Shown: in pieces, positions 1 through 64,000 of the stretch | How positions within the stretch are numbered: the stretch's first letter is position 1 | Layout of the letters: the number at the start of each line of letters is the position of its first letter | DNA from: an uncultured Clostridia bacterium | GTDB taxonomy: Bacteria > Bacillota > Clostridia > Oscillospirales > Oscillospiraceae | DNA: 64,000 nucleotides | Assembly (NCBI GenBank): GCA_946412355.1 | Contig: CAMKGX010000001.1 | Location: forward strand, 62,001-126,000 | Direction of reading: 5' to 3' | The notes under the pieces: model-generated | What the model saw: the letters and a program-made list of their open reading frames with translations, nothing else | Database searches by the model: none | Told to the model about the DNA's origin: nothing | Made by a program: the position numbers and the translations under genes

Positions 1-731
1 ATTTGAGCTACGACCCGGAGAACAAGTACACCGTGCCCTATACCTGGGGCAGTCTGGGCATCATTTACAACGAGACCATGGTGGACGAGCCCATTACCAG
101 CTGGGACGCCATGTTTGACCCCAAGTATGCCGGCCAGGTGCTGATGATCAACAACTCCCGCGATGCCCTGGCGGCGGCGCTGCTGGACCTGGGCTACGAC
201 ATCAACACCACCGACGAGCAGCAGCTCACCGAGGCGTTCCAGCTTTTGAAGGACGCCAAGGACAGCGGCGTGTACCAGGCCTTCGTGATGGACCAGGTGT
301 TCCAGAAGATGGAGGGCGGCAACGCGGCCATCGCCATGTATTACGCCGGCGACTACCTCACCATGCTGGAGAACAACGAGGATTTGCGGTACGTGGTGCC
401 GGAGGAGGGCTCCAACTGGTTTGTGGACGCCATGTGCGTGCTGAAAACCAGCCAGCACAAGCGGGAGGCCGAGGCGTGGATCAACTTCATCGCCTCCACC
501 GAATCCAACCTGGCCAACATGGACTATATCTGGTACGCCTCTCCCAACGCCGAGGCGCTGGAGCAGTACCCGGATTACTATCTGGAGCTGTATGAGGAGG
601 AGCTGGACCAGGAGATTTACGACATCATGGCCCTGCCCGACGAGGAGCGGGAGCGCTGCACGCTGTATATCAACCTGCCCCCGGAGACCCTGGCGCTGTA
701 TAACGACCTGTGGAACCGACTGGGCGTGTAA
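1..731 (+). CDS. ABC transporter substrate-binding protein, PotD-like (5' end truncated by window edge)
   Basis: Open from window start; YTWGSLGIIYNETMVDEPITSWDAMFDPKYAGQVLMINNSRDALAAAL is typical of spermidine/putrescine-binding PotD. Confidence 0.88.
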   Translation, partial: LSYDPENKYTVPYTWGSLGIIYNETMVDEPITSWDAMFDPKYAGQVLMINNSRDALAAALLDLGYDINTTDEQQLTEAFQLLKDAKDSGVYQAFVMDQVFQKMEGGNAAIAMYYAGDYLTMLENNEDLRYVVPEEGSNWFVDAMCVLKTSQHKREAEAWINFIASTESNLANMDYIWYASPNAEALEQYPDYYLELYEEELDQEIYDIMALPDEERERCTLYINLPPETLALYNDLWNRLGV

Positions 732-741
732 GGAGCGAAGC

Positions 742-1137
742 ATGATTACCATTGGCATGACCCATACCGTGACGCGCACCGTCACCCCCGATATGACCGC
801 CCGGGCCGTCGGTTCCGGGGCGCTGGAGGTGCTGGGCACCCCGTTTATGCTGGGGCTGATGGAGTGCGCCGCCATGGAATGCGTCCGGGGAGAGCTGCCG
901 CCCGAGCGGGGCACCGTGGGTGTGGAGATCGCCGCCACCCATGTGGCGCCCACCCCGGTGGGCATGACCATCCGGGCCACGGCGGAGGTGACAGGCGTGT
1001 CGGAAAACGGCAAGATGATTACCTTTAAGGTGACTGCCCGGGACGACGCCGGCCTCATCGGCGAGGGCACCCACACCAGGGCCGTGATCCACAACCAGCG
1101 GTTTCTGGACAAGTGCAACGCAAAGCTGCACGGCTGA
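742..1137 (+). CDS. Hotdog-fold thioesterase, FlK-like
   Basis: ATG at 742 after AGGAGCG; MTHTVTRTVTPDMTARAVGSGALEVLGTPFMLGLMECAAM...GTVGVEIAATHVAPTPVG pattern; shorter than the listed 592..1137 ORF. Confidence 0.82.
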   Translation: MITIGMTHTVTRTVTPDMTARAVGSGALEVLGTPFMLGLMECAAMECVRGELPPERGTVGVEIAATHVAPTPVGMTIRATAEVTGVSENGKMITFKVTARDDAGLIGEGTHTRAVIHNQRFLDKCNAKLHG

Positions 1138-1148
1138 TACTTTGAAAA

Positions 1149-1173
1149 ATCCCGCCCTTTGGGGCGGGATTTT
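1149..1173 (+). terminator. Hairpin ATCCCGCCC/GGGGCGGGAT plus short T run
   Basis: Inverted repeat directly after the thioesterase CDS. Confidence 0.6.
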
Positions 1174-1375
1174 CAGATTGTCAAAAAAGCATCGCAGATT
1201 TCGCGCCCGCAGGCGCGAACCATTGCAATCCGAAAAAACTGACGGCGTGTACGTCAGTTTTTTCACTTCTCAGGCTACGAAGTGTGCGAATAGTGCGCCG
1301 GAGGCGCACTATTCGTGCGCGCAGTAGACTGAAATCCCATTGTCAAAAAACGGCATAGCCGTTTTTTGACAGGCT
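1174..1375. repeat. ~202-bp structured dispersed repeat, copy 1
   Basis: Near-identical over full length to 34101..34303; contains several internal hairpins. Confidence 0.9.
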
Positions 1376-1403
1376 CAATCCCGCCCCTCGGGGCGGGATT
1401 TTT
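1376..1403 (+). terminator. Hairpin AATCCCGCCCC/GGGGCGGGATT plus T run
   Basis: Same stem as the hairpin at 1149. Confidence 0.6.
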
Positions 1404-1475
1404 TGGCGGTGATGGGCCTTTGGCGGGCAAGAGGACTTGCCCCGGGTGGGGAGATTTGGTATAATCAATCATTAA

Positions 1476-3779
1476 GTGCAAAGGGAGGGCGAGACTGTGC
1501 GGCTGCTGGCTACCATCGCGTTCTCCTTTTCCGGGGCAGTGCTGCTGTGGGCGCTGCTGCCGTCCGGCGGGTGGACGCTGTGGTGCGCCGCCGCTCTGGT
1601 GCCGGTGGGCTTGCTGTTTCTGCGGTGGCGGCAGCGAAAATGGGCCCGGTTTATCACCGTCATCGCCCTGTCGGCCGCCGTGGGGCTATGCTACTGCGTG
1701 GGGTACGACGCGGTGCGCTGCGCGCCGGTGCGGCAGCGCTGCGACGGCGAGGTAAATCCCTTTGCCGCCACGGTATGGGACTGGCCCCAGGAGACGGCCT
1801 ACGGCGCGAAAGTGACCGTGATGTTAGAGGGGCAAAAGGGCGTCAAGGCAGTGTATTACGGCGACGATTCCGCACTTTCGCTGCGGCCCGGCAACCGCAT
1901 TGCCGGTGACGCCCGGTGGCAGGACGCCGGGCGGATACAGGACAGCGACGTGACCACCTTTACCGCCAGAGGCGTTTTTGTCTTGCTGTACGGCAAGGGG
2001 ACGATTGCCGTTTCACCCGGCTCGGAGAGCAGCCTTCGCTGTTGGCCCCAGCGGGTGGGCCGCTATTTGAAGGAGACGGTGGCGGCGGTGTGGCCCAATC
2101 CCACGGTGGCGGGACTGATTACCGGCATGCTCACCGGGGACAAGTCCGGAATTTCCCAGGCGGATTACGCCACCATGCGGGAGACGGGCATGGCCCACCA
2201 TTTCGCCGTCAGCGGGCTCCACTGCGGCTTTCTGGTGGCGCTGCTGCAGCTGGTTCCGCTGCCCCGGCGGCTCCGTTTCCTGGGAAATGGGCTGACCATT
2301 CTTGTGCTGCTGTTCTACATGTGCATGGTGGGGCTGACGCCATCGGTGGTGCGTGCCTGCGTGATGCAGATTTTCTTTCTCGTGGGCACCATCATCCGAA
2401 AGGACGACGACCCGCTGACCTCTCTGGCGGCGGCGCTGCTGGTGATTTTGATTGGCAACCCCTACGCCGCGGCGTCGGTGAGCTTGCAGCTTAGCTTCGG
2501 GGCCATGCTGGGGCTGCTGAAAATCTCTCCCCGGCTGTACGATGTGATTTTGCCGCCCCAACGGGGCGCGAAATCCCGGTTATACCGCATCAAAGCCTTT
2601 TTCGTGGGCAATTTTTGCTCGGTGGTGGGCGCTACGGTGTTCACCGCACCGCTGACGGCCCTCTATTTCGGCATGCTGTCGGTGGTGTCGCCCCTCAGCG
2701 GCGTGGTGGCGGTGCCCCTGGCGGGGTACGGCTTCGGCGCGGCGTTTGCGGCGGCGGTATTGGGCATGATTTGGCTGCCGCTGGGGCAAGTTGCCGGGAA
2801 AATCGCCGCCTTTTTGATGGTGGGCATTCTCGCCTTTGGGCGGCTTTTACAGAGAATCCCCTACCACGCGGTGTATTTCACCGGGCGGCTGCTGTGGGCG
2901 TGGCTGGTGTATGTGTACGCCCTGTTCATCGGCTGCACGCTGACAAAAGAGGGGCGGCGGAAGTACGCGGCGGCTGCGGCGCTGGCCTGCGTGAGCCTGG
3001 CGGCGGTGGTGCTGTTGACGGCCCTGGACAGCCGCCGGGGCGACATGACCGTGGCGGTGCTGGACGTGGGCCAGGGGGAGAGCGTGGCGCTGCTGTCGGG
3101 CGACGCGGCGGCGGTGATGGACTGCGGCAGCAGCAACAGCTTCATTCGCGCCGGGGAGGTGGCGGTGCAGCAGCTGGAGAGCATGGGCATTCGGCGGCTG
3201 GACGCGGTGATCGTGTCCCATTTCCACGCCGACCATACCAATGGATTGGATACCCTTTTGCAGCGTGTGCCGGTGGAAACGCTGTACATGCCGGACATCG
3301 AGGACGACTACGGCGTCCGGGAGCGGCTGGCGGCGCTGGCGGCGGAAAAGGGCATCGGCGTGGTGTGGGTGAAGGAATGGCGGCGGCTTCCCTTCGGGGA
3401 GGGGACGCTGACCATTTTTCCACCGGTGGGCGTGGGGGACATGAACGAACAGGGGCTGTCGCTGCTGGCCAGCGCAGGACCCTTTGACACCCTGATTACC
3501 GGCGACATGGCCGGGGCCACCGAACGGGCGTTGGCGGAAAAATACGATTTGCCGGACGTGGAGGTGCTGGTGGTGAGCCACCACGGCTCCGCCGGCAGCT
3601 CGGACGCCGATTTTCTGGCCGCCATTTCCCCGGAGACGGCGGTGATCAGCGTGGGGAAAAACGACTATGGACATCCCAGCTCCCAGGCCATGCTGCGCCT
3701 GACGGGGGCGGGAGCGGAAATCTATCGCACGGATATAAACGGCACCGTGCGTATCAGCGCAGAGAGAGGTGAGCCGTAA
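1476..3779 (+). CDS. comEC: DNA internalization-related competence protein ComEC/Rec2
   Basis: TGMLTGDKSGIS, HHFAVSGLHCGFL and C-terminal MBL domain (VSHFHADHTNGLD, VVSHHGSAGSSD); GTG at 1497 behind AGGGAGG may be the real start. Confidence 0.93.
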   Translation: MQREGETVRLLATIAFSFSGAVLLWALLPSGGWTLWCAAALVPVGLLFLRWRQRKWARFITVIALSAAVGLCYCVGYDAVRCAPVRQRCDGEVNPFAATVWDWPQETAYGAKVTVMLEGQKGVKAVYYGDDSALSLRPGNRIAGDARWQDAGRIQDSDVTTFTARGVFVLLYGKGTIAVSPGSESSLRCWPQRVGRYLKETVAAVWPNPTVAGLITGMLTGDKSGISQADYATMRETGMAHHFAVSGLHCGFLVALLQLVPLPRRLRFLGNGLTILVLLFYMCMVGLTPSVVRACVMQIFFLVGTIIRKDDDPLTSLAAALLVILIGNPYAAASVSLQLSFGAMLGLLKISPRLYDVILPPQRGAKSRLYRIKAFFVGNFCSVVGATVFTAPLTALYFGMLSVVSPLSGVVAVPLAGYGFGAAFAAAVLGMIWLPLGQVAGKIAAFLMVGILAFGRLLQRIPYHAVYFTGRLLWAWLVYVYALFIGCTLTKEGRRKYAAAAALACVSLAAVVLLTALDSRRGDMTVAVLDVGQGESVALLSGDAAAVMDCGSSNSFIRAGEVAVQQLESMGIRRLDAVIVSHFHADHTNGLDTLLQRVPVETLYMPDIEDDYGVRERLAALAAEKGIGVVWVKEWRRLPFGEGTLTIFPPVGVGDMNEQGLSLLASAGPFDTLITGDMAGATERALAEKYDLPDVEVLVVSHHGSAGSSDADFLAAISPETAVISVGKNDYGHPSSQAMLRLTGAGAEIYRTDINGTVRISAERGEP

Positions 3780-4817
3780 ATGGCGGGCAAAAAGGAAGCG
3801 GGCTATGACGTGCTGCGGCGGGACCTGAAGGAGGGCACGCTGCAAAAGGTATATATCTTCTACGGCGAGGAGCAGTATTTGCTGCGGACGTACCTGAACC
3901 AGGTGCGCAAGGCGGTGGTGCCCCAGGGCTTTGAGGAGTTCAACTACCACCGACTGGCGGGGAAGGGACTGTCGCCTCTGGCATTACAGGAGACGGTGGA
4001 GGCCATGCCCATGATGGCCCAGAGCACCCTGGTGGAAGTGACGGACATGGACATTTTCCGCCTGGACGAGGAGGGGCGGCAGCAGCTGACGGCGCTGCTG
4101 GAGGACTTCCCGGACTACTGCACGCTGGTGTTTATCTACGATACCATCGAGTATAAGCGCAACGCGGTGATGAAGAAGCTGTGCGCCGCCATCAGCGCCC
4201 ATGCGGTGGAGGTGGAGTTCTGCCGCCAGGAGAACCGGGCGCTGTACCGGTGGATTCAGCAGCATTTTGCCGCCGCGGGCCACGACATCGACAGCGCCAC
4301 CATGGAGCATTTGCTCTTTACCTGCGGCACCATGATGACCAATCTGGCCCCGGAGATCGACAAAATCGCCGCCTACGCCAAGGAAAGGCGCATCACCGTG
4401 GCGGATATCAACGCCGTGGCTGACCCAGTGCTGGACGCACGGGTGTTCGACATGACCAACTGCATCACCGCCGGGAAGTATGACGACGCCGCCCGGGTGC
4501 TGGGGGACCTGCTGCGGATGCAGGAGGAGCCCATCGCCATCCTGTCCGTCATCGGCCGGGAGCTGCGGCGCATCTACACCGCCCGCCTGGCCCTGGACGG
4601 CGGCAAGGACAGAGGGTGGCTGAAGGAGGTATGGCACATGTCGTCGGACTATCCGGCGAAGCTCCTGATGGCAGCGGCGGCCAAGGTGGACAGAAAATGG
4701 TGCGCCAATGCGGTGCGTAAAGCAGAAGAGCTTGACAGGCGGATGAAGTCGGAGCGGAACATGGACGCCGCCCAGGAGCTGAAACTCTTTTTGATGGAAT
4801 TGGCAGGGACGCGATGA
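3780..4817 (+). CDS. holA: DNA polymerase III subunit delta
   Basis: Typical HolA pattern (YIFYGEEQYLLRTYLNQVRKA; LRMQEEPIAILSVIGRELRRIY). Confidence 0.92.
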   Translation: MAGKKEAGYDVLRRDLKEGTLQKVYIFYGEEQYLLRTYLNQVRKAVVPQGFEEFNYHRLAGKGLSPLALQETVEAMPMMAQSTLVEVTDMDIFRLDEEGRQQLTALLEDFPDYCTLVFIYDTIEYKRNAVMKKLCAAISAHAVEVEFCRQENRALYRWIQQHFAAAGHDIDSATMEHLLFTCGTMMTNLAPEIDKIAAYAKERRITVADINAVADPVLDARVFDMTNCITAGKYDDAARVLGDLLRMQEEPIAILSVIGRELRRIYTARLALDGGKDRGWLKEVWHMSSDYPAKLLMAAAAKVDRKWCANAVRKAEELDRRMKSERNMDAAQELKLFLMELAGTR

Positions 4818-5389
4818 AGCCGAGCGTAAAAGAAGTGATTGTGGTGGAGGGGCGGTACGACAAAAACGCCCTTTTGCAGGTGGTGGACGCCACGGTGGTG
4901 ACCACCGAGGGCTTCGGCGTGTTTAACGACAGAGAAAAGCTGGCGCTGCTGCGCCGCCTGGGGGAGAAGCAGGGGCTGATCCTGCTCACCGACCCGGACG
5001 GGGCGGGGTTTGTGATACGCAACTTTTTGAAGGGCGCCATCCCGCCCCATCAACTCAAACAGGCCTACGTCCCCGACGTGAGGGGCAAGGAGAAGCGGAA
5101 AAAGACAGGCGGCAAGGAAGGCAAGCTGGGGGTGGAGGGCATGACGCCGGAGGTGCTGCTTGCGGCACTGCGGCGCTGCGGCGCCACCTTCTTGGGGGAG
5201 GATGCGCCCCGGCAGCAGACGGAAATCACCCGGGGGGAGCTGATGGACAAGGGACTGATAGGTCCCGGCAGCGCCGCCAAAAGGGCGGAGACTTTGCAAA
5301 AGCTGGGCCTGCCGGAGCGGATGACCACCGGGGCCATGTTACAGGCCATGCAGCTTCTGCTGACCCGGGAGGAATTTGAGGCGCTGTAA
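4814..5389 (+). CDS. RNase M5-like Toprim protein (DUF4093 C-terminus)
   Basis: VIVVEGRYDKNALLQVVDATVVTTEGFGVF...LLTDPDGAGFVIRNFL Toprim motifs. Confidence 0.82.
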   Translation: MKPSVKEVIVVEGRYDKNALLQVVDATVVTTEGFGVFNDREKLALLRRLGEKQGLILLTDPDGAGFVIRNFLKGAIPPHQLKQAYVPDVRGKEKRKKTGGKEGKLGVEGMTPEVLLAALRRCGATFLGEDAPRQQTEITRGELMDKGLIGPGSAAKRAETLQKLGLPERMTTGAMLQAMQLLLTREEFEAL

Positions 5390-5436
5390 GGCGTGGCCGG
5401 GGAGACGAGAAATCTGTGGACCCGGCGGGAAAAATC

Positions 5437-5465
5437 TTGCAATCCGGCGGAGAGTTGCGTATAAT
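5437..5465 (+). promoter_or_regulatory. SigA-type promoter of glnS (TTGCAA-N17-TATAAT)
   Basis: Consensus hexamers, 17-bp spacer. Confidence 0.7.
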
Positions 5466-5503
5466 AAGTTGATTTTACATTGTAGCCACAAGGAGACACG
5501 ATT

Positions 5504-7231
5504 ATGGCCGAGGAAGTAAAGATTCCCGAAGCAGAGGGAACCAAGAATTTCATTGATAACTTTGTGGAGGAGGACACCGCCCCCGGCGGCCGCGTGGCCG
5601 GGATGCAGGTCCACACCCGTTTTCCGCCTGAGCCCAACGGCTATCTGCACATCGGACACTGCAAGGCCCTGTGCATCGACTTCGGCACGGCGGAGAAGTA
5701 CGGCGGCATCTGCAATTTGCGGATGGACGACACCAACCCCGCCAAGGAGGACACCGAGTACGTGGAGGCCATCCAGCAGGATATCCACTGGCTGGGCTTC
5801 GACTGGGGCGACCGCTTCTTCTACGGCTCCGACTATTTCGAGAAGGACTATGAGTACGCCGTGGAGCTGATAAAAAAGGGCCTGGCCTACGTCTGCGAGC
5901 TGACGCCGGAGGAGTTCCGCGCCAATCGGGGCGACATCGGTGTGCCCGCCACCAGCCCCTACCGTGACCGTCCCATCGAGGAGAACCTGCGGCTGTTCGA
6001 GATGATGAAGAACGGCCAGGTGGAGGAGGGGAAGATGACCCTCCGGGCCAAAATCGACCTGGGCAGCGGCAACTTCAACCTCCGTGACCCCATCATCTAC
6101 CGCGTCCGGTTTATCAACCACCACCGCCAGGGCACCAAGTGGTGCATCTTCCCCATGTACGACTTTGCCCACCCCATCCAGGACGCCCTGGAGGGCATCA
6201 CCCACAGCCTTTGCACCCTGGAATTTGAGGAGCACCGGCCGCTGTATGACTGGGTGGTGAGCAATGTGTCCATCCCCTACTACAAGCCCCGCCAGATCGA
6301 GTTCGCCCGGCTGGGTATCGACCACACCGTCATGTCCAAGCGGAAGCTGCGCCAGCTGGTGGAGGAGCATTACGTCTCCGGGTGGGACGACCCCCGGATG
6401 CCCACATTGTGCGGCCTGCGCCGCCGGGGCTACACCGCCCGCTCCATCCGCAATTTCTGCGAGCGCATCGGCGTGTCCAAGGCCGCCAGCACGGTGGAGT
6501 ACGGCTTTTTGGAGCACTGCCTGCGGGAGGATTTGAACCTGACTGCCCAGCGCACCATGGCGGTGCTGCACCCTGTTAAGCTGACGGTGACCAACTACCC
6601 CGAGGGGCAGAGCGAGATCTTCAACGTGGAGAACAACCCCACCGACCCCAGCCAGGGCACCCACGAGATCACCTTCAGCCGCCATCTGTGGATGGAGGCC
6701 GACGACTTCCTGCCGGAGCCCGTGCCCAAGTATAAGCGGATGTACCCCGGCAACGAGGTGCGCCTCAAGGGCGCGTATCTGGTGACCTGCACCGGCTTTG
6801 TGAAGGACGAGGCGGGCAACATCACCGAGGTGCTGTGTGAGTACGATCCCCAGTCCCGGGGCGGCGACCCCGCCGACGGCCGCAAGGTGAAGGGCGCCAC
6901 CATCCACTGGGTGGACGCCGACAACTGCGTGGACGCCGAAGTGCGGCTCTACGATAACCTGTTCTCCGACCCCCAGCCCGACGGCCCGGACAAGAACTTC
7001 CTGGACGCCCTGAACCCCGACAGCCTGGAGGTGCTCACCGGGTGCAAGGTGGAGAAGGAGATGGTGCAGGTGGCGGAGGAATTTGACCGCAGGGAGAACC
7101 GCACCGGCACCAACGCCCCCACGTTCCAGTTCATGCGCCTGGGCTACTTCTGCATGGACAACAGGGACTGCCGCGCCGACCACCTGGTATTCAACCGCAG
7201 CGTGTCATTGAAGGACAGCTTCAAAAAGTAA
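5504..7231 (+). CDS. glnS: Glutamine--tRNA ligase
   Basis: FPPEPNGYLHIGHCKALCIDFG, TVMSKRKL; full-length GlnRS. Confidence 0.96.
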   Translation: MAEEVKIPEAEGTKNFIDNFVEEDTAPGGRVAGMQVHTRFPPEPNGYLHIGHCKALCIDFGTAEKYGGICNLRMDDTNPAKEDTEYVEAIQQDIHWLGFDWGDRFFYGSDYFEKDYEYAVELIKKGLAYVCELTPEEFRANRGDIGVPATSPYRDRPIEENLRLFEMMKNGQVEEGKMTLRAKIDLGSGNFNLRDPIIYRVRFINHHRQGTKWCIFPMYDFAHPIQDALEGITHSLCTLEFEEHRPLYDWVVSNVSIPYYKPRQIEFARLGIDHTVMSKRKLRQLVEEHYVSGWDDPRMPTLCGLRRRGYTARSIRNFCERIGVSKAASTVEYGFLEHCLREDLNLTAQRTMAVLHPVKLTVTNYPEGQSEIFNVENNPTDPSQGTHEITFSRHLWMEADDFLPEPVPKYKRMYPGNEVRLKGAYLVTCTGFVKDEAGNITEVLCEYDPQSRGGDPADGRKVKGATIHWVDADNCVDAEVRLYDNLFSDPQPDGPDKNFLDALNPDSLEVLTGCKVEKEMVQVAEEFDRRENRTGTNAPTFQFMRLGYFCMDNRDCRADHLVFNRSVSLKDSFKK

Positions 7232-7247
7232 ACATTTCTGTGCTTGA

Positions 7248-7281
7248 AACGCCTCACCCTTTCCGGGTGGGGCGTTTTTTT
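7248..7281 (+). terminator. Intrinsic terminator after glnS
   Basis: AACGCCTCACCC/GGGTGGGGCGTT hairpin plus T7. Confidence 0.75.
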
Positions 7282-7337
7282 GACAGGCGCACCGCGGGGG
7301 CGGGCGGCACATACAATGGGCATGGAGGAGGGATGAT

Positions 7338-7589
7338 ATGGATGATTATTTGCTGACGGCCAGAGCCATCACCCAGGCCCAGCGGATGGCCCAGGCGCTG
7401 GAGCGCTCGGGCATTCGGGCAAGCGTGCAGCGGCTGCCCACGGGCCTCTCCACCCAGGGCTGCGCCTACGCGGTGCGGGTGGGGGAAAAGGATTTTCCTG
7501 AGGCGGTATACGCGGCGCGGCGCGCCGGTGTGGGGCCGCTGAAAATATATGGACACGACAGCCGGGGCTACCGGGAGGTGACGGTATGA
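7338..7589 (+). CDS. DUF3343 protein (putative Se/S carrier-like)
   Basis: 83 aa; STQGCAYAVRV; overlaps a cysteine desulfurase-like gene. Confidence 0.75.
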   Translation: MDDYLLTARAITQAQRMAQALERSGIRASVQRLPTGLSTQGCAYAVRVGEKDFPEAVYAARRAGVGPLKIYGHDSRGYREVTV

Positions 7590-8722
7590 TCTATCTGGAC
7601 AGCGCGGCCACCACGCTGGAAAAGCCGGAGGCGGTGGCCCGGGCCATGGGCCGGGCGGTGACCACCATGGCCTCGCCGGGCCGGGGCGGCAGCGAGGCCA
7701 CCCGCCGGGCGGAGGACACCGCCTTTGCCTGCCGCAGCGAGGCGGCGGAATTGCTGGGGGTGGGGGACCCCGCCCGGGTGGTATTCACCATGAACGCCAC
7801 CCATGGGCTGAACATCGCCATTCGCACGGTGGTGCAGCCGGGGATGACGGTGGCCGTCACCGGGTATGAGCACAACGCGGTGACGCGGCCCCTCCACGCC
7901 ATTCCCGGGGTGAAGCTGGCGGTGCTGGACGGGCCGCTGTACCGTCCGGAGGCCATGGTGGAGGAGCTGGATGAGGCGCTGGATAAGGGCGTGGACGCAG
8001 TGGTGATGACCCAGGTATCCAACGTATTCGGCTACGCCATGCCAGTGGAGGAGATGGCGGCGCGGTGCCGCAAAAAAGGCGTGCCCTTCATTGTGGACGC
8101 CAGCCAGGGCGCGGGGGTGCTGCCCATCCGTGCCGATGCGTGGGGAGCGGCCTTTGTGGCCATGCCGGGCCACAAGGGGCTGTACGGCCCCCAGGGCACC
8201 GGACTTTTACTGTGTGGGGCGGAGGCCCGGCCGCTGCTGTACGGCGGCACCGGCAGCCGCTCCCGGGACCAGCGGATGCCGGAGGAGCTGCCCGACCGGC
8301 TGGAGGCGGGCACCCACAATATGCCCGGTATCGCCGGGCTTCTGGAGGGGATTCGCTTTGTCAGGCGCACCGGCACGGATAAAATCGCCGCCCACGAAAA
8401 GCGCATGGCCCGGCAGGCGGCGGAGGCGCTGGGGCAGATCGACGGCGTGCGGGTGTTCCGGCGGGACGACTTCTCCTGCCAGACCGGCGTGGTCAGCTTT
8501 ATCCCGGAGGGGTACGACTGCCAGGAGGTGGCGGACGCCCTGGGGCGGCGGGGCATCGCCGTTCGGGCGGGGCTGCACTGCGCGCCGCTGGCCCATCGGA
8601 CAGCGGGGACGCTGGACACCGGCACCGTCCGCGTCAGCGTGTCCGCCTTCACCAAACCGGAACACATTGTGCGTTTTGCCGATGCACTCCAGGGTGTTCT
8701 TTGCGAAAAAGTAACAAATTAG
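7586..8722 (+). CDS. Class V aminotransferase / cysteine desulfurase
   Basis: MIYLDSAATTLEKPEAV, MPGHKGLYGPQGTG PLP-lysine region, AGLHCAPLAH catalytic-Cys loop. Confidence 0.92.
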   Translation: MIYLDSAATTLEKPEAVARAMGRAVTTMASPGRGGSEATRRAEDTAFACRSEAAELLGVGDPARVVFTMNATHGLNIAIRTVVQPGMTVAVTGYEHNAVTRPLHAIPGVKLAVLDGPLYRPEAMVEELDEALDKGVDAVVMTQVSNVFGYAMPVEEMAARCRKKGVPFIVDASQGAGVLPIRADAWGAAFVAMPGHKGLYGPQGTGLLLCGAEARPLLYGGTGSRSRDQRMPEELPDRLEAGTHNMPGIAGLLEGIRFVRRTGTDKIAAHEKRMARQAAEALGQIDGVRVFRRDDFSCQTGVVSFIPEGYDCQEVADALGRRGIAVRAGLHCAPLAHRTAGTLDTGTVRVSVSAFTKPEHIVRFADALQGVLCEKVTN

Positions 8723-8747
8723 ACACACCTTTATTGCCCTGTTTCCC

Positions 8748-8776
8748 TTGCAATCTTCCGACACTTCTTTTATAAT
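8748..8776 (+). promoter_or_regulatory. SigA-type promoter of cdaA operon (TTGCAA-N17-TATAAT)
   Basis: Consensus hexamers, 17-bp spacer. Confidence 0.65.
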
Positions 8777-8831
8777 AATAGCATCTGTTTTTATGTGCAG
8801 AAATCCACCGTGACGCGGGAAGGATGGCGCT

Positions 8832-9725
8832 ATGGAATCGCTAATGGCTATTATGGAGAATATCGGAAGGTACTTAAGCCTCATCCGCGTGGCGGACGTG
8901 GTGGACGTGGCCATCATCGCCTTCCTGGTGTATAAGATCCTGGGGCTGGTGTCCAGCACCAGGGCGGAGAATATCCTCAAGGGCATCGTCATGTTCCTGT
9001 TGGTGCTGTGGCTGTCCACGGCGCTGGAGCTGCGGGCGGTGAGCTATATTTTGAGCCACGTGGCGGAGCTGGGTATTCTGGCGTTGATTGTGCTGTTCCA
9101 GCCGGAGATCCGCCAGCTTTTGGAAAAGCTGGGCAGCCGTAATATACGGGGCATTTTCAGAACGCTGCAGCCCAAGCAGATCCAGGGCGAGATGGAAAAG
9201 GCCATCGAGCAGACGGTCATCGCCTGCAGCGAGATGTCCAAGGCCAAGACCGGCGCGCTGATGGTGTTCGAGCGGGAGATCTCCCTCAACGAGATGCTGC
9301 GCAGCGGCACCGCCTTCGACGCGGAACTCAACAGCGAGCTGGTGAAAAACATCTTCTTCATCAACGCCCCCATGCACGACGGCGCCATGATCGTCCGCAA
9401 CGGGCGCATCGTGGGCGCGGGGTGCATGCTGCCCCTGTCCCGCAACGTGAACCTGAGCCGCGACCTGGGCATGCGCCACCGGGCGGGCATCGGTATGTCG
9501 GAGAACTCCGACGCGGTGGTGGTCATCGTGTCGGAGGAGACGGGCTCCATCAGCGTGGCGGTGGGCGGTATGCTCAAGCGCCATCTGATGCCGGAGACAT
9601 TGGGCAAGCTGCTGCGCAACGAGCTGCTGCCGCCGGAGGAGCCGGAGGAGAAGAAGACCGTGATGCTGACGCTGCGGGAGCTGCTGCAGCCCAAGGAGAA
9701 GGAGGGCAGCCATGGAAAAGAGTAA
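8832..9725 (+). CDS. cdaA: Diadenylate cyclase CdaA
   Basis: N-terminal TM helices; DAC motifs (PMHDGAMIV; RHRAGIGMSENSDAVVVIVSEETGSISVA). Confidence 0.96.
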   Translation: MESLMAIMENIGRYLSLIRVADVVDVAIIAFLVYKILGLVSSTRAENILKGIVMFLLVLWLSTALELRAVSYILSHVAELGILALIVLFQPEIRQLLEKLGSRNIRGIFRTLQPKQIQGEMEKAIEQTVIACSEMSKAKTGALMVFEREISLNEMLRSGTAFDAELNSELVKNIFFINAPMHDGAMIVRNGRIVGAGCMLPLSRNVNLSRDLGMRHRAGIGMSENSDAVVVIVSEETGSISVAVGGMLKRHLMPETLGKLLRNELLPPEEPEEKKTVMLTLRELLQPKEKEGSHGKE

Positions 9726-11076
9726 TCGCAGAAGAATCCTGCATGCCCTTATCGCCATCTTCACCGCGCTGGTGCTGTGGGTCTATGTGGACAACAGGAG
9801 CAGCGCCGAGAGCAAGATGACCGTCCGTGACATCCCGGTGGAATTCGTGGGTGAGGACACCAGCCTGGCGGACAAAAATCTGATGCTCCTGTCGGGCTAC
9901 GACACCACCGTGGACCTGCGGCTGAAAGGGCCCCGCAAGGTGCTGTGGCAGATGGACACCGAGGCCATCCGGGTGGTGGTGGATTGCAGCAGCATCACCG
10001 AGGAGGGCCAGCAGTCCCTGGACTACACGGTGCGCTACCCCGACAGCGTGTCCCGTTCCAGCGTGTCGGTGGACAGCGCCAGCGTGTACACCATCACGGT
10101 GACGGTGGGCGAGCTGTATAAGAAGGAAGTGCCGGTGCAGTGCGACGTCATCGGCCAGGTGGCCGACGGATACTTCGCCGGAGACCTGCAGCTTGACGTG
10201 GATACGCTGACGCTGCGGGCGCCCCGGGAGGATTTGCTGAACGTGAGCTACGCCAAGGTGTCGCTGACCGTCAGCGGCGCCACCTCCACGGTGGTGGAGG
10301 CGCTGGAATACACCCTCTATGACTATAACAACGTGCCGGTGGTCAACAGCAACATCCGCAGCTCCACCAAGCTGATCCAGGCCATTCTGCCGGTGCGCAC
10401 CGTGAAGGAGGTGCCCCTGGCCATCGACCTGGTGGGCGTGCCCACCAACCTGGATGGCAGCGTGGAGTACACCATCGACCCGGAGACTGTGCAGATCATG
10501 GGCGAGGCGGAGACGCTGGAGAACGTGAGCAGCATCGTGCTGGATAAGGTTTACGTGGAGGATCTCAGCGGCTATCAGACCTTCAACTACGACATCATTC
10601 CCCCGGTGGGCACCACGCTGGTGTCCGACATCACGGTGGCCACGGTGTCCATCATCTCCGAGGGCGCCGGCGAGCTGACACTGGAGCTCAGCGACATCAC
10701 CACCGAGAACGTGGCGGACGGTCTGCGGGCCACCATCAGCGACAGTGTGACGCTGACGCTGTGGGGGCAGAACGACCTGCTGAGCCAGGTGACGGCGGCA
10801 GACGTGATGGCCCGGGTGGATTTGACCGACATCACCGAGGAGGGCACCTACGAGCTGCCCCTGTCGCTGACGCTGACGGGGTATGACAAAGTCACCATCA
10901 AGGGCGACTACACCGTGACCGTGGAGGTGACGGCCCGCAGCGGTGAGGAGACCGAGGAGGGCACCGCCGACAGCGGGAACAACATCGGCAGCGGGAACAA
11001 CACCGGCAGCGGGAACAACACCGGCAGCGGGAACAACACCGGCAGCGGCAATACCGGCAGCACCGGCGGCAACTGA
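9712..11076 (+). CDS. cdaR: YbbR-domain protein CdaR
   Basis: N-terminal TM, repeated YbbR-like domains, overlaps cdaA. Confidence 0.92.
   Translation: MEKSNRRRILHALIAIFTALVLWVYVDNRSSAESKMTVRDIPVEFVGEDTSLADKNLMLLSGYDTTVDLRLKGPRKVLWQMDTEAIRVVVDCSSITEEGQQSLDYTVRYPDSVSRSSVSVDSASVYTITVTVGELYKKEVPVQCDVIGQVADGYFAGDLQLDVDTLTLRAPREDLLNVSYAKVSLTVSGATSTVVEALEYTLYDYNNVPVVNSNIRSSTKLIQAILPVRTVKEVPLAIDLVGVPTNLDGSVEYTIDPETVQIMGEAETLENVSSIVLDKVYVEDLSGYQTFNYDIIPPVGTTLVSDITVATVSIISEGAGELTLELSDITTENVADGLRATISDSVTLTLWGQNDLLSQVTAADVMARVDLTDITEEGTYELPLSLTLTGYDKVTIKGDYTVTVEVTARSGEETEEGTADSGNNIGSGNNTGSGNNTGSGNNTGSGNTGSTGGN
10971..11060 (+). repeat. In-frame 18-bp tandem repeat (GGCAGCGGGAACAACACC) encoding GSGNNT
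   Basis: Direct reading; about 4-5 units at the cdaR C-terminus. Confidence 0.9.
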
Positions 11077-11094
11077 GCAAAGGAAGGGATACGA

Positions 11095-11499
11095 GTGACC
11101 CAAATCGCAACTGTGGAACGGCTGCTGGACGGCGGCTACGCGGAGATTTCCGTGCCCCGCAAGACGGCCTGCGGCCATGACTGCGAGGAGTGCGCCGGCT
11201 GCGGCGTGACGGGACAGGCTGTGCGCGCCAAGGCCAAGAACGACGTGGGCGCCAAGCCGGGGGAAAAAGTAGTGGTGGAGAGCAGCACCAAAAAGCTCTT
11301 CGGCGTCATCGCCCTGGTGTATGTGCTGCCCATCGTGTGCTTTCTGCTGGGCTACTTCCTGTCGGAGGGGCTGGGGGAGAACTGGCGCTACGCCATCGCC
11401 GTGGCGGCGGCGGCGCTGAGCCTGATTCCCAGCGTGGTGTATGACCGCTACGCCCGGCGCCACGACAGCCTCACCTACCGGATTCTCCGCCTGTTCTGA
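11095..11499 (+). CDS. SoxR-reducing system protein RseC family
   Basis: CGHDCEECAGC cysteine cluster plus two TM helices. Confidence 0.85.
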   Translation: MTQIATVERLLDGGYAEISVPRKTACGHDCEECAGCGVTGQAVRAKAKNDVGAKPGEKVVVESSTKKLFGVIALVYVLPIVCFLLGYFLSEGLGENWRYAIAVAAAALSLIPSVVYDRYARRHDSLTYRILRLF

Positions 11500-12383
11500 T
11501 GTTCGGCTACGTACACGCGGCAGACGACGTGCTGTCCCAGGAGGACAGGCAGCGCTACCAAAGCGTTTACTGCGGGCTGTGCCACGCCCTGGGGCGGCGG
11601 TACGGCCTGGCGGGGCGGATGATTCTGAATTTCGATTTGACGTTTCTGGCTATGCTGTTGCAGGAGGGGAGCTGCGGCACCTGTGAGAAGCGATGCCTTG
11701 CCCATCCCATTAAGGCAAGGACGTGCCAGCAGGGCAGCGACACCCTGGACACAGCGGCGGATATGAGCGTAATTCTCACCTGGTGGCAGGTGCAGGACGG
11801 CATCGCCGACCACGGCTTCTTCAGGGGCGTTAAATACCGCTTTGCGGCACTGTTTCTCCGGCGGGCCTACCGCAGGGCCAAAGCGTATCAGCCGGATTTC
11901 GACGCCGCGACGCAGCGGCAGCTTCGTGACCTGGCGGAGATGGAGCGGCGGGGAGAGCCCTCCCTGGACGCCCCGGCAGACGCCTTTGCCCGGCTGCTTG
12001 CCGCGGCGGCGGAGGGAGCAAAGGACCCTGTCAAGCGCCGGGTGCTGGGGCAGATGCTGTACCACCTGGGGAGATGGATCTACCTGGTGGACGCGGCGGA
12101 CGACCTAACAAAAGACGTGAAAAGCGGCGGCTACAACCCGCTGCCCCGGCGGTATGACCTGCCGGAGGGCAAGCTGACGGAGGAGGCACGGCGGGATTTA
12201 TCCATGACGCTGGACAGCTCCGTTCGGGCTATGGCGGCGGCCTTTGAGCTGTGGGATTTCGGTGAAAACCGAGGTATCATTGAAAATATCGTCTATCAAG
12301 GACTTTACGCGGTGGGCGGGGCTGTGCTGAACGGCACCTACCGCCGCAGAATACGCAGGAAAGGGGGACATGCCCATGCGTGA
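11499..12383 (+). CDS. DUF5685 family protein
   Basis: MFGYV...[46 protein letters not shown]. Confidence 0.75.
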
Positions 12384-13017
12384 TCCCTACCAGGTGCTGG
12401 GTGTGCCCAGTACGGCCAGCGACGACGAGGTGAAGAAAGCCTATCGGGACCTGGCCCGGAAATACCACCCGGACAACTACCAGGACAACCCCCTGGCCGA
12501 CCTGGCCCAGGAGCGGATGAAGGAGATCAACGAAGCCTACGAGGAGGTGCAGGCCCAGCGCAAGCGGGGCGGGGCGTCCTCCTCCGGCAGCTACGGCAAT
12601 CCCGGCAGCAGCTACGGCTACCAAAGCGGCACCTACGGCTACCAGAACACCGGCTACGGCGGGGCGTCCGGCCGGGTGCGCATGGCCATTCAGCAGGGCG
12701 ATTTGAACCTGGCGGAGGAGCTGCTGAACGCCCAGCGGGACCACGACGCGGAGTGGAACTTCCTCAAGGGCGTGATTTGCAACCGCCGGGGCTGGATGGA
12801 CGAGGCACGGCGGTATTTCCAGACGGCGGTGCAGATGGCCCCGGACAACCCGGAGTACCAGCACGCGCTGGACAGGATGGAGGGCCGCAACACCAACCGC
12901 TACAACCCCTACGGCGGCACGCTGCGGACGGTGGACTGCATGGACGGGCCCTGCCGGTACCTGACGCTGGCTGCTATATGCAGCGCCTTCGCCGGTTTTC
13001 CGATCTGCTGCTATTGA
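12370..13017 (+). CDS. J-domain protein with TPR-like region
   Basis: [37 protein letters not shown] with HPD motif. Confidence 0.92.
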
Positions 13018-13039
13018 GGGGAATTGAGGAGGAGAGAAC

Positions 13040-13915
13040 GTGATCAAGAGCATGACAGGCTACGGCCGGGCCCGGGAGAACCGGAACGGCCGGGATATTA
13101 CCGTGGAGGTGCGCAGCGTCAACAACCGGTACTTAGACTGCACCGTGAAGCTGCCCCGGGCCTACATCTTCGCCGAGGACGCGGTGAAGACCAGGGTGCA
13201 GAAGGCGGTGAGCCGGGGCAAGGTGGACGTGTTTATCACCATGGAGAGCGCCGGGTCGGATGACGCGGTGGTGACGGTGAATGAGCCGCTGGCCCGGGCG
13301 TACTGCAAGGCGCTGGCACAGCTGGAGACCCTGGGCGCCAAGGGCGGCGTGACGGCGGTGGAGCTGGCAAGGTTCCCCGACGTGGTGACGGTGACCAAGG
13401 CGGAGGAGGATTTGGAGGCCATTGCCGGCGACATCTGCGCCGTGCTGGACCAGGCTTTGGCGGCCTACAACGATATGCGGGCCGTGGAGGGCCGGAAGCT
13501 GGCGGAGGACATCGTCAGCCGGGCCGGCACCATCGAGCAGTGCGTGGGCGTGGTGGAGGAGCGCTCCCCCCAGACGGTGGAGGAGTACCGCCAGAAGCTG
13601 TTTGCCAAAATGCAGGAGGTGTTGGGCTCCACCAACATCGACGAGGGCCGGATTTTGCAGGAGGCCGCCATCTACGCCGACAAGGTGGCGGTGGACGAGG
13701 AGACGGTGCGTCTGCGCAGCCACATCGCCCAGCTCCGCACCATGGTGGAGAGCGTGAAGCCGGTGGGCCGGGATATGGATTTCCTGGTGCAGGAGTTCAA
13801 CCGGGAGTGCAACACCATCGGCTCCAAGTGCAAGGATTTGCGCATCACCGAAACCGTTTTGCAGATGAAGGCGGAGGTGGAGAAAATCCGCGAGCAGGTG
13901 CAGAACGTGGAGTGA
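13040..13915 (+). CDS. YicC family endoribonuclease-like protein
   Basis: MIKSMTGYGRARE...VRSVNNRYLD; IGSKCKDLRITETVLQMKAEVEKIREQVQNVE. Confidence 0.95.
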   Translation: MIKSMTGYGRARENRNGRDITVEVRSVNNRYLDCTVKLPRAYIFAEDAVKTRVQKAVSRGKVDVFITMESAGSDDAVVTVNEPLARAYCKALAQLETLGAKGGVTAVELARFPDVVTVTKAEEDLEAIAGDICAVLDQALAAYNDMRAVEGRKLAEDIVSRAGTIEQCVGVVEERSPQTVEEYRQKLFAKMQEVLGSTNIDEGRILQEAAIYADKVAVDEETVRLRSHIAQLRTMVESVKPVGRDMDFLVQEFNRECNTIGSKCKDLRITETVLQMKAEVEKIREQVQNVE

Positions 13916-13923
13916 GGTAGGAG

Positions 13924-14187
13924 ATGGAATTTATCCACATCGGTTTTGGCAGCCTGGTGTCCGCCGGGCGGCTGATTTCCGTGGTCAGCCCCGACAGCGC
14001 GCCCATCAAGCGATTGGTGCAGGAGGCCAGAGACCGCGGCATGCTCATTGACGCCACCTATGGCCGCAAGACGGCGGCGGTGCTGATTATGGACTCGGAT
14101 CACGTGATCCTGTCCCCCTTGGCTACCGACAAGCTGGCGGCCCGGCTGGGCATGAGCGTAGCAGATTTAGCAGAGGACGAGGAGTAA
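13924..14187 (+). CDS. remA: RemA/DUF370 family regulator
   Basis: [63 protein letters not shown]. Confidence 0.95.
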
Positions 14188-14190
14188 GCA

Positions 14191-14790
14191 ATGGAGAGAA
14201 AGGGAAAAGCATTTATCATTTCCGGCCCATCCGGCGTGGGCAAAAGTACGGTGTTGAAGGCGCTGTTTGAGGGGCGGGACGACCTGTATTTCTCGGTGTC
14301 CGCCACCACGCGGGACCCACGGCCCGGCGAGGTGAACGGGCAGCATTACCACTTCATCTCCCCGGAGCAGTTTATGCAGTGGATCAACGAGGACGCCTTT
14401 TTGGAGTACGCCCAGTATGTGGGCAATTTCTACGGCACGCCCATGCGCTACGTGGACGAGGCCATGGAGGCGGGCAAGGACGTGATTCTGGACATCGAGG
14501 TGCAGGGCGCCATGCAGGTGATTGCCAAGCGGCCCGACACCATCCGCATTTTCATCGCGCCCCCCGACTGGGACGAGCTGGAGCGGCGCCTCACCATGCG
14601 GGGCACCGACACCCCGGAGAAGATTCAGCAGCGGCTGCTGCGGGCCAAGGTGGAGATGAAAACCGCCATGGACTATGATTACTTCGTCATTAATTCCACC
14701 GTTGAAAACGCCGTGGCGGAGCTGCGGGCCATTATCCTGGCCGAGCATTGCCGCATTGATGAGCGTATGGACGAGTTGATGAACATATAA
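14191..14790 (+). CDS. gmk: Guanylate kinase
   Basis: IISGPSGVGKSTVLKAL, SATTRDPRPGEVNGQHYHFIS. Confidence 0.97.
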   Translation: MERKGKAFIISGPSGVGKSTVLKALFEGRDDLYFSVSATTRDPRPGEVNGQHYHFISPEQFMQWINEDAFLEYAQYVGNFYGTPMRYVDEAMEAGKDVILDIEVQGAMQVIAKRPDTIRIFIAPPDWDELERRLTMRGTDTPEKIQQRLLRAKVEMKTAMDYDYFVINSTVENAVAELRAIILAEHCRIDERMDELMNI

Positions 14791-14809
14791 TATTATTCGG
14801 AAAGGAAGA

Positions 14810-15031
14810 TTGATTATTATGATGCTGTATCCTGCGATGAACAAACTCAACGAGTATATCCCCAACCGGTATATGATGGTGAACGTGGTGGCGCGCCGCG
14901 CCCGCCAGCTTGCCGCCGAGGCGGAGATGGCCGAGGAGCATTTGGCCGAAAAGCCCGTGACGATGGCCATCAACGAGGTGGCCGAGGGCAAGTTCGACCT
15001 CCACAACATGGAGGAGATTCGGGAGGACTAA
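14810..15031 (+). CDS. rpoZ: RNA polymerase omega subunit
   Basis: NRYMMVNVVARRARQLAAEAE; position between gmk and priA; ATG at 14819/14822 may be the start. Confidence 0.9.
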   Translation: MIIMMLYPAMNKLNEYIPNRYMMVNVVARRARQLAAEAEMAEEHLAEKPVTMAINEVAEGKFDLHNMEEIRED

Positions 15032-15065
15032 CCAAAAATGATCCGGGAAAGGGGGCGCTGATACG

Positions 15066-17468
15066 GTGAGTCAAGTGGCAAAAATCGCCGTGGAAGCGGC
15101 CCCTTATGCCGCGGACAAGCCCTTTTCCTACCTGGTGGGCGATACCGCCGCCAAGGTGGGCTGCCGGGTGCTGGTGCCCTTTGGACGGGGCAACCGCACC
15201 AGCGAGGGCGTGGTGCTGTCCATCACCGACGAGACACCCCAGGGGCAGCTGAAAACCATCCGCACGGTACTGGACGAGGAGCCGCTGCTGGGGGAGAAGG
15301 AGATACGGCTGGCGCTGTGGATGCACCAGCGGTATTTCTGCACCGTGTATGAGGCGGTGCGCACCATTCTGCCGGCGGCGGTGTGGTACCAGCACAAGGA
15401 GCTTTGGCAGCGCTGCGGCGATGGATTGCCTGACGCCGGGGACGAGCCGCTTTGGGAGATTCTTTCCGAGGGCCCGGTGGCGCTGGACACGCTGATGGCC
15501 CAGTTCGGCCCGGGGGTGACGGATACACTCCACCGGCTGGAAAAACAGGGCCTGGCGCGCCGGGACATACAGTCCCAGCGGAAAATCAGCGACAGGCAGC
15601 AGACCATGGCGGCCCTGCGTGTCAACGGGGAAGAGGCCATGGAGCAGGCCCGGCGCAAAGGAAAAAGCGGGCAGAAGATGGCGGACGCCATCGCCTTTTT
15701 GTCCCGCAACGGGGCCACACTGGTCCATGACCTGTGCTACTTTGCCGGGGTGTCCCGACAGACGGTGAACAGCCTGGTGAAGCACGAGCTGGTGACGCTG
15801 TGGCAGGAGGAGACGTATCGCATCCGGCCCCACGGCAGCGGTGAGGCGACCCCCATCGTGCTCAACGATGAGCAGCAGCAGGTGTACGACCACGTGCTGT
15901 CCCAGACGGGGGAGGCGGGGGTGACGCTGTTGCAGGGCGTCACCGGCAGCGGCAAGACGCTGGTGTATATCCGCCTGGCCCAGGCGCTGCTGGCGCAGGG
16001 CAAGTCGGTGATGATTCTGGTACCGGAGATTGCCCTGACGCCCCAGATGATGGATCGCTTTTCCGCCTATTTCGGCGACGAGGTGGCCCTTCTGCACAGC
16101 GCCCTTCCCATGACGGAGCGGTACGACCAGTGGAAGCGCATCCGCCGGGGGGAGGCCCACATCGTGCTGGGCACCCGCAGCGCCGTGTTTGCGCCCCTTG
16201 CCAACATCGGCCTCATTGTGCTGGACGAGGAGCAGGAGAGCTCCTATGAGTCGGAGACCGCCCCCAGCTACCACGCCAGGGACGTGGCCAAGTTCCGCTG
16301 CGCCCAGGAGGGGGCCCGGCTGCTGCTGGGCAGCGCCACCCCCACGGTGGAGACGGCGTGGCTGGCCCGCCACGGGGAGTACCGGTGGGAGCAGCTCCGG
16401 CGGCGCTATAACGACCAGCGGCTGCCCCGGGTGATTATCGCCGACATGCGGCAGGAGCTGAAGCGGGGCAACGTGGGCTGCATCAGTGAGGAATTGCGGC
16501 GGGAGCTGGCGGAAAACCTCTCCCGGGGGGAGCAGAGTATTCTCTTTCTCAACCGCCGGGGGGCCAGCCGTGAGGTGGTGTGCCCAAGCTGCGGCTACGT
16601 GCCCCAGTGCCCCCGGTGCAGCGTGTATCTCACCTATCACAGCGCCAACGGGCGGATGATGTGCCACTACTGCGGCTATTCAGAGCCGGCGGAGGCGATT
16701 TGCCCCCACTGCGGCAGCGCTATGAAGCAGGTGGGTGTGGGCACCCAGAAGGCGGCGGAGGAGCTGGCGCAGCTTTTCCCCGGTGTGGAGGTGCTGCGGA
16801 TGGACGCCGACACGGTGGGCAGCGGCCACGAGGCCATTTTGCGCCGCTTTGATGAGGAGAAAATACCCATCCTGCTGGGCACCCAGATGGTGGCCAAGGG
16901 GCTGGATTTTGAAAATGTGACTCTGGTGGGTGTGCTGGCGGCGGACATGGGCCTGTACGTGGACCATTACCGGGCGGCGGAGCGCACCTTCAGCCTGCTG
17001 ACCCAGGTGGTGGGCCGGGCAGGCCGGGGCGAGAAGGCGGGCAGGGCGGTGATCCAGACCTTTACGCCGGAAAACGAGGTGATTCTCTCCGCGGCGGAGC
17101 AGAATTACGACCGGTTTTATGAGGGCGAATGCCGCCTGCGGCAGATGCGCCATGAGCCGCCCTTTGCGGATTTGTTCCGGCTGACCGTCACCGGCATGGA
17201 CGAGGGACAGGTGCTGCGCGCTGCGGTGCGGCTGCGGGACAGCCTGTGCCGGGAGGTGGAAAAGCCTCTGTATGCCGGGGTGCGGGTCATCGGCCCGGCG
17301 CCCTATCCGGTGGTGCGGGTGAACATGCGCTACCGCTACCGCATTACCGTGGCGGGAAAGAATGACAAGACGCTGCGCTCGCTGATTGCCGCCTATCTGG
17401 TGGCCTTTTCGCAGCAGAAGGAAAACCGTGAACTGCATCTTTTTGCGGATTGCAATCTGATGGATTGA
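15066..17468 (+). CDS. priA: Primosomal protein N' (helicase PriA)
   Basis: GVTGSGKTLVYIRLAQ, LDEEQESSYESETAPSYHARDVA, CPSCGYVPQCPRC zinc ribbons. Confidence 0.97.
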   Translation: MSQVAKIAVEAAPYAADKPFSYLVGDTAAKVGCRVLVPFGRGNRTSEGVVLSITDETPQGQLKTIRTVLDEEPLLGEKEIRLALWMHQRYFCTVYEAVRTILPAAVWYQHKELWQRCGDGLPDAGDEPLWEILSEGPVALDTLMAQFGPGVTDTLHRLEKQGLARRDIQSQRKISDRQQTMAALRVNGEEAMEQARRKGKSGQKMADAIAFLSRNGATLVHDLCYFAGVSRQTVNSLVKHELVTLWQEETYRIRPHGSGEATPIVLNDEQQQVYDHVLSQTGEAGVTLLQGVTGSGKTLVYIRLAQALLAQGKSVMILVPEIALTPQMMDRFSAYFGDEVALLHSALPMTERYDQWKRIRRGEAHIVLGTRSAVFAPLANIGLIVLDEEQESSYESETAPSYHARDVAKFRCAQEGARLLLGSATPTVETAWLARHGEYRWEQLRRRYNDQRLPRVIIADMRQELKRGNVGCISEELRRELAENLSRGEQSILFLNRRGASREVVCPSCGYVPQCPRCSVYLTYHSANGRMMCHYCGYSEPAEAICPHCGSAMKQVGVGTQKAAEELAQLFPGVEVLRMDADTVGSGHEAILRRFDEEKIPILLGTQMVAKGLDFENVTLVGVLAADMGLYVDHYRAAERTFSLLTQVVGRAGRGEKAGRAVIQTFTPENEVILSAAEQNYDRFYEGECRLRQMRHEPPFADLFRLTVTGMDEGQVLRAAVRLRDSLCREVEKPLYAGVRVIGPAPYPVVRVNMRYRYRITVAGKNDKTLRSLIAAYLVAFSQQKENRELHLFADCNLMD

Positions 17469-17471
17469 GGT

Positions 17472-17978
17472 GTGAATATGGCTTTACGAAAGATTGTTTT
17501 GCAGGGCGACGAGATTTTGAAGAAAAAATGCCGCCCGGTGACAGAGTTTAACGACCGGCTGCATACGCTGCTGGACGACATGACCGACACGCTCATCGAC
17601 TCCGGCGGCGTGGGTCTGGCGGCGCCCCAGGTGGGGGTGCTGCGCCGGGTGTGCGTGGTGATGAACGAGGATGAGGAGATTTTGGAGCTGGTAAACCCGG
17701 AGATTATCTACACCGAGGGGGAGCAGACCGGCCTGGAGGGCTGCCTCAGCGTGCCCGGCAAGTACGGCGAGGTGACCCGGCCCAACTTCGTGCGGGTGCG
17801 GGCCCAGGACCGGGACGGCAACTGGTTTGAGGCCGAGGACGAGGGCCTTACCGCCCGGTGCTTCTGCCATGAGATCGAGCATCTGGACGGCCATTTGTTC
17901 GTGGAGCACACGGACCATCTGCTGACCGAGGAAGAGCTGGAGGAGTATATCCGCCGGCAGGAGGAAGAGGAGAACTGA
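17472..17978 (+). CDS. def: Peptide deformylase
   Basis: GVGLAAPQVG, EGCLSVPG, CHEIEHLDG; ATG at 17478 is an alternative start. Confidence 0.97.
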   Translation: MNMALRKIVLQGDEILKKKCRPVTEFNDRLHTLLDDMTDTLIDSGGVGLAAPQVGVLRRVCVVMNEDEEILELVNPEIIYTEGEQTGLEGCLSVPGKYGEVTRPNFVRVRAQDRDGNWFEAEDEGLTARCFCHEIEHLDGHLFVEHTDHLLTEEELEEYIRRQEEEEN

Positions 17979-18892
17979 TGCGTATTCTGTTTATGGGCAC
18001 GCCGGACTTCGCCGTGGCCTCCCTGCGGGCGCTGGTGGAGGCGGGGCATGAGATCTGCGGCGTGTTCACCCAGCCTGACAAGCCCAAAAACCGGGGGCAC
18101 AAAATGACACCGCCACCTGTAAAGGAATATGCCTTGACACAGAATCTGCCCGTTTTTCAGCCCTTGAAGATGAAGGACGGCACGGCGCTGGCCATCGTGC
18201 AGGAGCTGCAGCCGGAGCTGATTGTGGTGGCGGCCTATGGCCGGATTCTGCCGGAGGAGATTTTGCAGGCGGCACCCTACGGCGCCATCAACGTACACTC
18301 CTCCATTCTGCCAAAATACCGGGGCGCGGCCCCCATCAACTGGGCTATTTTGAACGGCGAGACCGTCACCGGCGACACCATTATGTATATGGCAAAAGAG
18401 CTGGACGCCGGCGACATCATCCGCTGCGCCGAGACCGCCATCGACCCCGACGAGGACGCCCAGGAGCTGACGGCGCGGCTGGCGGAGCTGGGGGCCAAAA
18501 CACTGGTGGAGGTGGTGGCGGATATGGGCCGGGGCACCGTGACGCGGACGCCCCAGGACCACAGCCGCAGCACATACGCCCCCATGCTGGACAAGACGCT
18601 GTCGCCCATGGACTTCACCCGCAGCGCCCAGGACCTCCACAACCAGGTGCGGGGGCTGATCCCCTGGCCCTGCGCCACCATGGCGCTGCAGGGCAAGACG
18701 GTGAAGGTGTTCCGCACCCAGGTGGGTGAGGAGACCTCTGCCGCACCCGGCACCATTGTGGCTGCCGATAAGAAGGGCATTGCCGTGGCCTGCGGCGACG
18801 GGCGGGTGCTGCGTATTACGGAGCTGCAGCCCGAGGGCGGCAAGCGGATGGCTGCCGCCGCCTACCTGGCGGGCCACCCCATTACCCTATGA
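17978..18892 (+). CDS. fmt: Methionyl-tRNA formyltransferase
   Basis: MRILFMGTPDFAVASLRAL; INVHSSILPKYRGAAPINWAI. Confidence 0.97.
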   Translation: MRILFMGTPDFAVASLRALVEAGHEICGVFTQPDKPKNRGHKMTPPPVKEYALTQNLPVFQPLKMKDGTALAIVQELQPELIVVAAYGRILPEEILQAAPYGAINVHSSILPKYRGAAPINWAILNGETVTGDTIMYMAKELDAGDIIRCAETAIDPDEDAQELTARLAELGAKTLVEVVADMGRGTVTRTPQDHSRSTYAPMLDKTLSPMDFTRSAQDLHNQVRGLIPWPCATMALQGKTVKVFRTQVGEETSAAPGTIVAADKKGIAVACGDGRVLRITELQPEGGKRMAAAAYLAGHPITL

Positions 18893-20232
18893 GGCGGCCG
18901 GAAAAGCCCGGCGCCCGGGATACGGCGCTGGAGGTGCTGCTGCAAATCGACCGGGCCAACGCCTGGTCCGACGGCAGCCTGAAGCGCACCATCGCCAAAA
19001 ACGGGCTGGACAGCCGGGACGCCGCCCTGGCTACGCGCCTTGCCTACGGCGTCATCCAGAACCGGCTGCTGCTGGACTACTACATCGGTGTGTGGTGCTC
19101 CCAGCGGCCCGGCCATCTGGAGCCGCTGATTCTGAATATTCTCCGCATGGGCGGGTATCAGATTTTGTTTATGGATAAGATTCCCCACCACGCCGCCGTC
19201 AGCGAGGCGGTGGACATGACCCGGCGGTGGGGCCGCCCCAAGGCCGCGGGCATGGTGAACGCCGTGCTGCGGAAATTCGTCACCAACTGGCTGGACATGC
19301 CTCCCTTGCCCCGGGACGACGAGGCCGCGTACCTGTCTATTCGGCACAGCCATCCCAAGTGGCTGGTGGAGCGGCTGTTGGCGCTGCTGGGCCGGGAGGA
19401 GGCGGAGGCCTTTCTCCGGCTGGACAACGAGATCGTGCCCACCACCATCCAGACCAACACCCTCTGCACCACCCCCGAGGCGCTGCAAAAGGAGCTGCAC
19501 GCCGCCTCCGTGGCGGCGGAGCCCCACCCCTGGCTGCCGGGCTGCTTCACCATCAGCGGCACCGGCGATTTGGAGAGGCTGGAAGCCTTCCAAAAGGGTC
19601 ACTTCATGGTGCAGGACGCCGCAGCCAAGCTGGTGGCGGCGGTGGCATCGCCGGAGAGTACTGACCGGGTGCTGGACATGTGCGCCGCGCCGGGGGGCAA
19701 GTCCTTTGCGCTGGCCATGGCTATGGGGGATAAGGGCGACATTTTAAGCTGCGACATCCACCCACACAAATTGAAGCTGATGGAGAGCGGCGCGGCTCGT
19801 CTGGGCATCCGTTCCATGCGCACGGCCCTGGCCGACGGCCGGGAGAACCACGCCGCCTGGGTGGAAAAGGCGGACATCGTGGTGGCGGACGTGCCCTGCT
19901 CCGGCCTGGGCATCATCCGCAAGAAGCCGGATATCCGCTATAAGGACCCCAAGGAGCTGGACAAGCTGCCGACGGTGCAGCGGGCCATTCTGGACAACGG
20001 CGCCACCTACGTGCGGCCCGGCGGCGTGCTGGTGTACTCCACCTGCACGGTGCTGCCCCAGGAGAACGACGGCGTGGTGGACGCCTTTTTGGCGGACCAC
20101 CCCGACTTTTGCCGGGAGCCGTTTACCCTGCCCCAGCCTTTGGGACAGTGCGACGGCAGCATTACCCTGTGGCCCCAGCGCCACGGCACCGACGGCTTTT
20201 ACATCTGCCGCCTGCGGAAACGGGCGGAATAA
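18889..20232 (+). CDS. rsmB: 16S rRNA (cytosine967-C5)-methyltransferase
   Basis: DMCAAPGGKSFALA; DVPCSGLGIIRKKPDIRY; STCTVLPQEN. Confidence 0.96.
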   Translation: MRRPEKPGARDTALEVLLQIDRANAWSDGSLKRTIAKNGLDSRDAALATRLAYGVIQNRLLLDYYIGVWCSQRPGHLEPLILNILRMGGYQILFMDKIPHHAAVSEAVDMTRRWGRPKAAGMVNAVLRKFVTNWLDMPPLPRDDEAAYLSIRHSHPKWLVERLLALLGREEAEAFLRLDNEIVPTTIQTNTLCTTPEALQKELHAASVAAEPHPWLPGCFTISGTGDLERLEAFQKGHFMVQDAAAKLVAAVASPESTDRVLDMCAAPGGKSFALAMAMGDKGDILSCDIHPHKLKLMESGAARLGIRSMRTALADGRENHAAWVEKADIVVADVPCSGLGIIRKKPDIRYKDPKELDKLPTVQRAILDNGATYVRPGGVLVYSTCTVLPQENDGVVDAFLADHPDFCREPFTLPQPLGQCDGSITLWPQRHGTDGFYICRLRKRAE

Positions 20233-20241
20233 GAGGAACCT

Positions 20242-21273
20242 ATGATTGACATTAAATCCCTCACAATGGAGGAAATCACCGACCTGCTGCACGGATGGGG
20301 CGAGCCCGCCTTCCGGGGCAGACAGGTGTTTACCTGGCTTCACAGGGGCGTTACGTCCTTTGAGGACATGAGCAACCTGTCCAAGGCCCTGCGGCAGAAG
20401 CTGGCGGAGGCTTGCTATATCACCGCCCCCACCGTGGCCCGGCGGCAGGAGAGCGCCCTGGACGGCACCATCAAATACCTGTGGCGGCTGGGGGACGGCA
20501 ACTGCATTGAAACGGTGCTGATGCAGTATCACCACGGCAACACCGTGTGCATCTCCAGCCAGGTGGGCTGCCGCATGGGCTGCGCCTTTTGCGCCAGCAC
20601 CATCGCCGGGAAGGTACGGGATCTGACGCCCTCGGAGATGCTGGACCAGGTGCTGTTTACCCAACTGGACAGCGGACGGGATATCTCCAACATCGTGCTG
20701 ATGGGCATCGGCGAGCCCATGGACAACCGGGAAAACGTGCTGCGGTTTCTGGAGCTGGTGAACCACCCGGAGGGCATGAACATCGGCATGCGCCATATCA
20801 GCCTGTCCACCTGCGGCGTGGTGCCCGGCATCGACGCCCTGGCGGATTTGAACTTGCAGCTTACGCTGTCGGTGTCCCTCCACGCACCGGACAGCGAGAC
20901 CCGCAGCCGTATTATGCCGGTGAACAAGGCATACGATGTGGAGGAGCTGTTTGCCGCCTGCCACCGGTATTTTCAAAAGACCGGGCGGCGCATCAGCTTT
21001 GAATACGCCATGATTGACGGCGTCAACGACAACGACTGGCAGGCGGACCTGATTGCCAAGCGCATCAAGGGCATGCCGGGCCATGTGAATCTCATTCCGC
21101 TCAACGACGTGGTGGAGAGCCCGTTTAAGCCCAGCCGCAGGGTGGCGGCGTTCCAGAAACGGTTGGAGTCCCACGGCATCACCGCCACGGTGCGGCGCAG
21201 CCTGGGCGGGGATATTGACGCCAGCTGCGGCCAACTGCGCCGCAAGGCCATGGAGGAGGAAGGCAAGCGATGA
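20242..21273 (+). CDS. rlmN: 23S rRNA (adenine2503-C2)-methyltransferase
   Basis: CRMGCAFCAST radical SAM motif; GIGEPMDNRENVLRFL. Confidence 0.97.
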   Translation: MIDIKSLTMEEITDLLHGWGEPAFRGRQVFTWLHRGVTSFEDMSNLSKALRQKLAEACYITAPTVARRQESALDGTIKYLWRLGDGNCIETVLMQYHHGNTVCISSQVGCRMGCAFCASTIAGKVRDLTPSEMLDQVLFTQLDSGRDISNIVLMGIGEPMDNRENVLRFLELVNHPEGMNIGMRHISLSTCGVVPGIDALADLNLQLTLSVSLHAPDSETRSRIMPVNKAYDVEELFAACHRYFQKTGRRISFEYAMIDGVNDNDWQADLIAKRIKGMPGHVNLIPLNDVVESPFKPSRRVAAFQKRLESHGITATVRRSLGGDIDASCGQLRRKAMEEEGKR

Positions 21274-21998
21274 AAGCCTGGGGCATCACGGATACGGGCC
21301 TGGTCCGGGAGGAAAATGAGGACGCCTTTGCCATCGGCTGTGACGGCGGCTGGCAGTGGGCCGTGGTATGCGACGGCATGGGCGGCACCAGCGGCGGCCA
21401 CGTGGCCAGCATGACGGCGGTGTCCGCCTTTGTAGAGCAACTCCATGAGCTGCTGCGCCCCGGCATGGGCGTGAAGGAGATGCGCCACGCCATGTTCCGG
21501 GGCGTCACCATGGCCAACCTGGCCATTCGCCAGGCGGCCGTTGTGGACCCTGCCCTGGAGAAGATGGGCACCACGCTGGTGGGCGCCGTGTGCGGCGAGG
21601 ACAAGGTGCTTTGCTGCAACGTGGGCGACAGCCGGGCCTATCACATCACCCCCGGCGGCATCAGCCAGATCACCCGGGACCACAGCGTGGTGCAGAATAT
21701 GGTGGACAGCGGCCAGATTACGGCGGCGGAGGCCAAGCACCATCCCAGCCGCAACCTGATTACCCGCGCCCTGGGGCCCGACGCCAAGGTGCGCGCCGAC
21801 ATTTTTGAGGAACCGTGGCAGAAGGGCGAGTATATCCTGCTGTGTACCGACGGGCTGGTGAACACCGTGTCGGAGCAGGAGATGCTCTTTGAGGCCATTC
21901 ACAGCGAGGATGTGGAGGGCTGTTTGGAACGGCTGCTGCAAATCGCCAAGGATAACGGCGCCCCGGACAATGTCACCGTGGTGCTGCTGCAAAACTGA
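21270..21998 (+). CDS. stp: PP2C-family Ser/Thr phosphatase
   Basis: VREENEDAFAI, CDGMGGTSGGHVAS, LLCTDGLVNTV; adjacent to PASTA kinase. Confidence 0.95.
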   Translation: MKAWGITDTGLVREENEDAFAIGCDGGWQWAVVCDGMGGTSGGHVASMTAVSAFVEQLHELLRPGMGVKEMRHAMFRGVTMANLAIRQAAVVDPALEKMGTTLVGAVCGEDKVLCCNVGDSRAYHITPGGISQITRDHSVVQNMVDSGQITAAEAKHHPSRNLITRALGPDAKVRADIFEEPWQKGEYILLCTDGLVNTVSEQEMLFEAIHSEDVEGCLERLLQIAKDNGAPDNVTVVLLQN

Positions 21999-22017
21999 GG
22001 AAAGGAGAGGATAGGCA

Positions 22018-23937
22018 ATGGAATCCTATATCGGGAAGCTGCTGGATAACCGGTATCAGCTTTTGGAGCTCATCGGCACCGGCGGCATGTCCAATGTATA
22101 TAAGGGAAAGGATTTGCGGCTGAACCGCCTGGTGGCGGTGAAGACGCTGAAAAGCGACCTGGCGGAAAACGCCGAGTTCCGCCGCCGGTTCCGGGACGAG
22201 TCCCTGGCGGTGGCACAGCTCAGCCATGCCAATATCGTCTCCGTGTACGACGTGTCCTCCTTTGAGGGCATTGAATACATTGTGATGGAGCTGATTGACG
22301 GCATCACGCTGAAGCAGTATATGGAGCGCCGGGGTCAGATGGACTGGCGGGAGGCGCTGCACTTCATCCTGCAGATTACCCACGGCCTCTCCCACGCCCA
22401 CAGCCGGGGCATTATCCACCGGGACATCAAGCCCCAAAACATTATGGTGCTGCGGGACGGCAGCGTGAAGGTGGCCGACTTCGGCATCGCCTGCCTTGCC
22501 GACGCCAGCAACACCCTGGCCCAGGAGGCATTGGGCAGCGTGCACTACATCTCACCCGAGCAGGCCCGGGGCGACCGGGTGGACGAGCGCAGCGATATTT
22601 ACAGCGCCGGCGTGGTGCTCTATGAGATGCTGACGGGGCGGCTGCCCTTTGAGGGCGACAACCCGGTGAGCGTGGCCATTCAGCACCTGTCCAGCATGCC
22701 GCTGAATCCCCGGGAGATCAACGCCTCCATCCCCGAGCCCATGGAGCTGATTTGCCTGAAAGCCATGAACCCGGATCTGGACAAGCGATATCCCACCGCC
22801 GACGCCATGGCGGAGGACTTGGAAAAAATCCGGAAGGACCCCCAGGTGGACCTGGACTACATCCGCTCGGAGATGAAGCCGGTGGTGGACGACGAGCCCA
22901 CCATGCCGGTGCCCGTGGCCCAGATTAAGCAGGCCGAGCAGAAGCAGCACACCGACAGCGGCAAGAAGAAGCAGGGCGTGACGGCGCAGCAGAAGACCGT
23001 GCTCGCCGTGGTGGGCATCGCAGCGGCGGTGGCACTGATTGTACTGCTGTTCACCACGATTTTGGGCAGCTTCGGTGAGAGCGGGGAGAACCATTCCGGC
23101 TCCTACGAGGTGCCTAATATCCTGGGCTACACCGTAGAGGAGGCCCAAAGCCTGGAGCGGATTCGGGACGTGTTTACCATCACCGTCACCGGCACACGGG
23201 AGGATGCCAACTACCTGCCGGGGCAGATTATTGCCCAGGACCCCGGCGCCGGCACCATGCGTAAAAGCAACCTGGAGATCAAGGTGGTGGTGTGCGCGGA
23301 GGTGCAGCCGACGCTGCTGCCCAACCTGGAGGGCCTGTCCTACCAGAACGCCAAAATCCAACTGCAAAATCTGGGGCTGAACCTTACCATTCTGTCGGAG
23401 GAGTATGCCTCCAACGACTATCCCATGGGCGACGTGATTGCCTCATTCCCCGCCGCCGGTACGGAGCTCCACGAGGGCGACACCGTGACGCTGGCCGTCA
23501 GCAAGGGGCCGGATACGATTATGGTGATACCCTTTGCGGGCATGACGCTGCAGCAGGCCACCCAGACCGCCCAGCAGATGGGCCTGGTGGTGGGACGGCC
23601 GGTGTACCAGTACAGCGAATACGCCTCCGGTCAGGTGATTGACCAGAGCATCCCCGCTGATACGGAGGTCAGCGGCGGCACGGAGATTATATTCACCGTC
23701 AGCGGCGATTACAGCACCTATTCAGTGCTCTATCAGGTGCCGGAGACGCTGGCCGGCAAGGCGTCGGTGCGGGCGGAGTTCTACCTGGACGGCGAACTGG
23801 TGGAGACTACGTACCTGGAGAGCCCCAACCCGGAGGACCCGGTAGGCTACGACTACACCGGCCTTGTGGGCACCACGGCGAAGGCCTACGCCTCCTTTGA
23901 CGGCATCCGCACGGAAGAAGTGGAGATCACCTTTTGA
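22018..23937 (+). CDS. prkC: PASTA-domain Ser/Thr protein kinase
   Basis: HRDIKPQNIMV, DFGIA; TM; three PASTA repeats. Confidence 0.96.
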   Translation: MESYIGKLLDNRYQLLELIGTGGMSNVYKGKDLRLNRLVAVKTLKSDLAENAEFRRRFRDESLAVAQLSHANIVSVYDVSSFEGIEYIVMELIDGITLKQYMERRGQMDWREALHFILQITHGLSHAHSRGIIHRDIKPQNIMVLRDGSVKVADFGIACLADASNTLAQEALGSVHYISPEQARGDRVDERSDIYSAGVVLYEMLTGRLPFEGDNPVSVAIQHLSSMPLNPREINASIPEPMELICLKAMNPDLDKRYPTADAMAEDLEKIRKDPQVDLDYIRSEMKPVVDDEPTMPVPVAQIKQAEQKQHTDSGKKKQGVTAQQKTVLAVVGIAAAVALIVLLFTTILGSFGESGENHSGSYEVPNILGYTVEEAQSLERIRDVFTITVTGTREDANYLPGQIIAQDPGAGTMRKSNLEIKVVVCAEVQPTLLPNLEGLSYQNAKIQLQNLGLNLTILSEEYASNDYPMGDVIASFPAAGTELHEGDTVTLAVSKGPDTIMVIPFAGMTLQQATQTAQQMGLVVGRPVYQYSEYASGQVIDQSIPADTEVSGGTEIIFTVSGDYSTYSVLYQVPETLAGKASVRAEFYLDGELVETTYLESPNPEDPVGYDYTGLVGTTAKAYASFDGIRTEEVEITF

Positions 23938-24815
23938 GCAGCGGGAGAATTGAGAAAGCCCTCAGCGGCTTCTATTATGTGAATACCGGCGAGACGGTGC
24001 TGCGGTGCCGGGCCCGGGGCAAGTTCCGCCGGGAGGGCATGAGCCCCCTGGTGGGCGACCGGGTGGAGGTGCAGGCCTTAGGCGACGGCGAGGGCGTGGT
24101 GGAGGCGATTTTGCCCCGCACCAACGTGTTTACCCGGCCGGCTGCCGCCAACATTGACCAGTTGGTGATGATTGCCTCCGGCGCCATCCCGGTGACAGAC
24201 CCTTATCTCATCGACCGCATCAGCGCCATCGCCGCGCTGAAGGGCGCCCGGGTGCTGCTGGTGCTGAATAAGACGGATTTGGACAGGGCGGACGACCTCT
24301 ATGAGATTTATTCCCACTCCGCCATTCCGGTGGTCCGGGTCAGCGCCGCCACGGGGGAGGGGCTGGACGGGCTGCGCGCCGCCATCCGGGGCAAGCTGAA
24401 CGTATTTACCGGCAACTCCGGCGTGGGCAAGTCCAGCATCTTAAACGCCCTGTGCCCCGATTTTGCCCTGCCCACCGGCGAGGTGAGCAAGGCCCTGGGC
24501 CGGGGCCGCCACACCACACGACACACGGAACTGTTCCCCCTGGGGGACGACACCTGGGTCATCGACACGCCGGGTTTCTCCTCCTTTGACGCCCAGGAGG
24601 TGGATTGGGAGCTGAAATGCCATCTGCCGGAGACGTTCCCGGAGTTTGCACCCTACCTGGACGGCTGCCGCTTTGTGGGCTGCCAGCACGTGAAGGAGAA
24701 GGGCTGCGCCGTGTTGCAGGCGGTGCGGGACGGGGCCATCCCCCGGCAGCGCCACGAAAGCTATGTGCGGCTGTGGAACGAACTGAAGGATTTGAAGGAC
24801 TGGCAGCAGAAATAA
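23934..24815 (+). CDS. rsgA: Ribosome small-subunit-dependent GTPase RsgA (TTG start)
   Basis: NKTDLD, FTGNSGVGKSSILNAL, DTPGFSS circularly permuted GTPase; C-terminal Cys/His Zn motif. Confidence 0.96.
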   Translation: MSSGRIEKALSGFYYVNTGETVLRCRARGKFRREGMSPLVGDRVEVQALGDGEGVVEAILPRTNVFTRPAAANIDQLVMIASGAIPVTDPYLIDRISAIAALKGARVLLVLNKTDLDRADDLYEIYSHSAIPVVRVSAATGEGLDGLRAAIRGKLNVFTGNSGVGKSSILNALCPDFALPTGEVSKALGRGRHTTRHTELFPLGDDTWVIDTPGFSSFDAQEVDWELKCHLPETFPEFAPYLDGCRFVGCQHVKEKGCAVLQAVRDGAIPRQRHESYVRLWNELKDLKDWQQK

Positions 24816-24821
24816 CGGAAG

Positions 24822-24846
24822 AAAGGCGGGGGCGACCCCGCCTTTT
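24822..24846 (+). terminator. Intrinsic terminator after rsgA
   Basis: AAAGGCGGGG-gcga-CCCCGCCTTTT. Confidence 0.7.
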
Positions 24847-24914
24847 CTGTGGCCGCAGGCCTTCACCCCGGGGCGCTTCTCCACATAGGATGGAGTGGAA
24901 AGGGGGACTGGGCC

Positions 24915-25073
24915 ATGTGGCGACGAGGCGGAAACTGCTGCATTGCGGTGATGGCGGTGGCGCTGGGGGCGGGAATTCTCATCGCCTGTATTTTCCCGGT
25001 GGGCTTTTTGACGGTGCTGGTCGCCCTTTTGCTGATTGTCTGCGGCATCGCCTTATTACGGGACAGGAGGTAG
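24915..25073 (+). CDS. Small membrane protein (52 aa)
   Basis: MWRRGGNCC followed by two hydrophobic helices; ends just before spoVM. Confidence 0.6.
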   Translation: MWRRGGNCCIAVMAVALGAGILIACIFPVGFLTVLVALLLIVCGIALLRDRR

Positions 25074-25078
25074 CGAAA

Positions 25079-25153
25079 ATGCGTATCGTAGTCTGGAAAG
25101 CGCCCCGGCTGTTGCGGGGGGTACTGCGCACCATCTTCGGCGTGGGCGCATAA
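25079..25153 (+). CDS. spoVM: Stage V sporulation protein SpoVM (24 aa)
   Basis: MRIVVWKAPRLLRGVLRTIFGVGA; aligns with recalled B. subtilis SpoVM MKFYTIKLPKFLGGIVRAMLGSFRKD at K7, P9, L12, G14, R17, G21; AGGAGGT SD; syntenic position after rsgA. Confidence 0.88.
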   Translation: MRIVVWKAPRLLRGVLRTIFGVGA

Positions 25154-25209
25154 TTGGGAGCGGAGGCTCATATCTTGGCAGTACCATTACAGAATGAGAG
25201 GATACTGCT

Positions 25210-26700
25210 ATGGAACTGGGCTTGCAATTTGAGGACATTACCTATTTCGAGAGCTTGGAGAGTCACGCCGTCACCCACGAGGAGACGTTGGAAACCGCCA
25301 TCCCGGAGTATTGCCCGGACATGAGCCGCATTGTGGAGGCGGTGGGGGAGCTGTTTGTGCAGGAAAAAATCCCTGCGGAGGACCGCTACACTGTGGCCGG
25401 GACGGTGAAGGTGACAGTGCTGTACACCTCCGAGGAGTCGGCGGGGCTGAAAAGCCTGACGGTGTCGGTGCCCTTTTCGGCCCGGATGGAGGAGCAGATG
25501 GGCAGCGGAGGGACGGTGTTCGTCACCGGGCGTGTGGTGATGCTGGAGGCCCGGGCCGTCACGTCCCGGCGGCTCCACATCCGGCTGGTGCCGGAGATTA
25601 CCGCACACACCTTCCGGCCCCAGCAGTCGTCGCTGTGCGTGGGGGTGGAGCCGGAGCCCACGCTGCGGGTGAAGCGGGAGGAAATCACGCTGCCGCTGCT
25701 CACCGGCGTGGCGGAGCAGGAAATCAGCTTCACCGGCGAGGCGGCGCTGCCGGCGGGCAAGGTGCCGGAGGAACTGCTTGTGTACCACCTGTGCCCCCAG
25801 GTGCAGCAGGTGCAGCGGCTGGGCGGCAAACTGATGGTGAAGGGCGAGCTGCTGATGCGCTCGCTGTACCGCAGCGGCGACGCGCTGGCGGACTACTGGG
25901 AGGGAGCGCTGCCCTTCTCGGACGTGGTAGATGGGGCCGGACTTGCCGAGGACAGCGAGCTGGTGGTGCTGCCCACGCTGACGGCAGCGGACGCCCGGGC
26001 GCTGCGCCGGGACAATGCCGGGGGCATCAGCGTCACGGCCCAGATCAGCCTGGCCATCCGGGCCTATCAGCGAAAGACCGTCAGCTATATCGCGGATCTG
26101 TACAGCGTGCGGTACAACACCCACTTGGAGCAGCGGCCTGTGACGGTGCATCTGGATGAGCCGGAAACGGAGCTGATGCAGGAGGCGGTGAGCCGCCTGG
26201 AGCTGGACGCCGGGGCGCCCTTTGTGTATGTGACGGCGTTGGAGTGCGCGCCGGTGACCTCCACAGTGGAGGCGGGCCGCAGCGTGCTTCGGACAGCTAT
26301 CCGGTGGCAGGCGCTGTATCTGGACGAGAGCGGCAGCCCCATCACCGTGGGCCGCACCGAGGAGGTGACGGTGCCGGTGGAGGAGATGCGGGGCACGGCC
26401 TCCGCCCGGTGCTGCCCGGTGACGGTGCAGTGCAGCGGCGTGTGCCAGATCCGGGTGCCGGTGACCTTTGCCCTCACCTGGGAGGAGCGGCTCACCGTCA
26501 ACGGCCTGACAGCGGTGACCATGGAGGAGGCCCAGCGCGGCGGCCCCATGCCCAGCCTGATTTTGCGCCGGATGCGGCCGGAGGAGACGCTGTGGGACGT
26601 GGCAAAGCAGTATCACACCGACATGGACGCCATCCGCCAGAACAACCAACTGGAGGGGGACGCCACCGACCGGATGCTGCTGATTCCCCGGGTGCGGTAA
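25210..26700 (+). CDS. SPOCS (DUF3794) protein with C-terminal LysM
   Basis: IPEYCPDMSRIVEAVG...VKVTVLY SPOCS signatures; RPEETLWDVAKQYHTDMDAIRQNNQLEGDATDRMLLIPR LysM. Confidence 0.9.
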   Translation: MELGLQFEDITYFESLESHAVTHEETLETAIPEYCPDMSRIVEAVGELFVQEKIPAEDRYTVAGTVKVTVLYTSEESAGLKSLTVSVPFSARMEEQMGSGGTVFVTGRVVMLEARAVTSRRLHIRLVPEITAHTFRPQQSSLCVGVEPEPTLRVKREEITLPLLTGVAEQEISFTGEAALPAGKVPEELLVYHLCPQVQQVQRLGGKLMVKGELLMRSLYRSGDALADYWEGALPFSDVVDGAGLAEDSELVVLPTLTAADARALRRDNAGGISVTAQISLAIRAYQRKTVSYIADLYSVRYNTHLEQRPVTVHLDEPETELMQEAVSRLELDAGAPFVYVTALECAPVTSTVEAGRSVLRTAIRWQALYLDESGSPITVGRTEEVTVPVEEMRGTASARCCPVTVQCSGVCQIRVPVTFALTWEERLTVNGLTAVTMEEAQRGGPMPSLILRRMRPEETLWDVAKQYHTDMDAIRQNNQLEGDATDRMLLIPRVR

Positions 26701-26760
26701 ACCGGAATAGCAAAGCAGACGCGGCGCAGCGCAGGCTGTGCCGCGTTTTGCAACAGATAA

Positions 26761-26790
26761 AAAACGCCCTGCCACTATGGCAGGGCGTTT
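26761..26790. terminator. Bidirectional terminator hairpin
   Basis: AAAACGCCCTGCCactatGGCAGGGCGTTT between convergent genes. Confidence 0.75.
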
Positions 26791-26809
26791 CGTATCGATG
26801 GGGGGATAA

Positions 26810-28258
26810 TCAGAACTTGTACTCCACGTACAGCTCCCGGACGGCGTTGGGATCGGCGGCCTTGGCGGGGGCGGCAGGGGCAGCAGGCTCTGCAGGAGTG
26901 GGATTATCCCGCTTTTGCAGGAACTTGGGGGCCACCTGGGGGAACAGAGCCAGGCTCAGCACGTCCTCGTCGGACTTGGCCAGATCCTTGAACTCGGCCC
27001 GGTACTTCTCCAGCTCCGGCTCCAGCAGATCGGCGGGGCGACAGGTGATGACATCCTCGGGGGCGATGCCGGCCTTGGCACGGACCTCGTTGTTCACCTC
27101 GCCGGGGAGCTGGCCGTATTCGCCGCGCAGCATGGCCTTTGACTCCTTGGGGAAGGTCTTGTACCGCTCGCCCAGGATCACGTTCATCACGGCCTGGGTG
27201 CCCACAATCTGGGAGGAGGGGGTCACCAGGGGAGGATAGCCAAAGTCCTTGCGGACCCGGGGAATCTCCGCCAGCACGTCGTAATACTTGTCCTCCTTGC
27301 CGGCCTCTTTCAGCTGGGAAATCAGGTTGGACAGCATGCCGCCGGGCACCTGGTAGCGCAGGGTGTTGGTGTCCACACGCAGCACCTTGGGGTTCAGGTT
27401 GCCGGCATCCTGCAGCCGCTGGGCCACCTTGCGGAAGTGAACGGCGGCGTCGCTCATCTTGTCAAGGCTCAGGCCGGGGTCACGGGCGGTGCCCTTCAGC
27501 GTAGCCACCAGGGACTCGGTGGCGGGCTGGGAGGTACCGTTGGCCAGGGGGGACAGGGCGGTGTCCACGATGTCCACGCCGGCATAGGCCGCCATGAGAT
27601 ACACCATGTCGCCGGTGCCGGTGGTGTTGTGGGTGTGGAGGTGGATGGGCACCTTCACGGTGTCCTTCAGGGCTTTCACCAGGGAGTAGGCGTCCATGGG
27701 CAGCAGGAGGTTGGCCATATCCTTGATGCAGATGGAGTCGGCGCCCATCTGCTCCAGCTCCTTGGCCAGCTTCACGAAGTAAGCCTCGTCATGGATGGGG
27801 GAGATGGTGTAGGACAATGTGGCCTCCACCTGGCCGCCGTACTTCTTGGTGGACTTGATGGCCTGCTCCAGGTTGCGGACGTCGTTGAGGGCGTCGAAGA
27901 TGCGGATGATGTCGATGCCGTTTTCAATGGACTTGGCGCAGAAAGCGTCCACCACGTCGTCGGCGTAGTGCTTGTAGCCCAGGATGTTCTGGCCGCGGAA
28001 CAGCATCTGCAGCTTGGTGTTCTTCACGTGGCTGCGGATGGTGCGCAGACGCTGCCAGGGGTCCTCATTCAAAAAGCGCATGCAGGCGTCGAAGGTGGCG
28101 CCGCCCCAGCACTCCAGAGAGTAGTAGCCGATGCTGTCCAGCAGCTCCAGAGCGGGCAGCATGTCGTCGATGGTCATGCGGGTGGCCGCCTGGGACTGGT
28201 GGGCGTCACGGAGAATGGTATCAGTGATCAGCAGGGGCTTATTAGACAAAAATTCCAT
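26810..28258 (-). CDS. oadA: Oxaloacetate decarboxylase alpha subunit / PycB-like carboxyltransferase
   Basis: TDTILRDAHQSQAATRM; HTHNTTGTGDMVYLMA; lacks a fused BCCP domain. Confidence 0.92.
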   Translation of the reverse strand: MEFLSNKPLLITDTILRDAHQSQAATRMTIDDMLPALELLDSIGYYSLECWGGATFDACMRFLNEDPWQRLRTIRSHVKNTKLQMLFRGQNILGYKHYADDVVDAFCAKSIENGIDIIRIFDALNDVRNLEQAIKSTKKYGGQVEATLSYTISPIHDEAYFVKLAKELEQMGADSICIKDMANLLLPMDAYSLVKALKDTVKVPIHLHTHNTTGTGDMVYLMAAYAGVDIVDTALSPLANGTSQPATESLVATLKGTARDPGLSLDKMSDAAVHFRKVAQRLQDAGNLNPKVLRVDTNTLRYQVPGGMLSNLISQLKEAGKEDKYYDVLAEIPRVRKDFGYPPLVTPSSQIVGTQAVMNVILGERYKTFPKESKAMLRGEYGQLPGEVNNEVRAKAGIAPEDVITCRPADLLEPELEKYRAEFKDLAKSDEDVLSLALFPQVAPKFLQKRDNPTPAEPAAPAAPAKAADPNAVRELYVEYKF

Positions 28259-28272
28259 TACACGATTCCTCC

Positions 28273-29535
28273 TTAACCGAACAGGGAGATCAGCACGCCC
28301 GCGGCGATGGCGGAGCCGATGACGCCGGCCACGTTGGGGCCCATGGCGTGCATCAGCAGGAAGTTGCCGGGATTGTACTCCTGGCCCACCTTCTGGCTGA
28401 CGCGGGCGGCCATCGGCACGGCGGACACGCCGGCGGAGCCGATGAGGGGATTGATCTTTTCCTTCAGGAACAGGTTCATGAACTTAGCCAGCAGCACGCC
28501 GCCTGCGGTGCCGAAGCCGAAGGCCACCACGCCCATGCACATAATGGCCAGGGTCTTGGGGCTGAGGAAGGTGGCGCCGGTGGCGGTGGCACCCACGGAC
28601 ACGCCCAGGAAGATGGTGACGATGTTCATCAGCTCGTTCTGGGCCGCCTTGCTGAGGCGTTCGGTGACGCCGCACTCCTTGAACAGGTTGCCCAGCATCA
28701 GACAGGCGATCAGCGGGGCAGCGGAGGGCACCAGCAGGGCCACAAAGATGGTGACCACCACGGGGAAGAAAATCTTCTCCTTCTTGCTGACCTCACGCAG
28801 AGGCTTCATGACGATCTGACGTTCCTTCTCGGTGGTGAGCAGCTTCATGATGGGGGGCTGAATCACCGGCACCAGGGCCATATAGGAGTAGGCCGACACG
28901 GCGATGGGGCCCAGCAGAGCAGGGGCCAGCATGGCGGTGACGAAGATGGCGGTGGGGCCGTCGGCGCCGCCGATGATGCCCACGGAGGCAGCCTCCGCGC
29001 CGGTGAACAGGCCGCTGAGGCGGCAGCCCACGTAGGTCATGAAGATACCCAGCTGAGCGGCAGCGCCCAGCAGCAGGCTCTTGGGGTTGGCAATCAGCGG
29101 GCCGAAGTCGGTCATGGCGCCCACGCCCATGAAGATGAGGCAGGGATAAATGCCCAGCTTAATGCCTAAGTAGAGAATATCGATCAGGCCGATGCTGATG
29201 CTCTGACCTACCGCGACGCTGCTCAAAACGGCGTCGGACACGCCCAGAGCCTGCATCTCAGCCAGGAACTCGGCGGTAATGGGTGCGCCGCCGAACAGAT
29301 CCCAGTGGACGTGGCCGCCGGCGAAAAGAATCTCGTGGTACATACCGGCGCCGGGCAGGTTGGTGACCAGCATGCCGATGGCGATAGGCACCAGCAGCAG
29401 CGGCTCAAACTTTTTCGCAATACCCAGGAACAGCAGTACGCAGGCCACCAAAATCATGATGGCGCACTTCCAGTTGTCGCCCTGGAAGAACTGGAAAAAG
29501 CCGGTCTGGGCGCAGAAATTCAATATGGCTTGCAT
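28273..29535 (-). CDS. oadB: Sodium-translocating decarboxylase beta subunit
   Basis: Multi-[30 protein letters not shown]. Confidence 0.93.
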
Positions 29536-29561
29536 CTTAGGACCTCCTTACGGGTAAACCG

Positions 29562-29903
29562 TCAGGCGATCACGCACAGGGCCGCACCGGACTCCACCGT
29601 GGCACCCTTGGTGACGGCCACGGAGACGACCTTGCCGTCCCGGGGGCACATAATCTCGTTCTCCATCTTCATGGCCTCCAGCACCATCAGCACCTGGCCC
29701 TTCTTCACGGCGTCGCCGGCCTTGACGTTGACGGCCAGGATGTTGCCAGGCATGGGGGCGTTGATGGCCTCACCGCCGGCAGGGGCGGCAGGGGCAGCAG
29801 CGGGAGCGGGGGCGGCGGCAGGGGCGGCGGCAGCAGCGCCGGTCAGCTCTTCAATCTCCACCTCATAGGCGGTGCCGTTTACGTTAACTCTATACTTTTT
29901 CAT
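29562..29903 (-). CDS. Biotin carrier protein (Ala/Pro linker plus biotinyl domain)
   Basis: VLEAMKMENEI biotinylation motif. Confidence 0.94.
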   Translation of the reverse strand: MKKYRVNVNGTAYEVEIEELTGAAAAAPAAAPAPAAAPAAPAGGEAINAPMPGNILAVNVKAGDAVKKGQVLMVLEAMKMENEIMCPRDGKVVSVAVTKGATVESGAALCVIA

Positions 29904-29921
29904 GTGTTTTTCTCCTCTTTT

Positions 29922-30203
29922 TTACACTTTTTTGAAAGATACGATGCGGATCGCGCTGATGTCAGTGCCCATCTCCTCGGCAATGGCGGCGGACACGGCG
30001 GCTACCATCGCGGGGGATACCTGGTCACCGGGGGCGGCGGGAACTGCCGTCACGGCGGGGGCAGGCTTTGCCAGGGCCTTATCGGTGGCACGCACAACCG
30101 CGCTCATGGCAGACACCAGAACGATGATGCAAATCAGGCCGATAAACACCGTGCAGATACCCATCAGGCACACAAACAGATTGGAATAGTCCATGCGATT
30201 CAA
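29922..30203 (-). CDS. OadG-family decarboxylase gamma/delta subunit
   Basis: Single N-terminal TM and Ala/Pro region; operon position. Confidence 0.82.
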   Translation of the reverse strand: MNRMDYSNLFVCLMGICTVFIGLICIIVLVSAMSAVVRATDKALAKPAPAVTAVPAAPGDQVSPAMVAAVSAAIAEEMGTDISAIRIVSFKKV

Positions 30204-30401
30204 ATCCCTCCCATCTTAAAATCTGATTGTTAATAGTATAACAGATGTTGCCGACAGATACAAGTCACAAATGCTACAATTAATAAGGTGTGGATTGTGC
30301 TATTTCACAGCGGTTCGGCAGATGTGGACAAAAGACCGTAAAAATCCCTTTCCAAGGCGGGGTGAACATGGTAGAATAGGCGGGAAAGGGAGGGGTGACG
30401 G

Positions 30402-31076
30402 ATGCAGTACGGACAGGTGAGGGAGGGGCGGTTCCTCTCCCGGCCCAACCGGTTTATCGCCCACGTGGCAATCGACGGCGCGGACACGGTGGTGCACGTG
30501 AAGAACACGGGCCGGTGCCGGGAGCTGCTGGTGCCGGGGGCCACGGTGTACGTGGCGCGCAGCGCCAATCCCAACCGCAAGACGGCCTACGATTTAATCG
30601 CCGTGGAAAAGAGCGGGCGGCTCATCAACATGGACGCCCAGGCCCCCAACCGGGTATTTGCCGAGTTTGCCAAGGCCTTTGATCCCGCCGCCGCAGACGT
30701 GCGCCCCGAGTTCGCCTACGGCCAGTCCAGGCTGGATTTCTGCCTCACCACGCCGGCGGGACGCCACCTGGTGGAGGTAAAGGGCGTGACGCTGGAGGAG
30801 GGGGGCCACACCCGCTTCCCCGACGCCCCCACGGAGCGGGGCATCAAGCACCTGCGGGAGCTGGAACGGGCGGTGGCGGAGGGCCACCGGGCCACGGTGT
30901 TCTTCGTCATTCAGATGGCGGACGTGGTGGACTTCGCCCCCAACGACGCGACCCACCCCGCCTTTGGGGAGGCGCTGCGCCACGCCGCCGCAGCGGGGGT
31001 GGAGGTGGCGGCCTATGACTGCGCCGTGACGCCGGACACGCTGACCATCCGCCATCCTGTTCCGGTGGTGCTGTGA
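30402..31076 (+). CDS. sfsA: DNA/RNA nuclease SfsA
   Basis: FLSRPNRFIAHV; HVKNTGRCRELLVPGA; LVEVKGVTLEEGG; FPDAPTERGIKHLREL. Confidence 0.96.
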   Translation: MQYGQVREGRFLSRPNRFIAHVAIDGADTVVHVKNTGRCRELLVPGATVYVARSANPNRKTAYDLIAVEKSGRLINMDAQAPNRVFAEFAKAFDPAAADVRPEFAYGQSRLDFCLTTPAGRHLVEVKGVTLEEGGHTRFPDAPTERGIKHLRELERAVAEGHRATVFFVIQMADVVDFAPNDATHPAFGEALRHAAAAGVEVAAYDCAVTPDTLTIRHPVPVVL

Positions 31077-31099
31077 GTACAAATTAGGAGGAAAACGCG

Positions 31100-31441
31100 G
31101 TGAATATTCAGATTTTCGGCACCAATAAGTGTTTCGACACGAAAAAGGCCCAGCGCTACTTCAAGGAGCGCCGGGTGAAATTCCAGTTTATCGATCTGAA
31201 GGAAAAGGGGATGAGCCGGGGAGAGCTGACGTCGGTCTGCCAGGCGGTGAAGGGGCTGGACAAGGTGCTGGACAACGATGCCAAGGATCAGCAGACACTG
31301 GCCCTGGTGCGGTATCTGGTGCCGGCACAGCAGCTGGACAAGGTGCTGGAAAACCAGCAGCTGCTGAAAACGCCCATCGTCCGCAACGGCAAACAGGCCA
31401 CCGTGGGCTACTGCCCCGAGGTGTGGAAGGACTGGGAGTGA
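31100..31441 (+). CDS. ArsC/Spx-family thioredoxin-fold protein
   Basis: IQIFGTNKCFDTKKAQRYFKERRVKFQFIDL; LLKTPIVRNGKQATVGY. Confidence 0.88.
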   Translation: MNIQIFGTNKCFDTKKAQRYFKERRVKFQFIDLKEKGMSRGELTSVCQAVKGLDKVLDNDAKDQQTLALVRYLVPAQQLDKVLENQQLLKTPIVRNGKQATVGYCPEVWKDWE

Positions 31442-31442
31442 G

Positions 31443-31476
31443 CCTGTCAAAAAACGGAATGGCCGTTTTTGACAGG
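31443..31476. repeat. Solo copy of the terminal hairpin of the 203-bp repeat
   Basis: CCTGTCAAAAAACGGAATGGCCGTTTTTGACAGG; compare 1339..1373 and 34268..34302. Confidence 0.8.
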
Positions 31477-31477
31477 T

Positions 31478-31507
31478 AAAAAGCCGCGCTTTACAGCGCG
31501 GCTTTTT
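31478..31507. terminator. Intrinsic terminator between convergent genes
   Basis: AAAAAGCCGCGCTttacAGCGCGGCTTTTT. Confidence 0.75.
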
Positions 31508-32147
31508 GTTGTTGCAGTGTTTCCATCAGCCACCAGGTGATGCGGGCTGTCAGGCCCCAGAGGGGGTAGGGGAGACCACGGTACACCGGCACCTCCGTGT
31601 AGTGGGGCCGCCAGGGGTAGTCGGGGCCGATGCCCACCTCCTCCGCCGGGAAGCCCGGCAGCTCCATGGGCTGGACGTTGCGGTAGAAGACGGGCGGGTT
31701 GTCCCGCAGCCAGGGGAGGGGCACGAGAAACGTGTCCGCTACCTCGGCGCAGGAGGGGCGCATTTCCGTCAGCGCCTCGCCATCCAGCCGCCCCAGCACC
31801 GGGTACAGCAGCCTGTCCCCCCGGAGATAGAGATAGTCCAGCCGGCCCAGCACCTCTATGTGGGCAGGGTTGATGCCCAGTTCCTCCCGGGTCTCCCGCA
31901 GGGCACAGTCCACAATGGATTCGCCCGGTTCCCGGTGGCCGCCGGGGAAGCACACCTCGCCGCCCTGGCGGATGGTGCTGCTGCGCACCTCATACAGCAG
32001 GTGCCACACACCGTCCTTTTCCACCAGCGGCACCAGCACGGCGGATTCGCCTTGCAGCTGCTGCAGCGTGGGCGTTCTCTGACTGAAATAATGACGCAGG
32101 GTCTCCATGTCCATGGCTGTCACCTCATTTCCGGGCCAGTATACCAT
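31491..32147 (-). CDS. NUDIX CoA pyrophosphatase-like hydrolase
   Basis: GGEVCFPGGHREPGESIVDCALRETREELGI Nudix box. Confidence 0.9.
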   Translation of the reverse strand: MVYWPGNEVTAMDMETLRHYFSQRTPTLQQLQGESAVLVPLVEKDGVWHLLYEVRSSTIRQGGEVCFPGGHREPGESIVDCALRETREELGINPAHIEVLGRLDYLYLRGDRLLYPVLGRLDGEALTEMRPSCAEVADTFLVPLPWLRDNPPVFYRNVQPMELPGFPAEEVGIGPDYPWRPHYTEVPVYRGLPYPLWGLTARITWWLMETLQQQKAAL

Positions 32148-32170
32148 ATTTTCCCCTGGGCTGCCAGTAT

Positions 32171-32200
32171 AAAAAAAGCGCCCCGTGGGGGGCGCTTTTC
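32171..32200 (-). terminator. Intrinsic terminator
   Basis: AAAAAAAGCGCCCcgtggGGGCGCTTTT downstream of the small Cys-rich ORF. Confidence 0.6.
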
Positions 32201-32209
32201 GTTATGCCT

Positions 32210-32359
32210 TCAGCAGCAGCCGCAGTTGTTGTCGTTGCAGCCGCAGTTGTTGCAGCCGCAGTTATTGCCGCAGCCGTTGCCGTTGCCGCAGAACAGCAGG
32301 AGGATGATCAGGATGATGATCCAGTTGTTGCCACCGAAGCAGGAATTAGAATTACACAT
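32210..32359 (-). CDS. Small Cys/Asn/Gly-rich membrane-anchored protein (49 aa)
   Basis: Hand translation MCNSNSCFGGNNWIIILIILLLFCGNGNGCGNNCGCNNCGCNDNNCGCC; AGGAGGT SD before ATG; not in ORF track. Confidence 0.8.
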   Translation of the reverse strand: MCNSNSCFGGNNWIIILIILLLFCGNGNGCGNNCGCNNCGCNDNNCGCC

Positions 32360-32435
32360 ATTTGCGACCTCCTATGAAGTTTGGCCCCGCATTGGGGTCT
32401 CATTCCATAGTATGTGACGGCCGCAAATGTGTGCC

Positions 32436-33068
32436 TCACCCCCGGTGGGAGATGCGATAGCCCAGGGTCAGCAGGGTGTCCACAAAGTGGATGTTCTCGA
32501 AATACACGTCGGGCACGGCGGTGGACAGCTCCACGTTGGTGAAGTTCCAGAAGCCCCGGATGCCCAGGCCGATCAGCTTGTCGGCCAGGGACTGGGCCAC
32601 GTTCTGAGGCACCGTCAGCACCGCCACGATGGGCCGGTTCAGCTCCACGTAGCTCTCCAGCTCCGCCATGGAACGGATGGTGACGCCCCGGATGGTGGTG
32701 CCCACCAGGTCGGGGGAGATGTCAAAGGCGGAGTCCACCTGGAAGCCGGCTTTGGCGAAGTCAAAGTTTTGCAGCAGGGCGTGGCCCAGATGGCCAGCGC
32801 CCACGATGATGAGCCGGTGGCCCAGGTCAATGCCCAGAATGTGGGCAATCTCGGCGCGGAGCTCCGCCACGTTGTAGCCGTAGCCCTGCTGGCCGAACTC
32901 GCCGAAGCAGCTTAAATCCTGGCGGATTTGGGAGGCGGTGATGCCCATTTTATCCCCCAGGGAGTTGGAGGAGATACGCACCACGCCCTTGTTGAACAGA
33001 TCGTCCAGATAGCGGTAGTAGCGGGGCAGACGGTGAATCACCGCATCGGAGATTTTTTGCTTTTTCAT
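32436..33068 (-). CDS. rex: Redox-sensing transcriptional repressor Rex
   Basis: 210 aa from ATG at 33068; SDAVIHRLPRYYRYLDDL; ITASQIRQDLSCFGEFGQQGYGYNV; GAGHLGHAL. Confidence 0.95.
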   Translation of the reverse strand: MKKQKISDAVIHRLPRYYRYLDDLFNKGVVRISSNSLGDKMGITASQIRQDLSCFGEFGQQGYGYNVAELRAEIAHILGIDLGHRLIIVGAGHLGHALLQNFDFAKAGFQVDSAFDISPDLVGTTIRGVTIRSMAELESYVELNRPIVAVLTVPQNVAQSLADKLIGLGIRGFWNFTNVELSTAVPDVYFENIHFVDTLLTLGYRISHRG

Positions 33069-33267
33069 ATAACAGCCTGCCTTTTCTGTCGTAAAATTGG
33101 TGGCGCAGCCGCAGCCGCACCACGAGGATAACGGTAATATCATTGTGCCCATTGTACCGCAGACAGAACAACTTGTCAACTTTTTTAACAATCTGTTTTG
33201 GACTGGCTTGCGAAAGAACAGGAAGGGGCTTGCGAAAAAAAGCTGCGAAAAAATGCCGCCGTTTCCC

Positions 33268-33296
33268 TTTACAAACGGCGCAACACCTGCTATAAT
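33268..33296 (+). promoter_or_regulatory. SigA-type promoter for tRNA-Arg (TTTACA-N17-TATAAT)
   Basis: Consensus hexamers, 17-bp spacer. Confidence 0.7.
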
Positions 33297-33327
33297 AGCA
33301 GGGCTGTCGCGGAGAAGCGGCACGTAT

Positions 33328-33404
33328 GCGCCCGTAGCTCAGTTGGATAGAGTGTCAGACTCCGACTCTGAAGGTCGCAAGTTCGAATCTTGTCGGGCGT
33401 ACCA
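33328..33404 (+). tRNA. tRNA-Arg (anticodon CCG), CCA encoded
   Basis: Cloverleaf; TCAGA-CTCCGAC-TCTGA anticodon arm; GCAAG-TTCGAAT-CTTGT T arm. Confidence 0.95.
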
Positions 33405-33405
33405 G

Positions 33406-33436
33406 AAAAAACCTCGTCGAAAGACGAGGTTTTTTC
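33406..33436 (+). terminator. Intrinsic terminator after tRNA-Arg
   Basis: AACCTCGTC-gaaa-GACGAGGTTTTTT. Confidence 0.8.
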
Positions 33437-33620
33437 AACTATATTCGTTCCTTCGGAACGAGTTATATTCGACCTTCGGTCGAGTGATATTGCTTTGCAG
33501 TGATATTCGTCCTGCGGACGAGTGAAGGAACGAATATAATATCACTTTTCGCGTCAGCGAAAAATATCACGTTTGCCGTAAGGCAAACATATCACATCGA
33601 GCGCAAGCGAGATATATCAC
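33437..33620. repeat. Stem-loop array 1 with ATATT/ATATCAC linkers
   Basis: Hairpins CGTTCC-ttcg-GGAACG, CGACC-ttcg-GGTCG, CGTCC-tgcg-GGACG, TTTTCGC-gtca-GCGAAAA, GTTTGCC-gtaa-GGCAAAC. Confidence 0.85.
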
Positions 33621-33754
33621 TTTTTGTGTTTTCGTTCGTTTAGGACGCAGACCATCCCCTAAACGCTGCAAACAGGTTTGTGAGTCCGTTTATTCCATTT
33701 TGCATATTCGTTCGGTAAGCACAGAAAAAAGCAGCCGCAAGGCTGTTTTTTTCA

Positions 33755-33875
33755 ATGATGTTTGCCCCTGCGGGGCAAACATCGCATCACTGCGTCCGGC
33801 GGACGCAACATCACTTTGCGGCGTAAGACGCAATACATCATTATGCCGTAAGGCATAGCATCACAAGAGCCGGGG
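33755..33875. repeat. Stem-loop array 2 with CATCAC linkers
   Basis: Hairpins TTTGCCCC-tgcg-GGGCAAA, TGCGTCC-ggc-GGACGCA, TTATGCC-gtaa-GGCATAG separated by CATCAC. Confidence 0.8.
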
Positions 33876-33892
33876 ACAATCACCGCCGCCGG

Positions 33893-34021
33893 GCTGCGGC
33901 GCGCCGGGTCGTCGCGCCCTACGGTGGGGGACGAGGCCGTGTCGCATTCATCCGTTCCCAGTGGTTGTTTTTGCCGGGTTTGGCGGGACACACAGGTCCC
34001 GCCCTACGGTGGGGACGATGC
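33893..34021. repeat. GTAGGG-family palindromic repeats, two copies
   Basis: GGCGCGCCGGGTCGTCGCGCCCTACGGTGGGGGACGA and GGCGGGACACACAGGTCCCGCCCTACGGTGGGGACGA. Confidence 0.75.
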
Positions 34022-34100
34022 CGGGTGATATACAGCCGTCTTTAATGGCAATAATGGCAATCGCCGCAAGGGCGTTAGAAACAGCAGCCGAAAGGCTGCT

Positions 34101-34303
34101 CAGATTGTCAAAAAAAGCATCGCAGATTTCGCGCCCGCAGGCGCGAACCCATGAAATCCGAAAAAACTGACGACATGCGCGTCAGTTTTTTCACTTCTCA
34201 GGCTACGAAGTGTGCGAATAGTGCGCCAAAGGCGCGCTATTCGCGCGCGCAGTAGACTGCAATCCCATTGTCAAAAAACGGCATGGCCGTTTTTTGACAG
34301 GCT
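34101..34303. repeat. ~203-bp structured dispersed repeat, copy 2
   Basis: Near-identical to 1174..1375; flanked by AGCAGCC/GGCTGCT hairpins. Confidence 0.9.
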
Positions 34304-34494
34304 GAGCAGCCGCAAGGCTGCTTTTTTATTTTGCGGGAAAAACCGTTTGCCATGCTTTCAAACGGTTGCCAATGGGTACCAATTATGGTACAATTACCAT
34401 TGATACAAGGCGCGGTGCGCCATGGAACAGCAATATCCGGTTTCCCCATACAGCGCGGCAAAGCTGCGTAGTGATGAAAAAGGAGATATCCATT

Positions 34495-36234
34495 ATGCCT
34501 ACCAAAAAGACCGCTGAAACGAAAGAAACGGCCCCCCTGACCCCGGAGGTCAACGAGGCCGCCCCCAAGGCCGCGGAAAAGAAGCCCGCCGCCAGGAAGA
34601 CCACGGCCAAGAAGCCGGCAGAAAAGAAACCCGCCGCCAAGAAGGCTGCCCCCAAGAAGGAAAAGGCGGCGCAAGCCCCTGCCCAGGCAGCGGAAGCATC
34701 TGTTGCGCCCGCCCAGCCTGTGGAAGCTCCCGCCCAGCCCGCCCCGGTGGTGGAGGCTCCTGCCGAGCCTGCCATGCCGGAGCCCCGCCGCAGCGTGGCC
34801 TTCATCGGCTCGGAGTGCTATCCCTTTGTGAAGACCGGCGGCCTGGGCGACGTGATGTACGCCCTGCCCAAGGCCCTGATCGCCCAGAACTGCGACGTGA
34901 AGGTGATCCTGCCCCGGTATAAGTGCATCCCCCAGAAGTACCAGGACAAGATGGTGTTCCGGGGCGACTTCTCCATGGACCTCACCGCCGACGGACGGCG
35001 CTACTACGTGGGCATCATGGAGTACGTCTGGGACGGCGTGGTGTATGATTTCATCGACAACGAGGAGTTTTTCAGCTGGGGCAATCCCTACACCAACCTG
35101 GTGGACGACATTCCCAAGTTCTGCTACTTCGCCAAGGCGGCCCTGGCGGCGCTGAACTACATGAACTGGGTGCCCGACATCATCCACTGCCACGACTGGC
35201 AGGCGGCGCTGGTGCCCGTGTTCCAGCAGGCCATGTTCCAGGGCACGCCGGTGGCCTCCGCCAAGTCGGTGCTCACCATCCACAACCTGCGCTTCCAGGG
35301 CATTTACAACACCCAGACCATTAAATATTGGACCAATCTGCCCGACGCCCTGTTCGACTACGCCGTATTGAAGCAGAATTGGGTGGACGCCAACATGCTC
35401 AAGGCGGGCCTGAGCTATGCCAGCATGATTACCACCGTCAGCCACACCTATGCCGCCGAGATCCAGACCCCCTCCTACGGCGAGGGCCTGGACGCCCATC
35501 TGCGCTACCACGCCGGCAAGCTGCGGGGCATCGTCAACGGCATCGACTGCCAGCAGTGGGACACTATGACCGACCCGCTGCTGCCGGTGAACTATGGCAT
35601 CACCGACGCGGTGGAGAAGAAAAAGGCCGACAAGCTGGCATTGCAGGCGGCCCTGGGCCTGGAGCAGGACGAGAACAAGTTCGTCATCGGCCTCATCTCC
35701 CGCCTCACCAACCAGAAGGGCCTGGACCTCATCAACGCCATTATGCCCGCCCTCATGGATGGCAACACCCAGGTGGTGGTGCTGGGCACCGGCGACAAGG
35801 AGTATGAGGACGCCTTCCGCTACTATGAAAACGCCTACAAGGGCAGCGTCTGCTCCAACATCATGTACGATGAGGGCCGCGCCCACCAGATTTACGCCGC
35901 TGCCGACGCCCTGCTGGTGCCCAGCCTGTTCGAGCCCTGCGGCCTGACCCAGCTCATCGCCATGCGCTGCGGCACCGTGCCCATCGTCCGGGAGACCGGC
36001 GGATTGAAGGATACCGTGCAGCCCTACAACGAGTTTACCAACGAGGGCAACGGCTTTACCTTTGACCGCTACGAGGCCGGCTTGCTGCTGGACGCCTGCA
36101 ACCGGGCCAAGACGGTGTATTTCACCGCCCGTGACCGCTGGGACCAGATGGTGGTGCGGGACATGGCTAAGGACGTGTCCTGGGAGAACTCCGCCAAGCA
36201 GTATCGCGACCTGTATCTGGAGCTGAAGCCCTGA
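34495..36234 (+). CDS. glgA: Glycogen synthase with Lys/Ala/Pro-rich N-terminal extension
   Basis: ATG 34495 behind AAAGGAGAT; VAFIGSECYPFVKTGGLGDVMYALPKAL; SLFEPCGLTQLIAMRCGTVPIVRETGGL. Confidence 0.93.
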   Translation: MPTKKTAETKETAPLTPEVNEAAPKAAEKKPAARKTTAKKPAEKKPAAKKAAPKKEKAAQAPAQAAEASVAPAQPVEAPAQPAPVVEAPAEPAMPEPRRSVAFIGSECYPFVKTGGLGDVMYALPKALIAQNCDVKVILPRYKCIPQKYQDKMVFRGDFSMDLTADGRRYYVGIMEYVWDGVVYDFIDNEEFFSWGNPYTNLVDDIPKFCYFAKAALAALNYMNWVPDIIHCHDWQAALVPVFQQAMFQGTPVASAKSVLTIHNLRFQGIYNTQTIKYWTNLPDALFDYAVLKQNWVDANMLKAGLSYASMITTVSHTYAAEIQTPSYGEGLDAHLRYHAGKLRGIVNGIDCQQWDTMTDPLLPVNYGITDAVEKKKADKLALQAALGLEQDENKFVIGLISRLTNQKGLDLINAIMPALMDGNTQVVVLGTGDKEYEDAFRYYENAYKGSVCSNIMYDEGRAHQIYAAADALLVPSLFEPCGLTQLIAMRCGTVPIVRETGGLKDTVQPYNEFTNEGNGFTFDRYEAGLLLDACNRAKTVYFTARDRWDQMVVRDMAKDVSWENSAKQYRDLYLELKP

Positions 36235-36256
36235 CGGGGCATAGAAAGGATTCAAC

Positions 36257-38233
36257 GTGTATCCGATTATCCAACGGGACAGCGCGCTTCTGCCCTATGA
36301 GCGGGACATCAACCAGCGGATGGACAACTACCGACGGGTCCGGTGGCAGCTCACGGGGGAGGGCTCCCTCAGCGACTTTGCCAACGCCCATGAATACTAC
36401 GGCTTCCACCATACGGCAGAAGGCTGGGTATACCGGGAGTGGGCCCCGGCGGCGGAGGCGCTGTTCCTCACGGGCGAATTTAACAACTGGGACGCAGAGG
36501 CACACCCTCTGCGTCCCATTGGCCGTGGCAACTGGGAGATCACCCTGCCCCAGGAGACCCTCCACGACGGCAGCCGGGTCAAGACGGTGGTGCGCCATGG
36601 CGGCGAGACTACCTACCACATCCCCCTCTACGCCCGCCGGGTCATCCAGGAGGAGGGCAGCCGGGACTGGGTGTGCGAGGTGTGGGACCCGCTGACGCCC
36701 TACCCCTGGACCGACGGTGGCTTTACCCCCGACGGTACGCCGTTTATCTATGAGGCCCACGTGGGCATGGCCACGGAGGAATATCGCGTTGGCACCTACC
36801 GGGAGTTTGCCGACAACGTGCTGCCCCGGGTGCGGGAACTGGGTTACAACACCGTGCAGCTCATGGCAGTGATGGAGCACCCTTACTACGGCTCCTTTGG
36901 CTACCAGGTGTCCAATTTCTTCGCCGCGTCCAGCCGCTTCGGCTACCCGGAGGAGCTGAAATACCTGGTGAACCGGGCCCACGCGCTGGGCATCGCCGTG
37001 CTGCTGGATGTGGTCCACTCCCACGCGGTGAAGAACACCGTGGAGGGTATCAACTGCTTCGACGGCACCGAGTATCAGTTCTTCCACGCCGGGGCCCAGG
37101 GCAATCATCCTGCTTGGGACACCAAGTGCTTCGACTACGGCAAGCCGGAGGTGCTGCACTTCCTGCTGTCCAACCTGAAATTCTGGCTGACGGAGTACCA
37201 TTTCGACGGCTTCCGCTTCGACGGCGTTACCTCCATGCTGTACCACAACCACGGCCTGGGCAGCAGCTTCACCAACATGAAGATGTATTTCTCCTTGAAC
37301 ACCGATACCGAGGCCGTCACCTATTTGCAGCTGGCCAACGAGCTGATACGGGAGGTGAACCCCCGGGCCGTCACCATCGCAGAGGATATGTCCGGCATGC
37401 CCGGCATGTGCGACCGGGTGGAAGACGGCGGCATCGGCTTTGAGTACCGCCTGGCTATGGGACTGCCGGATATGTGGATCCGGCTCATTAAAGAGCAGAG
37501 CGACGAGGCGTGGAACCTGGATTACATCTGGCACGAGCTGACGGCCCGCCGGGCCGGCACTATCGCCTACGTGGAAAGCCACGACCAGGCCCTGGTGGGG
37601 GACAAGACGGTGATGTTCCGCCTGGCGGACGCCGCCATGTACACCGACATGGACCGGGCCTGCCACAATCTCACCATCGACCGGGCCATGGCCCTCCATA
37701 AGATGCTGCGGCTGCTGACGGCCTCCGCCGGCGGCGACGGCTACCTCAACTTTATGGGCAACGAGTTTGGCCACCCGGAGTGGATCGACTTCCCCCGGGA
37801 GGGCAACGGCTGGAGCCACCACTACTGCCGCCGCCAGTGGAGCCTGGTGGAAAACGGCTACCTGAAATACGGCCAGCTGTGGGCCTTTGACCGGGCCATG
37901 GTGGGCGCGCTTCGGGAGAATGGCGTGCTGGCGGAGCAATACCCCAATTTGCGGCTGCTGCGCCGGGATTGGCATATTCTGGCCTACGAGAGGGGCGGAC
38001 TGGTGTTTGTGTTCAACTTCGACCCCCAGTTCAGCCATGAGGGGGTCATCGTCCCCGTGTCCAACGGCTGCGACCATGAGGTGCTTTTCACCACCGACGA
38101 CCCGGACTTCGGCGGCTTCGGCAACATCGGCCACGAGCCCGTGTCCGCCTTTGTGCCGGGGCAGACCGGCCCGGCCCTGTGCCTGGGCCTGCCGCCCCGC
38201 ACCGCCATGGTGCTGCGGCCCATACAATTATAA
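36257..38233 (+). CDS. glgB: 1,4-alpha-glucan branching enzyme
   Basis: YEAHVGM; DVVHSHAVKN; DGFRFDGVTSM; FMGNEFGHPEW. Confidence 0.96.
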   Translation: MYPIIQRDSALLPYERDINQRMDNYRRVRWQLTGEGSLSDFANAHEYYGFHHTAEGWVYREWAPAAEALFLTGEFNNWDAEAHPLRPIGRGNWEITLPQETLHDGSRVKTVVRHGGETTYHIPLYARRVIQEEGSRDWVCEVWDPLTPYPWTDGGFTPDGTPFIYEAHVGMATEEYRVGTYREFADNVLPRVRELGYNTVQLMAVMEHPYYGSFGYQVSNFFAASSRFGYPEELKYLVNRAHALGIAVLLDVVHSHAVKNTVEGINCFDGTEYQFFHAGAQGNHPAWDTKCFDYGKPEVLHFLLSNLKFWLTEYHFDGFRFDGVTSMLYHNHGLGSSFTNMKMYFSLNTDTEAVTYLQLANELIREVNPRAVTIAEDMSGMPGMCDRVEDGGIGFEYRLAMGLPDMWIRLIKEQSDEAWNLDYIWHELTARRAGTIAYVESHDQALVGDKTVMFRLADAAMYTDMDRACHNLTIDRAMALHKMLRLLTASAGGDGYLNFMGNEFGHPEWIDFPREGNGWSHHYCRRQWSLVENGYLKYGQLWAFDRAMVGALRENGVLAEQYPNLRLLRRDWHILAYERGGLVFVFNFDPQFSHEGVIVPVSNGCDHEVLFTTDDPDFGGFGNIGHEPVSAFVPGQTGPALCLGLPPRTAMVLRPIQL

Positions 38234-38240
38234 TATAACA

Positions 38241-38270
38241 GCCGCCGGACGTCCTGGGACGTCCGGCGGC
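38241..38270. terminator. Hairpin between convergent glgB and YhfC-like gene
   Basis: GCCGCCGGACGTC-ctgg-GACGTCCGGCGGC. Confidence 0.65.
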
Positions 38271-38286
38271 TTCTTCACGGCTTTTG

Positions 38287-39105
38287 TTATTCCTTTGCGG
38301 CGTACTGCTGCCACACCCTGTGGCCCAGCACTACGACCCCGGCGGCCATCACACCCACGATGATCTCCTCCACGATGGGGGACAGCCCCGCCTGGGTCAT
38401 CACCGCCGTGACGGCGTCCATCACCGCGTGGAGGGCCACCGCCAGCAGATAGAGGGAGGTTTTGCGCTGCTTCACGGCGAACCACACCATCACACTGAAG
38501 CCCAGATGGGCCGCCACGGCGAAGATACGCTCCACGATGCCCAGCAGGAAGTGCCAGGCGGGGGTGGTGGTCAGGACGGAGAGCTGCGCCTCCATCTGGG
38601 CCAGCTCCGTGCCGGTGAGCCCGGCGGTGAGGGTGTCGATGCCGCCCCGGTTGATGGTGATGGCAAAGGCCAGGTTGGACAGCATGGACAACACCAGGAT
38701 GGCCAGCGCCTCCACGCCGCCGTGGCCGGCGCCGTACATGAGGGCGTTGGCGTCGTTGTCCAGCTTGTTCTTCAGCACCGTGCGATAGGCCACCAGGCGG
38801 CCCGTCTCCTCAAAGAGGCCGGGCAGCAGCCCGCCCAGCAGTGCCATCAGCACCGTACTGGCGGTGATGACGCTGCCCACCGGGGAGGACAGCAGCAGAT
38901 TCACCAAAATGGATTCCAGCCCCACGAAGATGATGAAGATGGCGCAGCCTACGAAAAACGGCAGCGTCTCCGCCTTCAGCCTGCGGCGGAACAGGAGGAA
39001 CAGCCCCACCGGGATGGCCGCCCCGGCGAAGCAACTGATGGCCATACAGGTGATGGCCGCGCTGGATACGTATTGCGGCATGATGCAACCCTCCATCGGA
39101 CGCAC
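38287..39105 (-). CDS. YhfC-family glutamic-type intramembrane protease-like protein
   Basis: Multi-TM; GLFEETGRLVAY and GAGHGGVEA. Confidence 0.82.
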   Translation of the reverse strand: MRPMEGCIMPQYVSSAAITCMAISCFAGAAIPVGLFLLFRRRLKAETLPFFVGCAIFIIFVGLESILVNLLLSSPVGSVITASTVLMALLGGLLPGLFEETGRLVAYRTVLKNKLDNDANALMYGAGHGGVEALAILVLSMLSNLAFAITINRGGIDTLTAGLTGTELAQMEAQLSVLTTTPAWHFLLGIVERIFAVAAHLGFSVMVWFAVKQRKTSLYLLAVALHAVMDAVTAVMTQAGLSPIVEEIIVGVMAAGVVVLGHRVWQQYAAKE

Positions 39106-39285
39106 GGGATTAGTCCGTATATAATATGGGACTATTATACCGTTACCGCCGCCGTATTTCCATACCCACGGAGAAAAATGTTACCGTTTTTTATTGCGGC
39201 GATGGTTGAGAAAGGTATTCCGCCCTTTGTGGCAAGGGATGACGGGACAAGCAGGTCTGCCTAACGCAAATACGACGGTATTCCA

Positions 39286-39655
39286 CCGTAGGGGCGCTTC
39301 ACGAAGCGCCCGAACACGGCAGCATCAACCTCCGAGGGCGGATGAACGGCGCCCGGTATCGATACCAACCGTAGGGCGCGACGACCGCGGCGCGCCGGAC
39401 CCGGTGACGCTGATTGGTAAGGCCGGAGGAATGGTAAATGAGAACGATAAACCGTTCGTAGGGGCGGGGCTCTGCTCCGCCCAAACCCGGTAACAGCAAT
39501 CGGCACAGCAGGTTGAATGGCACCCGGCAGCAAACCATCGCCCTGCCTTCTCCTCGGGGAGAAGGTGGCACGGCCAAAGGCCGTGACGGATGAGGAGGCG
39601 ATGCGCAGAGACATTCAGCATCTATGCGGGCGCTTCGTGAAGCGCCCCTACGCTA
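39286..39655. repeat. Mosaic of GTAGGG-type palindromes and a CTTCTCC(T)CGGGGAGAAGGTGGCACGGCC...GATGAGG module
   Basis: GTAGGGGCGCTTCACGAAGCGCCC (39290) with inverted copy (39628); GTAGGGCGCGACGACCGCGGCGCGCC; GTAGGGGCGGGGCTCTGCTCCGCCC. Confidence 0.8.
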
Positions 39656-39779
39656 AAACCGTGCGCCTTCACAACAGACAGACAAATCTTTTCAGCCCCG
39701 CCGTACAGCGGGCCGCCGAGGGCGTCGGCCCCTACAAACAGGTGTGGCATACACTAAAATCACACCTCCCAAGGAGAAA

Positions 39780-40121
39780 CATCGTAACGGCGGGCGACGA
39801 GGCTCGCTCGGCGGCTGCCGCCGCCGACACGCACGCGCCCTTGCCGACAGTCCACCGGACTGTCGGCATCCCGGCTGACGCCGGGACCGGGCTGTTCGAG
39901 CCTCGTCGCCCTTTATTTCCAAAAACAAAAACACCACCCAAAGGGGTGGTCATCGTAACGGCGGGCTCCTCGGCTCGCTCGGCGGCTGTCGCCGCCGACA
40001 CGCACACGCCCTTGCCAACAGTCCACCGGACTGTCGGCATCGCCGCATCGCGGCGACCGGGCTTTTCGAGCCTCGTCGCCCTTTATTTCCAAAAACAAAA
40101 GACACCCCGAAGGGTGTCTTT
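39780..40121. repeat. Two tandem ~171-bp units bordered by inverted tRNA-Gly 3'-end sequence
   Basis: Units begin CATCGTAACGGCGGGC at 39780 and 39951; each ends TTCGAGCCTCGTCGCCCTTTATTTCCAAAAACAAAA. Confidence 0.88.
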
Positions 40122-40127
40122 TGTTTT
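40089..40127 (-). terminator. Intrinsic terminator of the tRNA cluster
   Basis: On minus strand AAAACAAAAGACACCC-ttcg-GGGTGTCTTTTGTTTTT directly after tRNA-Gly CCA. Confidence 0.85.
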
Positions 40128-40203
40128 TGGAGCGGGCGACGAGGCTCGAACTCGCTACCTCGACCTTGGCAAGGTCGCGCTCTACCAGATGAGCTACGCC
40201 CGC
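40128..40203 (-). tRNA. tRNA-Gly (anticodon GCC)
   Basis: Cloverleaf GCGGGCG...TTGCCAA...GTTCGAGCCTCGTCGCCCGCTCCA. Confidence 0.96.
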
Positions 40204-40206
40204 GAA

Positions 40207-40282
<76 letters not shown>

Positions 40283-40286
40283 ATAA

Positions 40287-40363
40287 TGGCGACCAAGATG
40301 GGGCTCGAACCCACGACCTCCAGCGTGACAGGCTGGCGTTCTAACCAACTGAACTACTTGGCC
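40287..40363 (-). tRNA. tRNA-Asp (anticodon GTC)
   Basis: Cloverleaf GGCCAAG...CTGTCAC...CTTGGTCGCCA. Confidence 0.96.
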
Positions 40364-40369
40364 ATATTG

Positions 40370-40446
40370 TGGTGGGAACAACTGGACTCGAACCAGTGAC
40401 CCCCTGCTTGTAAGGCAGGTGCTCTAACCAGCTGAGCTATGCTCCC
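40370..40446 (-). tRNA. tRNA-Val (anticodon TAC)
   Basis: Cloverleaf GGGAGCA...CTTACAA...TGTTCCCACCA. Confidence 0.96.
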
Positions 40447-40595
40447 AAGCGACCGCCGATTTCCGAACGACGAGGGTTATTATACTAAACCATCCGCCGA
40501 TTGTCAACAGATAATCAGAAAAAAATTTCCCTTTTTCTCATAAAAAACCTGCCGCCCTGTGACGGGCGGCAGGTGAGGGGAGAGGTAACGGGCGA

Positions 40596-41138
40596 TCAAT
40601 AGTTCTCCGCGTGGAGCTCGAAGTAGGACTGGGGATGGTTGCACACCGGGCACTTCTCCGGCGCCTTGGTGCCCACCACGATGTGGCCGCAGTTGCGGCA
40701 CTCCCACACCTTGACCTCGCTCTTTTCAAACACCTTCTGGGCCTCCACGTTTTGCAGCAGGGCACGGTAGCGCTCCTCGTGCATCTTCTCGATGGCGCCC
40801 ACGCCCCGGAACTGCTCCGCCAGCTCGTGGAAGCCCTCCTCGTCGGCCTCCCGGGCCATGCGGTCGTACATGTCGGTCCACTCGAAGTTCTCGCCGTCGG
40901 CGGCGCTTGCCAGGTTCTCGGCAGTAGTGCCCAGGGCGCCCAGGGCCTTGAACCACAGCTTGGCGTGCTCCTTCTCGTTCTCGGCGGTCTTCAGGAACAG
41001 GGCGGAAATCTGCTCATAGCCCTCTTTTTTGGCCACGGAGGCGAAGTAGGTGTACTTGTTCCGGGCCTGGGATTCCCCGGCGAAGGCCTCCCGTAAATTG
41101 CGCTCGGTCTTGGTGCCGGCCAGCTTTTTCATATCCAT
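40596..41138 (-). CDS. rbr: Rubrerythrin
   Basis: Ferritin-like domain plus [27 protein letters not shown] rubredoxin domain. Confidence 0.96.
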
Positions 41139-41224
41139 CGTACATGCTCCTTTCCATGATGATTCCAGTTTGTACCTCTATCAGATTGAGTATACCTTGC
41201 GGGCATCCCAAATGCAATAGCCTG

Positions 41225-41788
41225 CTAAAAATTTCCAATTACGCCAACTGCCGCGCCGATGGCGATGAATACGATGGGGTGCCAGTCCTTCACCTTGGGC
41301 ACCCACCGGGTCAGCACCAGCACCGCCGCCGCCAGGGCGATGGCGGGCCAGTTGAAAAAGGCGGGGGAGAGGGGCAGCTCCGTATGGAGCAGCGTCAGCT
41401 GGGCTACCCCCAGGCCCGCTGCCGCCACCATGGCGGTGGAGGCGGGGCGCAGGCCGTAAAAGGCGCTGTTGACATACTCGTTGTGCCGGAAGGCCCGCAA
41501 AAAGGCGGCGATGATGAGGATCACCACCACGCTGGGGGTCACCAATCCCACCGTGGCCACCAGCGCCCCCAAGGGCCCCGCGGTGGTGAAGCCCACGTAG
41601 GTGGCCATATTGACGCCTATGGGGCCGGGGGTGGACTCGCTGACCGCCAGCATATCCGCCAGCTGCGCCCGGGTAAACCACCCGGTGCGGTCCGCCATGT
41701 CGTTCAAAAAGGGGAGGGTGGCCAGGCCGCCGCCTACGGCGAACAGCCCGGTTTTGAAAAACTCGTAAAACAGTTGTAACAGTATCAT
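41225..41788 (-). CDS. Chromate transporter family protein
   Basis: FFKTGLFAVGGGLATLPFL; ESTPGPIGVNMATYVGF. Confidence 0.9.
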   Translation of the reverse strand: MILLQLFYEFFKTGLFAVGGGLATLPFLNDMADRTGWFTRAQLADMLAVSESTPGPIGVNMATYVGFTTAGPLGALVATVGLVTPSVVVILIIAAFLRAFRHNEYVNSAFYGLRPASTAMVAAAGLGVAQLTLLHTELPLSPAFFNWPAIALAAAVLVLTRWVPKVKDWHPIVFIAIGAAVGVIGNF

Positions 41789-42327
41789 TTCCGGCCCTCC
41801 TGCAGCGATTGGATGACGATGCCCGCCACCGCCGAGAGCAGCACGTACACCACCGGGGAAAGGCCGGTGAGCAGCGTGGCGGCCAGCACGGCGGCAAAGA
41901 GCAGAGCGCCCCACGCGTCGTGGACGGCGCTTTTCCACAGCTTCACCACCGCGTTGAAAATCAGCACGCACACCACCACCCGGATGCCGGCAAAGGCGTG
42001 CTGCACCCATGCCACGTGGGCAAAGTTGGTGATAAGCCCCGCCAGGGCTGTGATGATCACCAGGCTGGGGAACACCATGCCCAGGGTGGCCACGACGCCG
42101 CCCAACACGCCCCGCTGCTTCTGGCCGATGAAGGTGGCGGTGTTAACGGCGATGATGCCGGGGGTGCATTGGCCGATGGCGAAATAGTCCGTCAGCTCCT
42201 CGTCGGTGGCCCAGCCCTTGTTCTGCACCACCTCCCGCTGTAAAATGGGCAGCATGGCCATGCCGCCGCCGAAGGTCATCACCCCCACCTTGGCAAAGGT
42301 GATAAACAGATTCCATAGTTCTCTCAT
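41785..42327 (-). CDS. Chromate transporter family protein
   Basis: FAKVGVMTFGGGMAMLPIL; GQCTPGIIAVNTATFIG; overlaps partner gene. Confidence 0.92.
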   Translation of the reverse strand: MRELWNLFITFAKVGVMTFGGGMAMLPILQREVVQNKGWATDEELTDYFAIGQCTPGIIAVNTATFIGQKQRGVLGGVVATLGMVFPSLVIITALAGLITNFAHVAWVQHAFAGIRVVVCVLIFNAVVKLWKSAVHDAWGALLFAAVLAATLLTGLSPVVYVLLSAVAGIVIQSLQEGRK

Positions 42328-42337
42328 ACTATAATCC

Positions 42338-43324
42338 TCAATCCATATAGCCGTACAGGCCCCGCACCGACACCTCGCCGCTGCGCAGCGTTTCGGTGCT
42401 GCCGTCGTCGCGGGCCACCACCAGGCCGTATTGCTCGTCCACCGTCAGGGCCGTGGCGGTGGTAACAGAGTCGCCTCGCAGAAGCTGCACCCGCTTGCCG
42501 GTGGTGAGGCAGCGGCTGCGGTATGCCTCCAGCCAAGCTTCGGGATGAAACAGCACCTCACGGCGCAGCGTGTGAAGCTGCCGCACCATCTCCGCCGCCA
42601 GTGCCGCCCGGGGGATGACGGTGGAAAGGCCCATGTCCAGGGACCCGGCAATGTGTTGCAGTTCCTCCGGGAAGTCCGCAAGCTGCTGGCGGCAGTTGAC
42701 GCCGATGCCCACCACCACGTAGTCCACCAATCCGCTCTCCGCCTCCACGGACAGCTCCGTCAAAATGCCGCAGATTTTCCGCCCCGCCAGCACCAGGTCG
42801 TTGGGCCACTTGATGCCGGGGGCCTCACCGCCCAGCCGCTCCACCGCCCGGCTCACCGCCACGGCGCTGAGGGCCGTCAGCGGCAGCAATGCGTCCGGGG
42901 CGCACTCCGGCCGCCACAGCACCGACAGATACAGCCCCTGCCCAGCAGGGGACAGAAAGCTGCGGCCCCGGCGACCCCGCCCGGCAGTCTGGTTGTCGGC
43001 GATGACCACCGTGCCGTCCGGTGTGCCCCGAGCGGCCAGCAGCTTGCAGTAGTTATTGGTGGAATCCACGGTGGACAGCACGTGGACGGGAGCAGGGTAG
43101 TCCCCCAGCGCGGCGGACACCAGCGCCTCGTCCAGCCTGTCGCCGCTGCGGAGCCGGTAGCCCAGGCCCGTGCGGGCCTCGATGTCATACCCCTCCCGGC
43201 GGAGGGCCTCCACCGCCTTCCACACCGCCGCCCGGCTGACGCCCAGGGCCTGGCTCAGGCTTTGGCCGGAGACGAATCCTCCGCCAGCCTGGGCCAGAAC
43301 GCGATATACCTCTGCGTGTGCCAT
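42338..43324 (-). CDS. birA: Biotin operon repressor / biotin--[acetyl-CoA-carboxylase] ligase
   Basis: N-terminal HTH (GQSLSQALGVSRAAVWKAVEALRREGYDIEA); STNNYCKLLAARG; AGRGRRGRSF; KWPNDL. Confidence 0.95.
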   Translation of the reverse strand: MAHAEVYRVLAQAGGGFVSGQSLSQALGVSRAAVWKAVEALRREGYDIEARTGLGYRLRSGDRLDEALVSAALGDYPAPVHVLSTVDSTNNYCKLLAARGTPDGTVVIADNQTAGRGRRGRSFLSPAGQGLYLSVLWRPECAPDALLPLTALSAVAVSRAVERLGGEAPGIKWPNDLVLAGRKICGILTELSVEAESGLVDYVVVGIGVNCRQQLADFPEELQHIAGSLDMGLSTVIPRAALAAEMVRQLHTLRREVLFHPEAWLEAYRSRCLTTGKRVQLLRGDSVTTATALTVDEQYGLVVARDDGSTETLRSGEVSVRGLYGYMD

Positions 43325-43374
43325 AGCCACACCGCCTTTCCTCAGTGGTCCTACTTTACCACGCTTGCCCCCGG

Positions 43375-43406
43375 TTGTAAACATTTTTGCGCGCGCCTGT
43401 TGACAA
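43375..43406. promoter_or_regulatory. BirA-type operator 1 (TTGTAAAC-N16-GTTGACAA)
   Basis: Inverted repeat with one mismatch; overlaps the bioY -35. Confidence 0.75.
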
Positions 43407-43428
43407 TTCGGCCACCAGACGTTATATT
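43400..43428 (+). promoter_or_regulatory. SigA-type promoter of bioY (TTGACA-N17-TATATT)
   Basis: Consensus hexamers, 17-bp spacer. Confidence 0.75.
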
Positions 43429-43458
43429 GTAAACCGAATTTGATTTGGAGGTTTACAA
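43427..43458. promoter_or_regulatory. BirA-type operator 2 (TTGTAAAC-N16-GTTTACAA)
   Basis: Perfect inverted repeat overlapping the -10 and ending just before bioY ATG. Confidence 0.85.
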
Positions 43459-43460
43459 CT

Positions 43461-43997
43461 ATGAAACTGCGCATGATGATATATACCGCCGTATTCGCCG
43501 CATTGACGGCGGTGGGCGCCTTTTTGCGGCTGCCCATGTGGCCGGTGGCCATTACGCTGCAATTCCTGTTCACCGCCATGGCGGGGGTGCTGCTGGGGCC
43601 GAAATACGGCGCCTTGAGCCAGGCGGTGTACGTAGCGGTGGGCCTGGTGGGCATCCCGGTGTTCACCATGGGAGGCGGCGTCGGCTACGTGTTCCAGCCC
43701 TCCTTCGGCTTCCTGATGGGGCTGATTCCGGCGGCGGCCGTCATTGGCTGCCTGTCTGCCAAAGCCAAGACGGCCTGGCGCATCGGCCTGGCCTGCCTGG
43801 CGGGCCTGGGGGTGCTGTATCTGGTGGGGCTGCCCTACATGGCGCTGATCCTCAACGTCTACATGAGCCGCGGCATGTCCGCCTGGGATATTCTTTATAA
43901 AGGTATGCTGCTGTTCCTCCCCGGCGATATGCTGAAAATCGTAGTGACGGCGGTGCTTTGTCCCACTCTTCGTAAACGCCTCCTGCTGGCCCAATAA
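43461..43997 (+). CDS. bioY: Biotin transporter BioY
   Basis: VFAALTAVGAFLRLPMWPVAITLQFLFTAMAGVLLGPKYGALSQAVYVAVGLVGIPVF; BirA-type operators upstream. Confidence 0.93.
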   Translation: MKLRMMIYTAVFAALTAVGAFLRLPMWPVAITLQFLFTAMAGVLLGPKYGALSQAVYVAVGLVGIPVFTMGGGVGYVFQPSFGFLMGLIPAAAVIGCLSAKAKTAWRIGLACLAGLGVLYLVGLPYMALILNVYMSRGMSAWDILYKGMLLFLPGDMLKIVVTAVLCPTLRKRLLLAQ

Positions 43998-44011
43998 AGC
44001 CATTGTGCAAC

Positions 44012-44042
44012 GTGCCCAAATTGGAGCGCGGAATTTGGGCAC
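44012..44042. promoter_or_regulatory. Perfect 11-bp-arm palindrome upstream of uraA promoter
   Basis: GTGCCCAAATT-N9-AATTTGGGCAC; no T run follows. Confidence 0.55.
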
Positions 44043-44061
44043 ATATTGGAAAAGAAAAATG

Positions 44062-44090
44062 TTGCAATTTGCCACTCGGGCCAGTATAAT
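44062..44090 (+). promoter_or_regulatory. SigA-type promoter (TTGCAA-N17-TATAAT) for uraA leader
   Basis: Consensus hexamers, 17-bp spacer. Confidence 0.75.
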
Positions 44091-44119
44091 GGGCAAGAAA
44101 ATTGAGAGGAGGGGACACC

Positions 44120-44197
44120 ATGACCAGCTTGCGCAGAAAGTTGACGTTGGGCCGTGGGCTTTTTGTTTCCCTTTTCATCGACAGTGTTTCTATTTGA
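44120..44197 (+). CDS. Leader peptide MTSLRRKLTLGRGLFVSLFIDSVSI (25 aa)
   Basis: GAGAGGAGGGGAC SD before ATG; stop UGA is the first three nt of the terminator stem; not in ORF track. Confidence 0.65.
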   Translation: MTSLRRKLTLGRGLFVSLFIDSVSI

Positions 44198-44223
44198 CCG
44201 GTATTTTTACCGGTCATTTTTTT
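44195..44223 (+). terminator. Intrinsic terminator/attenuator upstream of uraA
   Basis: TGACCGGTA-tttt-TACCGGTCA followed by T7. Confidence 0.88.
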
Positions 44224-44293
44224 ATAATGTCGAATCAAGATTCGGTTGGCAATAGTAACGATAGAACAAATGAAGAAAGAGAGGACTTGAAGA

Positions 44294-45631
44294 ATGAAGA
44301 AAGAGCTTGGCCAGGAGGCCATCTACGACGCCCGTGAGCTGGGCGTACCCCGCATGCTGGTGCTGGGCCTGCAGCACCTGTTCGCCATGTTCGGCGCCAC
44401 CGTGCTGGTGCCCATCCTGGTGTCCGGCTACGGCCTGCCCCTGTCCATCCAGACCACGCTGCTGATGGCCGGCCTTGGCACGCTGCTGTTCCACATCTGC
44501 ACCAAGCTGAAGGTGCCCGCCTTCCTGGGCTCCTCCTTCGCCTACCTGGGCGGCTTTGAGGCCGTGGCCCAGCTCAACTCCGGCAAGTACGCCGACATGA
44601 GCGGCGACGAGAAGCTGGCCTACGCCCTGGGCGGCGTGGTCGTCGCCGGTGCGCTGTACCTGGTGCTGGCCCTGCTGTTCAAGGTGGTGGGCGCCAAGAA
44701 GGTCATGCGCTACTTCCCCCCCATCGTCACCGGCCCCATGATCATCATGATCGGCCTGAACCTGGCGGGCTCCGCCATCAACAACGCCCAGACCAACTGG
44801 TGGCTGGCGCTGGTGGCCATCGCGGTCATCATCGTGGCCAACATCTGGGGCAAGGGCATGGTCAAGATCATCCCCATCCTGCTGGGCGTGGTGGTGAGCT
44901 ATATCGTGGCCCTCATCTTCGGCCAGGTGGATTTCACCGCCGTGTCCCAGGCCAACATCGTGGGCCTGCAGAAGTTCACCATCGCCAAGTTTGACCTGAC
45001 CTCCATCCTGGTGATGGCCCCCATCGCCATAGCCGCCATGATGGAGCACATCGGCGACATCTCCGCCATCTCCTCCACCACCGGCCGCAACTTCATCGAG
45101 GACCCCGGCCTGCACCGCACCCTGATGGGCGACGGCCTGGCCACCGCCTTCGCCGCCCTGTTCGGCGGCCCCGCCAACACCACCTACGGTGAGAACACCG
45201 GCGTGCTGGCCCTGAGCCGCGTGTACGATCCCCGGGTCATCCGCCTGGCGGCTGTGTATGCCATCATCCTCAGCTTCTCCCCCAAGTTCGACGCCCTGGT
45301 GAACTCCATCCCCGCGGCCATCGTGGGCGGCGTCAGCTTCATCCTGTACGGCATGATCTCCGCCGTGGGCGTGCGCAACATCGTGGAGAACCGGGTGGAC
45401 CTGACCAAGAGCCGCAACCTGATCATCGCCGCCGTCATGTTCGTCAGCGGCCTGGGCTTCAGCGCCGTGGGCGGCATCACCTTCATGGTGGGCGACGCGG
45501 CCATCACCCTCACCGGCCTTGCCATCGCCGCCCTCGCCGGCGTGCTGCTCAACGCCGTCCTGCCCGGCAACGACTACGAGTTCGGCGCCAACCCCGCCGC
45601 CGACAAGTCCGCCGATATGGGCAGCTATTGA
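44294..45631 (+). CDS. uraA: Uracil permease (uracil-xanthine permease family)
   Basis: VLGLQHLFAMFGATVLVP; GGPANTTYGENTGVLALSRV. Confidence 0.93.
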   Translation: MKKELGQEAIYDARELGVPRMLVLGLQHLFAMFGATVLVPILVSGYGLPLSIQTTLLMAGLGTLLFHICTKLKVPAFLGSSFAYLGGFEAVAQLNSGKYADMSGDEKLAYALGGVVVAGALYLVLALLFKVVGAKKVMRYFPPIVTGPMIIMIGLNLAGSAINNAQTNWWLALVAIAVIIVANIWGKGMVKIIPILLGVVVSYIVALIFGQVDFTAVSQANIVGLQKFTIAKFDLTSILVMAPIAIAAMMEHIGDISAISSTTGRNFIEDPGLHRTLMGDGLATAFAALFGGPANTTYGENTGVLALSRVYDPRVIRLAAVYAIILSFSPKFDALVNSIPAAIVGGVSFILYGMISAVGVRNIVENRVDLTKSRNLIIAAVMFVSGLGFSAVGGITFMVGDAAITLTGLAIAALAGVLLNAVLPGNDYEFGANPAADKSADMGSY

Positions 45632-45686
45632 TCAACGAAAGGCCTGTAAACGAGAGCCATTACATCCTGTTTGTACCACGTTCCCC

Positions 45687-45716
45687 AAAAGCGTGCCGCA
45701 GCAGCGGCACGCTTTT
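45687..45716 (+). terminator. Intrinsic terminator after uraA
   Basis: AAAAGCGTGCCGCagcaGCGGCACGCTTTTT. Confidence 0.75.
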
Positions 45717-45856
45717 TCTATGCCAAATCCTTCCGAGGGCTGTCTGAAAGGCCGCCAACAGTGGGGGGGTCTGTTGACAGGCCACGAAATCGGTGCTACC
45801 ATATACTTATAACATAAAGGTGGATAAAGGTGGATTTTGTTTGGGAGGGATTCTAT

Positions 45857-47218
45857 ATGACGCGCTGGGAGCGGATTCGGGCCAACGGCTTATCGCTGGA
45901 ATCGGCTAACCGGCTGATGCTGGCCTTTGTGATTATCGTATCCGCCACCTTGACTATTACCATGCTGCGGACGTACCGCCAGTTCCGGGAGCTGTCAGAG
46001 GCCACGGAGCGGTATATAGAGATGCAGGACGCGGCGGACGATCTGCGTGACGCCTCCGATTATCTGACGGAAAAAGTGCAGCGATTCACCTCCTCCGGCG
46101 ACACAATCCAGATGGAGGACTACTTTGAAGAGGTATACACCACCCGCCGCCGGGAAAATGCCGTGGAGATCATGCGCCGGGAGCAGCCCGACAGCAACGC
46201 TCTGGCGGAGTTGGAGGAGGCTATGGAGGAGTCCGTAGCCCTGTCGGAGCGTGAGCTGTACGCCATGCGCCTGGTGGTGGAGGCCAAGGGGATAAAGGAT
46301 TATCCCGCGCCCCTGGACGAGGTGAGCCTCACCTCTGATGACGCCGCCCTCTCCGCCCCTGCCAAGTGGGATTTGGCCCGTGATATGGTTCATGACGACA
46401 CCTATTTCGTTGCCAAGGAGCAGATCTGGCAGAGCATGGAGCACAGCGTGGTGGCTTTGGAGAACGCCACCCGTGACGTGTGGGACGCCGCCACCGTGGA
46501 GCTGCACCGCAATATCAGCGGCGTGTTTGCCCTTATCATTGTGGAGACGCTGTTTATCATCATTTTGATCGCCCTCACGGTTCGCCTGGGCATCCGCCCG
46601 GTGTTGCAGGCGGCCCGCCGCATTCGGGAGGACAGCCCCATTCCCGTGACCGGCGCCATGGAATTCCGGTATCTGGCTAAGAGCTATAATAAAATGTACG
46701 CCGCCTACAAGCGCAGCATTGAGAATCTGAACTTCAAGGCGTCTCACGACGTCCTGACCCATGTGTATAACCGTGCGGGCTACGACTTGATCCTGTCTAC
46801 GCTGGACCTCCCCACCACGGCTATGCTGCTGGTGGACGCCGATCACTTCAAGGAGATCAACGACACCTACGGCCATGAGACCGGCGACAGGGTGCTGCAA
46901 AAGATTGTGGACACCCTGGGCCGCAGCTTCCGCTCTGACGACTATGTGTGCCGCCTGGGTGGCGACGAGCTGGCGGTGCTGATGGTGCATGCCGACAGCT
47001 CTATGGACGATTTGATTGCCGCCAAGGTGGCGCGTATCAACAAGCTGCTGTCCGACACCGGTGACGGCGTGCCCGCCGTGACCATCAGCGCGGGCGTGGC
47101 CCATGGCAGCGATGCCAGGGACGCTGCGGAGCTGCTCCGCCACGCTGACCTGGCCCTGTATGAGACCAAGGAGAAGGGCCGCGCCGGCTGCTCGTTCTAC
47201 CGGAGCACCGTGGCGTGA
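45857..47218 (+). CDS. Membrane-anchored GGDEF-domain diguanylate cyclase
   Basis: Two TM helices around a sensor region; DADHFKEINDTYGHETGD; RSDDYVCRLGGDELAVL. Confidence 0.9.
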   Translation: MTRWERIRANGLSLESANRLMLAFVIIVSATLTITMLRTYRQFRELSEATERYIEMQDAADDLRDASDYLTEKVQRFTSSGDTIQMEDYFEEVYTTRRRENAVEIMRREQPDSNALAELEEAMEESVALSERELYAMRLVVEAKGIKDYPAPLDEVSLTSDDAALSAPAKWDLARDMVHDDTYFVAKEQIWQSMEHSVVALENATRDVWDAATVELHRNISGVFALIIVETLFIIILIALTVRLGIRPVLQAARRIREDSPIPVTGAMEFRYLAKSYNKMYAAYKRSIENLNFKASHDVLTHVYNRAGYDLILSTLDLPTTAMLLVDADHFKEINDTYGHETGDRVLQKIVDTLGRSFRSDDYVCRLGGDELAVLMVHADSSMDDLIAAKVARINKLLSDTGDGVPAVTISAGVAHGSDARDAAELLRHADLALYETKEKGRAGCSFYRSTVA

Positions 47219-47240
47219 CATATCGGCAATCATGTTCCGT

Positions 47241-47273
47241 AACAAGGCTGTACTCCCCGGAGAACAGCCTTGT
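47241..47273 (+). terminator. Intrinsic terminator
   Basis: AACAAGGCTGT/ACAGCCTTGTT. Confidence 0.65.
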
Positions 47274-47362
47274 TTCTTGACTTTTCTCCCAAAGTTGGTA
47301 TAATGTCCTTTCGACGGGCCCAATGGGCCCTCCCATTTTTGACATGAAAGGGGCGGACTGTC

Positions 47363-48139
47363 GTGGAGAAGAAAAAAGCACCGTGGTTTTACTATGTGGT
47401 GCGGTGGCTGGTATGGCTGTTCTCCCCCAAGTTCCGCATTGTGGGACAGGAAAACCTGCCGGAGGGGGCCTGCGTCATCGTGGGCAACCACTGCCACGCC
47501 TACGGTCCCATCGCCGCGGAGATCTACACCCCCGGCCTCCATTACACCTGGTGCACCGGCGAGATGATGGAGCGCGGCGAGGTGGCGGACTACGCGTTCC
47601 GGGATTTCTGGTCTATGAAGCCCAAATGGACGCTGTGGTTTTTCCGCCTGCTGAGCCACGCCATTGTGCCGTTGTCGCTGCTGGTGTTCCGCAACGCCTA
47701 TACCATCCCCGTCTACCACGACAGCCGCATTCTCACCACCTTCCGCCAGACGGGGCAGCACCTTGCCGAGGGCGCACGCATTACCATCTTTCCGGAGACG
47801 TACACACCCCACAATAACATTGTGTATCAATTTCAGGATCGGTTTATCGATCTGGCTAAAATGTATCGGAAAAAGGCGGGTCGGGACCTGCCCTTCGTGC
47901 CCATGTACCTGGCGCCCAAGCTGAAAACGGTGTATTACGGCAAGCCCATCTATTTCGACCCCGACGCGCCCCTGGATGAGGAGCGGCAGCGGGTGTGCCG
48001 CGCGCTGATGGACGCGGTGACGGACATGGCCCTGGCGCTGCCCAAGCACAAGGTGGTGCCCTATCCCAACGTGTCCGCCCGTCACTATCGCTTTAATACT
48101 CCCCTTGAGGTATATGACCATGACCAAAACGCTGTATGA
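47363..48139 (+). CDS. Lysophospholipid acyltransferase (PlsC-like)
   Basis: VGNHCHAYGPIAAEIY; FPETYTPHN. Confidence 0.8.
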   Translation: MEKKKAPWFYYVVRWLVWLFSPKFRIVGQENLPEGACVIVGNHCHAYGPIAAEIYTPGLHYTWCTGEMMERGEVADYAFRDFWSMKPKWTLWFFRLLSHAIVPLSLLVFRNAYTIPVYHDSRILTTFRQTGQHLAEGARITIFPETYTPHNNIVYQFQDRFIDLAKMYRKKAGRDLPFVPMYLAPKLKTVYYGKPIYFDPDAPLDEERQRVCRALMDAVTDMALALPKHKVVPYPNVSARHYRFNTPLEVYDHDQNAV

Positions 48140-48803
48140 TTACCGTGGCTTTTCGCTGAAAAAGCTGAACGAGCCCCGGTTTGCCCATGCCAAGCTGCTG
48201 CTGGGCTGGGTGGTGTATTTCTGCCTGTATTTCATCACCGAGAATCTGATTCCCGCTTCGCGGTGCCACGTGGTTCACTCCGCGCTGGACGATATGATCC
48301 CCTTCAACGAGTGGTTTGCCATTTTCTATGTGGGCTGGTTCTTCTTCGTGTTCGGCGCCTTGGCCTTTACGTTTTTCTACGACGTGCCCCGGTTTCGGAA
48401 GATTCAGCTCTTCATCATGGGCACCCAGGCCATCGCCATGGTGTGCTATATCGTCTATCCCACGGTGCAGGACCTGCGGCCCGAGACCTTCCCCCGGGAA
48501 AACCTGCTGACCTGGGTCATGGGCCTCATCTACGCCTTCGACACCCCCACCGGCGTGTGCCCCTCCCTCCATGTGGGCTACTCCATCGGCATTTTATCCA
48601 CCGTACTGAAGGACAGGGAGCTGTCCCCCTGGCTGCGGTGCGCCGCCACGGTGTTCGTGGTGATGGTGTGCCTGGCGGTGTGCTTCGTGAAGCAGCATTC
48701 CGCCATCGACGTGCTGGCGGCGCTGCCCATGTGCCTCGTGGTGGAAGCGGCGGTGTACGGCAAGGACTACTGGCTGCCCAGATTCCGCCGCCAAAAAGCG
48801 TAA
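48105..48803 (+). CDS. PAP2-family membrane phosphatase
   Basis: CPSLHVGYSIGI and KQHSAIDVLAALP motifs; ATG at 48120 is an alternative start. Confidence 0.85.
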   Translation: MRYMTMTKTLYDYRGFSLKKLNEPRFAHAKLLLGWVVYFCLYFITENLIPASRCHVVHSALDDMIPFNEWFAIFYVGWFFFVFGALAFTFFYDVPRFRKIQLFIMGTQAIAMVCYIVYPTVQDLRPETFPRENLLTWVMGLIYAFDTPTGVCPSLHVGYSIGILSTVLKDRELSPWLRCAATVFVVMVCLAVCFVKQHSAIDVLAALPMCLVVEAAVYGKDYWLPRFRRQKA

Positions 48804-48805
48804 AG

Positions 48806-48838
48806 AAAAAGCGTTTCCCGTCTCGGGAAACGCTTTTT
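48806..48838. terminator. Intrinsic terminator between convergent genes
   Basis: AAAAAGCGTTTCCCGtctCGGGAAACGCTTTTT. Confidence 0.8.
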
Positions 48839-48842
48839 GACG

Positions 48843-49286
48843 TTATAAGATACCTTTTTCCACCAAATCGGGCACCTGGCTTTCGCCGTATACGGTGACG
48901 CCGTTTTTCCGCAGCAGCTCCGCCGTCACGCCCCAGCCGTCGGTCAGCGTATGGGTAAAGGTGCCGTCATAGATCTGACCGCTGCCGCAGGCAGGGCTCC
49001 GCTCCTTTAATATGGCGATTTTTGCACGGTAGAGGTGGGCAAGCCGCGCCACCTCCGCGGCGCCCCGGCGGTATGCCGCCGTCACGTCCTGCCCGGCGGC
49101 GTTGATGACGGCCTCGCCCCGGCGCTCCGAGGGGATGCGGGGCGTGGGCAGGCCGCCCATTACCTCGCCACAGACGGGGATCAGCGTGTGGCGCTCCAGC
49201 AGCGCCAGTACGGCGTCATTGGGCTTGCTCTCGCCGTCGTAGCGGCACCCCGCCCCCAGGAGACAGGCGCTTACCAGAATGATCAC
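48843..49286 (-). CDS. DUF523 family protein
   Basis: MIILVSACLLGAGCRYDGESKPN; PVCGEVMGGLPTPRIPSE; KERSPACGSGQIYDGTF. Confidence 0.9.
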   Translation of the reverse strand: MIILVSACLLGAGCRYDGESKPNDAVLALLERHTLIPVCGEVMGGLPTPRIPSERRGEAVINAAGQDVTAAYRRGAAEVARLAHLYRAKIAILKERSPACGSGQIYDGTFTHTLTDGWGVTAELLRKNGVTVYGESQVPDLVEKGIL

Positions 49287-49756
49287 AGCGGCAGCTCCTT
49301 TCCGTTCAGCGCGGCGTAAGTCAGCGTGTCGCCGGCATACTGCAGCTTCAGCGAGAAGAAGGGGGAGGGGTCGTGAATGAGCCGGAGGAAGATTTTATCC
49401 CCCTCCCACTGGGGCAGAGCCGCCAGGGCGTCCTTGTGGAGCCATTCCAACACGCCCTCGTCGCACTCCCGCACCGTGCCGGTGAAGCCGGTGGCGGTAA
49501 AGAGGTGCATGTATTCCCCCTCCCAGATGTCGCTGACAAAGGTGACGATGCCCCGATATTGGTAGTTCGTCAGCGTCAGGCCCGTTTCCTCCTGCACCTC
49601 CCGCAGCAGGCACTCCTCCGGGCTTTCCCCCTCCTCGCACTTGCCGCCCACGCCGATCCACTTGTCGTGGTTCAGGTCGTTTTCCTTTTTCACCCGGTGC
49701 AGCATCAGGTATTCGCCCCGGTGGTTTTCGATATAGCAAAGGGTCGTGTTCTTCAT
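49283..49756 (-). CDS. NUDIX hydrolase (8-oxo-dGTP diphosphatase-like)
   Basis: GVGGKCEEGESPEECLLREVQEETGL Nudix box. Confidence 0.9.
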   Translation of the reverse strand: MKNTTLCYIENHRGEYLMLHRVKKENDLNHDKWIGVGGKCEEGESPEECLLREVQEETGLTLTNYQYRGIVTFVSDIWEGEYMHLFTATGFTGTVRECDEGVLEWLHKDALAALPQWEGDKIFLRLIHDPSPFFSLKLQYAGDTLTYAALNGKELPL

Positions 49757-49850
49757 GGCCCGTCCTCCCGGAAAATTTTTTTGCTATTATACCATAGGTT
49801 TTGCCTTTTGCCCAGCCCTGTGGTAAAATAGGGAAAAAGGAGGGGATGGC

Positions 49851-50066
49851 ATGGAGGAAATCAGACCCGGGCGCTATCGCCATTTCAAGGGGAACGAATA
49901 CCGTGTGCTGGGCATGGCCCGCCACTCGGAGACCATGGAGCCCATGGTGGTGTACCAGGCGCTGTACGGCGAGGGCGGTCTTTGGGTGCGCCCGGCGGCC
50001 ATGTGGAACGAGCGGGTGGTCCGGGACGGCTACGACGGCCCCCGGTTTACGTTCATCGCACCATGA
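49851..50066 (+). CDS. DUF1653 family protein
   Basis: RPGRYRHFKGNEYRVLGMARHSETMEPMVVYQALYGEGGLWVRPAAMW. Confidence 0.9.
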   Translation: MEEIRPGRYRHFKGNEYRVLGMARHSETMEPMVVYQALYGEGGLWVRPAAMWNERVVRDGYDGPRFTFIAP

Positions 50067-50575
50067 CATACCGACTCGTCCGTTCCCGCCGCCGCACGGT
50101 GGCCCTGGAGATCACCCGGGAGGGGGAAGTGGTGGTGCGTGCGCCGCTGCGGATGCCCCAACGGGATATCGACGCCTTTGTATCGTCCAAGCAGCGGTGG
50201 CTGGCGGAGCATTTGGCCCGGCAGCAGACGTACCGGGAGGCCCACCCGCCCTTGACCGAGGAGGAAAAGGAGACGTTGCGCCGCAGGGCCAAGGCGTATC
50301 TGCCACAGCGGGTGGACTACTACGCCGCCCTTATGGGCGTGACCCCCACGGCGGTGCATATCACCTCCGCCCGCACCCGGTTCGGCAGCTGCTCGGGGAA
50401 GAACAGTATCAGCTTTTCCCTGTACCTCATGCAGTATCCCGCCGAGGCTGTCGACTACGTGGTGGTACACGAGCTGGCCCACATCCGCCACCATGACCAC
50501 AGCCCTGCATTCTACGCCGAGGTGGCAAAGGTGATGCCCGACTACCGGCAGCGGCAGGCCCTGCTGCGGCCGTAA
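50063..50575 (+). CDS. YgjP/SprT-like metallopeptidase (DUF45)
   Basis: RFGSCSGKNSISFSLYLMQYP; VVVHELAHIRHHDHSPAFY. Confidence 0.92.
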   Translation: MTYRLVRSRRRTVALEITREGEVVVRAPLRMPQRDIDAFVSSKQRWLAEHLARQQTYREAHPPLTEEEKETLRRRAKAYLPQRVDYYAALMGVTPTAVHITSARTRFGSCSGKNSISFSLYLMQYPAEAVDYVVVHELAHIRHHDHSPAFYAEVAKVMPDYRQRQALLRP

Positions 50576-50633
50576 ATCATGAAATACCGGGCCAATACCC
50601 GGGAATGAATACACAAGGAGAACAACGGAAACG

Positions 50634-51662
50634 ATGAAAAGGATTTTTGCTTTACTGTTGGCTTTAACACTGGTATTTTTGATGACTGCCTGCGGCGGAA
50701 ACGCCCCTGCCACCGCCCCGGAGACCGAGCCGGAAACGGCGAGCGAACCCCAGGGCACAGACGTGAACATCTACGTGCTGTCCGGCCCCACCGGTATCGG
50801 CGCCATGAATCTCTGGGCCCGTTCTGACGCGGGGGAGACCGCCAACACCTATCATTTTACCATGCCCGGCGCCAACGACGAGGTGGTGGCGGCGGTATCC
50901 GGCGGCCAGGCGGACATCGCCTGCGTGGCCACCAACCTGGCGGCAACGCTGTACAACAAGACCCAGGGCGGCGTGTCCGTGCTGGCGGTGAACACCCTGG
51001 GCGTGCTGTCCATCCTGGCTCCCGTCGAGGCCCCTGCCGCCATCAGCGATTTGAAGGGTCGTACCATTTATTCCCCCGGCCAGGGCGCCAACCCCGAGTA
51101 TATTCTCCGCTACGTCCTCGCCGGCAACGGCCTTGACCCCGACAGCGACGTGGACATTCGCTTCGTGGGCGAGGGCAGCGAGCTGATGACCGTCTGGCAA
51201 TCCGACCCCGAGGCCCTCATCATGGCCCCCCAGCCGGTGGCTACCAGCCTGCTGATGCAGACGTTGGACAGTGTGCTGCCCGCTGTAAAGGCTTTTGACA
51301 TGACAGAGGAGTGGGATAAAATCGCAGGCGGCACCAGCACGTTGATGATGGGCTGCGTCATCGTCAATAACCAGTTCCTGGCGGATCATCCCGACGCGGT
51401 GGCCCTTTTCTTGACCGAGTACGCCGCCTCTATCGAGACCGCCCAGACCGACGTGGAGGGCACGGCAGCCCTGTGCGAGCAGTACGGCCTCATTCCCAAA
51501 GCGGCGCTGGCGGCCAAGGCCATCCCCCAGTGCGGCCTGACGTTCCTCACCGGTGAGGAGATGAAGGCGGGTCTTGCCGGCTATTTGCAGGTGATGTTCG
51601 ACGCCAACCCCAAGAGCGTAGGCGGCGCCATGCCGGCGGACGACTTCTACTATGGGGCGTAA
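50634..51662 (+). CDS. ABC transporter substrate-binding lipoprotein (NitT/TauT-like)
   Basis: Lipobox LVFLMTACGG; followed by SsuC-like permease and ATPase genes. Confidence 0.85.
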   Translation: MKRIFALLLALTLVFLMTACGGNAPATAPETEPETASEPQGTDVNIYVLSGPTGIGAMNLWARSDAGETANTYHFTMPGANDEVVAAVSGGQADIACVATNLAATLYNKTQGGVSVLAVNTLGVLSILAPVEAPAAISDLKGRTIYSPGQGANPEYILRYVLAGNGLDPDSDVDIRFVGEGSELMTVWQSDPEALIMAPQPVATSLLMQTLDSVLPAVKAFDMTEEWDKIAGGTSTLMMGCVIVNNQFLADHPDAVALFLTEYAASIETAQTDVEGTAALCEQYGLIPKAALAAKAIPQCGLTFLTGEEMKAGLAGYLQVMFDANPKSVGGAMPADDFYYGA

Positions 51663-52395
51663 CGGCGGGAAATACGCTGCGGCAGCGGTGTTCTGGCTGG
51701 CGGTGTGGCAGCTTGTCGCCGCTGCGGCCAACCGAACACTGCTGATTCCCATTCCCACGCCGCTGGACACGGCGGCGGCCCTGTGGCGCTTTGCCGGGCA
51801 GGGCAGCTTCTATCTGACGGTGGGGGCCTCGCTGCTGCGGATTCTGGCGGGCTTCCTCTCGGCGCTTATCGTGGGCACGGTGTGCGCCGTGCTGTCCGCC
51901 AAGTGGGAGTGGTTTCACATTCTGACAGCCCCGCTGTTGCACTTGATTCGGGCTATTCCGGTGGCCAGCTTTACCATTCTGGTGTTTTTGTGGGTCAGCC
52001 GGGGCCGCATTCCCAGCGCCATCAGCTTTTTCACTGTGCTGCCCATTGTGTGGGCCGACGTGGAGAGCGGCATCCGCACGGCGGACAGGCAGCTTTCCGA
52101 GATGGCCCGGGTGTTCGGCATGGGCCGCTGGCAGATTCTGCGGCGCATCACGCTGCCGGAGGCGGTACCTTTCTTCCGCACCGCTGTGGCCGGGGGTCTG
52201 GGCTTTGCCTGGAAATCCGGCGTGGCGGCGGAGGTGATCTGCCGCAGTCAACAGTCCCTGGGCAATCTGCTGTGGGCGGGCAAAACCTCCGTCAGCTATG
52301 ATGAGGTGTTTGCCGTCACGCTGGTGATCGTGCTGCTCAGCGCCGTCCTCCAATGGGTGGCCCGGCGGATACTGAAAGGGGGCGTTGAGGCGTGA
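51652..52395 (+). CDS. ABC transporter permease (SsuC/TauC-like)
   Basis: ASLLRILAGFLSALIVGTVCA; RRITLPEAVPFFRTAVAGGLGFAWKSGVAAEVI. Confidence 0.92.
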   Translation: MGRNGGKYAAAAVFWLAVWQLVAAAANRTLLIPIPTPLDTAAALWRFAGQGSFYLTVGASLLRILAGFLSALIVGTVCAVLSAKWEWFHILTAPLLHLIRAIPVASFTILVFLWVSRGRIPSAISFFTVLPIVWADVESGIRTADRQLSEMARVFGMGRWQILRRITLPEAVPFFRTAVAGGLGFAWKSGVAAEVICRSQQSLGNLLWAGKTSVSYDEVFAVTLVIVLLSAVLQWVARRILKGGVEA

Positions 52396-52952
52396 TTACC
52401 CTGGAAAACGTGACCTTCGGCTACACGCCCCGGCGGATGCTCATCGAAAACCTGTCCCTGACGGCAGCGCCCGGGCAGCCTGTCTGCCTGTGGGGCCCCT
52501 CGGGCTGCGGCAAGACCACGGTGCTGCGGCTGGTGATGGGGCTGGAAAAGCCCCGCTCAGGTAAAATCATCCGCCCGGAGGGACTGCGGATTTCCGCGGT
52601 ATTCCAGGAGGACAGGCTGATTCGCACCAAAACAGCCCTGGAAAACGTGGCGCTCTTTTGCCCGGAAGAGGAGGCGGAGGAGATGCTGCGCCGCCTGGGG
52701 TTGGGCGATGGGCGCAACCAGCGTCCCGCAGCCCTGTCCGGCGGCATGCGGCGGCGGGTGGCCCTGGCCCGGGCCCTGGCCCATCCCTTCGAGGCGTTGG
52801 TGCTGGACGAGGCCCTCACCGGCCTGGACGACGATACCAAGGCCATCTGCCTTGACGCCATCCGTGAGGCGGCGGCAGGGAAATATCTGCTGCTGGCCAC
52901 CCACGACAGGGCCGAGGCGGAAGCCCTGGGCGCCACAATCGTCACATTATAA
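52392..52952 (+). CDS. ABC transporter ATP-binding protein (SsuB/TauB-like)
   Basis: GPSGCGKTTVLRL; LSGGMRRRVALARAL; LVLDEALTGLD. Confidence 0.93.
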   Translation: MITLENVTFGYTPRRMLIENLSLTAAPGQPVCLWGPSGCGKTTVLRLVMGLEKPRSGKIIRPEGLRISAVFQEDRLIRTKTALENVALFCPEEEAEEMLRRLGLGDGRNQRPAALSGGMRRRVALARALAHPFEALVLDEALTGLDDDTKAICLDAIREAAAGKYLLLATHDRAEAEALGATIVTL

Positions 52953-52970
52953 AAAACGGGTTATAAAGAA

Positions 52971-53001
52971 TAAAAGAGAGGCGCAAAAGCGTCTCTCTTT
53001 T
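52971..53001 (+). terminator. Intrinsic terminator after ABC operon
   Basis: AAAAGAGAGGCGC-aaaa-GCGTCTCTCTTTT. Confidence 0.75.
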
Positions 53002-53334
53002 ACTTCGTCAGAACATTTTTGAGGAGGTCGACTGTCAACAACTGCGCGGAGTGACCCGCGCAGTTGCGGCAGCCTTTGAGGATAGAAAGGAAAAGCAATT
53101 CAGTAATGAATTACAATGCGTACATTACACCATAAGGAAAAAATTGTAAAGCGACAAAATATCAATTTAGCATGATAAAATGTAATATATGCCGAACGCA
53201 CAGGGGCAGGGTCGCAGTATTGCTCGCAATTTGTCAATTATATAGAATAAACGAGGAAATCGGAAGGATAGCTTGCTTTTATCGGCTCATTACTGTATAC
53301 TTAAAGATGAAATATTGTCATGTGGAGGTGCGCC

Positions 53335-54207
53335 GTGGACAGCAAGAAACTGGAAGCGCTGGTGACGGCGGTGGAGCTGGGCAGCTTCACCCAGGCGGCG
53401 GCCCAGCTTGGCTACACCCAGTCCGGCATGACCCACATGATGAACAGCCTGGAAAAGGAGCTGGGCTTTGCGGTGCTGGTGCGCTCCCGCAGCGGTGTGC
53501 ATCTCACGGCGGCAGGGGAGCGGGTATTTCCTCTCGTAAAGGACTGCCTGCGGTCCCATCGGATGTTGGAGCGGGAGATACGCATGGTCAACAGCCGCAA
53601 GGAGGACGCCATCCGCGTGGCGTCCTACGGCAGCATTGCCACCCACTGGCTGCCGGCGGTAATACGGCAGTTTCGCGCCGAGCACAGAGAAATCAGCGTG
53701 GATTTGCGTGTTGGCTCCGTAGAGGAGGTGTTCCGGGCCGTCCGGGAGGGCAGGGTAGACGTGGCCTTTACCAGCCGCCGCGACAGCAGCGACCTGGGCT
53801 GGCTCCCGCTGAAAGACGACCCGCTGCTGGCGGTGCTGCCCCTGGACTATGACGTGCAGGGGGCGGACAGCTTTCCCATGGAGGCCTTCTCCGGCAAGGA
53901 TTTTTTCATGCCTGCCATGGGTTTTGAGGTGGACATTTTGCCGCCTTTGAGCCGCCGGGGCGTCACCCCCAACATCCAGAATACCCAGGTCAGCGACAGC
54001 GCTGTCATCTCTCTGGTGGAGCAGGGCCTGGGGCTCAGCATCCTGTCGGAGCTGGTGCTGACGGGCCGCCGCGACGCCGTCCAGGCGCTGCCCCTGATGC
54101 CGCCTGCGGTCCGGGAGCTGGGCATCGCCTACCGCAGCAACGAGCCCCTTGCTCCCCTGACCCGCCAATTCATGCGCACGGCTCAGGAGACCATACAAAA
54201 TCTTTAA
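53335..54207 (+). CDS. LysR-family transcriptional regulator
   Basis: GTG start; VDSKKLEALVTAVELGSFTQAAAQLGYTQSGMTHMMNSLEKELGFAVLVRS HTH. Confidence 0.93.
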   Translation: MDSKKLEALVTAVELGSFTQAAAQLGYTQSGMTHMMNSLEKELGFAVLVRSRSGVHLTAAGERVFPLVKDCLRSHRMLEREIRMVNSRKEDAIRVASYGSIATHWLPAVIRQFRAEHREISVDLRVGSVEEVFRAVREGRVDVAFTSRRDSSDLGWLPLKDDPLLAVLPLDYDVQGADSFPMEAFSGKDFFMPAMGFEVDILPPLSRRGVTPNIQNTQVSDSAVISLVEQGLGLSILSELVLTGRRDAVQALPLMPPAVRELGIAYRSNEPLAPLTRQFMRTAQETIQNL

Positions 54208-54222
54208 GCGACGAGGAATGAT

Positions 54223-55620
54223 ATGTTACAGTTTCATCCGCTGGAGCAGCGGGATATCCCCTATTTGAGAGCGTATTACGCCCGGTGCGGCTACCGCCTG
54301 TGTGAGTATGCCGTGGGCACCAAGTATATGTGGCGCAGCTATCTCCACCCGGCCTGGGCGGAGGAGGCGGGCTGCCTCATCATCCGCAACACCATCGAGG
54401 GCAAGGTGCAGTTCGACTACCCCATTCCCGGCGAGCACGGCGACGAGGACGCCGCCCTCACAGCCATAGAGCGCTATTGCACCGAAAAGGGCATCCAGCC
54501 GGTGCTGTCGGTGGTGCCGGAGGCGAAAGCGCCCCTCTTGACCGCCCGCTACCCCCGGGTGGAGGTGCTGAATCTCCGGGTGTGGAAGGATTACATTTAC
54601 CGCGCCCAGGACTTGACTGCCTTTGCCGGACGCCATTACAGCGGCCAGCGCAACCATATCCACCGCTTCCGCCGGGAACATCCCGACGCCTTTTTCCGTC
54701 CTATTATAGAAGAGGACGGCGCGCTGCTGGCCCGGTTCTGGGAGGATTACGGCGCCGAGTTCAGCAAGGAGGACAAGCTGGCCCAGTGGGAGCTGGAGGA
54801 GGCCCGGGAGATGTTTAACCAGCTGGGCACCGGGGCCTTTATCGCCGGCGGCATGATGGACGGCGACAGGCTCATCGCCGTGTGCCTGGCGGAGAAGTGC
54901 GGCGACACGCTGGTGGACCACATTGAAAAGGCGCTGTATTCCTACGACGGCGTGTACCCCACCATGGTGCAGGAGTTCGCCGCCCGCTACGCCGCCGACT
55001 GCCAGTGGATCAACCGGGAGGACGACGCCCGGGACAAGGGGCTGCGCACCTCCAAGCTGCAATATCTCCCGGCGGAGCTGGGCAGCAAATACCACTTTGC
55101 CGTGGGCAACGAGCTGGAGCTGCTGGAGGCCATTCCCACCCTCCACACCGACCGCCTGACCCTGGATGCCCTGACAGAGAGGGATAAAGCCGCCTACAAC
55201 GCCCTGTGCCTGGACGATGACCGTAACCGCTGGTGGGGCTACGACTACCGCACCGACCTCCAAGGCCCATTGACAGAGGACTATTTTCTGGACGTGGCCC
55301 GGGAGGACTTCTCCCGCCGCCAGGCCGTGAATTTCGCCCTGCGGCTGGAGGGACAGTGCATCGGCGAGGCGGTGCTGTACAACTGCGACTGGCGGGGCGG
55401 CATGGAGTTGGGCTGCCGCGTGGCCCCGGCCTACGCCGGCCACGGCTACGGCACCGAGGCCTTTGCCGCCGTGGCGGAATGGGCACTGTACCGCCTGGGA
55501 CTTGCCAAAGTGGTGGCAAAGTGCTATCGCGAGAACGAGCCCTCCTTCCGCATGCTGTCCTCCTGTATGCGCAAGGTGGGGGAGGACGAAACCTTCTTCT
55601 ATTTTGAGAAAACAGTATAA
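54223..55620 (+). CDS. DUF2156-like plus GNAT acetyltransferase fusion
   Basis: N-terminal ~290 aa DUF2156-like; C-terminal GNAT (LGCRVAPAYAGHGYGTEAFAAVAEWAL). Confidence 0.82.
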   Translation: MLQFHPLEQRDIPYLRAYYARCGYRLCEYAVGTKYMWRSYLHPAWAEEAGCLIIRNTIEGKVQFDYPIPGEHGDEDAALTAIERYCTEKGIQPVLSVVPEAKAPLLTARYPRVEVLNLRVWKDYIYRAQDLTAFAGRHYSGQRNHIHRFRREHPDAFFRPIIEEDGALLARFWEDYGAEFSKEDKLAQWELEEAREMFNQLGTGAFIAGGMMDGDRLIAVCLAEKCGDTLVDHIEKALYSYDGVYPTMVQEFAARYAADCQWINREDDARDKGLRTSKLQYLPAELGSKYHFAVGNELELLEAIPTLHTDRLTLDALTERDKAAYNALCLDDDRNRWWGYDYRTDLQGPLTEDYFLDVAREDFSRRQAVNFALRLEGQCIGEAVLYNCDWRGGMELGCRVAPAYAGHGYGTEAFAAVAEWALYRLGLAKVVAKCYRENEPSFRMLSSCMRKVGEDETFFYFEKTV

Positions 55621-55653
55621 ATCCCCAATTCACAGAGAAAGGGGGGGTGGCCT

Positions 55654-56592
55654 ATGGCTGCCGGAAGAAAAAGAAAACGCTACCGCGGCAGACGGCTGCG
55701 GCCCCAGTTCATATTGTTCTGCGCCGTGATGGTGGCGCTGGTGTGCGGCGGGGCGCTGCTGCTGCGCCGGGCCCCGGTATTCCGCCATAACGCCACCCCC
55801 GTCCAAAGCGGCGACCCGGCGACGGGCGACCTATCCGCCATCCCGGCGGGCTACGTTACCGCGGAGGGTGACATCCACAGCGGCTCTCTGATTCTGGTGA
55901 GCAACGACCACCCCTACACCTTCCCGGCGGACGTGGAGCTGGTGACCACCTTGGAGCAGAATATCAGCGGCTACATGGCCCGGGACTACACGGTGAAGCA
56001 GGAAAAGACCGCCTTTGCCGCCTTTGACAGCCTGTTCCGCGCCTTTGCCAACGCCACCGGCAGGGAGGACGTGAACATCTCCTCCGCCTACCGCAGCTAC
56101 GACGAGCAGCAGGCGGTGTACGCCGCCTCTGTGGCGGAAGACGGACAGGACCACGCCGACAGCTACGTGACCCAGCCGGGCTGCAGCGAGCACCACACCG
56201 GCCTGGCGGTGGACCTGACCCGCTACGATGTGCGGACGGGCCATTCCTACGATTTCACCGGTGAGGGGGAGTATGGCTGGATTCACACCCATGGCCCGGA
56301 ATACGGCGTCGTCATGCGCTACGCCGCCGATAAGGAAGCCATCACCGGCATCGCCGAGGAGAGCTGGCACCTGCGGTACGTGGGCGTGCCCCACGCCGCC
56401 TACATGGCCGAGCACAACCTGTGCCTGGAGGAATATTTGGATCTGCTGCGGGACTATCCGGTGTCCAGTCCGCTGCGGTATAAGGGTTGCCGCATTTACT
56501 TCTGCCCCGAGGGGCAGCTCTACGTGCCGGAGAGCGAAGCGTACATCCTGTCCGGCAATAACGTGGATGGTTTTATCGTGACAGTTTCGTAA
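55654..56592 (+). CDS. VanY-family D-alanyl-D-alanine carboxypeptidase
   Basis: SSAYRSYDEQQ; QPGCSEHHTGLAVDLT; EESWHLRYVG. Confidence 0.93.
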   Translation: MAAGRKRKRYRGRRLRPQFILFCAVMVALVCGGALLLRRAPVFRHNATPVQSGDPATGDLSAIPAGYVTAEGDIHSGSLILVSNDHPYTFPADVELVTTLEQNISGYMARDYTVKQEKTAFAAFDSLFRAFANATGREDVNISSAYRSYDEQQAVYAASVAEDGQDHADSYVTQPGCSEHHTGLAVDLTRYDVRTGHSYDFTGEGEYGWIHTHGPEYGVVMRYAADKEAITGIAEESWHLRYVGVPHAAYMAEHNLCLEEYLDLLRDYPVSSPLRYKGCRIYFCPEGQLYVPESEAYILSGNNVDGFIVTVS

Positions 56593-56595
56593 AGA

Positions 56596-56625
56596 AAACA
56601 CCGAAGGACGGCTCCTTCGGTGTTT
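56596..56625. terminator. Intrinsic terminator between convergent genes
   Basis: AAACACCGAAGGA-cggc-TCCTTCGGTGTTT. Confidence 0.75.
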
Positions 56626-56629
56626 CCTG

Positions 56630-57064
56630 TTACATAAACTGGCGCATCTCCATGCCCAGCTGCTCCTCCACCGCCACCAGCGTGCGGCACAGCGCCCGGG
56701 CGGGCACCTCCGCCCCTTTGTACTGATCCAGATAGCCCCGCAGCGACTTGGCGCCCATGTGGCAGCCGTCGGAAATCAGAGACGCCACCGACTTGTCGCT
56801 GTGGTTTACGGTGAGATGGGCGGCGGTTTTCATCTCCGCCATCTTCCGGGCCACGGGATGGGGCTCCTTCTCGTTGCCGCCGCACTTTTCCAGCATGGTC
56901 TGTACCTCCCGGCCGATCCATTCGTGCTGCTGGCGGCTGGTGTTCAGCAGCGCTTTCAGGGCAGGGGCCTGGGCGTGCTCTCGTACGCCGTCCAGGGAGT
57001 CGGTGGCCATCTTCACCCCGGCGTCGCACTCCTTCAGCAGATGCAGTGTATCGTTGTTGGTCAT
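56630..57064 (-). CDS. Hypothetical all-helical protein
   Basis: Intact ORF with SD; MTNNDTLHLLKECDAGVKMATDSLDGVRE..., predicted helical by eye. Confidence 0.65.
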   Translation of the reverse strand: MTNNDTLHLLKECDAGVKMATDSLDGVREHAQAPALKALLNTSRQQHEWIGREVQTMLEKCGGNEKEPHPVARKMAEMKTAAHLTVNHSDKSVASLISDGCHMGAKSLRGYLDQYKGAEVPARALCRTLVAVEEQLGMEMRQFM

Positions 57065-57076
57065 AACGCGTCCTCC

Positions 57077-57256
57077 TTAAAATGCCTGGGGGCGGTCCTC
57101 AAAGGAGAGGTTTTCCGCCTCCCGCTGCAAATCGTCCATGGTGCGGATGCCCAGCCCCCACAGCTTTTCCTGGGCCTGGGGCGACAGGGCGTAAAAGTAC
57201 TCGTAGGCGACGGCGTCGCCGTTCAAAAGATCGTTCAAATCCGTATTCTGCCACAT
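57077..57256 (-). CDS. Small hypothetical protein (59 aa)
   Basis: MWQNTDLNDLLNGDAVAYEYFYALSPQAQEKLWGLGIRTMDDLQREAENLSFEDRPQAF; GGAGG SD 8 nt before ATG. Confidence 0.7.
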   Translation of the reverse strand: MWQNTDLNDLLNGDAVAYEYFYALSPQAQEKLWGLGIRTMDDLQREAENLSFEDRPQAF

Positions 57257-57291
57257 AAAAAACACCTCCGCGCCTATTTTGCGCGAAGGTG
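57257..57291 (-). terminator. obgE terminator hairpin containing the SD of the next gene
   Basis: Minus strand CACCTTCGCGC-aaaatag-GCGCGGAGGTG-TTTTTT-ATG. Confidence 0.75.
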
Positions 57292-57308
57292 CTTCTTTTA
57301 TACAATGT

Positions 57309-58589
57309 TTACCGCTGATATTCAAACTCCAGGTCGTACATGGACACGATATCGCCGTCCTGGATGCCCATGGCCTCCAGCTGGTCGAACAGGCCGGACT
57401 GGCGCAGCATCTTGTCGAAATATAGGCGGCTCTCGTAGTCGGAGAAATTGATGTTGCCCATAAGCCGCTGCAGCCAGGGGCCCTCCACCAGCCAGGTGTT
57501 GTCCTCCCGCTCGATGTGGAGCGGCTCGCTGGTGTCCACCTGGGGCGGACGGGGCACGTACTCCGGCTCGTACACCGTGACAGGGGGCAACTCCTGGAGC
57601 CGCTGGCCGATGAGCTGCACCAGCTCCCGGGTGCCCTGGTGGGTGGCGGCGGACATGGCCAGCACCGGATAGCCCAGGGCGGCCACGTGGGCGCGGAAGT
57701 CCTCCAAAAGCTGGGGGTCAGAGAGCAAATCCGTCTTGTTGGCCACCACGATCTGGGGCCGGGTAGCCAGGTCGGGGGAGTACTGCTTCAATTCCTCGTT
57801 GATGGCGTCGAAGTCGGCGATGGGGTCCCGGCCCTCACTGCCGCTGACGTCCACCAGATGCACCAGCAGTCGGCAGCGGTCAATGTGCCGCAGGAAGTCG
57901 TGGCCCAGGCCGGCGCCCTCGCTGGCGCCCTCAATGATGCCGGGGATGTCCGCCATCACGAAGCTGACGCCGTCGTCCACGTACACCACACCCAGGTTGG
58001 GGTAGAGGGTGGTGAAGTGGTAGTTGGCGATCTTGGGATGGGCCTTGCTGACCACGGACAGGAGGGTGGATTTGCCCACGTTGGGGAAGCCCACCAGACC
58101 CACGTCTGCCAGCAGCTTCAGCTCCAGCACCACGTCGTGGGCCTCGCCGGGCAGGCCCGCCTTGGCAAACCGGGGCACCTGCCGGGTGGGGGTGGCGAAG
58201 TGCTGGTTGCCCCAGCCGCCCCGGCCGCCCTTGCACAGCACGAAGGGCTCGTCGGTGGACATGTCCTTGATGATCTCGTTTGTCTCCGCGTCGCGGACAA
58301 GGGTGCCCCGGGGCACCCGGATGGTGAGGTTCTCGCCGTCCCGGCCGCTTTTGCGTCCGCCGGCGCCGTCCACACCATTTGACGCCACATATTTGCGCTT
58401 GTAGCGGAAGTCCATCAGCGTGGACATGTGGTCGTCCACCACCAGGATGATGGAGCCGCCGTCGCCGCCGTCACCGCCGTCGGGGCCGCCGGCGGCCACG
58501 TACTTCTCCCGGTGGAAGGCCACCGCGCCGTTGCCGCCGTTGCCGGCCCGGCAGGTGATGCGGGCCTTATCAATAAAACCAGTTGCCAT
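57309..58589 (-). CDS. obgE: GTPase ObgE
   Basis: Gly-rich Obg fold; GFPNVGKSTLLSVVS; DIPGIIEGASEGAGLGHDFLRHI; C-terminal OCT domain. Confidence 0.97.
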   Translation of the reverse strand: MATGFIDKARITCRAGNGGNGAVAFHREKYVAAGGPDGGDGGDGGSIILVVDDHMSTLMDFRYKRKYVASNGVDGAGGRKSGRDGENLTIRVPRGTLVRDAETNEIIKDMSTDEPFVLCKGGRGGWGNQHFATPTRQVPRFAKAGLPGEAHDVVLELKLLADVGLVGFPNVGKSTLLSVVSKAHPKIANYHFTTLYPNLGVVYVDDGVSFVMADIPGIIEGASEGAGLGHDFLRHIDRCRLLVHLVDVSGSEGRDPIADFDAINEELKQYSPDLATRPQIVVANKTDLLSDPQLLEDFRAHVAALGYPVLAMSAATHQGTRELVQLIGQRLQELPPVTVYEPEYVPRPPQVDTSEPLHIEREDNTWLVEGPWLQRLMGNINFSDYESRLYFDKMLRQSGLFDQLEAMGIQDGDIVSMYDLEFEYQR

Positions 58590-58692
58590 AGTGAAAATAC
58601 CTCAAATCCAGTGTACCATTTTCCGACCCATTTTATCCGAAAACCCGCCGTCCGTCAAGAGGCGGGGCGGCAGACCGTTTTTTCAGAAGAAA

Positions 58693-58724
58693 AAAAGTTC
58701 CCAGCCGGATGGCTGGGAACTTTT
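58693..58724 (-). terminator. Intrinsic terminator after rpmA
   Basis: AAAAGTTCCCAGCC-ggat-GGCTGGGAACTTTT. Confidence 0.75.
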
Positions 58725-58732
58725 CACATCAA

Positions 58733-59017
58733 TTACTCGGCGGGGTAAACAGAGACCTTCTTACGATCCTTGCCCAGACGCTCGAAACGGACTACGCCGT
58801 CAGCGGTGGCAAACAGAGTGTCGTCGGTACCGATGCCCACGTTGGTGCCGGGATGAATGTGGGTGCCGCGCTGGCGCACCAGAATGTTGCCAGCCAGAAC
58901 GAACTGACCGTCAGCCCGCTTGGGCCCAAGACGCTTGGACTCAGAGTCACGGCCGTTCTTGGTGGAGCCCATACCTTTTTTATGGGCGAAGAACTGCAGA
59001 CCAATGTTCAACATCAT
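58733..59017 (-). CDS. rpmA: 50S ribosomal protein L27 with Prp-cleavable N-terminus
   Basis: [40 protein letters not shown]. Confidence 0.97.
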
Positions 59018-59058
59018 TCAGTACATCCTTTCTATAAGATGATCGGGGAGAAGGGGGC

Positions 59059-59388
59059 TTACGCCTCCATCACTTCGATATGTTCCGGATACTCGTCGTG
59101 AAGCTCCGTCAGGTAGACCATGAGGCCCGCCAGCAGATTCTGACAGGTGGACTCAGCCGTCTGACCCAGGCCTCCGGGAAGCCGGAGGGCGATGGTGGCG
59201 GTGTCTTCATTGACTTTCACCGAGGCGCACAGCCCCATCACGTCGTTGATGGTGGCGTTCACCAGGCGCACGGCGCTGGTGATGGCGGCGCAGACGATAT
59301 CCTCGCCCGCATCGCCGTAGCCGCTGTGGCCCACTGCATCAAATCCGATGATGCGGCGTTCCTCCGTGAGGAATGTTACGGTCGTCAT
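59059..59388 (-). CDS. prp: Ribosomal-processing cysteine protease Prp
   Basis: GFDAVGHSGYGDAGEDIVCAAITSAV; between rplU and rpmA. Confidence 0.95.
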   Translation of the reverse strand: MTTVTFLTEERRIIGFDAVGHSGYGDAGEDIVCAAITSAVRLVNATINDVMGLCASVKVNEDTATIALRLPGGLGQTAESTCQNLLAGLMVYLTELHDEYPEHIEVMEA

Positions 59389-59391
59389 GCC

Positions 59392-59703
59392 TTAGAAAGA
59401 AATCTTGCCGATTTCCACCTTGGTGTAAGGCTGACGATGACCCTGGCGTTTACGATAGCCCTTCTTGGGGGTGTACTTGAAGATACGAATCTTCTTGCCC
59501 TTGCCGTTCTTCACGACCTTGGCGTCCACCTTCGCGCCCTCCACCACGGGAGTGCCGAACTTGGTGTTCTCACCATCCACGATGGCCAGAACCTGATCGA
59601 AAACCACGCTGTCACCAGCCTCAACGGGCAGCTTCTCGATGAACAGAGTGTCACCCTCGCTGACGTTGTACTGCTTACCACCGGTTACGATAATAGCCTG
59701 CAT
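59392..59703 (-). CDS. rplU: 50S ribosomal protein L21
   Basis: [47 protein letters not shown]. Confidence 0.97.
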
Positions 59704-59800
59704 TTGTGTGTTGCACCTACCTTTCCTTTATGACGGACTCGCTGTCGGGGGCGTCCGGAGCCATGTCCGGCTCTTATGACCCATTCAAAGCGGCTTTCCT
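59704..59800 (-). promoter_or_regulatory. Possible L21 leader structure
   Basis: Structured GC-rich 5'UTR upstream of rplU; position matches known Firmicutes L21 leaders; not aligned to a model. Confidence 0.35.
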
Positions 59801-59868
59801 ATTATAGCGATGTAATTGCCTTTTGTCAACAAATTTCCGGGATATTTTTTATCTATTTCGCTGAAATG

Positions 59869-60336
59869 TTACGCCTCGGGGTAGGCGAGCTGCTCCTCCG
59901 TCCAACGGGCGATGACGCCGGCGTACCAGCGGCAGCATTCCCGGCCCAGGGCCACGTCCAGATTCACGTAGTTGCCGCACTCCCGGGGGCTTTTGCCGGG
60001 CATGGGGCCGCTGTATTCCGCCGCCTGGGCGAACACACGCTGCACCAGGGCGATGGCCTGGCCGTCGGTGAGGCGGGCACTGTCAAAGAGAAAGTAGAAG
60101 CCCGTCTGGCAGCCCATGGGGCCGAAGTAGATGACGGCGTCCTTCTCCGGGCTGTTGCGCAAAAAGGTGGCGATGAGATGCTCCACCGAGTGCATCTGGG
60201 CGTTGGTCAGTAAATCGCCGGTATTGGGCTTCTTAAACCGCAGGTCAAAGGTGGTGACGCTGCCGTCCCGGCGGCTGAGGTACAGCCCCGGCACCAGCAC
60301 GTCGTGATTGACGGTAAAGCTGGCAATGCGCTCCAT
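59869..60336 (-). CDS. luxS: S-ribosylhomocysteine lyase
   Basis: FTVNHDVLVPGLYLSRRDG; MHSVEHLIATFLRN; GPMGCQTGFYF. Confidence 0.97.
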   Translation of the reverse strand: MERIASFTVNHDVLVPGLYLSRRDGSVTTFDLRFKKPNTGDLLTNAQMHSVEHLIATFLRNSPEKDAVIYFGPMGCQTGFYFLFDSARLTDGQAIALVQRVFAQAAEYSGPMPGKSPRECGNYVNLDVALGRECCRWYAGVIARWTEEQLAYPEA

Positions 60337-60338
60337 GA

Positions 60339-61028
60339 TTACACCTCCAGATGATCCAGGAAGGCCATGACGGCCTCATTGAGCTGTGCCATGGCGGTGG
60401 GGAAATTGAAGAAATAATCCTGCTTCACCACCAGACAGTCGGACACCGACTTGATGGCCATACACTTCACGCCGTTGCGGTAGCACACCTGGGCCACGGC
60501 GCAGCCCTCCATTTCGCACAGCAGGGGGTGGAAGTTGTCCCGGATAAAGTCCACCCGCTGCCCCGGCACGGCAAACCAGTCGCCGGTGGCTACAAGGCCG
60601 GTGCGGTACGGAAGGCCTGCGGCCTCCATGGCGGCCCGGGCCTTCTCCTGGTAGGCGGTGGGCAGCACCTTGCGGTTCACGGTGGCAATCAGGCCCAGAG
60701 CGTCGGGGCCGTCCACGGCGCTGGTGTCGAAGTCGTGCTGCATGAAGCCCTCCGCCAGCACCAGCGTGCCGATGGGCACCTCCTCAAAGCAGCCTGCCAC
60801 TCCGACGTTGAGAATCAGGTCGGGGTGGAAGCGGTCGATGCAGAGCTGGGCGGCCATGGCGGCGTTTACCTTGCCCACGCCGCCGCAGCAGGCGATGAGG
60901 TCATGGCGGATATGGTAGAATTTCACCCCCGCCACCTCGTCCATAGGGGCGGCATCCCCCACCAGACTGGCGATTTCCGAGGGCATGGCGTAAAAGAGCG
61001 CAATTTTCACTGGATGATCCTCCCGCAT
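60339..61028 (-). CDS. mtnN: 5'-methylthioadenosine/S-adenosylhomocysteine nucleosidase
   Basis: CGGVGKVNAAMAAQLCID; VGVAGCF; CEMEGCAVAQVCYRN; KSVSD. Confidence 0.95.
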   Translation of the reverse strand: MREDHPVKIALFYAMPSEIASLVGDAAPMDEVAGVKFYHIRHDLIACCGGVGKVNAAMAAQLCIDRFHPDLILNVGVAGCFEEVPIGTLVLAEGFMQHDFDTSAVDGPDALGLIATVNRKVLPTAYQEKARAAMEAAGLPYRTGLVATGDWFAVPGQRVDFIRDNFHPLLCEMEGCAVAQVCYRNGVKCMAIKSVSDCLVVKQDYFFNFPTAMAQLNEAVMAFLDHLEV

Positions 61029-61129
61029 TTATATCAGCCACTATATTAAAATGCCACCCTGCCAATGTCAAGTTGCAAAACGGGTGTTTATCCGTTAAAA
61101 TAGGAGAAAAGAGAGGGGAGGCGAGGGAC

Positions 61130-62305
61130 GTGTCCGTATGGGGCGTGATATGTGAGTTAAATCCGTTTCACAATGGGCATGCAGCGCTGCTGTCGGCGCT
61201 TCGCAGCCGGGGCGCGGAAACCATTGTTTGCGCCATGTCCGGCAACTTCGTCCAGCGGGGCGAGCCGGCCATTGTGTCCAAGCTGGCCCGGGCGGAAATG
61301 GCCGTCCGGGGCGGGGCGGATTTGGTGCTGGAGCTGCCTACCCCCTGGGCCACCGACACGGCGGAGCGCTTTGCCCGGGGCGGCGTAGCGGTGCTGGCCA
61401 TGGCGGGCTGCGACACCATCGCCTTCGGCAGCGAGAGCGGCGACACGGCGGCGCTGCATAAGGCGGCGGAAATCACCGCTGCCCGGGACTTCCCCCGGCT
61501 GGTAACGGAGCGCATGACGGACGGCACGCCCTACGCCGCGGCTCGCCAGCAGGCGGCGGAGGCCCTGGGGGTGACACCGGGCCTTTTGCGCTGTCCCAAC
61601 GACATTTTAGCGGTGGAATATTTGAAGGCAGCGGCAGCCATTGGAGTCGACATAACACCAATCGCCGTACCCCGCATGGGGGCGGCCCATGACGGTGGGG
61701 CGGTGGAGAACATTGCGTCGGCATCCTTTATCCGCCAACTGCTTTATGGAATGGATGACAAGGCATTCTCCTTTATACCGCCATACGGGGCGGAGATACT
61801 GCGCCGGGAGAGGGAAAAGGGTACATTTCCGGTTGACATAACCAATGCGGAGCGGGCCGTGCTGGATCGCCTGCGGCGGATGACGGAGGCGGATTTCGCC
61901 GCCTTTGACAGCGGGGGAGAGGGGCTGTACCGGAGGCTGCATCACGCCGCAGGGGAGGCGGCCTCCCTGAATGAGCTGCTGGAATCGGTTAAGACCCGGC
62001 GCTATCCCACCGCCCGGCTGCGGCGGATGATACTGCGCTGCTGGCTGGGGGTGGAGAACACCCCGGAGCGGGTGCCCTATCTCCGGGTACTGGCGGCCAA
62101 CGAGGCCGGGCGGCGCCACCTGCGGACGCTGCGCCATGCCGACGCCCCGGTGCTGACCAAGGCGGCGGACGTGGCGGCCCTTGGTCCCGAGGCGGAGGCG
62201 CTGCTGCGGCAGGAGGCGCTGTGTACCGACCTGTACGCCCTGTGCTGCCCGGCGGTACAGCGGCCCGGCGGCGAGTGGCGCATCACCCCCTATATGACCC
62301 CGTGA
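61130..62305 (+). CDS. tmcAL: tRNA(Met) cytidine acetate ligase (TmcAL)
   Basis: GTG start; GVICELNPFHNGHAALL; MSGNFVQRGEPAI; FGSESGD. Confidence 0.93.
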   Translation: MSVWGVICELNPFHNGHAALLSALRSRGAETIVCAMSGNFVQRGEPAIVSKLARAEMAVRGGADLVLELPTPWATDTAERFARGGVAVLAMAGCDTIAFGSESGDTAALHKAAEITAARDFPRLVTERMTDGTPYAAARQQAAEALGVTPGLLRCPNDILAVEYLKAAAAIGVDITPIAVPRMGAAHDGGAVENIASASFIRQLLYGMDDKAFSFIPPYGAEILRREREKGTFPVDITNAERAVLDRLRRMTEADFAAFDSGGEGLYRRLHHAAGEAASLNELLESVKTRRYPTARLRRMILRCWLGVENTPERVPYLRVLAANEAGRRHLRTLRHADAPVLTKAADVAALGPEAEALLRQEALCTDLYALCCPAVQRPGGEWRITPYMTP

Positions 62306-62406
62306 CAACCGCAAGTTGACAAAAAAGGCGGGAGGGCAACGCCAGGTTGCTTTACAATCCCTTCCATTTGTGCTACCATACCACCGCATGAAAGGAGAGA
62401 CATACC

Positions 62407-63138
62407 ATGTTAAATGTATCTCACGTTACCAAGAATTACGGCAAGGTGCTGGCCTGTAACGACGTCAGCTTTACCCTGGACGACGGCAGCGTCACTGTGC
62501 TGCTGGGGCCCAACGGCGCCGGCAAGAGCACCATTATGAAGGCTATCATCGGCTTTTTGCGCTATAAGGGCGAGATTACCGTTGACGATATTCCCAACAA
62601 ATCCGTCCGCGCCCGACGGATCCTGGGCTACATCCCGGAGCTGCCCTCCCTGTACCCCAACCTGACGGTGGCGGAGCACATGGAATTCCTGGCCCGGGCC
62701 TACCGCCTGGAGAATTACAAGGGCCGCATTGACGAACTGCTGGAGCGTTTTGAGCTGGCGGACAAGCGGAAAAAGTTCGGCGATGAGCTGAGCAAGGGCA
62801 TGCAGCAGAAGCTGAATCTCTGCCTGGGCCTGCTGCCCCAGCCCCAGGTGCTGCTGCTGGATGAGCCCATGATCGGTCTCGACCCCCACGCCATCAAGGA
62901 GCTGAAGTCCGCCATTGAGGAGATGCGGCAGGAGGGGAAAACGCTGCTGGTCAGCACCCACATCATCGACAGCGTGGATATGCTGTGGGACCGCACCCTC
63001 ATTATGCAGGGCGGCACCATCCGCGCCAATATGCAGCGCCATGAGCTGGAGCAGGACGGCCGCACGCTGGAGCAGCTCTTCTTCGACGTCACCGAGGGCG
63101 TGGAGCGCAGCCACATGACCGGGGAGGCTGCGGAATGA
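62407..63138 (+). CDS. ABC transporter ATP-binding protein
   Basis: GPNGAGKSTIMKAI; LSKGMQQKLNLCLGLLPQPQVLLLDEPMIGLDP. Confidence 0.94.
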   Translation: MLNVSHVTKNYGKVLACNDVSFTLDDGSVTVLLGPNGAGKSTIMKAIIGFLRYKGEITVDDIPNKSVRARRILGYIPELPSLYPNLTVAEHMEFLARAYRLENYKGRIDELLERFELADKRKKFGDELSKGMQQKLNLCLGLLPQPQVLLLDEPMIGLDPHAIKELKSAIEEMRQEGKTLLVSTHIIDSVDMLWDRTLIMQGGTIRANMQRHELEQDGRTLEQLFFDVTEGVERSHMTGEAAE

Positions 63139-64000
63139 AGCTGTTTTTCTACTATGCGTTCCACTCTTTCGTCAACCAGATCCGCAAGGTGCTGAAAACA
63201 TGGGTGGCGGTGTTCTTACTGGTGTGCATCGTCATCGGCGCCGCCATCGGCTTTGGCGCCGCGAAAATCAGCGACTTGAAGGATGCCCAGGACGCCATCG
63301 ACGCCCAGACGGAGATGGTGGATGATGTGGAGCTGCCGCCGGAGCTGGAGGAATATACCGACGGCGCCACCATGGAGGAAACCCTGGGCATTGACCGCCA
63401 TCAGCTGGTGGAGCTGATTGCCGGGGCGGTAATTCTGGCGGTATTCGTGATCGAGATTGCCGGGGCCGACAAGAACGGCAGCAAAATCTTCCTCCCCGCC
63501 GATGTGACGCTGCTGTTCGCCTCTCCCATGCGGCCCCAGTCGGTGCTGCTGTTTCGACTGATGACCCAGCTGGGCATGGCGCTGCTGGGCAGCGTGTATC
63601 TGCTGTTCCAGCTGCCCAACCTGACGCTGAATCTGGGCCTTTCCACAGCGGCGGCATTGAGCATCATCCTCACCTGGTTCGCCACGATCTTCACCGCCAA
63701 GCTGACCCAGGTGCTGCTGTATCTGCTGTGCTCGTCCCATGAAAGGCTGAAGGCCAATCTGCGCCGCATCCTCATCGCCGTGCTGGCGGTGGTGCTGGCG
63801 GGTTATCTGGCCTTCTGGCAGTCCTCCGGCCTTGCCCCGGCGGCAGCGGCAGCCAAGCTGTTCTGCGCCCCCTGGACCCGGTTTGTCCCCCTGTGGGGCT
63901 GGCTGAAGGGCGTGGCCATCTTTGCCGCCGAAGGACCCCTGTGGGCGGCGGTTGTGTGCCTCGCCGCCACGGCTCTGGGCTGCGTGGGACTGATGGCGAT
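63135..64000 (+). CDS. ABC exporter permease-like membrane protein (3' end beyond window)
   Basis: Multi-TM ORF overlapping the ATPase stop and open to window end; VTLLFASPMRPQSVLLFRL. Confidence 0.85.
   Translation, partial: MKLFFYYAFHSFVNQIRKVLKTWVAVFLLVCIVIGAAIGFGAAKISDLKDAQDAIDAQTEMVDDVELPPELEEYTDGATMEETLGIDRHQLVELIAGAVILAVFVIEIAGADKNGSKIFLPADVTLLFASPMRPQSVLLFRLMTQLGMALLGSVYLLFQLPNLTLNLGLSTAAALSIILTWFATIFTAKLTQVLLYLLCSSHERLKANLRRILIAVLAVVLAGYLAFWQSSGLAPAAAAAKLFCAPWTRFVPLWGWLKGVAIFAAEGPLWAAVVCLAATALGCVGLMA

Follow-up and report, generated by a model that had tools for sequence, protein, structure and literature searches.

A probable UTP-sensitive, translation-coupled attenuator in the leader of a uracil permease-type gene of gut Clostridia

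In enterobacterial pyrBI, a ribosome on the leader suppresses termination (Roland 1988, as cited in PMC5021804), and in Escherichia coli upp, codBA, and carAB control is exerted through UTP-dependent reiterative transcription and start-site choice (PMC6245113). Leader-peptide systems were, to the knowledge of Naville and Gautheret, unknown outside Proteobacteria and Actinobacteria before the histidine leaders that they reported in Firmicutes (PMC2965389), and the searchable full-text literature, outside which most subscription journals lie, yielded no account of attenuation of the pyrBI type in Firmicutes. Here we analyze a stretch of 64,000 nucleotides from an uncultured Clostridia bacterium (the window), in which an earlier note, made from the sequence alone, had proposed a pyrBI-type attenuator in front of a uracil permease gene. 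At the sequence level this reading is supported, with the response to uracil and translation-driven readthrough remaining inferences. Overall, the uraA leader is likely (probability about 0.78) to be a UTP-sensitive, translation-coupled transcription attenuator; the UTP signal, pausing in the tract, and occlusion by the ribosome are inferred, and there are no expression data. If the reading is true, UTP sensing has arisen convergently in a phylum in which PyrR is the known pyrimidine attenuator.

Anatomy of the leader and the gene behind it

The features of the locus are collected in Table 1. The promoter, the Shine-Dalgarno sequence (SD), the 25-codon open reading frame (ORF), the UGA within a 9-bp stem, the T7 tract, and the uraA start at 44294 set out in the earlier note all held, base for base, and its description of the 3' half of the ORF as U-rich held in refined form, the U-richness being limited to the last ~24 to 30 nt before the stem. 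The promoter matches the consensus at 10 of 12 positions, transcription is inferred to start at about 44096, and most congeners share the −10 box together with CAAGAAAATT right after it. The 25 leader codons read MTSLRRKLTLGRGLFVSLFIDSVSI, and the leader UGA (44195-44197) forms the first 3 nt of the terminator stem. The hairpin itself (44195-44216) is TGACCGGTA-TTTT-TACCGGTCA, with nine perfect pairs, and the T7 tract occupies 44217-44223. A BioY-family gene (biotin transporter component; 43440-43997, + strand) lies directly upstream of the leader promoter, and elsewhere in the window a Gut-1 RNA (RF01706), which belongs to an sRNA family whose function is unknown, was found at 33436-33511 (+), 32 nt past a tRNA-Arg gene on the downstream side and with a score barely above the gathering threshold.

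Table 1. Coordinates of the leader elements and the regulated gene within the window
Feature	Position	Strand	Remarks
Promoter, sigma-70-type	44062..44090	+	TTGCAA 44062-44067, N17, TATAAT 44085-44090; sequence read directly
Leader Shine-Dalgarno	44106..44114	+	GAGGAGGGG; precedes leader ORF
Leader ORF, 25 codons + UGA stop	44120..44197	+	ATG 44120, TGA 44195-44197; frame conserved, peptide not
U-rich tract, 56% U over 36 nt	44159..44194	+	Proposed UTP-sensitive pausing region (pausing inferred)
Intrinsic terminator (attenuator)	44195..44223	+	9-bp stem, 4-nt loop, T7; only conserved structure of the leader
uraA-type NCS2 uracil permease, regulated gene	44294..45631	+	ATG 44294; protein comparisons

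The nearest solved relatives of the permease are E. coli-type uracil permeases, which score ~140 bits above uric acid-xanthine permeases, and the EHxG and TTYGEN motifs align. The protein missed the curated uracil-permease cut-off (325 versus 477 bits), and uracil is therefore a probable but unproven substrate. Permeases 99-100% identical to it occur in the nearest named records, which are Ruminococcaceae/Oscillospiraceae MAGs, one of them from goat abomasum. In the window's own genome (assembly 96.5% complete), no pyrB, pyrE, or PyrR gene was found above cut-off. Since pyrB and pyrE are missing and upp is present, uracil import looks like a main route to UMP, and the organism is likely a pyrimidine auxotroph relying on imported uracil, nucleoside uptake having been outside the analysis. 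pyrB and pyrE have seemingly been lost in about half of the genus, and control of uraA may therefore matter most there. No uraA-type leader was detected on pyrB in stretches up to 1.5 kb upstream; in most pyrB-bearing genomes, pyrB sits behind pyrE.

Conservation of the reading frame and selection for U

The genus was sampled with 32 genomes, the window's own included, of which 29 have a matching permease. The leader arrangement is present at 28 of these 29 permease loci, the exception (G008) being a divergent permease that lies directly behind a promoter without a leader. All 28 leader-positive congeners have an SD, and in 22 of 22 non-redundant congeners no stop interrupts the frame between the ATG and the stem, whereas shuffling of the body predicts 8.0. 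The genus ORFs are of several different lengths, every one of them in frame. In congener hairpins like TAACCGGTA...TACCGGTTA, both sides of the pairs are altered relative to the window's hairpin and the stop codon is still supplied. The hairpin sequence as such is not under selection; the reading frame is. Alignment of leaders from relatives, which the earlier note had put forward as a check, showed that the frame, the stop/stem overlap, and the U-richness are conserved and the peptide is not, in line with what it had predicted at the sequence level. Two loci of the genus (L027 in G004 and L029 in G029) keep this leader type in front of permeases just 35-39% identical to that of the window, and it is possible that the gene behind the leader was replaced in place.

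To look beyond the genus, we collected 70 non-redundant leaders from the family and order by the presence of an ATG, an SD, and a stop close to a terminator; U content was not a criterion. These leaders have an SD, an ATG, and an ORF of 17 to 33 codons whose stop lies at or inside the hairpin; peptide and hairpin sequence vary. The stop falls −4 to +6 nt from the hairpin start in 56 of the 70, against 15.2 expected from shuffling. That comparison is biased, however, because the loci were chosen on stop position, and the genus gives the fairer estimate. Sister genera have the stop shifted into the 5' arm (CGT CGG TAA, GAC CGG TAA) or deeper into the hairpin. Among 25 further best matches in the family, 18 scored leader-positive and 7 did not; on visual inspection, four of these seven (L080, L082, L087, and L088) resemble the leader type but have longer ORFs or start with TTG, and the resemblance is weakest for L082. 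In named genomes, the leader was found in 35 of 51 records not labelled Lachnospiraceae-type (16 were not scored positive) and in none of 29 Lachnospiraceae-type records, and similar leaders occur in a few members of other families of the order. Coverage outside the genus is good but incomplete. A variant form was seen at four loci (L079, L087, L088, and L249), where a long hairpin (GCAATTGTTTTTTCTTTGAAAAAGCAGTTGC) contains the U-rich stretch in its 5' arm and the stop near its loop or 3' arm.

A complete congeneric genome, G001, served as a genome-wide control, in which 2.39 of 2.55 Mb (94%, ~32 kb of it N) was scanned for SD-ATG ORFs of 14 to 45 codons ending at a terminator preceded by at least 40% U. 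The uraA leader was the sole match in the 2.39 Mb, and no other regulon members were found in the scanned 94%. This leader has 56.7% U over the 30 nt preceding the stem and ties for the top among 1079 strong terminators (mean U fraction, 0.23; sd, 0.10). When longer ORFs are considered, 24% of the G001 terminators lie less than 12 nt from a stop codon and only ~3% overlap one, which makes the stop/stem overlap unusual for this genome. The arrangement is not due to chance.

Across the leaders, U makes up 53-58% of the 24 nt preceding the stem, 41% at −25 to −30, and ~25% beyond −37. At third codon positions, U reaches 62% in the last ten codons, against 25% in earlier leader codons and 12% in the permeases, and at fourfold sites the corresponding values are 57%, 25%, and 10%; the enrichment at silent third positions is seen in every codon family tested. 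Fisher p-values for silent-site U are tiny, but they count related leaders as independent, and it is the effect size that carries weight. Close leader pairs differ by 117 non-synonymous and 49 synonymous codon differences (the pairs overlap, and the figures are descriptive). Selection thus acts on U at the nucleotide level, silent positions included, and not on the peptide. The terminator is the sole conserved structure found by RNAalifold in the leader alignment, and no antiterminator, riboswitch, or PyrR site is conserved in the aligned leaders.

Proposed mechanism and rival readings

In the mechanism that we propose, RNA polymerase would start at ~44096, a strong ribosome binding site would emerge, and the U-rich stretch would be transcribed next. 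When UTP is ample, polymerase would cross the tract fast, and the hairpin at 44195-44216 would fold ahead of the ribosome and stop transcription at the T7 tract. When UTP is scarce, polymerase would linger in the U-rich stretch while a ribosome loads and catches up; at the UGA this ribosome would cover the 5' arm of the hairpin, allowing readthrough into uraA and more uracil import. What is conserved is the placement by which a ribosome reaching the stop would sit on the 5' arm, occlusion itself being inferred. Because the terminator alone is structurally conserved, the leader offers neither an antiterminator nor a ligand pocket as a switch. In several relatives the spacer between hairpin and permease is only 26 to 40 nt, too short for a second promoter, and in those relatives uraA must therefore be reached by readthrough. 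RNA polymerase holds a usual length of RNA inside it, and given this length and the median ATG-to-stem distance of 70.5 nt, the ribosome binding site should come free at about the time polymerase enters the tract; such a release would fit the need for a UTP-timed loading window. The tract is also ~20% C, so CTP is not excluded as a co-signal. An objection comes from Bacillus subtilis, which is described as largely uncoupled, terminators near stop codons being taken as a sign of this (PMC7858274). This uncoupling counts against coupled attenuation, and it is not known whether Clostridia differ.

A possible variant of this mechanism is a loading gate, in which C-rich clusters located where the U tract begins would act as an "anti-SD" and pair with the SD after leaving polymerase, and pausing would hide them and so keep the loading window open. 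In its favor, the SD pairs more strongly with the tract than with shuffled versions of it (mean z, −1.12; pairing probability, 0.76 versus 0.60), and C-rich 4-mers peak 18 to 34 nt before the stem, at 33-36% against 3-16% in most other windows. However, swapping SDs and tracts between leaders costs just 0.36 kcal/mol (p = 0.17), a failure that may reflect the fact that the SDs are all alike; the signal is weaker within the genus (z, −0.47), RNAalifold gives no such stem, and purine-rich SDs pair with any pyrimidine tract. A bolder version, also no more than a possibility, is that the leader is a second, independently evolved Clostridia UTP sensor in which pausing would time ribosome loading before the C clusters sequester the SD, and a terminating rather than elongating ribosome on the stop/stem overlap would be the antiterminator.

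Other readings fare worse than UTP-sensitive coupled attenuation. An amino acid attenuator, with the distal codons as its sensor of Phe, Ser, or Val, might be suggested by the fact that Ser and Phe make up 39% of these codons, but no residue keeps its place across the leaders, silent third positions are enriched in U, there is no alternative hairpin, and the gene controlled is a nucleobase permease, all of which make it very unlikely. There is similarly little to recommend the idea that the ORF is a small protein gene in its own right, closed by a terminator that belongs to it, and that uraA has its own promoter. The SD and start codon are good and a terminator stands right behind, but the peptide is unconserved, the spacer to uraA is very short in the relatives mentioned above, and the association with uraA survives the divergent permeases of L027 and L029. 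A ribosome arrest peptide that responds to uracil or to a nucleotide, in the way that TnaC responds to tryptophan, would also account for a short peptide with a terminator at its end. Known arrest peptides need defined residues, and here the C-terminal residues are freely variable (SVSI, SSFIC..SL, VFPF, ASICC, and FSLF, among others), leaving this reading with very little support. Control by PyrR or a riboswitch through an undetected RNA element can be all but excluded. A PyrR gene is present above cut-off in 5 of the 32 congeners (G010, G022, G024, G025, and G031), three of which (G022, G024, and G031) have a sub-threshold PyrR-like RNA close to it, but the window's genome has no such gene and the PyrR-bearing congeners still retain the ORF leader on uraA. 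The PyrR RNA element (RF00515) gave nothing at threshold in the window, its genome, or the genus, no riboswitch family in Rfam matched at the leader, where a relaxed threshold gave sub-threshold matches only, and the terminator alone is conserved. The remark of the earlier note that it knew of no PyrR site or riboswitch here is borne out by these searches.

Significance and comparison with known systems

The hosts of this leader are gut bacteria, some of them seemingly without de novo pyrimidine synthesis any more. The proposed mechanism needs a ribosome that catches RNA polymerase, although the best-studied Firmicute is said to be uncoupled, and a reporter could therefore test coupling in Clostridia. 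The leaders also offer a pattern to search for, silent-site U ahead of a stop/stem overlap, that could reveal leader peptides invisible to sequence or RNA-family searches.

PyrR attenuation (Bacillus type) likewise regulates uptake and synthesis genes of Firmicutes through a terminator that responds to pyrimidines, but it needs PyrR and an anti-antiterminator RNA, neither of which was found for the window leader. E. coli upp, codBA, and carAB likewise sense UTP for pyrimidine salvage and supply genes, but there the control acts on a T run among the first nucleotides to be transcribed, whereas the window leader has only two T after AAAA near its start and carries its U tract at the leader end. 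Amino acid leader attenuators of the trp/his type share the short translated ORF before a terminator but rely on runs of cognate codons and, classically, on mutually exclusive hairpins, both unseen in the Clostridia leader. A close likeness is to pyrL of E. coli K-12 pyrBI, which also has a short, SD-led translated leader, a U-rich stretch, an intrinsic terminator, and a pyrimidine gene behind it. The two differ in ORF length (44 codons in pyrL, 25 in the Clostridia leader), in the position of the stop (in pyrL, 44 nt beyond the point where the stem begins, with the hairpin wholly inside the ORF, versus on the first stem nucleotides), in U content of the 30 nt before the stem (40% versus 53-57% on average), and in the gene controlled (aspartate transcarbamoylase versus a permease), and no sequence similarity between them was seen. 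Homologous membership of the pyrL/pyrBI family was rejected, since gene, peptide, and geometry all differ. The sequence-level criteria of the pyrBI-type mechanistic class are fulfilled, with a leader ORF running to the terminator, a U-rich tract selected as nucleotides, no competing antiterminator, and a pyrimidine gene; readthrough that rises at low UTP and depends on leader translation is inferred. The "convergent" pyrimidine sensor of the earlier note fits these differences from pyrL, the response to UTP being inferred. By analogy, the Clostridia leader likely follows the same logic as enterobacterial pyrBI and evolved separately, in an unrelated lineage, with an unrelated sequence, and in front of an unrelated gene.
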